Of a stretch of 38,195 nucleotides of DNA, positions 1 to 38,195 are shown piece by piece. The notes below the pieces were generated by a model, which was given only the letters and a program-made list of their open reading frames with translations, did not search any database and was not told the origin of the DNA. The stretch is from Clostridia bacterium (GTDB lineage: Bacteria > Bacillota > Clostridia > Tissierellales > Dethiosulfatibacteraceae), in NCBI GenBank assembly GCA_011390775.1, contig JAABRS010000003.1:1-38195 (forward strand), given 5' to 3'. The translations under genes and the position numbers were made by a program. How positions within the stretch are numbered: position 1 is the stretch's first letter; every line of letters starts with the position of its first letter.

Positions 1-661
1 AGTTTTTTATGTTGTATCCTATATATTGAGAGATATTTTCATCGAGAAATTTTATGGCTTCTTCTGATGATTCTCCAAATACATTTCTATCTTTAAAGTA
101 AGTATAGAGAATATCATCAACTGTATTTATAGGTTTTACATAGTCTTTATACAAAATGGTATTGCTGGGACTTAAGGCTTCTCCTATATAGTACTTATTG
201 TAGAAAAAGTCTTTGTCTCCGTTTATTATTTTTACAAATTGTATTCCATCCATAGATGAAGCAGTATTTACTAAAGAGTAAAGAACTAAACACTCTTCTT
301 CCTCATTTAGATAAATTTTTTCTTTCCATTCAATAGTAAGAAAAACTGTTTCGTCAACTACGTCGGTTTTAATAATATTAAGTATATTCATATCGATAAA
401 ACTATTAGATTCTAAACTTCTAGTTATTGCAGTTTCTAATGCTCTATCTATATAGGTTTCTTTTGTGATATCCCTTATAGTAGTTAGTTCGTTTATAACG
501 CATGATAAATTTCTATTGGGTAGATAGATTTGAACTATATCCTGTTGATTTTTTTCTTCATTATAAGGCAAAATTTTTGCTACATTACTTTCATCTTCAG
601 TTGCTACACATGAAGATGATAATAATATTATTATTAATAAAACTATTGTATATTTTTTCAT
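1..661 (-). CDS. GerMN-domain-like lipoprotein, partial (C-terminus beyond window edge)
   Basis: Not in the ORF track because it runs off the edge. Minus strand from ATG at 661 reads MKKYTIVLLIIILLSSSCVATEDESNVAKILPYNEEKNQQDIVQIYLPNRNLSCV...; lipobox-like LLSSSC; follows an HK gene. Confidence 0.6.
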   Translation of the reverse strand, partial: MKKYTIVLLIIILLSSSCVATEDESNVAKILPYNEEKNQQDIVQIYLPNRNLSCVINELTTIRDITKETYIDRALETAITRSLESNSFIDMNILNIIKTDVVDETVFLTIEWKEKIYLNEEEECLVLYSLVNTASSMDGIQFVKIINGDKDFFYNKYYIGEALSPSNTILYKDYVKPINTVDDILYTYFKDRNVFGESSEEAIKFLDENISQYIGYNIKN

Positions 662-672
662 AAAATCACACT

Positions 673-2160
673 CTATTCTTCTAAAGGTATTTTAATATAA
701 AAGGTAGTACCTTTTCCAACTCTGCTTTTAACGTTTATGGTACCGTGATGCATATTAATGATTTGTTTAGAAATTGATAGACCAAGTCCTGTTCCACCAG
801 TTTTTCTAGACCGTGCTTTATCAACTCTATAAAACCTATCAAAAATATACGGAATACTTTCTTTTGGGATTCCATAACCAGTATCACTTACCTTAATTGT
901 AGCATAACTTTTATCAGAGTAAAGAGATACTTTTACAACTGTATTTTCTTCACTATATTTAATTGCATTATGTACAATATTTATTATAGCTTGTTTTATT
1001 TTATCTTTATCCATTTTAATCTGGATTCTATCTATTTCTTCAAGAACTAATTTAATATTTTTTTCTTTAGCTAGAGGATTTAACTGTTCAATTATTTTTT
1101 CCAAGATATAATTTAAATATGCAATTTGGTAGTTAAGTTTTAATTTATTTTTATCTAAATCTACTAGTGATAATAATTCTGTAACTATATTATTTAGTCT
1201 ATCTATTTCGTCGTTTATATCTTCTAAGAATTCTCTGTATACTTTCTTCTCTATATCTTCTTGGAGTAAAAGATTTTCAGTAAGAAGTTTAATAGATGCT
1301 AAGGGAGTTTTAAGTTCGTGAGACACATTAGCAACAAAAGATTCTCTTTGTTCATCCACTTCATTTAATCTTACTGTCATGCTGTTGAATGCTTCTCCTA
1401 AAAGGTTGAATTCATCTCTTGTTTTAATGTCTACTTTCTGTCCCAAATCACCTTTTTTTATGTTTTCTATTGCAGGATAAAATTTATTTATAGGTTTTAA
1501 GAAAAAATATGTTAGTAAATATAGTCCTACTATAATGAGAAAAGAAATAACAATTATAAGCACTTTTATTTTATATATTAAGGAATTAACTTTTTCATAT
1601 AAATTATTTATAGATTCAGATATAAATACAGAACCATTTATCTCATCTTCGAAGATTACTGGATATCCTATATACATAACATGACCAATATCTCTAAAGT
1701 AATAATTGTTGGTAGATATTTCGCCTTTTAAAGATTCCTCGACTTCAATAAGTTCAAGGGTTAAAAAATTAAATTCGTCGTTTGAATCAGCAACTACTCT
1801 TTTTTCTTCATCTATAATTATTATCCTTGAATTAAGAGTATCTCCGTATTTATTAACAACACTTTTTAAGTAGGTTTTATAAATAGATGAATCGTAAACA
1901 CTTAAATAATAGCTGATATCATCAGCTATCTGTTGAGAATCTTCAGTTAATTCTTCCTGTTTTTCATTTATATGCCAATCAAGTAAATAATCAGTAATAA
2001 TGCTTATAAGAATAAAAAAAAGAATTACAATAAGTATTAAATAGGTGGAAAGTAATTTCCACCTAAAACTTACATACTTTTTTTTAATTTCTATTCCTAA
2101 AATAGTATCCAACTCCCCACTTAGTAAGGATGTATTCGTAGTTGCTAGAGTCTTTTTCAA
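673..2160 (-). CDS. Membrane sensor histidine kinase (HAMP, HisKA, HATPase_c; WalK/PhoR-like)
   Basis: Two TM segments, HAMP, H-box SHELKTPLASI, N/G boxes (NIVHNAIKYS, DTGYGIP, GTGLGLSI). The ORF-track ATG overlaps the RR gene by 77 bp, so the true start is probably further downstream. Confidence 0.93.
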   Translation of the reverse strand: MKKTLATTNTSLLSGELDTILGIEIKKKYVSFRWKLLSTYLILIVILFFILISIITDYLLDWHINEKQEELTEDSQQIADDISYYLSVYDSSIYKTYLKSVVNKYGDTLNSRIIIIDEEKRVVADSNDEFNFLTLELIEVEESLKGEISTNNYYFRDIGHVMYIGYPVIFEDEINGSVFISESINNLYEKVNSLIYKIKVLIIVISFLIIVGLYLLTYFFLKPINKFYPAIENIKKGDLGQKVDIKTRDEFNLLGEAFNSMTVRLNEVDEQRESFVANVSHELKTPLASIKLLTENLLLQEDIEKKVYREFLEDINDEIDRLNNIVTELLSLVDLDKNKLKLNYQIAYLNYILEKIIEQLNPLAKEKNIKLVLEEIDRIQIKMDKDKIKQAIINIVHNAIKYSEENTVVKVSLYSDKSYATIKVSDTGYGIPKESIPYIFDRFYRVDKARSRKTGGTGLGLSISKQIINMHHGTINVKSRVGKGTTFYIKIPLEE

Positions 2161-2776
2161 TTTTTTCTCTTAATCTTCTAATATGAACATCTACAGTTCT
2201 TAAATCACCAAAATATTCGTAACCCCAAATTATTTCTAATAATTCTTCTCTAGTAAATACTTTCCCTGGATTCGTAGCAAGTAAAATTAAAAGATCAAAT
2301 TCTTTAGCTGTAAGATTTATTTCTTTGCCGTTTACAGTGACCTTTCTTCCCAGTGTATTAATGATAAAATCATCTACATATATAATCTGGTCTCCAAGTT
2401 TAGTTTCCTTATTTGAGGATCTTCTCAAAATAGCTTTTATTCTTGCTTTTAATTCCAGTATATTGAAGGGTTTGGTCATATAATCATCTGCACCGTATTC
2501 CAATCCTAATATTTTATTCATGTCTTCACCTTTTGCTGTAAGCATTATTATAGGTACGTCAGATTTTTCTCTGATTTTTTGACACACTTCTAAGCCGTCT
2601 ATTTCCGGTAGCATTAAATCTAAAATTATTAAATCAAAATTTCCTTTTTCTTGTAGTTCTAATGCTTTTTTACCATCGTAAGCAGCTTCTGTAGTATATC
2701 CATCTTGTTCTAATCCGTATTTTAGTCCTTTTACTAATAACGGTTCGTCGTCTACTATAAGTATCTTCTGACTCAT
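2084..2776 (-). CDS. OmpR/PhoB-family response regulator
   Basis: Receiver domain (ILIVDDEP, LILDLMLPEIDG, MLTAKGE, YMTKPF) plus C-terminal winged helix (RTVDVHIRRLREKIE). Confidence 0.96.
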   Translation of the reverse strand: MSQKILIVDDEPLLVKGLKYGLEQDGYTTEAAYDGKKALELQEKGNFDLIILDLMLPEIDGLEVCQKIREKSDVPIIMLTAKGEDMNKILGLEYGADDYMTKPFNILELKARIKAILRRSSNKETKLGDQIIYVDDFIINTLGRKVTVNGKEINLTAKEFDLLILLATNPGKVFTREELLEIIWGYEYFGDLRTVDVHIRRLREKIEKDSSNYEYILTKWGVGYYFRNRN

Positions 2777-2840
2777 TATCTCACCTCTTTAATAGTATAT
2801 CACTATTATATATTATTGTTAACAAGTTTATGACTAAATC

Positions 2841-4730
2841 TTAAAAAAGTATTCTATAGTCTTCTATTCTTTTTGTCAAATTTTTCGAATCAAAATATTC
2901 TAAGATTATTATACTATGTTTTCTGTTGCTGTTGATCAAATCTCTAAATTCAACAACTGTTATTTTCTCATTATGACTGATGTAATCTATTAGCTTTGAT
3001 TTTATTTGTTCCAAGTTGTTTTTTAAAATAACTTCATCTTTTGTTATTTCAACTAATTCTTCATTAGCTATCATATAATCAATTATATTTGAGATCTCTT
3101 TAGATTCTCTGTAAGACTTGATGTTTAGTATATCTTTACCCTCTTTTTTCAATTTTATAAGTATATTTTCTTTTTGCTCTGTTTGTTTAGTATTCATTTT
3201 CGGATAATAGTTGAAAGTTGTAACCATATTGTTTTCAATTTTTATAATTTTATTTTTTACTAATTCATCTATAAAACTATTATATATATTCTTATCAATT
3301 CCATCAAATATATTGTTTCTTAATTCTTCTTTTGGTATCCCCAGAGTTATATTATTATTTGTTTCATTGTTGTTTAGGAAGGTAACAATTTTATTTTTTA
3401 TCTCATTTTGAGATTTTTTGTGAATTATATATATTTTATTTCCAAAAAAATAATTGTGAACAATATTTTCTTCTTCCATTTCCTTTAATAAATCTTTTAA
3501 ATAATTTAGATTATATATTGTATTTTTTATTATTTCTTCTATTTTTACAAAATTATTTTCTTTCTTTAGTATATATTCAACATAGGCTTTTATATTTTTA
3601 TTATCTTCCAGATAATCTATTTCTTTAATATCATCTTTAAGTTTTCCTTTTGGATTTGGATTTAAAACAATACCTCCTCCTACCGTTTCAAGGGGCGAAT
3701 AAAATCTTAAAATAAATCTATCTCCTCTTTTTACGGTAATATTTTCTTCTATAATCAATCTTGCAAATGCAGTACTTCCACCTTTTAGTTCTTTATCTTT
3801 TAAAAAATGAATTCTTGCAAGCATTTCTTTAGTACCTACATGTAAGTGTAATCTTGAATTATCTTTTATGACTCTTTCAGTATCATCTAAAATTTTAATT
3901 TTACAATCAATTTGTTTAGTTAGTCTTAAAGTTTCAGCCAAGCTTAAATCATTTCCTCTACTGATTTGACTTTTATCAATATCCCTTAAGTTTATTGCTG
4001 TTCTCTGTCCTCCCAATACCTCATCTACATCTTTTCCAAATACTTGTAAATTTCTAATTGTAGAGGATAGTTCTTTAGGGTATATGAGAACACTTTCACT
4101 TTTTTTAAGTATTCCGTTTGAAAGAGTTCCTGTAACAACAGTACCTATACCTTTTAAACTAAATACTCTATCTATTGCCATCCTAGGATTTTCAATGCTT
4201 AAGTCTCTATCATCATTGGAGGCAATTTCTTTTATATGATTTTTGATTTCTTCCATACCTTCTTTAGTTTTTGATGATGCTTTAATTATTTTGCAATTTT
4301 CTAAAAAAGTGTTTTTAACTAATTCTTTAATTTCCTCTTCTACAACTTCTATTAATTCACTGTCTACTAAATCTGTTTTTGTTATTACTATAAATCCTTT
4401 TTTAAGTCCCATTAGTTCTAAAATATTGAAATGTTCAATGCTTTGGGGCATAATACCTTCATCAGCTGATATAACAAGCATGACAGCGTCAATGCCAGTA
4501 ACTCCTGCTACCATATTTTTTATAAATTTTTCATGTCCGGGAACATCAACAAATCCTACAGTCATATCTTCGAAATCTAAATGAGCAAATCCTAAATTAA
4601 TTGTTATACCTCTTTTTTTCTCATCTTTGAGACTATCTGTGTCTATTCCTGTAAGAGATTTAATTAATGTAGTTTTACCATGATCTATGTGTCCTGCCGT
4701 TCCTATAGTAAGATTAATCATTTTTTTCAC
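2841..4730 (-). CDS. selB: Selenocysteine-specific translation elongation factor SelB
   Basis: GTPase motifs GTAGHIDHGKTTL, DVPGHEKFIKNMVAG, TKTDLVD; long C-terminal winged-helix extension; adjacent to selA and selD. An alternative start is Met4 at 4721. Confidence 0.96.
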   Translation of the reverse strand: MKKMINLTIGTAGHIDHGKTTLIKSLTGIDTDSLKDEKKRGITINLGFAHLDFEDMTVGFVDVPGHEKFIKNMVAGVTGIDAVMLVISADEGIMPQSIEHFNILELMGLKKGFIVITKTDLVDSELIEVVEEEIKELVKNTFLENCKIIKASSKTKEGMEEIKNHIKEIASNDDRDLSIENPRMAIDRVFSLKGIGTVVTGTLSNGILKKSESVLIYPKELSSTIRNLQVFGKDVDEVLGGQRTAINLRDIDKSQISRGNDLSLAETLRLTKQIDCKIKILDDTERVIKDNSRLHLHVGTKEMLARIHFLKDKELKGGSTAFARLIIEENITVKRGDRFILRFYSPLETVGGGIVLNPNPKGKLKDDIKEIDYLEDNKNIKAYVEYILKKENNFVKIEEIIKNTIYNLNYLKDLLKEMEEENIVHNYFFGNKIYIIHKKSQNEIKNKIVTFLNNNETNNNITLGIPKEELRNNIFDGIDKNIYNSFIDELVKNKIIKIENNMVTTFNYYPKMNTKQTEQKENILIKLKKEGKDILNIKSYRESKEISNIIDYMIANEELVEITKDEVILKNNLEQIKSKLIDYISHNEKITVVEFRDLINSNRKHSIIILEYFDSKNLTKRIEDYRILF

Positions 4731-6111
4731 CTATGATTTTATTTAGAGCATTAAAAATTTCATCCTCATCTTTCTCTAATATAGTCTTACAATCAATTAT
4801 TATATTTCCTTCTAAGATTCTTACTATAATAGGAATATCATTACTACGAAGTCTTTCTTCTGTTTCTTTTTCAGAACTTCCTTCAATTTTTAACTTTATT
4901 CCCCAGCTATCTAATCTGTCTAGGGGATATGCTCCTCCTCCTATCATAGAATTGGTTTTCATTAATTCACAGTGAATATTAGTTGAATTTAGAGAATTTA
5001 TTTTTTCTAGTAATCTTTGTGCTCTTAGTTTAACATCTTCTACATCTTCTGTAATCATTCTTATAGTTGGTACTTTTAATGAAAGTGTGTCTGGATTCAA
5101 ATAAGCTTTTAGTGTTAATTCTAATGACATAATAGTAAATTTATCCACTCTTAAAGCTCTTAAAAGCTGGTTTTTCTTGATTTTTTTAATATATTTACTC
5201 TTACCTACTATTACACCACATTGAGGTCCTCCAAGTAATTTGTCGCCGCTAAAGGTAACAACATCCACTCCTCTATCTAAGGTTTCTCTAACCGTAGGTT
5301 CTTTGTTTAGGCCGAAATTATGTAAATCTATAATCATCCCACTACCAAGATCTTCAATAAGTGGTATGTTTTTTTCATATGAAATTTTCTTTAAATCCTT
5401 TGTATCTACATCATCGGTAAATCCTACTATTTTATAATTGCTTGTATGAATTTTTATAATAGCACCGGTATTTTCAGTTACAGCACTAATATAATCTTTC
5501 AGATGAGTTTTGTTTGTAGTTCCTACTTCTTTTAATGTACAACCACTCTCTTTTATAACATCAGGTATTCTAAATGAACCACCAATTTCTACAAGTTCAC
5601 CTCTGGAAACTATAACTTCTTTTCCAAAAGCTAGTGTTTTTAGGGTAAGCAAGACAGCTGCTGCATTATTGTTTACAACCAAAGCATCTTCAGCACCGGT
5701 TACTTCTTTTATAATATCTATAATATGATCATACCTTTGTCCCCTTTCACCTGTATCCAAATTATATTCTAAGTTGGAATAAGAACATAAATTCCCTGAA
5801 ATTTCTTGTGCAATCTCTTCAGAGAAAATACTTCTACCTAGATTTGTATGTACTATAACACCTGTACCGTTTACTACTTTCTTAAATTTGCTCTTGTTTT
5901 CTTTGTCAATTTTGTAAATCAATGTATTTAATATTTCTTCTTCATCAATTCTTGAAATTATATTGTTTGCAATGTTATTTCTAATATTATCAAGATGCTT
6001 TCTAATAATTGTTAACACAAAATCTCTCCCGTATTTGTTAATACAGGATTTTATTTCCTTGTTTTCTAATAACTTATCTATTTTAGGAATATTTTTATAT
6101 AAATCACTCAT
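4714..6111 (-). CDS. selA: L-seryl-tRNA(Sec) selenium transferase SelA
   Basis: PLP-fold with VVNNNAAAVLLTL, SRGELVEIGGSFRIPD, FSGDKLLGGPQCG; between selB and selD. Confidence 0.97.
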   Translation of the reverse strand: MSDLYKNIPKIDKLLENKEIKSCINKYGRDFVLTIIRKHLDNIRNNIANNIISRIDEEEILNTLIYKIDKENKSKFKKVVNGTGVIVHTNLGRSIFSEEIAQEISGNLCSYSNLEYNLDTGERGQRYDHIIDIIKEVTGAEDALVVNNNAAAVLLTLKTLAFGKEVIVSRGELVEIGGSFRIPDVIKESGCTLKEVGTTNKTHLKDYISAVTENTGAIIKIHTSNYKIVGFTDDVDTKDLKKISYEKNIPLIEDLGSGMIIDLHNFGLNKEPTVRETLDRGVDVVTFSGDKLLGGPQCGVIVGKSKYIKKIKKNQLLRALRVDKFTIMSLELTLKAYLNPDTLSLKVPTIRMITEDVEDVKLRAQRLLEKINSLNSTNIHCELMKTNSMIGGGAYPLDRLDSWGIKLKIEGSSEKETEERLRSNDIPIIVRILEGNIIIDCKTILEKDEDEIFNALNKIIGEKND

Positions 6112-6118
6112 ATTTACC

Positions 6119-7147
6119 TCACACTAATTTTATAAATCTGTCTTCTTTTTCTATAACTTTTCCAATTATTTTATAATCCGTTGAAAATTCATTAATCTTA
6201 TTAATATTGTCTTCTGGTATGGTTATTAATAATCCTCCTGATGTTTGAGGATCAAAAAAAATATCTGATTCTAATTCTTGTAAAAATTTATTAGCATAAA
6301 TTTTATTTGCAAAGTATTTTCTATTTTTAAATGCTCCTCCTGGAACAAGTCCCAAGGCAACATATTCTCTTGTTTTATTAATTATCGGTACGTCTTTTAT
6401 ATTTATTTCGATACTCACTTCACTATTTTCAGCCATTTCAATGCAGTGACCTAATAATCCAAACCCAGTAATATCAGTACATGCATTGGCTTTTAGCTCT
6501 AAGGCCATTTCTTTTGCATCTCTATTTAGTGTTTTCATAACTTTTACAGCCTCTTGTTCGCTTTCTTTATCAGCTTTTCCGTTTTTTATTGCTGTGTTTA
6601 TAATTCCTGTGCCTAAAGGTTTTGTCAGAACTAAAATGTCTCCCACCTTAGCATTGCTGTTTGTAAGCAAATTTTCAGGGCTTACTAATCCACAAACACT
6701 TAACCCATATTTTGGTTCATCATCTTCAACAGAATGCCCTCCTGCCAGAAGAGCATTTGATTCAATAACTTTGTCTGCTCCACCTTTAAGTATATCTTCT
6801 AGATAAGTTAAATCTAAATTTTTTGGAAAGCATACAATATTTAAGGCTAAAATTGGCTCACCACCCATAGCATATACATCACTTAATGCATTAGCTGCTG
6901 CTATTTGTCCAAAATCGTAAGCATTGTCAACTATTGGTGTGAAGAAATCCATTGTCTGGATAATATACTGATTATCATTTAGTTTATATACTGCTGCATC
7001 ATCAGCTTTGTCTAATCCTACTATTAGTTTTTCATCTTTTATTTTTGGTATTTTACCCAATACTTGGGCAAGGGTCTCAGGACCTATTTTAGCTGCTCAT
7101 CCAGCACTTTTTGAAAGCTGGGTAAGCCTTATAACTTCTTTACTCAT
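6119..7147 (-). CDS. selD: Selenide, water dikinase SelD, with in-frame TGA (Sec) codon at 7097-7099
   Basis: The track gives a 313-aa fragment from an internal TTG at 7060. Reading from ATG 7147 gives [40 protein letters not shown]..., 342 codons before the stop. The TGA is codon 17, the position of the catalytic Cys/Sec in SelD. Confidence 0.95.
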
Positions 7148-7155
7148 AATTCCTC

Positions 7156-7713
7156 CTATTCAACTTTAATATCTTCTTTTATTGAATTAAACTTTGAATC
7201 TCCAATTCCATTTACTTTCATAATATCTTCTATTTTTTTGAATTTATTTGTTTCTCTATATATAAGTATATTACTAGAGATTGCTTCGCCGATACCGTTT
7301 AAATTCATCAACTGCTCTTTAGATGCTGTGTTGATGTTTATTTTAATGGATTCTTTTTCTATATTAATCTCATTAATACTTTTAATGTAAATCTTATCCT
7401 CATCAAATAGTTTAATTGATCTGTTTAAATCTTTTGTATAAGCATCCTTTCTTAGTCCACCGGCTAGATTTAATAACTCGAATAATCTTGCATCATTTTC
7501 TATCTGATAAACCCCTGGATTATTTACAGCTCCATCTATGTCTACCCAAATAGATTCATTTTCTTTAACTATTTCATCAATTTTAGGATCATCATTAATT
7601 TGGGCTTTTAATACTTTAAAATCACTATTAAAGTATCTGTAACCAAAAAATAAAGCTACAGCAACTAGTAAAACAATTAGAAATTTAAGTTCTTTTTTTT
7701 CTAAAATATTCAT
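7156..7713 (-). CDS. comEA: ComEA-like competence/DNA-binding protein (SLBB plus helix-hairpin-helix)
   Basis: N-terminal TM anchor, SLBB-like VDIDGAVNNPGVYQIENDARLFELLNLAGGL, C-terminal HhH ININTASKEQLMNLNGIGEAISSNILIYRE. Confidence 0.88.
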   Translation of the reverse strand: MNILEKKELKFLIVLLVAVALFFGYRYFNSDFKVLKAQINDDPKIDEIVKENESIWVDIDGAVNNPGVYQIENDARLFELLNLAGGLRKDAYTKDLNRSIKLFDEDKIYIKSINEINIEKESIKININTASKEQLMNLNGIGEAISSNILIYRETNKFKKIEDIMKVNGIGDSKFNSIKEDIKVE

Positions 7714-7730
7714 GAATACCTCTTTTTATA

Positions 7731-7760
7731 TTTACAAATGTAAAGTTTTGTTGTTATAAT
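7731..7760 (+). promoter_or_regulatory. Candidate sigma-A promoter for the dacF-type gene
   Basis: TTTACA (7731-7736), 18-bp spacer, TATAAT (7755-7760), then a GGAGG-type RBS before ATG 7790. Confidence 0.5.
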
Positions 7761-7789
7761 TGTTTTGCACTTAAATTTGGAGGCTAACA

Positions 7790-9061
7790 ATGAAAAAATG
7801 CTTATTATTTATTATACTATTTATGACTATAATTTCAAATAGAAATATTTATGCTGATTTATCCCTAGAATGCAGAAGCGACATTTTAATAGATGTTGAA
7901 AGTGGTCGTGTTTTATATGGACATAATGAAAATATAAAGATATATCCTGCAAGTTTAACAAAGTTACTTACTGCTTTAACTGCAATTGAGTTAGGGGAGT
8001 TAGATGATGTTTTAATTGTTGATGATGAAACCCCTTATGAAGTTGATGGTAGTCATATAGCCTTAGAGCCTGGGGAAGAAATAACTTTAAATGACATGCT
8101 TCACGGTTTATTAATTGCTTCAGGTAATGATGTAGCCGATGTTATTTCTAAAAATTATTCTTCATATGAAGGAGAATTCATAGAACTGATGAACGAAAAA
8201 GCTGAAGAATTAGGTGCTTTGGATTCAAACTTTGTCAATCCCCACGGTTTGCATGATAATAATCACTATACAACTGCATACGATCTTTCTAAAATTGCTA
8301 AATCAGCTTACGATAACAAAATAATAAGAGAAATTGTTGGGAAAACTAAATACACAATAGATTCCACAAATATTAAAATGGAAGCTAGACATTTAATCAG
8401 CACAAATAAGCTTTTAGTTGGTGTGGGATACGGAAATCAAATAATAATTAATAATTTATGGGTAAATATGAAGTATGAAGGGGCAACTGGTATGAAAACA
8501 GGTTATACTCCAGAAGCCGGTAGCTGCCTTATCGGAAGCGCAGAGCGAAATGGTATGTCTTTAATTTCAGTAGTTATTGATGGTAGTACAACCGAAGTTT
8601 ATACTGACACTCATAAATTATTAAATTACGGATTTGATAATTTTGAAAAAATAAATTTAATTGCTAAAAATGAATTTGTAAAAAATATAGAAATAAATTC
8701 TGGAGATAGTAAATATCTAAGTTTAATAGCTTCAGATAAATTGAATGCCGTAATAAAAAAAGATAATTTAAATGATATCAGTAAATCAATTTCAATCGAA
8801 GATTATAAATTACCAATCAATGAAGGTCATGTTCTAGGAAACGTTGAATATAAAATTAATGACGAAGTGATTGGATTAGTACCATTATCAGCAGCATTTA
8901 AAGTAGATTTAATAGTTATTGAAGAAACGAATCTAACCTTATTTGCTTTAAAAACAATTATATATTTTATACTTGCAATAATACTGTTAATTATAATTTT
9001 AAGATTAATTAATAAATACCGATTATATAAAGTTAGAAAACAAAAAAAATATAGAAGGTAA
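7790..9061 (+). CDS. dacF: Serine-type D-alanyl-D-alanine carboxypeptidase (DacA/DacF family)
   Basis: Signal peptide; SxxK motif PASLTKLLTAL; SGNDVAD; KTGYTPEAGSCL; C-terminal membrane anchor. Confidence 0.9.
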   Translation: MKKCLLFIILFMTIISNRNIYADLSLECRSDILIDVESGRVLYGHNENIKIYPASLTKLLTALTAIELGELDDVLIVDDETPYEVDGSHIALEPGEEITLNDMLHGLLIASGNDVADVISKNYSSYEGEFIELMNEKAEELGALDSNFVNPHGLHDNNHYTTAYDLSKIAKSAYDNKIIREIVGKTKYTIDSTNIKMEARHLISTNKLLVGVGYGNQIIINNLWVNMKYEGATGMKTGYTPEAGSCLIGSAERNGMSLISVVIDGSTTEVYTDTHKLLNYGFDNFEKINLIAKNEFVKNIEINSGDSKYLSLIASDKLNAVIKKDNLNDISKSISIEDYKLPINEGHVLGNVEYKINDEVIGLVPLSAAFKVDLIVIEETNLTLFALKTIIYFILAIILLIIILRLINKYRLYKVRKQKKYRR

Positions 9062-9077
9062 TTAAATTACCTTCTAT
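9051..9077 (-). terminator. Intrinsic terminator for the yqeK-rsfS transcript
   Basis: Inverted repeat ATAGAAGGTAATT/AATTACCTTCTAT, followed on the minus strand by a T-rich run. Overlaps the 3' ends of both convergent genes. Confidence 0.75.
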
Positions 9078-10012
9078 GACCAGTTTTCTATACCAAAATT
9101 TTCAACATCTATATCTTTTCCATCCAACCATATTTTTTCTAAATTATATTTATCTCTTTCTTCTTTAACAAATATGTGTACTACTATATGATTGTAGTCT
9201 AGCAATATCCATTTTCCGGATCTATATCCTTCTTTATGGTTTATCTTTATCTTTTTTTCAGACATTTTTTCAACAATATTATCAGCAATTGCTTCAGCTT
9301 GTTTTGTATTTCCTGCACTACAGATTAAAAAATAATCTGCTATACTTGAAATTTTCGATATATCTATAAGTTTAAAATTATATGCTTTTTTATCTGATGC
9401 TGCTTCAAGTAAAGTCTTTAAGTCTTTTTGTGTGTTTTCTTTCAAAATATCACTTCTCCTATTTTCATTTATAAAATTATACGCATTTATAGTATCTTTA
9501 TGAATATATTCATTTTTTGATTTTAGATAATTAATTGTATTTTTTAATGCTGTTAAAATACTTTTATCTAGATTTTTTTTTGATTCTTCTCTTACCTTTT
9601 TAACGCCAGGAAAATCTCTTTTAGGTTCAGTATAGTCTGCTATGTATATTATTTTTTCTAGAAAGCTCATATCTGCTCTTCCTGTAGTATGATACTTTAT
9701 AGCATTTAAAACATCCTCATCGGTTACATGATATTTATATTTGGCTAGATATGCTCCTAGTTTTGTATGAACTACTTCCGGTGATTTTTTATCTTCTTCA
9801 GTTAATTTTATATTTTTTTCTATTGATATCTTCATTACTTCATCTGTATTGCCTATTTTACCACAGTCGTGATAAAGTGCTGCTTCTTTTACTTTTTTTA
9901 TGTCTGCATTATAAATTTTTCCAAGATCTACTGCTGTTTCTATAACTCTTAGTGAATGATTATATCTATCTATTCCTATGTCGCTAATGAGATCTTTTAT
10001 TTTATTATTCAT
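9074..10012 (-). CDS. Fused YqeK-like HD-domain hydrolase plus RsfS ribosomal silencing factor
   Basis: N-terminal HD domain (YNHSLRVIETAVDLG, ALYHDCGKIG, IIYIADYTEPKRDFPGV) continuous with RsfS (ISKISSIADYFLICSAGNTKQAEAIADNI, HKEGYRSGKWILLDYNHIVVHIF). The track start at 10030 is upstream; Met7 at 10012 avoids most of the overlap with nadD. Confidence 0.9.
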   Translation of the reverse strand: MNNKIKDLISDIGIDRYNHSLRVIETAVDLGKIYNADIKKVKEAALYHDCGKIGNTDEVMKISIEKNIKLTEEDKKSPEVVHTKLGAYLAKYKYHVTDEDVLNAIKYHTTGRADMSFLEKIIYIADYTEPKRDFPGVKKVREESKKNLDKSILTALKNTINYLKSKNEYIHKDTINAYNFINENRRSDILKENTQKDLKTLLEAASDKKAYNFKLIDISKISSIADYFLICSAGNTKQAEAIADNIVEKMSEKKIKINHKEGYRSGKWILLDYNHIVVHIFVKEERDKYNLEKIWLDGKDIDVENFGIENWS

Positions 10013-10013
10013 C

Positions 10014-10619
10014 TTATCTATATAAACCATTTTTTAAAATATATTGTTCAACATTTTCAGGTAATAAATATTTTGTAGGCCTGCCTTCTCGAATTCTATT
10101 TCTTATATCAGTTGATGAAATTTTTAGTTGTGGTGCTCTTATGCTTAGTATTTCTCCTTTATATTTTTTCATTAATTTATCTAATTTGTCATCTAAGGTA
10201 TCAGTTACGTATCCCGGTCTATTTACTGATATAAAAGTGCATAGATTTAAAATTTCTTCAGGATCTTTCCAATTAGGAAGATCTAAAACTGCATCAGTAC
10301 CTGTTATGAAGTATAGTTTAGTGTCTATATATTTATTTTTTAATTCTCTTATGGTATCTACTGTATAAGAAATCCCATCCTTTTCAACTTCTACATTTGA
10401 TACATCAAAACTAGGATTAGTCATAGTTGCAAATTGGACCATCATATATCTATGATAAGCATCAGCTAAAGCTGCAGATCTTTTGTGTGGTGGGTTTCCT
10501 GTAGGGACAAATATAATTTTTTGAAGGTCAAATTTAAATAATACTTCATTAGCTATAACTAGATGTCCGTAATGTATAGGGTCAAAAGTACCACCCATTA
10601 TTCCTATTCTATTATTCAA
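10014..10619 (-). CDS. nadD: Nicotinate-nucleotide adenylyltransferase NadD
   Basis: IGIMGGTFDPIHYGHL, PTGNPPHK, ISSTDIRNRIREG motifs; adjacent to yqeK-rsfS. Confidence 0.95.
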   Translation of the reverse strand: MNNRIGIMGGTFDPIHYGHLVIANEVLFKFDLQKIIFVPTGNPPHKRSAALADAYHRYMMVQFATMTNPSFDVSNVEVEKDGISYTVDTIRELKNKYIDTKLYFITGTDAVLDLPNWKDPEEILNLCTFISVNRPGYVTDTLDDKLDKLMKKYKGEILSIRAPQLKISSTDIRNRIREGRPTKYLLPENVEQYILKNGLYR

Positions 10620-10733
10620 TACCTTTCTCCTCTCAATTATTCATTAAATATTATACAATAAAGTACTTGTAATAACAAATGTTTATTATATACTATTACT
10701 ATACTTAACTATTATACTAACAGGAGGCATAAA

Positions 10734-11876
10734 ATGATTAATTTATCCATTCTAGGTTCTACAGGTTCTATAGGAACTCAGACTTTAGAATTAGTTGATT
10801 ACTATAAAGATAACATTAATGTAGTTGCTATTACCGGTAACAATAATATTGATTTGTTAGAAAAACAAATCATTAAATATAAACCTAAGATTTGCGCTGT
10901 AATGAATAAAGAAAAGTACGAAATTCTTAAAAATAGAATATCCAGTAAAACTAAATTAAGATATGGTCTTGAAGGTTTAAAAGAAGCTGCATCTTATCCT
11001 GAAGCAGACATAGTTCTTACGGCTGTTTCCGGCATGATAGGATTAGAACCAACTATAGAAGCAATTAAAAGCAAAAAGAAAATCGCTCTTGCTAATAAGG
11101 AAACCCTGGTTACTGGTGGTAGTATTATAAAAAAATTAATTGATGAGTACAATGTTGATTTACTTCCTGTAGATAGTGAACATAGTGCTATTTTCCAATG
11201 TTTGCAGGGAAATAGACCAAAAGATATTAAAAAAATCATATTAACTGCTTCTGGGGGACCTTTCTTTGGTAAAGATTATGATTTTTTAAAAAATGTTACT
11301 GTTGATGAAGCTCTCAAGCACCCAAATTGGAGTATGGGTAAAAAAATAACCGTAGACTCATCAACTCTAATGAATAAAGGTCTGGAAATGATTGAGGCAT
11401 GCTGGTTATTTGACATATCTTATAAGGATATAGATATAGTTGTTCACCCTGAAAGTATTGTGCATTCTGCTGTTGAATTTAAAGATAGTTCTGTAATTGC
11501 TCAAATGGGTTTACCTGATATGAAATTACCTATTCAATATGCTTTATTTTATCCTGATAGGAAAGAAAATAATTTAGAGTCATTAAATTTATTTAAAATT
11601 AAACAACTAAATTTTCATAAGCCTGATATGAATACTTTTAAATGTTTAAATTTAGCTTATAAAGCTATTTCTATAGGAGGTACAATGCCAACAGTTCTAA
11701 ATGCAGCAAATGAAATTGCTGTGGCAAAATTTTTAAATAAAGAAATAAAATTTCTCAATATAGCAGATTATATTGAAAAACTAATGGAACAGCACAGTCC
11801 TTTTGAAGTTAATAGTTTAGAAGATATATTATATGTAAAGAAATGGACAGAAAAAAAATTCACCGAACTTATTTAA
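10734..11876 (+). CDS. dxr: 1-deoxy-D-xylulose 5-phosphate reductoisomerase
   Basis: LGSTGSIGTQTL, ALANKETLVTGG, PVDSEHSAIFQCL, HPNWSMGKKITVDSSTLMNKGLE. GGAGG RBS upstream. Confidence 0.97.
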   Translation: MINLSILGSTGSIGTQTLELVDYYKDNINVVAITGNNNIDLLEKQIIKYKPKICAVMNKEKYEILKNRISSKTKLRYGLEGLKEAASYPEADIVLTAVSGMIGLEPTIEAIKSKKKIALANKETLVTGGSIIKKLIDEYNVDLLPVDSEHSAIFQCLQGNRPKDIKKIILTASGGPFFGKDYDFLKNVTVDEALKHPNWSMGKKITVDSSTLMNKGLEMIEACWLFDISYKDIDIVVHPESIVHSAVEFKDSSVIAQMGLPDMKLPIQYALFYPDRKENNLESLNLFKIKQLNFHKPDMNTFKCLNLAYKAISIGGTMPTVLNAANEIAVAKFLNKEIKFLNIADYIEKLMEQHSPFEVNSLEDILYVKKWTEKKFTELI

Positions 11877-11894
11877 TAGTTCAGTGAATTTTTT
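11853..11894. terminator. Bidirectional intrinsic terminator between convergent dxr and APH-family kinase genes
   Basis: AAAAAATTCACCGAACT-TATTTAAT-AGTTCAGTGAATTTTTT: 17-nt arms with one mismatch and a U-tract on both strands. Confidence 0.85.
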
Positions 11895-12778
11895 ATTAAA
11901 TCTATGCCTCTTTTCTTTGCTTCGATTCCTTTATCTGAAAAACGACCGTATAGATACAACCCTGTGTTAACCATATAATATCTTTTGTTTTTTAAAAAAT
12001 TTTCGGGAAATATTGATATTTTTTCATATCCATTTTTAAAACTATTAAAGTATAATTCATTATCCAAAATATCAGTATGAAACATGCTGCATATATCTAA
12101 AGAAGGGTCTTCTGGTTCAGAATGCTCATAATCTATTATCCCTGTAATTGTGCCTTTATTATCTACTAAAATATTCCTAAGGGAAAAATCTTTATGTGTT
12201 AACTTTGGTGTTAAATCTTTAAGATTAGATCTATCTTTATTGAGTATTTCTATCCCTCTTTTAATAACTTCTCCTTCTGAAAACTCAAGTTTACTAATTT
12301 TTTCTATTATTTTTTTATCTTTTTTCTTTCTAGTTTTAACTAAACTAGCTTCCTTTACGCCTTCATTCCAACCATAATAATTATACTTTCCTGTCCTGTG
12401 AATTAATGCTAGATTTTCACCTATTTCACTTAATATTTTAAGTTGTTGATTTTCTGAAAAACTATTAATCTTGTCAACCAAATTATATCCAGGAATTTTT
12501 CTCATAACAATATAATGCAAATTATTTTTCTCTCCATAATTTAAAATATTTGGAACAAAATAATTTTCACTTAGAAGTTTTAGTACATTAATCTCATTGA
12601 ACCATTTTTCATAGCTGTAGGAAATCTTTATAACGTATTCTTTTTCATCTAAATAAAATGTGTAAATATAGTTCCTATCTAATATGCTGTGGTCAATAAA
12701 ATCAATTTTCACATTATCTTTATTTGTATTAAAAATTTCCGAAATTATTTCTTTTACTTTTAAGTTTAAATCTCTCAT
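11873..12778 (-). CDS. APH/choline-kinase-fold phosphotransferase family protein
   Basis: Kinase-like fold with LTHKDFSLRNILVD (catalytic loop) and GIIDYEHSEPEDPSLDI (metal-binding loop). Substrate unknown. Confidence 0.82.
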   Translation of the reverse strand: MRDLNLKVKEIISEIFNTNKDNVKIDFIDHSILDRNYIYTFYLDEKEYVIKISYSYEKWFNEINVLKLLSENYFVPNILNYGEKNNLHYIVMRKIPGYNLVDKINSFSENQQLKILSEIGENLALIHRTGKYNYYGWNEGVKEASLVKTRKKKDKKIIEKISKLEFSEGEVIKRGIEILNKDRSNLKDLTPKLTHKDFSLRNILVDNKGTITGIIDYEHSEPEDPSLDICSMFHTDILDNELYFNSFKNGYEKISIFPENFLKNKRYYMVNTGLYLYGRFSDKGIEAKKRGIDLIKNSLNY

Positions 12779-12789
12779 ATTAACTCTTT

Positions 12790-13539
12790 CTATAGTTTTT
12801 CTATTATTTTAAAAATAACCTTTTTAACATTCTCTACATTTTTATTGAATACTTTTAATACTTCTTCCATAGTAACTGGTTTTATGTCGTCTCTTCCTTC
12901 TAATCCTGAGTCATAGTCCGTTACTAAGGCAATATTTACAAAAGGTATCTTCAATTCAAGAGCTAAGTAGCATTCCGGGTATTGAGTCATATTTATTATA
13001 TCTCCACCCATTTGTCTGAACCATTTGCTTTCAGCCTTTGTAGAAAATCTAGGTCCGTTAATAACAACAACTGTGCCTTTATTATGTACTTTTATTCCTA
13101 GCTCTTTGATGGTACTTATAGTTATTTTTCTTAAGTTTTCATCATAAGGTTCTGCTGCACTTATATGTTCTACACTTGGTCCTTCAAAATATGTATCTTC
13201 TCTACCTTTAGTTCTATCAATAAATTGATCAGTAACTACAAAATCTCCCGGTTGGAATGATGTATTTAAGCTCCCACAGGAACATGGAGATATGATTTGT
13301 TTAACTTGTAGTTCTTTCATTGCATAAATATTTGCTTTATAAGGAATTTTATGAGGGGGTATTGAGTGTTCTCTACCATGACGGGGTAAAAAAGCAATTT
13401 TTTTACCTTTGTATTCTCCTATAGAGATTTTGTCGCTTGGCTTGCCGTAAGGAGTATCAACTTCTACTTCAATTATGTTATCTAAAAAATCGTAAAATCC
13501 AGAACCTCCAAAAATTCCAATATCTGCATTCAAATTCAT
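12790..13539 (-). CDS. mtnP: S-methyl-5'-thioadenosine phosphorylase (MtnP-family purine nucleoside phosphorylase)
   Basis: IGIFGGSGFYDF, FLPRHGREHSIPPHKIPYKANI, NGPRFSTKAESKWFRQMGGDIINMTQYPE, VTDYDSGLEG. Confidence 0.92.
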   Translation of the reverse strand: MNLNADIGIFGGSGFYDFLDNIIEVEVDTPYGKPSDKISIGEYKGKKIAFLPRHGREHSIPPHKIPYKANIYAMKELQVKQIISPCSCGSLNTSFQPGDFVVTDQFIDRTKGREDTYFEGPSVEHISAAEPYDENLRKITISTIKELGIKVHNKGTVVVINGPRFSTKAESKWFRQMGGDIINMTQYPECYLALELKIPFVNIALVTDYDSGLEGRDDIKPVTMEEVLKVFNKNVENVKKVIFKIIEKL

Positions 13540-13557
13540 ATAAACTCCTCCTATAAA

Positions 13558-15012
13558 TTATTTTTTTATATATGGTAAATATATTGAAAAAATAGATCCT
13601 TTTTCATATGTGCTTTTTACTTTAATTTTACCTCTGTGACCAAGAACGATTATTTTTGCTATACTTAATCCCAGCCCATGGCCTCCATGTTCTTTCTCTC
13701 TTGATAATTCTTCCTTATAAAATCTATCAAATATTTTTTTAAGATTTCTTTTTTTTATTCCTATACCTGTATCTTCTATATCAACAACAGTATAGTCTTC
13801 ATCCCGTCTACATCTTATAAATATACTTCCATTATCCGGTGTAAATTTTATTGCGTTTTCAACGAATATTCTTATTGCCTGTTTGATTCTATTTTTATCA
13901 GCAAATACTATGGAGTTATCTTCACATATGCATTCTATATTTTTGTTATTACTAATCATCTTAGTTTCTTTAGCAACTTCTTTCACAAGATCTTTTAGTA
14001 CAAATTCTTCTTTATTTAATTTCAAGGTATTTTTATCGTTTCTGGCTATGAATAATAATTTTTCTACTAAATCTTGCATATTATTTGTTTCATTTTTTAT
14101 TGCTTGTATAGATTCTTCTAGTACCTCTTGGTCTTTTTTACCCCACCTATCAAGCATGTCTGCATATCCTTTCATAACTGCAATAGGTGTTCTAAGTTCA
14201 TGTGATGCGTCAGAAACAAAGTGCTGCTGTCTGATATAGTCTTCTTCTATTCTATCCATCATTTTATTAAATGTTTCTGCTAATTCTTTTAGCTCATATT
14301 GTGATGCCTTAACATTTAATCTAGTGTTTATATTATTAGATGTTATAGTTTTTGCAACTTCTGTCATATCTTTAATTGGTCTTACAATTTTTTTGCTTGC
14401 TAAAGGTCCAATAGCTGCTAAAATTAATGCACCTAGTAACCCCGCTCCTGTAATAAAGATACCTATAATCATAAGTTCCGATACAATTCTTTGTATATTA
14501 AAGTTAATCGTTAAATAATACAGTTTGTCATTAAAAGCATAGCTGTTTGTATATTTATAAATTCTGTTATTTCTTATTATTTCTATTTTTGAAAAAATAT
14601 TATTTTCATAATCTTTATATTCACTTCCGGTTCTTGATATTAGATTAAAATTATTATCATGTAATAAAATACCTTCAATTCTTTCATCTATAACAAAAGC
14701 ATCTAAAGATTCTTTATTGTGCACTGTTTTTTCTACTATATATGGAGCATATGAATCTCCGGTATTATCTAATTCGTATAATTTATACCCTAAGTAACCA
14801 GCCAATGTGAGTATAACTACCAATATTAGTGATAAAAGATATAATCCTAAATATGTTGAAGTAATTTTAAAGGTAATTGATAATTTGATTTTTTTTCTAA
14901 GATTATCAATTATTTTTTTAAAAAATATTAGCGGTAGTGTAATTACTTTTAGTATTTTTTTAAATATTCTTTGCAGTATTGATTTTTTCATAATCTCACT
15001 CTCATAGGTCAA
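13558..15012 (-). CDS. Membrane sensor histidine kinase (HAMP, HisKA, HATPase_c)
   Basis: H-box SDASHELRTPIAVMKGYADML; DTGIGIKKRNLKKIFDRFYKEE; GGHGLGLSIAK. Likely start at Met8 (14991). Confidence 0.94.
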   Translation of the reverse strand: MTYESEIMKKSILQRIFKKILKVITLPLIFFKKIIDNLRKKIKLSITFKITSTYLGLYLLSLILVVILTLAGYLGYKLYELDNTGDSYAPYIVEKTVHNKESLDAFVIDERIEGILLHDNNFNLISRTGSEYKDYENNIFSKIEIIRNNRIYKYTNSYAFNDKLYYLTINFNIQRIVSELMIIGIFITGAGLLGALILAAIGPLASKKIVRPIKDMTEVAKTITSNNINTRLNVKASQYELKELAETFNKMMDRIEEDYIRQQHFVSDASHELRTPIAVMKGYADMLDRWGKKDQEVLEESIQAIKNETNNMQDLVEKLLFIARNDKNTLKLNKEEFVLKDLVKEVAKETKMISNNKNIECICEDNSIVFADKNRIKQAIRIFVENAIKFTPDNGSIFIRCRRDEDYTVVDIEDTGIGIKKRNLKKIFDRFYKEELSREKEHGGHGLGLSIAKIIVLGHRGKIKVKSTYEKGSIFSIYLPYIKK

Positions 15013-15698
15013 TCTCTAATTATATATCCTACTCCTCTTACGGTTTTTATAATATCTACATCGTATTTTTGATCTATCTTACTCCTTAGATATCTAACAT
15101 AAACATCAATTAAATTAGTTTCTCCAAAATAATCATAGCCCCAAACATTTTCAAGGATTTTATCTCTTGATAAAACAATGTTTTTATTAATCATTAAATA
15201 TTCCAAAAGTTCAAACTCTTTTTTTGTAAGCTCAATTTCTTCACTTTTATATTCGACTCTATAGTTATCCTTAAATAATTTTAAATCTTTATACTTAATA
15301 ATGTTTCCAATATTATCATCATCTTTTGATTTTGAAGATTTTTTTATATTTACTCTTATTCTTGCAAGTAATTCTTCTATGGCAAAAGGTTTCGTCATAT
15401 AATCATCTGCACCTATATCTAATCCTAAAACTTTATCCGATACATCATCTTTTGCTGTTAGCATTATTACCGGCACTTCAGAATGATTTCTAAGCCTTCT
15501 GCATACCTCTATACCGCTTAAATTTGGTATCATGAGGTCTAGTATAATTAAATCCACATCGTCTTTTAAGGCTTTTTCTAAGCCTTCTCTACCATCATAG
15601 GCTATTTCAATTTCATATCCTTCATATTTGAGTTCTAACTCTAAAAATCTTGCAATCTTTTTTTCATCTTCAATTATTAAGATTTTTTGTCCATCCAT
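15009..15698 (-). CDS. OmpR-family response regulator
   Basis: ILIIEDEKKIARFLELEL, LIILDLMIPNLSG, MLTAKDD, YMTKPFAIEELLARI, winged-helix LIDVYVRYLRSKID. Confidence 0.96.
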   Translation of the reverse strand: MDGQKILIIEDEKKIARFLELELKYEGYEIEIAYDGREGLEKALKDDVDLIILDLMIPNLSGIEVCRRLRNHSEVPVIMLTAKDDVSDKVLGLDIGADDYMTKPFAIEELLARIRVNIKKSSKSKDDDNIGNIIKYKDLKLFKDNYRVEYKSEEIELTKKEFELLEYLMINKNIVLSRDKILENVWGYDYFGETNLIDVYVRYLRSKIDQKYDVDIIKTVRGVGYIIRD

Positions 15699-15758
15699 AA
15701 TATCCCCCTAAAGTGAATAAATTTGTATTTATTATATCATGTATTTATAGTTTATAAA

Positions 15759-15788
15759 AAAATTTTGAGCATTTCTGCTCAAAATTTT
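15759..15788 (-). terminator. Intrinsic terminator downstream of the DUF4342-like gene
   Basis: AAAATTTTGAGC/GCTCAAAATTTT perfect 12-bp stem followed by T-run on the minus strand. Confidence 0.8.
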
Positions 15789-15790
15789 AA

Positions 15791-16294
15791 TTATTCGATA
15801 ATTATTTCGTCTTCATCATTTTCGTCATCGTCATTTTCTTCTTTTGTATCTTCAAATATTTTTTCTGTAGATTCCTTTACAGTTTTTGTTGCTTTATCAA
15901 GACCTTTTTTTATCTTGTCGCTGGTTTTGTTTGTAGAAGTTATTCTCAACTTATATCCAAGTATTAAAGCTATTACCACTCCTGGAATTACCAACCATGG
16001 TGCTACTATTAATGATATTACTGCGATTAATAACGGTATGTTCAATAGGGTAGTTTTTTCATTTTTTAATACCATTCTTACACTTAGGAAGCTGTTTACC
16101 GTTTTATTTGCCTGTTTGCTAAAATCTTCTTTTTTTCTTGTTTTATTTTCGGAACCTTCTTTTCTTTTTCTTTCCAAAGCTATTATGGATTTTACTATAT
16201 CCCCTTCGTTATTCTCTAAAGCTTCTTTTGCTTCTTCGTATGTTACATTTACTCTGCTTCTTAATTCATCAATCATTTCTAAAGTTACTTTCAT
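15791..16294 (-). CDS. DUF4342-like protein with N-terminal UBA-like segment and C-terminal TM/acidic tail
   Basis: UBA/TS-N-like VTYEEAKEALENNEGDIVKSIIALERK; central hydrophobic segment; strongly acidic C-terminus. Family assignment from memory of the architecture. Confidence 0.7.
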   Translation of the reverse strand: MKVTLEMIDELRSRVNVTYEEAKEALENNEGDIVKSIIALERKRKEGSENKTRKKEDFSKQANKTVNSFLSVRMVLKNEKTTLLNIPLLIAVISLIVAPWLVIPGVVIALILGYKLRITSTNKTSDKIKKGLDKATKTVKESTEKIFEDTKEENDDDENDEDEIIIE

Positions 16295-16378
16295 TTCATT
16301 ACCTCCTTTGATTTATCTAAATTATAAAATATTAAAATTAGTTTATCCTTAGGCAATTATTAGAATAAGATTAAAAAA

Positions 16379-16402
16379 GAGACAGAATATTGATTCTGCC
16401 TC
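16379..16402 (-). terminator. Intrinsic terminator downstream of thrS
   Basis: GAGGCAGAAT-CAAT-ATTCTGTCTC followed by TTTTTT on the minus strand. Confidence 0.8.
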
Positions 16403-16408
16403 CAATTA

Positions 16409-18331
16409 TTAAGCATTAGGTGAGTCATTTACCTTGTTTTCTATTTTTTCTTTTATTATTTTAATAAAATCTTCAGTATTTTTTTCTCCTAAATCACCTT
16501 CTGCTCTATCTCTAACAGCTATAGTTCCATTATTAACTTCATTTTCTCCTACTATCATCATATAAGGTATTTTTTCTACTTGAGCTTCTCTAATCTTATA
16601 TCCTACTTTTTCGCTTCTAGTATCAAGCTCTACTCTAATTCCCATTTCTTCAAACTGCTTTTTGATTTTTTCACCATATTCATTAAATTTATCTGATATT
16701 GGTAAAATTCTAGCCTGTACCGGTGCTAACCAAGTTGGAAATGCTCCTGCATAGTGCTCTATTAATATTCCAATAAATCTTTCCATACTTCCAAATATTG
16801 TTCTATGAACCATAACGGGTCTGTGCTTTTCTCCATCTTTTCCTACATATGTAAGATCAAATCTTTGAGGCATTTGGAAATCCAATTGACATGTTCCACA
16901 CTGCCAAGTTCTACCTATTGCATCTTCTAGGTGGAAATCAATTTTAGGTCCGTAGAAGGCTCCGTCTCCTTCGTTGATTCTGAATTCGATATTCTTTTCT
17001 TCCAATGCATCTCTTAAAGAAGCTGTAGCTAAGTCCCATTCTTCCTGAGTTCCCATTGAATCTTCAGGCTTTGTAGATAACTCAACTCTATATTTAAATC
17101 CAAAAATATTGTAAAGATAATCTGTAAAGTCAATTACACCTTTAATTTCATCTTTTACCTGTTCTTCTAACATGAATAAATGAGCATCATCTTGAGTAAA
17201 GTTTCTAACTCTCATAAGTCCATGTAAGGCTCCAGACATTTCATGTCTGTGAACTAATCCTAATTCTCCCCATCTAAATGGAAAGTCTCTATAAGAATAC
17301 ATGTTGCTCTTGTAAATAAGTAGAGCTCCAGGACAGTTCATTGGTTTTATAGCATAATCTTCTCCGTCAATTTTCGTAAAATACATATTTTCTTGATAGT
17401 GATCCCAGTGACCAGATTTATGCCAAAGTTCTTCATTTAATATGATAGGAGTTTTAACTTCTCCGTATCCTCTTTTATAGTGTTCTTTTCTCCATAAGTC
17501 TTCAAGAATATTTCTTATAACCATTCCTTTTGGATGGAAGAATGGAAATCCAGGACCTTCTTCATGCATAGTAAATAAATTTAATTCTTTTCCTAATTTT
17601 CTATGATCTCTTTTTTTTGCTTCTTCTAATCTATTTAAGTATTCTTTCAACTGTTTATTTTTTTCAAAGGAAGTTCCATAAATTCTTTGAAGCATTTTAT
17701 TTTTCTCATCTCCTCGCCAATATGCACCGGCAAGGCTTAGCAACTTAAATGCTTTAACTTTTTTTGTGCTAGGTAGATGAGGTCCGGCACATAAATCGAC
17801 AAAGTCTCCCTGTTTATAAAAAGATATAGTTTCTCCTTCTGGAAGGTTTTCAATTAGTTCAACTTTGTAGTCTTCACCTTTTTCTTCCATTAGTTTTATT
17901 GCTTCATCTTTTTTTAGAGTAAACCTCTCTACTTCTAAGTCTTCTTTGACAATTTTATTCATTTCTTTTTCTATTTTTTCAAGGTCTTCTTCAGTAAATT
18001 TGTGTTCCGAATCAAAATCGTAGTAATAACCATTTTCTATAGCCGGACCAATTGCCAGCTTTGTTCCCGGAAATAGTCTTTTTACTGCTTGTGCTAAAAT
18101 ATGAGAGCTTGTATGTCTAAATATATCTTCCCCTACTTCACTTTCAAATTTTACCAATTCTACTTCACTGTCTTCTTGTAATTCGTATGTCAAATCCCTT
18201 GGCTTTCCGTTTACAACGGCTCCAACTACAACTCTTGCCAGCCCTTCACTTATATCTTTTGCAACATCTATAACCTTTATACCTTTTTCATATTCTCTAC
18301 TGCTACCATCTGGTAAAGTAATTTTAATCAT
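16409..18331 (-). CDS. thrS: Threonyl-tRNA synthetase
   Basis: TGS domain, HxxxH editing domain (HTSSHILAQAVKRLFP), class II motifs (MNCPGALLIYKS, FRWGELGLVHRHEMSGALHGLMRVRNFTQDD, GSMERFIGILIEHYAGAFP). Confidence 0.98.
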   Translation of the reverse strand: MIKITLPDGSSREYEKGIKVIDVAKDISEGLARVVVGAVVNGKPRDLTYELQEDSEVELVKFESEVGEDIFRHTSSHILAQAVKRLFPGTKLAIGPAIENGYYYDFDSEHKFTEEDLEKIEKEMNKIVKEDLEVERFTLKKDEAIKLMEEKGEDYKVELIENLPEGETISFYKQGDFVDLCAGPHLPSTKKVKAFKLLSLAGAYWRGDEKNKMLQRIYGTSFEKNKQLKEYLNRLEEAKKRDHRKLGKELNLFTMHEEGPGFPFFHPKGMVIRNILEDLWRKEHYKRGYGEVKTPIILNEELWHKSGHWDHYQENMYFTKIDGEDYAIKPMNCPGALLIYKSNMYSYRDFPFRWGELGLVHRHEMSGALHGLMRVRNFTQDDAHLFMLEEQVKDEIKGVIDFTDYLYNIFGFKYRVELSTKPEDSMGTQEEWDLATASLRDALEEKNIEFRINEGDGAFYGPKIDFHLEDAIGRTWQCGTCQLDFQMPQRFDLTYVGKDGEKHRPVMVHRTIFGSMERFIGILIEHYAGAFPTWLAPVQARILPISDKFNEYGEKIKKQFEEMGIRVELDTRSEKVGYKIREAQVEKIPYMMIVGENEVNNGTIAVRDRAEGDLGEKNTEDFIKIIKEKIENKVNDSPNA

Positions 18332-18359
18332 ATTTTCCTCCTTTTTTTCAATTAAAAAA

Positions 18360-18562
18360 GTCCCTTAATATTAAGGGACGTATATAACGTGGTTCCACCC
18401 TAGTTTGTTCTCTAGTAATTTAACGCATTTAACGCAGCATAAGCTGAACTCCAAGCTAGTTTTCAAATAATCTTATGATAGGAAAACTTACAGCTACTGC
18501 CTTCCCTCTCTTGATCACAGTTTTTATTCTACTCGGCTCTTCATAGTTTTTATTTGTAAATA
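18360..18562 (-). ncRNA. T-box leader upstream of thrS (antiterminator T-box sequence plus terminator)
   Basis: Minus strand has GGGTGGAACCACG (18388-18400), followed by terminator GTCCCTTAATATTAAGGGAC (18360-18379) and TTTTTT. 5' boundary approximate; specifier codon not assigned by eye. Confidence 0.88.
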
Positions 18563-18570
18563 TTATCAAC

Positions 18571-18599
18571 ATTATAATATCATAGATTTATTTTGTCAA
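18571..18599 (-). promoter_or_regulatory. Sigma-A-type promoter for T-box/thrS
   Basis: Minus strand TTGACA (18594-18599), 17-bp spacer, TATAAT (18571-18576). Confidence 0.8.
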
Positions 18600-18607
18600 T
18601 ATTTATA

Positions 18608-19231
18608 TCATTTATGTCTTTTTTTGAGTTCTTTTTTTATTTCTCCTATATTTACATTTTTTTCTACCATAAGTACCAGGGTGTGGTATACTAAATCACT
18701 GATTTCATATATAAGTTCGTTTTTATCTTCATTTTTAGAGGCAATAATAACTTCTCCGCTCTCTTCTGCGATTTTTTTTAGGATTTTATCTAATCCTTCT
18801 TTTAATAAATAGTTGGTATAAGATTTTTCTTTTGGATTTATTTTTCTATCTATTATTGTTTCATATATATTTTCTAATATTTCATCATTTTCCTTCTTAT
18901 CTTCTATTACGTAATTGTGAAAACAAGAGTATTTACCTGTATGACATGCCGGCCCTTCTTGCTCAACTTCTAATAGTATTGTATCTCCATCACAATCATA
19001 TGAAAAACCTTTTAGCATTTGATAATTTCCAGAGGTTTCTCCTTTTAACCATAATTTTTGTCTACTTCTACTATAGTAACATACTTTTTTTTCATTAAGA
19101 GTTTTTTGGATTGATTCTTTATTCATATAGGCCAACATAAGTACTTTTTTTGTATTTACATCCTGAGCTATGGCAGGAACTAATCCCTTTTCATCAAATT
19201 TAATATTTTTTATTAATTCATTGTATTCCAT
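18608..19231 (-). CDS. hisIE: Bifunctional phosphoribosyl-AMP cyclohydrolase / phosphoribosyl-ATP pyrophosphatase
   Basis: HisI motifs [41 protein letters not shown]; HisE motif [28 protein letters not shown]. Confidence 0.96.
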
Positions 19232-19241
19232 TTGTACTCCT

Positions 19242-20000
19242 TTATATTCTTACTTCTATTCCTTTATTTTTTAAATATTTTTTTAAATCATTAATATTTA
19301 TTTCTCCATAGTGAAATACTGAAGCAGCCAATATTCCATCTACATCAGCTTTTTCTGCAACTTCATAAAAATGTTCCATTTTACCGGCACCTCCAGAAGC
19401 AATAACCGGTACTCTAACTTTTTGGGTAATTTGGCTTAATAAATCTATATCATATCCTTCTTTCATGCCGTCAGCATCTATGCTATTGATTACAAGCTCT
19501 CCAGCACCAAGTTCTACTCCTTTTACTGCCCACTCTACAGCATCAAGGCCGGTATTTTTTCTACCACCGTTTATTATGACCTTCCAAGTACCGTCTTTGT
19601 CTTTTTTTGCATCTATTGAAAGCACTACGCACTGAGCTCCGTATTTTTCTGAAGCTTCTTTTATAAGAAGAGGATTTTTAACTGCAGAGGAATTTACAGA
19701 TACTTTGTCTGCTCCTTTTCTTAATATGTCATTAAAGTCTTCTAATGTTGATACTCCTCCCCCTACTGAAAAGGGAATATTAATTTCATCAGCAACTCTT
19801 TTAACGAATTCAAGAGAAGTTTTTCTTCCTTCGTTTGATGCAGTAATATCGTAAAATACTAATTCATCTGCATTATTGTCACTGTAAAACTTACCTAATG
19901 CTTCCGGTTGATCTACATCTACTATATCTTTAAATTTTTTACCTTTTACTACTCTTCCTTTTCTAACATCAAGGCAGGGTATTATTCTTTTTGCAAGCAT
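19242..20000 (-). CDS. hisF: Imidazole glycerol phosphate synthase subunit HisF
   Basis: [55 protein letters not shown]. Confidence 0.97.
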
Positions 20001-20701
20001 TTATATGCCTCCTCTAAATCTATATCTCCATTATACAAAGCTTTACCAATTATAGCTCCATATATATTTAATCTATCAAGTTCTTCTAAATCTCTTATGG
20101 ATGATACACCGCCTGAAGCTACAATGTTTAAATTAGTTTTCTCTTTTAGCATTTTATAGTATTTAAAATTTGGTCCTTTCAGCATACCATCTTTTAATAT
20201 ATCAGTATATATTAAAGTATCTATTCCTATTTTTTCCATGGTTCTACATATATCTAAAACATGGATATCAGTTACTTCTTTCCAACCTTTAACGGCAGCA
20301 TAACCATCTACTGCATCTACAGAAACCGCCATATTTTTACCGTATTTTTTTGCTATTTTTTTTAAAAGTTCAGGATTTTCAACAGCCATAGTTCCTATAA
20401 TAACTCTTTCTACACCTAAATCTAAATACGACTTAATCTTTTTTTCACTTCTTATGCCTCCTCCTATTTGGATTTTGACATTAGTTTTATTTATAATTTC
20501 GATTATTGATTTTTCATTTATTAAATTTTCAGTTTCAGCACCATCTAAATCTACAATATGTAAAAAATCTGCTCCTTTATTAATCCATTTTTTAGCCATT
20601 TCTAGAGGGTTATCAGAGTATACTGTAGCTTCGTTAAATTTACCTTGCTTTAATCTTACAGCTTTATTATTTTTAATATCTATAGCTGGAAAAATTTTCA
20701 T
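19982..20701 (-). CDS. hisA: ProFAR isomerase HisA
   Basis: [58 protein letters not shown]. Confidence 0.96.
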
Positions 20702-21300
20702 CTTATAATCTCCTTATATGCTTTCAATATATTATGTCCTACGTTACCGCTCTTTTCAGGATGAAATTGAATACCGTATATATTATCTTTGTTAATTATT
20801 CCAGGCACTTTAACTTCGTACTCTGAATATGCAACAACATCTTCTTCTCTTCCCTTGGCATAGTACGAATGTACGTAGTAAACATAGTCACCTTCTTTAA
20901 TATATCTAACTATTGGATTTTCTTTTTGAATTTTTAAATCATTCCATCCCATATGTGGAACCTTTAAACTTATATCAAATTTTTTGATATATCCTTCAAC
21001 CAAACCCAATCCATCATATTCACCATTTTCAAAGCTTTTTTCATAAAGAAGCTGCATTCCTAAACATATACCTAAAATGCTTTTTCCCTTTTTAACTTCT
21101 TCAATTATAATGTCTTTTAAATTTTTTTCTTCTAGTAATTTTATAGCATCTCTAAAAGCACCAACCCCGGGTAATATAAGGGAATCACTATTTTTTATAT
21201 CATGTATATCGCTGGAAATTTTAGTTTCTAATCCAACTCTTTCAAAACCTTTCTGGACGGAATTGAGATTTCCTAAACCGTAATCTATTATAACATTCAT
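20698..21300 (-). CDS. hisH: Imidazole glycerol phosphate synthase glutamine amidotransferase subunit HisH
   Basis: IDYGLGNLNSVQKGFERVG, LPGVGAF, GICLGMQLL, GIQFHPEKSG. Confidence 0.97.
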   Translation of the reverse strand: MNVIIDYGLGNLNSVQKGFERVGLETKISSDIHDIKNSDSLILPGVGAFRDAIKLLEEKNLKDIIIEEVKKGKSILGICLGMQLLYEKSFENGEYDGLGLVEGYIKKFDISLKVPHMGWNDLKIQKENPIVRYIKEGDYVYYVHSYYAKGREEDVVAYSEYEVKVPGIINKDNIYGIQFHPEKSGNVGHNILKAYKEIIR

Positions 21301-21878
21301 TATAATACTCCTTTTGTAGATTGAGTTTTATCAGATGTTATCTTCACCGCTTCTTTTAATGCTCTTCCAAATCCTTTGAAAATAGATTCTATTATATGAT
21401 GATCATTATCTCCATATATATTTTCAATATGTAGAGTTGTTTTGCTTTCATTTGCGAAGGCAGTAAAGAATTCTTTGAAACTTTGACTTTCCATATCTCC
21501 TAATTTATAGTGAGTTAAATTTGCATTATAAACTGTATAAGGTCTCCCGCTTATATCAAGTACTATCCTACTTAAAGCCTCATCCATAGGAAGATAAATG
21601 TATGAGTATCTGTTTATTCCTTTCTTATCCCCTAAGGCTTGTAGAAATGCTTTACCAAAGGATAATCCAATGTCTTCAACAGTATGGTGAGTATCAACGT
21701 TCAAGTCACCCTTTGCAGTTATACTTAAATCCAATTGACCGTGAAATGCTAAAAGTTCCATCATATGATCAAAGAAACCAATTCCTGTATTGATATCACT
21801 TTTTCCTTTGCCGTCTAAATCGATACTAATACTTACTTCTGTCTCATTAGTTTTTCTTGTCTCTTTACCTGTCCTCAT
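21300..21878 (-). CDS. hisB: Imidazoleglycerol-phosphate dehydratase
   Basis: TGIGFFDHMMELLAFHG, DTHHTVEDIGLSFGKAF, DNDHHIIESIFKGFGRAL. Monofunctional; no phosphatase domain. Confidence 0.97.
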   Translation of the reverse strand: MRTGKETRKTNETEVSISIDLDGKGKSDINTGIGFFDHMMELLAFHGQLDLSITAKGDLNVDTHHTVEDIGLSFGKAFLQALGDKKGINRYSYIYLPMDEALSRIVLDISGRPYTVYNANLTHYKLGDMESQSFKEFFTAFANESKTTLHIENIYGDNDHHIIESIFKGFGRALKEAVKITSDKTQSTKGVL

Positions 21879-22902
21879 TTTTTACCTCCCATAATTTTTT
21901 TATCATATAGTCATTATCTTCTTTTCTGCCTATAGAAATTCTATAATGATCCTCTATGTCTTTAGTAAAATCTCTAATTAAAACTTGTTTATTTTCTAAT
22001 TTTTCAGCAAGATTTTTAATATCTGATTTTATCATAATAAAATTAGTCATTGAAGGATATACTTTAAATTCTAGTTCTTTTAATAAATCCATTACTTTTT
22101 TTCTTTCTTCTTTTATCATTTTAATATGCTGTTTAATTATTTCTAAGTTATCAAAAGTTTGATTGGCTATTAATTGCGATACTGAATTTAAGTTGTATGG
22201 TAGTTTGACCTTCCATAAATTCTCTATCATTTTTTCACTTGAAATTAAAGCTCCAATCCTCAATCCTGCTAGTCCAAAAGCTTTAGATAAAGTTCTCATA
22301 ACTATTAGGTTTTCATAATTATTGATTAAATCTACTGCAGATTCTCCACCAAATTCAATATAGGCCTCATCGATAATTACTATTGATTGTTTTGTCTTAT
22401 CTAAGATTTTATTTATTTCTTTCTTTTTTAAATACGAGCCTGTTGGATTATTTGGATTGCATATAATAATGACTTTAGGTTTATTTTCTTCATATCTTTT
22501 TATTATATTATCTACACTAAAACTATAATTATTTTCAGACTTAATTGTTAAGTTCTTCAAATTTGATAATTTACAGTAAATTGGGTACATACTAAAGGAA
22601 GGTTCAAAAGTCATTACTTTTTCATCAATGTCACAAAAAGCATTTATAGTTGTTAATAATAATTCACTAGAACCATTTCCTACTAATATATTTTCCATTT
22701 TACAACCGTAATATTTAGCCATATTTTCCCTAAGTTGTTTAGCATCACTATCTGGATAAAGCTGAGGTTTAAAGTTATCTAAATTTAATTTTGAGTTTAA
22801 CATGTAATTACAGCCTTCATTTGCATCAAGTTTTACTTTATATGGTTTATCATTCACTCTATAAGGCACAATATCTCTTAGATTTTTTTTAATATTTATC
22901 AT
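21865..22902 (-). CDS. hisC: Histidinol-phosphate aminotransferase
   Basis: Fold type I PLP enzyme: NPNNPTGSYL, IDEAYIEFGG, RTLSKAFGLAGLRIG; his operon context. Confidence 0.95.
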   Translation of the reverse strand: MINIKKNLRDIVPYRVNDKPYKVKLDANEGCNYMLNSKLNLDNFKPQLYPDSDAKQLRENMAKYYGCKMENILVGNGSSELLLTTINAFCDIDEKVMTFEPSFSMYPIYCKLSNLKNLTIKSENNYSFSVDNIIKRYEENKPKVIIICNPNNPTGSYLKKKEINKILDKTKQSIVIIDEAYIEFGGESAVDLINNYENLIVMRTLSKAFGLAGLRIGALISSEKMIENLWKVKLPYNLNSVSQLIANQTFDNLEIIKQHIKMIKEERKKVMDLLKELEFKVYPSMTNFIMIKSDIKNLAEKLENKQVLIRDFTKDIEDHYRISIGRKEDNDYMIKKLWEVKNEDR

Positions 22903-22905
22903 ATT

Positions 22906-24192
22906 TTACTCCTTAAATCTTATTTTAATGGACTGGGCATGACCTGTTAATCCTTCATTTTCAGCAAATCTTATGATGTCATCTTTGGAATCTCTAAGGG
23001 ATTCTTTACTATAGTAAATCAAAGAAGTTTTTTTAATGAAATCATCTACACTTAAAGGCGATGAAAATTTTGAAGTACCATTAGTCGGTAGAGTATGATT
23101 TGGTCCTGCATAATAATCACCTACAGGTTCTGGAGAATATTCACCTAAGAAAATTGCTCCTGCATTATCTACTTTTTTATAATCTTCAAAAGGATTCACA
23201 GTTAGAATTTCTAAATGCTCTGGTGCTATTTCATTAGCAATCTCAAGGGATTCATTTAGAGAATCTGTAAGAATAATCCCTCCGTAGTTATCTATAGATT
23301 TAGATATAATTTCTTTTCGCGGCATTTTATCTATCATTATTTCTAAATATTCACTTACTTTTTCTGCAAGTTTATATGAGTCAGTTACAAGTATTGAAGC
23401 GGCCATCTCATCGTGCTCTGCCTGAGAAATTAAGTCGGCAGCTATATATTTTGGGTTAGCATTTTTGTCAGCGACAATTAAGATTTCACTTGGGCCTGCT
23501 ATCATATCTATCCCTACCATTTCAGATACTATTTTTTTTGCAGCACTAACGTAAATATTCCCAGGACCAGTTATTTTAAATACTTTAGGAACTGATTCTG
23601 TTCCATAGGCTAATGCAGCTATTCCGTGAGCTCCACCAATTTTATATATTTTATCAACACCACATATCATAGCAGCAGCTAAGATAGAATCCATTACTTT
23701 ACCATCTTCTTTAACCGGTGTAATCATTACTAGTTCTTCAACTCCTGCTATTTTTGCTGGTACAGCATTCATAATAACTGTTGAAGGATACGCTGCTTTT
23801 CCTCCAGGAATATATATCCCTGCTTTTTTAATTGGCTTAATAATTTGACCTAATATAATATCTTCATTATGGGGCTTATATGTAATAGTTTTTCTTTTTT
23901 GTCTTTTATGGTAATCGTATACATTTTTATATGCATTTTTTATAGTGTTTAATAAGTTTTTATCTATGTTATTTAGAGCATAATCTATTTCTTCTCTAGA
24001 AACTAGAAAATTATCGGTTTTTAAACCATCAAATTTTTCCGCATATTTTTTTAAAGCTTCATCACCATTATTTTTAACATCATTAACTATGGTTTCCACA
24101 TCTTTAATTACTTTTTTATAATCTTGAGTACTTCTTGAACTTAGTTCTTCTATAAATTTTCTGTTGTCTTTTTCCTTAATTATCTTAATCAT
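22906..24192 (-). CDS. hisD: Histidinol dehydrogenase
   Basis: PIKKAGIYIPGGKAAYPSTVIMNAVPAKIAGV, KITGPGNIYVSAAKKIV, DMIAGPSEILI, AEHDEMA, GPNHTLPTNGTSKFSSPLSVDDF. Confidence 0.98.
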   Translation of the reverse strand: MIKIIKEKDNRKFIEELSSRSTQDYKKVIKDVETIVNDVKNNGDEALKKYAEKFDGLKTDNFLVSREEIDYALNNIDKNLLNTIKNAYKNVYDYHKRQKRKTITYKPHNEDIILGQIIKPIKKAGIYIPGGKAAYPSTVIMNAVPAKIAGVEELVMITPVKEDGKVMDSILAAAMICGVDKIYKIGGAHGIAALAYGTESVPKVFKITGPGNIYVSAAKKIVSEMVGIDMIAGPSEILIVADKNANPKYIAADLISQAEHDEMAASILVTDSYKLAEKVSEYLEIMIDKMPRKEIISKSIDNYGGIILTDSLNESLEIANEIAPEHLEILTVNPFEDYKKVDNAGAIFLGEYSPEPVGDYYAGPNHTLPTNGTSKFSSPLSVDDFIKKTSLIYYSKESLRDSKDDIIRFAENEGLTGHAQSIKIRFKE

Positions 24193-24829
24193 CTATTTCA
24201 TCTCCTTCTACCTCAATAATGTTTTTAATTATTTTATTAATTTTTTCATATTTAAACCTGTAAGATATTTTGTTGCATATTAACATTGAATTAACAGGAT
24301 ACATTTTTTCTAATACTTTTAGTCCATTTGCCTTCAATGTTGATCCGGTTTCTACAATATCGACTATAACATCTGTTAAACCAAGAACCGGTGCTAATTC
24401 CACTGATCCATTAAGTTTTATTATTGAAATTTCCTGGCCTTTGTTTTCAAAATATTCTTTAGTAGATTTGGTGAATTTTGTTGCTACTTTTAATACTGAA
24501 TCGCTATTATAAATCTCTTTATCTTCCTTGCCTGCTATACACATTTGACAGTATCCAAATTTTAAATTGTGCAGCTCATATACATCTTTTTTACTTTCAA
24601 TTATCATATCTTTGCCTACTATCCCTATATCAGCCACTCCATTTTCCACATAAGTAATAACATCAGCGTTTTTTAAAAGAACAAATTCAATGTTGTTTTC
24701 ATAATCATTAAAAACTAGTTTTCTACTCTTCATGTCAATTGATCTGCCTATTTTGATCTTTTTAAATAGTTCTACTGTATCTTCTCCTATTCTTCCTTTT
24801 GGTATTGCTATTCTTAATTTATCCATCAA
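24185..24829 (-). CDS. hisG: ATP phosphoribosyltransferase catalytic subunit, short form
   Basis: RIAIPKGRIGEDTVELF, GIVGKDMI, KLNGSVELAPVLGLTDVIVDIVETGSTLKANGL; short (214 aa), paired with hisZ. Confidence 0.97.
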   Translation of the reverse strand: MMDKLRIAIPKGRIGEDTVELFKKIKIGRSIDMKSRKLVFNDYENNIEFVLLKNADVITYVENGVADIGIVGKDMIIESKKDVYELHNLKFGYCQMCIAGKEDKEIYNSDSVLKVATKFTKSTKEYFENKGQEISIIKLNGSVELAPVLGLTDVIVDIVETGSTLKANGLKVLEKMYPVNSMLICNKISYRFKYEKINKIIKNIIEVEGDEIDD

Positions 24830-25785
24830 ATCTCCCCCTTGCTGTATATATTCCTCAATAGTTCGTCTATTTCTACTGAAAATCCTATTGCTGGAATTAT
24901 ATCTCCGTAACCATCAAAATTTATATCATATCTTCCGCCTTTTATTATCTCTTTATTTGAATCGTGGTAGAAGGTTTTAAATATTAGTCCTGAATAATAG
25001 TTTAGGCTGGAAGTAATAGATAAGTCACATATTATATTTTTTGAATCTATATTGTTAACATCTAAATATTTTTTTATTTCCTCTAATTCCTTAAGTCCCT
25101 TTCTCATTTTTTCATTTATATAAAAATTTTCAACCTTATCTAAAACTTCCCCAACTGTTCCTCTCATATCGATAATGTTAATAAGTGCTTCTCTAGCAGG
25201 AGTTTTTTCAAATTTTTTCATATATGCTTTTAAATCTTCTTTATTTTTTTTATTTATTAGTTCAATAATAGTTTTATACTCTATTTCGTCTAGATAAAAC
25301 TCATTTAATATTCCTTTCAAGTATTCCGATGTTCCGATTTCCAATATATAATTTTTTCTATATTTTTTCATTATTGAGTTAATTAATTGAAGAATTTCTT
25401 TATCAGAGTCTATCGTATCTATACCAATACATTCAGCTCCCATTTGTCTTATTTCTTTAATTTTACTATTTTCATTTATAAAAATTTTACCGTAGTAAAA
25501 CAATTTGACTTTGAAACTTTTTTCCCAATTCGGAATTAAATTATTTAATAAATTAGTGGTTATATCTCTAGATAATATAGAAATCTTTCCATTGTTTCCA
25601 ATAACTTTTACAAGGTCGTTATCTTTTAACTCTATATTTGTTAATGAACTCCCCTTAATATCCTCTACTATGTCTGTTTCATAATTTATGTATTCCTTTT
25701 CTAAAAAAAGATTTTCTATATCTTTTTTTAATTGAAATCTTTTTTTGGAAAATTCTATTTCTTCTACTATACTTTTAAATTTCAT
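24826..25785 (-). CDS. hisZ: ATP phosphoribosyltransferase regulatory subunit (HisS-like paralogue)
   Basis: Divergent class II aaRS-like protein with YYSGLIFKTFYHDSNKEIIKGGRYD and GFSVEIDELL; first gene of the his operon with short hisG. Confidence 0.88.
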   Translation of the reverse strand: MKFKSIVEEIEFSKKRFQLKKDIENLFLEKEYINYETDIVEDIKGSSLTNIELKDNDLVKVIGNNGKISILSRDITTNLLNNLIPNWEKSFKVKLFYYGKIFINENSKIKEIRQMGAECIGIDTIDSDKEILQLINSIMKKYRKNYILEIGTSEYLKGILNEFYLDEIEYKTIIELINKKNKEDLKAYMKKFEKTPAREALINIIDMRGTVGEVLDKVENFYINEKMRKGLKELEEIKKYLDVNNIDSKNIICDLSITSSLNYYSGLIFKTFYHDSNKEIIKGGRYDINFDGYGDIIPAIGFSVEIDELLRNIYSKGEI

Positions 25786-25816
25786 GTTTCCTCCTATTTA
25801 TTAATTGTATTAAAAA

Positions 25817-25844
25817 AACCATACAGACTAACATCTGTATGGTT
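25817..25844 (-). terminator. Leader terminator (attenuator) upstream of hisZ
   Basis: AACCATACAGA-TGTTAG-TCTGTATGGTT, perfect 11-bp stem, followed by TTTTTT on the minus strand and located before the hisZ RBS. Confidence 0.9.
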
Positions 25845-25929
25845 GAATTCTTCTTACCCATCATAGATGCTGTCTTAGTAAACACTAATAGAGCTTGCAT
25901 CTATGAACTATTGCTCACAAATCAAACTC

Positions 25930-25986
25930 TCAACTATGATGATGTACTTTATTTAGTTTAATTTTACAACCTTTAATTAACATCAT
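25930..25986 (-). CDS. Putative his leader peptide MMLIKGCKIKLNKVHHHS
   Basis: ATG ATG TTA ATT AAA GGT TGT AAA ATT AAA CTA AAT AAA GTA CAT CAT CAT AGT TGA on the minus strand, with SD-like AAGGA 8-9 nt upstream of the first ATG. Confidence 0.75.
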   Translation of the reverse strand: MMLIKGCKIKLNKVHHHS

Positions 25987-26015
25987 AAAAATCTTCCTTA
26001 AATTTAATTAAATAT

Positions 26016-26044
26016 AATATAGCATAATGTTACATAAATGTCAA
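26016..26044 (-). promoter_or_regulatory. Sigma-A-type promoter for his leader/operon
   Basis: Minus strand TTGACA (26039-26044), 17-bp spacer, TATATT (26016-26021). Confidence 0.8.
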
Positions 26045-26057
26045 TTTTCATTTAGGT

Positions 26058-26495
26058 CTATTCAATTGATAAGAGTTCAAAAGACAATACTCCATTAATT
26101 TCTTTAACATTATCAATCATTTCATCTAAAGATATATCCACTCCAGAAATATCTAGAGATAGGTTTACATTTGCTTTTCCATTTATTGGTATTGTTTGAT
26201 TAATCGTTAATATATTAGCGTTTTGGTCTGATATATTATTGATAACTTTTGATAAAACACCTTTTTTATGTGCCAACATCATTGAAAACACAGCCATTCT
26301 GCCAATAGAGTTTTCTGCAGGAGAAAAGACATAATCTTTATATTTGTAATATGTACTTCTGCTAATTCCTACCTCTTTTACAGCTTCACTGATGTTTTTT
26401 GAACTATCTTCATTTATTATTCTTCTTGCTTCTATTACTTTTTCATATACTTCTGGTAAAATTTTCTTGTTTACTATTAAGTATTTTTTTATCAT
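26058..26495 (-). CDS. UPF0735/PheB-like ACT-domain protein with N-terminal HTH-like segment
   Basis: N-terminal IINEDSSKNISEAVKEVGISRSTYYKYKDYVF and C-terminal ACT domain (FSMMLAHKKGVLSKVINNISDQNANILTINQTIP). Confidence 0.85.
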   Translation of the reverse strand: MIKKYLIVNKKILPEVYEKVIEARRIINEDSSKNISEAVKEVGISRSTYYKYKDYVFSPAENSIGRMAVFSMMLAHKKGVLSKVINNISDQNANILTINQTIPINGKANVNLSLDISGVDISLDEMIDNVKEINGVLSFELLSIE

Positions 26496-27376
26496 ATCTC
26501 TTTCCTCCTATATCTAAATCCTTTATTATCTACTTCTAATTTTAATACTTTCCAATTATTTTTCAATCCATTAATTTCTTTATTGAATTTTTCTTCCAAA
26601 TTTTCTTTATTTGAAATACACATTACTGTTGGACCAGCACCACTCAAGTAGTAGGCATTTTGACTGTTTTTTATTATATCTTTGATATAATCTATCTCAC
26701 TCACTATCTTTTCCCTATAAGGCTGATGAAGTCTATCTTCTATAGATTCTTTTATTAATTCTATATCCCCATATATTAATCCCTTTATCAAAAAAGGAAT
26801 TCTAGATATATTAAAAACGGCATCAGAATGTTTGACTTTTCCCGGAAGAATATTTCTTGAATTCTTTGTTGATAATTCAAAATCTGGTACAAATGCATAC
26901 AATTTTATTTCCTTTGATACTTCATACTTCTCAGTATAAATATTTCTATGATTTGTAAAAGAAGCTATTAATCCTCCATATATACAGGGTGCAACATTAT
27001 CGGGATGACCTTCAATTTTAGTAGCAATATTTAATATGTTTCTTTTATTAATATTAATACCATGAACTAGCATAGCTCCTACAACTCCACTAACAACACA
27101 AGAGGCACTGCTTCCTAATCCTCTGGATTGAGGTATATGACTTTTAACATCTATATTAATATTCTCCGGATTTTTATTGTATAAATTTTCAGTTTCTCTA
27201 AATGATTTATAGATTAAATTATCCTCATTTAAAAACCTACTATCATTTCCAGTAATTCTATATAGATCCTTATCTTTTTTAAAGTTGACATAATTATATT
27301 TATTTAAACTTAACCCCAACGTGTCGAAGCCTGGACCAATATTTGCTGAGGTAGCTGGTGTCATTATTTCAAACAT
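26492..27376 (-). CDS. thrB: Homoserine kinase
   Basis: GHMP kinase motifs PATSANIGPGFDTLGLSL, IPQSRGLGSSASCVV, YYLSGAGPTVMCI; adjacent to thrC. Confidence 0.96.
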   Translation of the reverse strand: MFEIMTPATSANIGPGFDTLGLSLNKYNYVNFKKDKDLYRITGNDSRFLNEDNLIYKSFRETENLYNKNPENINIDVKSHIPQSRGLGSSASCVVSGVVGAMLVHGININKRNILNIATKIEGHPDNVAPCIYGGLIASFTNHRNIYTEKYEVSKEIKLYAFVPDFELSTKNSRNILPGKVKHSDAVFNISRIPFLIKGLIYGDIELIKESIEDRLHQPYREKIVSEIDYIKDIIKNSQNAYYLSGAGPTVMCISNKENLEEKFNKEINGLKNNWKVLKLEVDNKGFRYRRKEI

Positions 27377-28872
27377 TTTTTATCCTCTTTTTTTGTAATT
27401 TTAAATATTTCATTCTTAACTTCTTCTATTTCAATGACTTTGTTATGAGTATATTGTTTATTCATTATTTCTTTCAAGCTTTTTGGAATTTCAACATTAA
27501 ATCTTTTGCTAAAATCCAATAAAAGTTCTTTGACTTCTTCTTCTTTTTCTATTTGAAGAGCATCATATATGCTTTCAATAAATTTAAAAGGACTTGCGGT
27601 AGATAGTATTACACTCTTTGTAAAATCTCCTGTCTGATTCTTATATTTATCGTATACATTAAATGCAACTGCTGTATGAGTATCTATTAAGTATTCCTTT
27701 TCTTTGTATAGATTTCCAATGGTTTTTAGGATTTCATTTTCTGTTGAATAGTCGCTCCAAAATATATTACTCATTTTTTGTTTTATTTCCTTAGTAACAT
27801 GATATTCTCCATTGTTGTATAGATCTTCCATTATTTTTTTTATATAATTAGAATCTCCATCACTTAAGAAAAAAAGTAGCCTTTCTAAATTACTTGAAAT
27901 CAATATATCCATTGAAGGTGAAATTGTTTTAATAAATTTTCTATTTATATTATATTTACCGGTATTAAAGAAGTCAGTTAGAACATTGTTTTCGTTAGAA
28001 GCACAAATTAATTTATTAATAGGCAAACCTATTTCTTTTGCAATATAACCTGCTAAAATGTTTCCGAAATTCCCTGTTGGTACTACAAAGTTAATTTTTT
28101 CATCTTTTACTATTTTTTTGTTTTTAATTAAATCAACATATGCTGAAAAATAATAAACAATTTGGGGTATTAATCTACCAATATTTATGGAATTTGCCGA
28201 GGATAATATAGTGTTTTCTTCTGCTAATTTTTTCTTGATTTCTTCACTTCTAAATGTTTTTTTAACTGTATTTTGTGCATCATCAAAATTTCCTTTTACA
28301 CCAAAAATATATGTATTTGTTCCTTCTTGAGTTTTCATTTGAAGTTCCTGTATATTGCTAACACCACCGTCAGGGTAAAAAACAGCTATACTTATTCCTT
28401 CTACATCTTTAAATCCTTCTAATGCTGCCTTACCGGTATCTCCTGAAGTTGCAGTTAATATTAGAATATTTTCTTGTATATTATGTTTTTCTTTTGACAA
28501 TTTCATTAAATAAGGGAGTATGGATAATGCTACATCTTTAAAAGCTAAAGTTCTACCGTGAAAAAGTTCAAGTATGTTATATTCATCTATATGTTTAATC
28601 GGAACAATTTCACACGTATCAAATTTTTCATCATATGCATTATTAACTGAATATATTATTTCATCAGTAGAAAAATCTGAAAAAAACATCGAAAGTATTT
28701 CAACTGCTAATTCTTTATAATTTAATTCTTTAAATTCATTCATATCGATTTTAATATCTTTTAAATTTTTCGGAACAAATAAACCTCCATCATCAGACAA
28801 ACCTCTAAGTATTGCATCTGAAGCTTTGATATTTACATTATTGTCTCTTGTACTTTTATATTTTATTTCCAC
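27364..28872 (-). CDS. thrC: Threonine synthase
   Basis: GLSDDGGLFVPKN, FHGRTLAFKDVAL, ATSGDTGKAALEGFKD, FVVPTGNFGNILAGY. The track start at 28890 includes the GGAGG RBS; GTG at 28872 (MEIKYKSTRDN) is the likelier start. Confidence 0.95.
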   Translation of the reverse strand: MEIKYKSTRDNNVNIKASDAILRGLSDDGGLFVPKNLKDIKIDMNEFKELNYKELAVEILSMFFSDFSTDEIIYSVNNAYDEKFDTCEIVPIKHIDEYNILELFHGRTLAFKDVALSILPYLMKLSKEKHNIQENILILTATSGDTGKAALEGFKDVEGISIAVFYPDGGVSNIQELQMKTQEGTNTYIFGVKGNFDDAQNTVKKTFRSEEIKKKLAEENTILSSANSINIGRLIPQIVYYFSAYVDLIKNKKIVKDEKINFVVPTGNFGNILAGYIAKEIGLPINKLICASNENNVLTDFFNTGKYNINRKFIKTISPSMDILISSNLERLLFFLSDGDSNYIKKIMEDLYNNGEYHVTKEIKQKMSNIFWSDYSTENEILKTIGNLYKEKEYLIDTHTAVAFNVYDKYKNQTGDFTKSVILSTASPFKFIESIYDALQIEKEEEVKELLLDFSKRFNVEIPKSLKEIMNKQYTHNKVIEIEEVKNEIFKITKKEDKKCLK

Positions 28873-28902
28873 TATATTCCTCCAGTTCATTTACTGATTA
28901 AT

Positions 28903-28931
28903 ATAATATAATGTCTTAATTGTAATTACAA
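28903..28931 (-). promoter_or_regulatory. Candidate promoter for thrC-thrB-ACT operon
   Basis: Minus strand TTGTAA (28926-28931), 17-bp spacer, TATTAT (28903-28908). Confidence 0.45.
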
Positions 28932-28974
28932 GTGTTTATTTATAGAATACATGATTTTATAAAAATTTCAAAAA

Positions 28975-29000
28975 ACAGCAGAGTATTTAAACCCTGCTGT
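28975..29000 (-). terminator. Intrinsic terminator downstream of deoC
   Basis: ACAGCAG...CTGCTGT stem followed by TTTTTT on the minus strand. Confidence 0.8.
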
Positions 29001-29005
29001 TATAT

Positions 29006-29650
29006 TTATCCTTCTACTATCTTAATAGATGAGCTAGCTCCAATTCTATCTGCTCCAGCTTCTATCATTTTTATTGCTTTTTCTTTGTTTCTTATACCTC
29101 CAGAAGCTTTTATTTTTGCTTTATCTTTAACTACTGATTTTATAAGTTTTATATCTTCTTCTTCTGCTCCACTTGTACTAAAGCCTGTTGATGTTTTTAC
29201 AAAGTCAGCTCCTGCTTCAACTATGATTTCTGATGCTTTGATAATTTCTTCTTTTGTTAGCAAGCAAGTTTCTATAATAACTTTTACTTCTTTTCCCTTT
29301 GAAGCTTTTACTACTCCTTGAATATCTCTTTTTACTAAATCAAACTCTTTATTTTTTATAGCCGGAATATTGATTACCATATCTATTTCATCAGCACCGT
29401 CTTCTACTGCAAGCTTTGTTTCCAGTTCTTTAACTTTTGTTAGATTATTTCCTAATGGAAATCCAACAACTGTTGCTATTAAAACTCCTGTGTCCTTAAG
29501 TATTTCTGAAGCATATTTTACATATACTGGATTAATGCATACAGCTTTAAATCCATATTCTTTAGCTTCTTCACAGATTTTTTTTATGTCTTCATTTGTT
29601 GCTTCTGGCTTTAATATAGTATGATCAATATATTTCGTTAAATTATCCAT
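29006..29650 (-). CDS. deoC: Deoxyribose-phosphate aldolase
   Basis: IDHTILKPEATNEDI, VIETCLLTKEEI, GADFVKTSTGFSTSGA, IKASGGIRN. Confidence 0.97.
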   Translation of the reverse strand: MDNLTKYIDHTILKPEATNEDIKKICEEAKEYGFKAVCINPVYVKYASEILKDTGVLIATVVGFPLGNNLTKVKELETKLAVEDGADEIDMVINIPAIKNKEFDLVKRDIQGVVKASKGKEVKVIIETCLLTKEEIIKASEIIVEAGADFVKTSTGFSTSGAEEEDIKLIKSVVKDKAKIKASGGIRNKEKAIKMIEAGADRIGASSSIKIVEG

Positions 29651-29657
29651 TTTTTCA

Positions 29658-30230
29658 CTACCTTATCATTTCTACTTCGTCACAGTTTTTTACTCCTGCT
29701 GCATTACCTTCTTCTACATCAACATGCATTTCTAAAGCAAAATCTTCTCTTACTCTAACAAGTACATTTTCAAATATTAAACTTCTTGGTCCCTCTGTTT
29801 TTATTTTCACTATTTGTTTATCTTTTACACCAAATTCTTCAGCATCTTCAACACTCATATGAATATGTCTAGCTGCTGCTATTAGACCTTCCTTTAGTTC
29901 AACTTCGCCTTTTGGTCCTCTTAGAATAACTTTTGGAGTTCCTTCTAAACTTCCTGAACCTTTTACCGGCACCTTAACTCCCAAAGTAAATCCGTCGCTT
30001 AATGATACTTCAACTTGTGATTGACTTCTTGCCGGTCCTAAAACTCTTACACCTTCAATAGTTCTCTTAGGTCCAACTAAATCTACCTTTTCATCACATG
30101 CAAATTGACCTGGCTGAGATAAATCTTTGATTGGAGTTAATTCATATCCTTCTCCAAAAAGTTTTTCAATGTCTTGTTGACTTAAATGTACGTGTCTATT
30201 TGATAATGCTATTGGTAATTTATTTTTCAT
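29658..30230 (-). CDS. pduL: Phosphate propanoyltransferase PduL-like phosphotransacylase
   Basis: PIALSNRHVHLSQQDIEKLFG, LIAAARHIHMSVEDAEEFGV, EMHVDVEEGNAAGV. Likely start Met21 (30230), preceded by GGAG-type RBS. Confidence 0.93.
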   Translation of the reverse strand: MKNKLPIALSNRHVHLSQQDIEKLFGEGYELTPIKDLSQPGQFACDEKVDLVGPKRTIEGVRVLGPARSQSQVEVSLSDGFTLGVKVPVKGSGSLEGTPKVILRGPKGEVELKEGLIAAARHIHMSVEDAEEFGVKDKQIVKIKTEGPRSLIFENVLVRVREDFALEMHVDVEEGNAAGVKNCDEVEMIR

Positions 30231-30291
30231 AACAATCCTCCTCATATTTTTTAACATTAAAATTATATATAAAATATTAACTTTTTTCAAC

Positions 30292-31578
30292 TTATATATG
30301 GCATAAACTATTAAATATTTTCATAAAATTAGGATTTGATACATTTACAGATTCAAAATTATCAATGGAAGTTTTACCTTCTGCTAAATATCCTGCCACA
30401 GCCAGCATCATTGCAATCCTATGGTCTCCTCTGCTGCTAACTGAAGATCCTGTTAAATTTTTTCCTCCATTAATTATCATACCATCATCTGAAGGAATAA
30501 TATCAGCACCCATTTTATTCAATTCACAACATACTGCATCTATTCTATTAGTTTCTTTTACTTTTAGTTCTTCAGCATCTCTTATAACTGTACTACCTTC
30601 GGCAAAATTTGCTGCTAAGGCTATTATAGGAATTTCATCTATTATTCGTGGAATAATATCTCCACCAATTTCTATTGATTTTAAATTGGAATATTTTATT
30701 TCTATATCTCCTACATCTTCTTCATTTATAGTTCTTTTATTGTGAATTTTTATGCTTCCTCCCATGTTCATCATTACATCTATTATACCCGTTCTAGTAT
30801 CATTTATTCCTACATCTTTAATGACTATGTGAGAATCTTTTATTATTGAAGCTGCTACAATATAAAAGGCGGCTGATGATATATCTCCAGGAACAAATAC
30901 TTTTTTGCCTGTTAATTTTTCTCTTTTACCTCTCATATATATTTTTTTGCCTTCAATTCTAATATCTATACCGAAGTACTTCATCATACGTTCTGTGTGA
31001 TCTCTTGAAATCTCAGGTTGTAAAATTTCAATATCTTCATCGGTATATAGTCCTGCTAAAAGAATCGAGGACTTTACCTGAGCGCTTGCTTTCTTTTGTT
31101 TGTATTTAAGCCCAGTGAGTTTATTAACCTGGTTTATTATAATAGGAGGATAAATACCATTACTACAACTTATATCTGCACCCATCAATGAAAGTGGTTT
31201 GGTTATTCTATCCATTGGACGTTTAGATAGTGACTCATCTCCAGAGATGATAGTTTCAAAACTTTGACCTGATAATAATCCTGTTAACAATCTCATTGTG
31301 GTTCCTGAATTTCCGGCATATAAAGGTTCAATTGATTTTTTTAAACCTTTGATTCCTACACCATCTACAATAACTTCACTATCATTAATATCTATTTTAA
31401 CTCCTAATTTTCTAAAACATTTTATGGTATTTAAACAATCTTCACCCATCAAAAAGTTATTAATATGAGTTTTACCTTCAGAAATCGACCCTAATATAAT
31501 GCTTCTATGAGATATTGATTTATCTCCTGGTACTCTTATTTCTCCTTTTAAAGAACCGGTTAATTTATTTATTTCCAT
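30292..31578 (-). CDS. aroA: 3-phosphoshikimate 1-carboxyvinyltransferase (EPSP synthase)
   Basis: GEIRVPGDKSISHRSIILGSI, YAGNSGTTMRLLTGLLSG, RDHTERMM, VKETNRID, DHRIAMMLAVAG. Confidence 0.98.
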   Translation of the reverse strand: MEINKLTGSLKGEIRVPGDKSISHRSIILGSISEGKTHINNFLMGEDCLNTIKCFRKLGVKIDINDSEVIVDGVGIKGLKKSIEPLYAGNSGTTMRLLTGLLSGQSFETIISGDESLSKRPMDRITKPLSLMGADISCSNGIYPPIIINQVNKLTGLKYKQKKASAQVKSSILLAGLYTDEDIEILQPEISRDHTERMMKYFGIDIRIEGKKIYMRGKREKLTGKKVFVPGDISSAAFYIVAASIIKDSHIVIKDVGINDTRTGIIDVMMNMGGSIKIHNKRTINEEDVGDIEIKYSNLKSIEIGGDIIPRIIDEIPIIALAANFAEGSTVIRDAEELKVKETNRIDAVCCELNKMGADIIPSDDGMIINGGKNLTGSSVSSRGDHRIAMMLAVAGYLAEGKTSIDNFESVNVSNPNFMKIFNSLCHI

Positions 31579-31590
31579 TTAAAACTCCTT

Positions 31591-32742
31591 TTATAGGTTT
31601 TCTATATAACTTTGATATTTATTGTAATTATCCTTTATTTCTTCTAAAGAATCTCCACCAAATTTTTTCAAAAATTCATCTGCTATTACCCAGGCAGCTA
31701 TGTTCTCAAGTACAACTCCTGCTGCAGGAACAGCGCAAACATCAGATCTTTCTTTGCTTGCTTCTTTTTTTTCTTTTGTTTCAATATCTACGGTATTTAA
31801 AGGTTTCATTAAGGTTGGTATAGGCTTAATTGCTGCCTTTACTACTACCTCTTCACCATTTGTTATACCACCTTCTATACCTCCTGCATGATTAGTTCTT
31901 CTATAAAATTTGTTTTCATAAAAGATTTCATCATGGATATTAGAACCTTTATTGTCTGCACATTTAAACCCGTCTCCAATTTCTACACCTTTAACAGCTT
32001 GTAATGACATGAATTGCTGTGCTAATATTCCGTCTATTTTTTTGTCGTAGAAGGTATGACTCCCAAGACCTACTGGAAGGTTGGAAATTGATATTTCAAC
32101 AACTCCACCTAAGGTATCTCCTTCTTTTTTTGCCTCATCAATAACATCTTTTATCTGATTTTCTATCTCTTTATCATAAACACGTAATTCTGATGATTCA
32201 ATTTTATCCCAAAAGTTGTTTCCTTTTTCAGATATATCAACATCTTTTATTCCACCTACGTTTAGAACTCTACTGTGTATTTTTATATTAAATTCTTCTA
32301 GTAGTTGTTTGCAAATTGCACCAATAGCTGTTCTAGATGCTGTTTCACGAGCACTTGCTCTTTCAAGTATGTTTCTAATATCTTTTTGTCTGTATTTTAT
32401 TACTCCCGGTAAATCTGCATGTCCAGGTCTTGCTTGAGTAACTTTTATACTCTCATCGTGGTATATATTCTCGATTGCCATAGGTATTTTCCAATTTTCC
32501 CAATCTTTGTTTTTTATAGTGAAAGAAATTGGACTTCCCATAGTTTTGCCGAATCTTATTCCCGATGCAAATTCTATTTTATCTTTTTCTATAGCCATTC
32601 TTTTTCCACGGCCGTATCCAACTTGACGACGTGAAAGCTCCTTGTTAATAGCTTCAATATTCAACTCAACATTTGAAGGAAACCCTTCAATGATACCGAT
32701 TAAACACTTTCCGTGTGATTCTCCTGCATTAAGAAATTTCAT
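31591..32742 (-). CDS. aroC: Chorismate synthase
   Basis: NAGESHGKCLIGIIEGFP, RRQVGYGRGKRMAIEKD, RPGHADLPG, ASARETASRTAIGAI, NHAGGIEGGITNGE. Confidence 0.98.
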   Translation of the reverse strand: MKFLNAGESHGKCLIGIIEGFPSNVELNIEAINKELSRRQVGYGRGKRMAIEKDKIEFASGIRFGKTMGSPISFTIKNKDWENWKIPMAIENIYHDESIKVTQARPGHADLPGVIKYRQKDIRNILERASARETASRTAIGAICKQLLEEFNIKIHSRVLNVGGIKDVDISEKGNNFWDKIESSELRVYDKEIENQIKDVIDEAKKEGDTLGGVVEISISNLPVGLGSHTFYDKKIDGILAQQFMSLQAVKGVEIGDGFKCADNKGSNIHDEIFYENKFYRRTNHAGGIEGGITNGEEVVVKAAIKPIPTLMKPLNTVDIETKEKKEASKERSDVCAVPAAGVVLENIAAWVIADEFLKKFGGDSLEEIKDNYNKYQSYIENL

Positions 32743-32758
32743 AATTTCACCTCATATA

Positions 32759-33433
32759 TTATTTATAATTAAATGTTTTTTTGTTTTTTTTCTTTATTAG
32801 TACCATTAATGAAATAAGAAATAGAATTACTGTTATAATGTATCTTCTAACAATAAGTATACCTAAATCTGAAAAAAAGTTCGAAGGAAGCATCTGAATT
32901 AAAACGTCTTCTTTAGGATTTAATATCCATAAGTCATTATTAAAAAGCACTTGATGAAAAATAACAAAAGCCTTGTTAAAATTAAATACTATTATAACAC
33001 CAATAACCATTAATAAAAAACTAAATATTATTCCTCCAATAAATAAAATTTTAGATAAATTTTCTTTGTAATAAAATTTTAATATCAAAAATGATGTTAT
33101 TGTTGTTAAAAATAATATATTTCTGATAATAAATCCTTTATCAAAAAGTTCTCTAACATCTTTCATATGTTCTATTTCTCTGTTTCCAAATACCGACTCT
33201 TGTCCATCAGCTATTTTTATATTAAAATTATCTCTTTCTCCATCTAAATATTTAATTATTTCTTTTGAAATATCTAATAATTTCTCTTTTTCTATTCCTG
33301 TTACTTTTTCAGTGTTGTTCTCTTCAAATTTAGTCTCAAAATAATTAATATTTAAGGAAGAGTATTGAAATATTAACAGTAATAAAAAGGTAAACAAAGA
33401 TAGTATAAGTACAATTTTCAATATTTTTTTCAT
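32759..33433 (-). CDS. TIGR01906-like integral membrane protein
   Basis: Several hydrophobic segments and soluble segment LDISKEIIKYLDGERDNFNI...REIEHMKDVRELFDKG typical of this family. The track start at 33475 runs through a hairpin; Met15 (33433) is likelier. Confidence 0.72.
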   Translation of the reverse strand: MKKILKIVLILSLFTFLLLLIFQYSSLNINYFETKFEENNTEKVTGIEKEKLLDISKEIIKYLDGERDNFNIKIADGQESVFGNREIEHMKDVRELFDKGFIIRNILFLTTITSFLILKFYYKENLSKILFIGGIIFSFLLMVIGVIIVFNFNKAFVIFHQVLFNNDLWILNPKEDVLIQMLPSNFFSDLGILIVRRYIITVILFLISLMVLIKKKNKKTFNYK

Positions 33434-33450
33434 TTTACCCCCTATATAAT

Positions 33451-33472
33451 AACCCCTTAATGATAAGGGGTT
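33451..33472 (-). terminator. Hairpin downstream of the btuD-like gene (possible terminator; weak U-tract)
   Basis: AACCCCTTA-TCAT-TAAGGGGTT perfect 9-bp stem in the intergenic region. Confidence 0.5.
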
Positions 33473-33489
33473 CATTTAATAATTATATT

Positions 33490-34734
33490 CTAATCAATTT
33501 CTTCAATATATTCAAATAATTCTTTCAAATTATATGCATATAGTACATTTTCTCTAATTTTTAAATCATTTATGATTCTATCGCTTTCACCGTCAATAAA
33601 ATCTCTATTGTTATTATGTAAAATTATAATTTTTTTATTCTTGTACTCTTTCAATAGTCTAAGATTTGTTATATTATGTTTGCCAAAAGGGACATCAGTA
33701 ATCAATACAATATCCGAATCTCGAATCTTTTCGTTATAATTTTTAATAACTTTTTTGCTAAACTCTGAAAAGGGTTTTTCTTTTATACATTCTATATTAA
33801 GAGATTCACAAACTCTTACATCACTATCTCCATCATGAATAATCCCACAGCTTACATCATATTTTTCCGAAAATAATTTTTCTATAATATATTCTCCAGT
33901 TCCTCCACCGCAGATTATATGTATTTTTTTATCTTTTTTATTTATATTTCTATTTATTCTTAAGGGGACTATCTCTCTGTAGTTCAATAGTTTATTCTCT
34001 CTTATTAGCATCTCCATATTATATGCTTTAGATAGGTTTTTAATATTAAAAACTTTTTCAGGAGTATCGTATTCTACAATTTTTCCATTATTTAAAAATA
34101 GTATTTTGTCACTAAATCTCGATGCAATATTTAAATCATGCATAATTGATATAACTGTAGTTTCTTCTTCCCTATTTAATCTATAAATTAGTTCTACTAT
34201 CTCTAATTCATGATGCATATCTAAACTTGAAGTAACTTCATCTAGATAAATCAAGTCTGTGTCCTGTGCTAAGGCTCTAGCTGTAACAACTCTTTGTTTT
34301 TCTCCTCCACTTAAACTATTATAAAATCTATCTCTCAGATTATAAGTGTTGGTTTGCACCATAGCCCTATAAGTTAAATTTTTGTTATTTTTGATTTCTT
34401 CTTTTCCTTTATTATCTCTATAAGGATTTCGACCCATTTTTATAACATCAATTACTTTAAAATTAAAAGGTAGAGTATATTCTTGAGGAACTACAGAAAT
34501 AATTTTAGCTTTTTCTTTTTTTGAATATTCTTTAATTGATTTCCCTTTTAATTCGACAGTCCCTGTATAATCAAGATTATCAGTTAAACATTTAATCAAT
34601 GTAGTTTTTCCTGCTCCATTGGGTCCAATAATACTAATAAACTCTCCTTTTAAAACATCAAAATTTATATCTTTTATTATATCTATTTTATTAACACTGT
34701 AATTTAAGTTTCTAACTTTCAAAATTTTATCCAT
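33490..34734 (-). CDS. btuD: Cobalamin/iron-chelate-type ABC transporter ATPase with additional C-terminal domain
   Basis: Walker A GPNGAGKTTL, LSGGEKQRV, Walker B DLIYLDEVTSSLD; then ~150 aa extension starting IHIICGGGTGEYIIEKLF. Last gene of the riboswitch-controlled operon. Confidence 0.9.
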   Translation of the reverse strand: MDKILKVRNLNYSVNKIDIIKDINFDVLKGEFISIIGPNGAGKTTLIKCLTDNLDYTGTVELKGKSIKEYSKKEKAKIISVVPQEYTLPFNFKVIDVIKMGRNPYRDNKGKEEIKNNKNLTYRAMVQTNTYNLRDRFYNSLSGGEKQRVVTARALAQDTDLIYLDEVTSSLDMHHELEIVELIYRLNREEETTVISIMHDLNIASRFSDKILFLNNGKIVEYDTPEKVFNIKNLSKAYNMEMLIRENKLLNYREIVPLRINRNINKKDKKIHIICGGGTGEYIIEKLFSEKYDVSCGIIHDGDSDVRVCESLNIECIKEKPFSEFSKKVIKNYNEKIRDSDIVLITDVPFGKHNITNLRLLKEYKNKKIIILHNNNRDFIDGESDRIINDLKIRENVLYAYNLKELFEYIEEID

Positions 34735-35759
34735 TAAAAAACCTCTGCTTTTTTCTTTTTTAATATGTATATGAAGAATGGTGCACCTAATATAGCTGTA
34801 ATAATACCTACAGGTATCTCTTGTGGTATTATACTTCTTGCTATGGTATCGCAGACAACCATTAAAGCACCACCTGTTATAAATGATAAAGGTAGTAATT
34901 TAGAATGTTTAGGTCCTACAAATATTCTAACTATATGAGGAACTATAAGACCTACAAACCCTATAATACCAGAGACAGATACTGAAGCCGCTGTAAGAAT
35001 AGATGCAGTTACCAGAATTATTTTTTTTATTTTATCTGCTTCAACACCCAGATTTTTAGCAGATTCATCTCCTAAAAGCAGTATATCCATATCTTTTGAA
35101 TAATACATTAGTATAATAAATCCTAAAACTGTATAAGGAATAATATTTGCTATGCTCTCCCAACCTTTTCCAGATAAACTTCCCATAGTCCAAAAAAATA
35201 TTTTGTTTAAATCTCTGTCGTTAAGCATCATTAAAATAGACAAAATAGCTGTCAAAAATTGACTCATTGCTATCCCACTAAGTAGCAAAGTTGTGACCGG
35301 CACTTCATTTTTTATACGGGCAATGTTATATACTACAAAAATTACCAACAATGCTCCAGCAAAAGCCATTAAAGATATAAAATTTAATCCTAGAATATTA
35401 AAAGATATTTTGCTAATAATTCCTATTGTTGCTCCTAATGCAGCTCCTGAAGATATTCCTAGTACAAAAGGATCAGCCATAGGGTTTTTTAGGATACCTT
35501 GATATGTAACTCCAGCTATAGAAAGCATACCTCCTATAAAAAGACTTACAATTATTCTAGGTAATCTTATATTCCATATAATATATACGATACTGCTATC
35601 TAAATTTGAATAAGTTGTTTCAGTCCCTAAAGTTTTAGCATATATTATATTTATAATATCTTTAACATTAACCTTTACAGCTCCTAGAGAAAGAGAGAGA
35701 AATATTATTGATACAATAAAAACTCCAAGGATAATTAAAGACAATTTATTTTTTTTCAT
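34734..35759 (-). CDS. btuC: FecCD/BtuC-family ABC transporter permease
   Basis: RLPRIIVSLFIGGMLSIAGVTYQGILKNPMADPFVLGISSGAALGA, GFVGLIVPHIVRI. Confidence 0.95.
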   Translation of the reverse strand: MKKNKLSLIILGVFIVSIIFLSLSLGAVKVNVKDIINIIYAKTLGTETTYSNLDSSIVYIIWNIRLPRIIVSLFIGGMLSIAGVTYQGILKNPMADPFVLGISSGAALGATIGIISKISFNILGLNFISLMAFAGALLVIFVVYNIARIKNEVPVTTLLLSGIAMSQFLTAILSILMMLNDRDLNKIFFWTMGSLSGKGWESIANIIPYTVLGFIILMYYSKDMDILLLGDESAKNLGVEADKIKKIILVTASILTAASVSVSGIIGFVGLIVPHIVRIFVGPKHSKLLPLSFITGGALMVVCDTIARSIIPQEIPVGIITAILGAPFFIYILKKKKAEVF

Positions 35760-35814
35760 TTGACCACCTTAATCTTCGATTAATAAAAGAGAATGCTAAG
35801 GCATTCTCCTTACT

Positions 35815-36774
35815 TTACTTGCCTTGAAACGCTTCAGGATGAATTGCTTGAGCTATCATTTCTAATCCATCAATTATTCTTGGTCCTGTTCTTGATACTA
35901 TATCAGGATGCAGCATGTAAATATTATTTTCTTTTATAGCTGTAATATTTTCATAACCACTTCTATTTTTAATATCTTCCACGGTTTTAAAACCATCATC
36001 AGCTGTTAAATAAACCTCCGGATTTCTATCTATAAGTAATTCTAAACTGTACTCTGGATATATAGATTTCGCATCATATGCAATGTTTTCCCCATTAGAT
36101 AAATTAATTAATTCGTGTAGTATACTTCCAGGACCTGCTGTCATTAATGGTTCACTCCATACTTCATAGAAAACTTTTTTACTTTCAAAGTTTCCTACTT
36201 TTTCTTTTATAGATTCTTTTTTTGAAACCATATTAGATGTCAATGTTTCAGCTTCTTCTTGCAAGCCTAATATAATTCCTATGTTTTTTATATTATCTAA
36301 TACTTCATCTAAGTTTTGAGGATCTTGCAGGAAAACTTTTATACCAGCATCCTCTAATTTAGATCTTTCATCCTCTCCCATGGATAAAGCAACTACAGCA
36401 TCAGGACTTTTTTCAATTACTCTTTCTAAGTTTGGCCCTTCAAAATCTCCAATTTGATCTATTTCTTGAGCTTCTTCTGGATAATTGCAGTACGAAGTTA
36501 CTCCAACTAATCTATCTCCTGCACCTAATGCAAAAATAGTTTCTGTCATACTCGGTGCTAATGAAATTATTTTTTCTGCTGGTTTTTCTATATCAATTTC
36601 ACTACCTTCTCCATCTACTATTTTAACTGGATAACCAGATTCATTTTCTTCTGCTACTTCTGGTATTTCTTCCGGAGATTCATTTTCTATCTCTTCATCA
36701 GTTTGATTACCACATCCTACTGCTGACACTACAAGAATTAAAATTAACAACAAACTTAAAATTTTTCTTTTCAT
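35815..36774 (-). CDS. btuF: BtuF-type cobalamin-binding lipoprotein
   Basis: Lipobox VSAVGC; PAEKIISLAPSMTETIFALGAGDRLVGVTSYCNYPEEA; upstream cobalamin riboswitch. Confidence 0.93.
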   Translation of the reverse strand: MKRKILSLLLILILVVSAVGCGNQTDEEIENESPEEIPEVAEENESGYPVKIVDGEGSEIDIEKPAEKIISLAPSMTETIFALGAGDRLVGVTSYCNYPEEAQEIDQIGDFEGPNLERVIEKSPDAVVALSMGEDERSKLEDAGIKVFLQDPQNLDEVLDNIKNIGIILGLQEEAETLTSNMVSKKESIKEKVGNFESKKVFYEVWSEPLMTAGPGSILHELINLSNGENIAYDAKSIYPEYSLELLIDRNPEVYLTADDGFKTVEDIKNRSGYENITAIKENNIYMLHPDIVSRTGPRIIDGLEMIAQAIHPEAFQGK

Positions 36775-36812
36775 AAATATCCTCCATTTTTTTATTTTTG
36801 AAAATAAAAAAA

Positions 36813-36829
36813 CCTAACTCGAAGTTAGG
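36813..36829 (-). terminator. Terminator hairpin between the riboswitch and btuF
   Basis: CCTAACTTCGAGTTAGG followed by TTTTTT on the minus strand. Confidence 0.8.
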
Positions 36830-36849
36830 GGGTAAACATATTAATTAAA

Positions 36850-37015
36850 ATATATGTCTCCTTCCCTCCGAAGGTACAGTACTTAGTTTTTAGGCAGGTC
36901 TCCTGGCTTAAGCATATTCTCATTTCAACCTTCCCTTTAAGTGGTATTTAGAAATGATAAACTCTTACAGTAGCGGGGGCTGCAGCGGATTTAAACCGCT
37001 TTCCCTATTAATCAT
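36850..37015 (-). ncRNA. Cobalamin (B12) riboswitch
   Basis: Minus strand AATAGGGAAAGCGG...GCTGCAGCCCCCGCTACTGTAA...GGGAAGG...TAAGCCAGGAGACCTGCCT, matching conserved cobalamin riboswitch boxes. Boundaries approximate. Confidence 0.95.
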
Positions 37016-37147
37016 ATAAACCTAAAAAAAATATTTTATTTTCATCTCAAAGATTATCACATTTCTTTTTATATTACAAATATAATATTGATTTTTTACA
37101 TACATAATGTAAAATATATAAATACTAAGATTTTTCAGGAGGAAAAA

Positions 37148-38195
37148 ATGAACTATGAAGAAGCAATAAGATACATACATTCGACTTATAGATTTGGAAG
37201 CAAATTAGGTCTTGATAATATATCTAGACTTATGAATAAATTAGGTGATCCACAGGATAGCCTTAATATTATACACGTTGCCGGAACTAATGGAAAAGGT
37301 TCAATTTCAACTATGATACAATCTGTTTTAACAGAATCAGGTTACAAAACAGGTTTTTTTATTTCTCCTTATTTGGAAAGATTTACCGAAAGAATTCAAA
37401 TAGATAATAAAGAAATATCAAAAAAAGACCTTTCTGAAATAACTAGTGATGTTAAAATAGCGGTAGAAGAAATTTTAAAAGAAGGATTTAACCATCCTAC
37501 GGAATTTGAAATAGTTACTGCAATGGGTTTTTTGTATTTTTTTAGAAAAAATGTTGATTTTTTAGTTTTAGAAGTAGGATTAGGTGGTAGATATGATGCG
37601 ACTAATGTCATAAAAAGTTCTTTGATTTCTATTATTGCTTCTATTAGCTTAGAGCATACTGAATATTTAGGTGACACGGTAGAAAAGATAGCTTTTGAAA
37701 AGGCGGGTATAATCAAGGATAATAATAGTGTAGTTGTTTATCCACAGGATGAAAAAATAATAAATGTAATAAAAAAACAAGCTAATGAGAAAGGATCTTC
37801 TATATATTTTCCAAATCTTGATGATTTAGTAGTTACAGATCATGGAAAACTATCCTATAAAAATAAAAACTTCCAAATTAATAATTTTACTATTAACTTT
37901 TACGGTAACCACCAATTGAAAAATTTATTAGTTGCAATAAAATCTTTGGAAATATTAAAAAATAAAAATTTTAAAATTAGTAATGAAAATCTTAAAAAAG
38001 GTATTGAAAGGGCATCGATGCCAGGAAGATTTGAATTTATTCAACAAAATCCCGATATAGTTCTAGATGTTGCTCACAATAAAGATGGTATAGATGCCTT
38101 CACGGACACTATTACCTCTCTATTAGGCCGTAAGGATCTGGTTTTGTTCATAGGTATGCTTAATGATAAAAAGCCGAAAAATATCAATTCTAAGC
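37148..38195 (+). CDS. folC: Folylpolyglutamate synthase/dihydrofolate synthase, partial (runs off window)
   Basis: Not in the track (no stop in window). MNYEEAIRYIHSTYRFGSKLGLDNISRLMNKLGDPQ...IHVAGTNGKGSISTMIQSVL...LEVGLGGRYDATNVI...; AGGAGG RBS. Confidence 0.95.
   Translation, partial: MNYEEAIRYIHSTYRFGSKLGLDNISRLMNKLGDPQDSLNIIHVAGTNGKGSISTMIQSVLTESGYKTGFFISPYLERFTERIQIDNKEISKKDLSEITSDVKIAVEEILKEGFNHPTEFEIVTAMGFLYFFRKNVDFLVLEVGLGGRYDATNVIKSSLISIIASISLEHTEYLGDTVEKIAFEKAGIIKDNNSVVVYPQDEKIINVIKKQANEKGSSIYFPNLDDLVVTDHGKLSYKNKNFQINNFTINFYGNHQLKNLLVAIKSLEILKNKNFKISNENLKKGIERASMPGRFEFIQQNPDIVLDVAHNKDGIDAFTDTITSLLGRKDLVLFIGMLNDKKPKNINSK

Follow-up and report, generated by a model that had tools for sequence, protein, structure and literature searches.

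The hisZGDCBHAF-IE operon in the window (the whole 38,195-nucleotide stretch of contig JAABRS010000003.1 analysed here, from a Clostridia bacterium of the Dethiosulfatibacteraceae) is most probably controlled by a ribosome-mediated transcription attenuator with charged tRNA-His as its input, with stalling at low histidine predicted to switch the operon on. Only slightly less firmly, the comparison indicates that the trpB motif (Rfam RF04312), rather than being a riboswitch, makes up the 3′ half of a large family of codon-programmed leader-peptide attenuators in Firmicutes, in which one RNA frame appears to have been adapted to His, Trp, Tyr, Phe or Leu through joint changes in the leader codons and the complementary segments B, C and D. 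The leader, the match between its codons and the downstream gene, the five pairings and the taxonomic spread of the element are established at the level of sequence.

The leader element and the his genes all lie on the minus strand of the window. The promoter (TTGACA-N17-TATATT, 26016-26044) agrees with the consensus at 11 of 12 positions and is the top site among six promoter-like sites in the region; its -35 box (TTGACA, 26044-26039) and -10 box (TATATT, 26021-26016) are separated by a 17-nt spacer, with TG preceding the -10 box. The Shine-Dalgarno sequence AAGGAAG (25993-25999) is located about 6 nt 5′ of the first ATG of the leader ORF MMLIKGCKIKLNKVHHHS (25930-25986), which is composed of 18 codons and a stop and whose HHH run is kept in relatives. 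This ORF starts with ATG ATG and ends with CAT CAT CAT AGT TGA, so that a single Ser codon separates the CAT triplet (25944-25936) from the stop. The leader ORF is separated by 85 nt from an intrinsic terminator (25844-25817), which precedes the first gene and combines a stem of at least 11 perfect pairs with a T tail; two terminator-like sites are found in the region, compared with 0.1 in shuffles. The sequence-only reading had described the promoter, the 18-codon HHH ORF led by a Shine-Dalgarno sequence and the U-tailed terminator with an 11-bp perfect stem ahead of hisZ, and each of these is confirmed on the minus strand.

The first gene of the putatively controlled operon, hisZ (24826-25785, minus strand, ATG at 25785), has HisZ as its top NCBIfam match (TIGR00443, E = 1.2e-47), under the curated cut-off of that model. 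It is followed by hisG, hisD, hisC, hisB, hisH, hisA, hisF and hisIE (18608-24829, minus strand), and the NCBIfam check gives the operon order hisZ-G-D-C-B-H-A-F-IE. When the upstream DNA was dinucleotide-shuffled 5000 times, no HHH leader preceded by a Shine-Dalgarno sequence arose. The minus-strand RNA from 26008 to 25786 folds at -56.9 kcal/mol versus -36.5 kcal/mol in shuffles (z = -5.35), whereas the plus strand gives an unremarkable fold (z = -1.4). The genome carries a single strong copy of the element, the one at hisZ. Elsewhere in the window, a cobalamin riboswitch (36876-37040, minus strand, 105.4 bits) is located upstream of a transporter set whose roles as binding protein, permease and ATPase were assigned by eye. 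A selenocysteine insertion set, likewise recognised by eye, occupies 2841-7060 on the minus strand (selB-like 2841-4730, selA-like 4714-6111, selD-like 6119-7060).

From the His codons to the T run, the leader can be divided into six segments, all on the minus strand. Segment A (CAT CAT CAT AG, CAUCAUCAUAG; 25934-25944) contains the sensing His codons and also pairs with segment D (CUAUGAUG) when no ribosome is present. Segment B, AGAGTTTG (AGAGUUUG; 25923-25930), lies directly 3′ of the His codons and pairs with C, showing both covariation and cognate preference. Segment C, CATAGATGCAAGCTCT (CAUAGAUGCAAGCUCU; 25890-25905), is the left arm of hairpin P1 and pairs with B (CAAGCTCT) or D (CATAGATGC), and segment D, GCATCTATGATGG (GCAUCUAUGAUGG; 25858-25870), is the right arm of P1 and pairs with A, C or E. 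Segment E (25834-25844) is the left arm of the terminator, and its partner is F or, in the antiterminator, D, while segment F together with the T tail (25812-25827) provides the right arm and the T run, pairing with E. The leader and the terminator recognised by the sequence-only reading remain in place, but the switching parts (the His codons as segment A, and segments B, C and D between leader and terminator) and the link to RF04312 had been missed.

The five predicted pairings A:D, B:C, C:D, D:E and E:F form mutually exclusive helices and are supported by comparison of relatives. In the mechanism that we infer, which involves stalling, read-through and a response to amino-acid supply, the ribosome would halt on the CAT run at low histidine and cover A, allowing B:C to form; the freed D would then pair with E, no terminator would arise and the operon would be transcribed. 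With ample histidine, the ribosome would proceed to the stop codon and cover B, so that C:D and then E:F would form and transcription would end. Without translation, A:D and B:C would form and E:F would terminate again. The codons would determine the amino acid, and the RNA frame would be common to all classes.

Covariation was counted over 20 aligned elements for two mutually exclusive states, with 500 shuffles. In the antiterminator state (B:C plus D:E), 87.0% of cells are paired versus 82% in shuffles, and the covariation score is 0.293 versus 0.194, with none of the 500 shuffles as high. In the terminator state (C:D plus E:F), the corresponding values are 97.1% versus 87% and 0.451 versus 0.247, again with 0 of 500 shuffles as high. 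Sliding the partner abolishes the signal of both states. Particularly, the C strand covaries with both B and D, and the E strand with both D and F.

The pairings also carry the signature of the amino-acid class. B and C vary jointly between classes, and B:C is class-specific, the own C being rank 1 or 2 of 103 candidates for most non-Trp leaders. The cognate A:D pairing reaches -15.3 kcal/mol in His loci versus -8.6 kcal/mol with D from other classes. In two relatives (L007 and L026), CAC replaces CAU as the third His codon and D reads GUGGUG rather than AUGAUG, so that A:D is kept. The D:E pairing is stronger with its own partner overall; in the window and its sister, mismatches interrupt it, and the own partner ranks 44th of 95 there rather than first. 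Many leaders end in AGA-UAG (Arg-stop), because AGAUAG pairs with UAUCU in D. In several relatives the leader stop is located further downstream, inside or past B, and the spacing of B from the His codons is kept, with 12-19 nt from the first His codon to B. This distance is the relevant one if B has to stay accessible during stalling and be covered by a ribosome that moves on.

Folding of the leader was modelled at equilibrium with the nucleotides under the ribosome masked and the nascent leader folded up to the terminator loop. With a ribosome halted on His codon 1 or 2, B:C is predicted with a probability of 0.87-0.99 and D:E with 0.65, and with no ribosome A:D reaches 0.71 and B:C 0.99. 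With the ribosome at the stop codon, the full leader gives C:D 0.97 and E:F 0.96, whereas the nascent fold gives D:E 0.50 versus C:D 0.36, so that the off state is not clean in the model. Moreover, in the full-length leader at equilibrium the terminator beats D:E even with a stalled ribosome, and deriving antitermination from this fold alone was therefore discarded. Since folding of the complete leader always favours the terminator, the choice must fall during transcription, that is, by kinetic antitermination, which is generally assumed for attenuators. Both weaknesses are limits of equilibrium folding, but they leave the switching itself a prediction.

The sequence-only reading had suggested searching the upstream regions of hisZ in relatives, and this search revealed HHH to HHHHH leaders with covarying helices. 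Copies of the element were recovered by a DNA search within the same genus and family, and in each of them an HHH leader precedes hisZ. These His-run leaders include MIVFYKKIKKLNKVHHHS, ..NIHHHHRRKSLF, ..NVHHHRGESLL and ..NIHHHRSTSLQ, each ending at a stop codon, and in another family a His run (MLYNSFINQINKVHHH, then a stop) precedes a HisS-like gene. The DNA matches L009-L018, which are short and AT-rich, were judged to be chance and reused as controls. A model of the full-length element (R1) was then applied to the order (249 genomes) and the class (245 genomes), with matches in 55 and 24 genomes, respectively. At E < 1e-5, R1 matches 44 of the 249 order genomes, which as relatives are not independent samples, and all 44 contain a codon run; by our own count these are 37 His, 3 Phe, 2 Leu, 1 Tyr and 1 Trp. 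The class adds YYY, YY..YY, another LLLL, HHHHH before hisD and YYFYFYY before DAHP synthase. R1 matches weaker than about E = 1e-4 were left uncounted and mostly have no leader (L166-L172, L174, L195, L196, L198, L199). Two loci were kept despite weak E values, namely L173 (E = 0.009), with a convincing YYFYFYY leader before DAHP synthase, and L194 (E = 8e-5), with HHHH ahead of a HisS-like gene.

Among 80 named loci gathered by HisZ similarity, the element is found upstream of hisZ in 48, and all 48 contain a His run; the 32 loci without the element have no His run either. The run lies within 450 nt of hisZ in 45 of the 48, and the other three (L205, L206 and L210) show it on the same contigs read as L147, L181 and L142. 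Named carriers include Dethiosulfatibacter aminovorans, Sedimentibacter, Tissierella creatinophila, Tepidibacter, Terrisporobacter, Intestinibacter, Clostridioides difficile and Lutispora, and HHH to HHHHH leaders are conserved ahead of his genes in dozens of relatives. In addition, L157 and L176 possess HHH leaders before a small ORF (MELKLKFTDKQNVTYILIFDESDLASGLVTLRNM... in L157) that is not placeable among the his genes.

RF04312 matches the window over its full length, from C to F (25807-25907, minus strand), with 48.5 bits (E = 7.7e-6), which does not reach the gathering score of 59 bits. Seven of the eight named His loci scanned with Rfam match the same family at 46-58 bits. Among genomes of the order Tissierellales, RF04312, which was built from other sequences, has matches in nine, every one below gathering, and all nine have a leader ORF whose codon run fits the gene. 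Four of these are HHH before hisZ or hisS-like genes and two are LLLL before SNF symporters, and the rest are YYYWSY (SNF), FQF (SNF) and LWQSH (TrpX-like binding protein). The RF04312 matches at L032, L033 and L075 were rejected as false, the element being absent there.

In Lactobacillales, RF04312 matches occur in 162 of 298 genomes. A leader starting with ATG or GTG, led by a Shine-Dalgarno sequence and with Trp codons near its end, is present at 85 of 90 inspected loci, compared with 2.2% in dinucleotide shuffles, and the typical Trp leader ends in ...W(Q/N)xW(R)R and a stop. Three further loci carry YYFSYFR before shikimate dehydrogenase, and FNFSYF and FYFSYF before TrpX-like binding proteins; the remaining two are one false match and one leader (ISHQSWQSWQG, then a stop) without a standard start. 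In the latter (L101, 1-174), a trpB-motif leader, the start position reads ATT and the Trp codons are intact, suggesting either an ATT start or a decaying switch. The genes checked downstream of RF04312 in this order are mostly TrpX-type ABC binding proteins or trpB.

Across the collected loci, the leader codons match the downstream gene: HHH precedes hisZ, hisS or hisD; W precedes a TrpX binding protein or trpB; YYY or FFF precedes an ABC permease; YY, FF or LLLL precedes an SNF symporter; YYFYFYY precedes DAHP synthase; and YYFSYF precedes shikimate dehydrogenase. Moreover, a model built from the His members only and restricted to C to F, with the codons excluded (R2), recovers 38 of the 42 loci with Trp, Phe, Tyr or Leu codons at E <= 0.05, the best match having 1.5e-9, and none of 41 control loci. 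Since R2 finds the non-His loci and RF04312 finds the His members, the two are treated as one family, despite the sub-threshold score of the window. Further loci may extend this range. In L163 (1501-1960) and L164 (genomes G1122 and G1161), the same frame is combined with the leader MLNFQFIKLNNGYNI, which ends at a stop and contains two consecutive AAT codons, a possible Asn sensor; the element is directly followed by a T-box (90.5 bits) before aspS, placing two attenuators in tandem. A Tyr-run element before an ABC permease (L156, 1502-1682) also matches RF02863 ‘Enterococcus sRNA 2410’ (41.8 bits, gathering 61), and this sRNA may also be a leader attenuator.

RF04312, with its covarying hairpins and terminator, was published as a strong riboswitch candidate (PMC11109978), and P1 does have conserved bases, as expected if the trpB-motif part were a metabolite riboswitch and the leader ORF incidental. 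This explanation is highly unlikely. Nearly every member has a leader ORF with codons varying with the downstream gene, B, located 3′ of the sensing codons, covaries with C, and the conserved bases of P1 are those obliged to pair with two or three partners; the authors of the motif did not exclude a classic attenuator themselves (PMC11109978). Stalling might instead depend on the nascent peptide and the free amino acid, as in TnaC, rather than on lack of charged tRNA, in line with the W(Q/N)xW(R)R ending common to the Trp leaders. However, apart from the sensing codons the classes have no peptide sequence in common, the shared R-stop end is explained by the AGAUAG:D pairing, and a run of identical codons fits tRNA sensing. 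Arrest induced by the amino acid would also need the opposite sense for biosynthetic genes. This alternative is very improbable.

A constitutive terminator next to a chance His-rich ORF, with the operon regulated elsewhere through a T-box or a HisR operator, is extremely unlikely. T-boxes or HisR regulate his genes in other Firmicutes (PMC9413887), and thrS in the same window does have an upstream T-box, as the sequence-only reading had noted (18371-18553, minus strand; 90.9 bits, slightly short of the gathering score of 93 and missed by a default scan). At hisZ, however, the Rfam covariance-model scan gives no match to the T-box RF00230, in agreement with the absence of a visible motif noted before. 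The other low-score Rfam matches there (mir, PK-PYVV, STnc410) were dismissed as chance, RF04312 being the meaningful one. Nor does the own genome (82% complete) contain a TrpR/HisR-family protein over the cut-off, the best PF01371 match having E = 0.34, so that neither regulator named as an alternative by the sequence-only reading was found. The shuffles of the upstream DNA and the agreement of element and His run in all 48 loci also argue against chance. The proposal of that reading, control of hisZGDCBHAF-IE by stalling at the His codons, receives strong comparative support, because the His leaders are conserved, the exclusive helices covary, and neither a T-box nor a HisR/TrpR protein over the cut-off is found.

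The element shares its logic with the enterobacterial his and trp attenuators, the His leader RF00514 of enterobacteria combining His codons, six segments and alternative hairpins. Unlike in RF00514, which has no match up to E = 10 in 25700-26200, A is predicted here to pair with D and thereby hold the antiterminator strand when no ribosome is present. RF00514 was not found in Firmicutes (PMC9413887). The T-box RF00230 likewise monitors tRNA charging ahead of amino-acid genes in Firmicutes, but it binds the tRNA directly; the trpXYZ genes of Streptococcus suis use a T-box (PMC9382623).

His leader peptides were proposed for Bacillus hisZ and hisS* (PMC2965389), and these resemble the present leaders at the ORF level, in that a leader ORF with His codons precedes hisZ or a paralogue of hisS in Firmicutes. 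His RNA attenuators were also predicted in Clostridioides difficile, Lutispora and Terrisporobacter (Peptostreptococcaceae/Lutispora), one of three lineages with His leader peptides in that report and one that carries the same element, with five genomes reported (PMC9413887). They have a leader with 3-5 His codons, a terminator and an antiterminator upstream of the his operon, and in C. difficile (L207), L. thermophila (L221) and Terrisporobacter (L226) both R1 and RF04312 recognise the element described here. The carriers Terrisporobacter, Intestinibacter, Clostridioides difficile and Lutispora fall within this lineage of predictions, and the window locus belongs to the same type. The sequence-only reading had seen a His leader in a Gram-positive-like genome as surprising; its observation stands, but the surprise is smaller, as such leaders in Firmicutes had already been proposed (PMC2965389, PMC9413887). 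The earlier attenuators were not linked to RF04312 or to other amino acids. Compared with the five genomes reported then, the element is found here in dozens, including much of the Tissierellales.

RF04312 (SRC-39-1) was reported with over 900 representatives across Firmicutes and Fusobacteria, and the right shoulder of its P1 was noted as a place where an antiterminator may lie (PMC11109978). Its P1 hairpin and terminator match the present element over the full length, and its antiterminator site corresponds to segment D, but the family begins 3′ of the leader ORF and thus leaves the codons and segment B outside the model. A comparable case is the uORF of Corynebacterium ilvB-II, a riboswitch candidate later recognised as a leader-peptide attenuator (PMC10272879); compared by its description, it differs in being found only in Corynebacterium, upstream of ilvB and with Ile/Leu/Val codons. 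The literature searched contained no paper linking RF04312 to leader peptides. As far as this literature shows, the apparent identity of the element with the orphan trpB motif, and the placement of five codon classes on one RNA frame, are new.

The trpB motif, previously listed as a candidate riboswitch without a known ligand (PMC11109978), would thereby gain a concrete sensor, input and mechanism. Classical leader-peptide attenuation would not be rare in Gram-positive bacteria; genes for His, Trp, Tyr, Phe and Leu would use it in modular form in place of T-boxes. Moreover, the leader codons suggest substrates for the uncharacterised SNF and ABC transporters encoded behind them.
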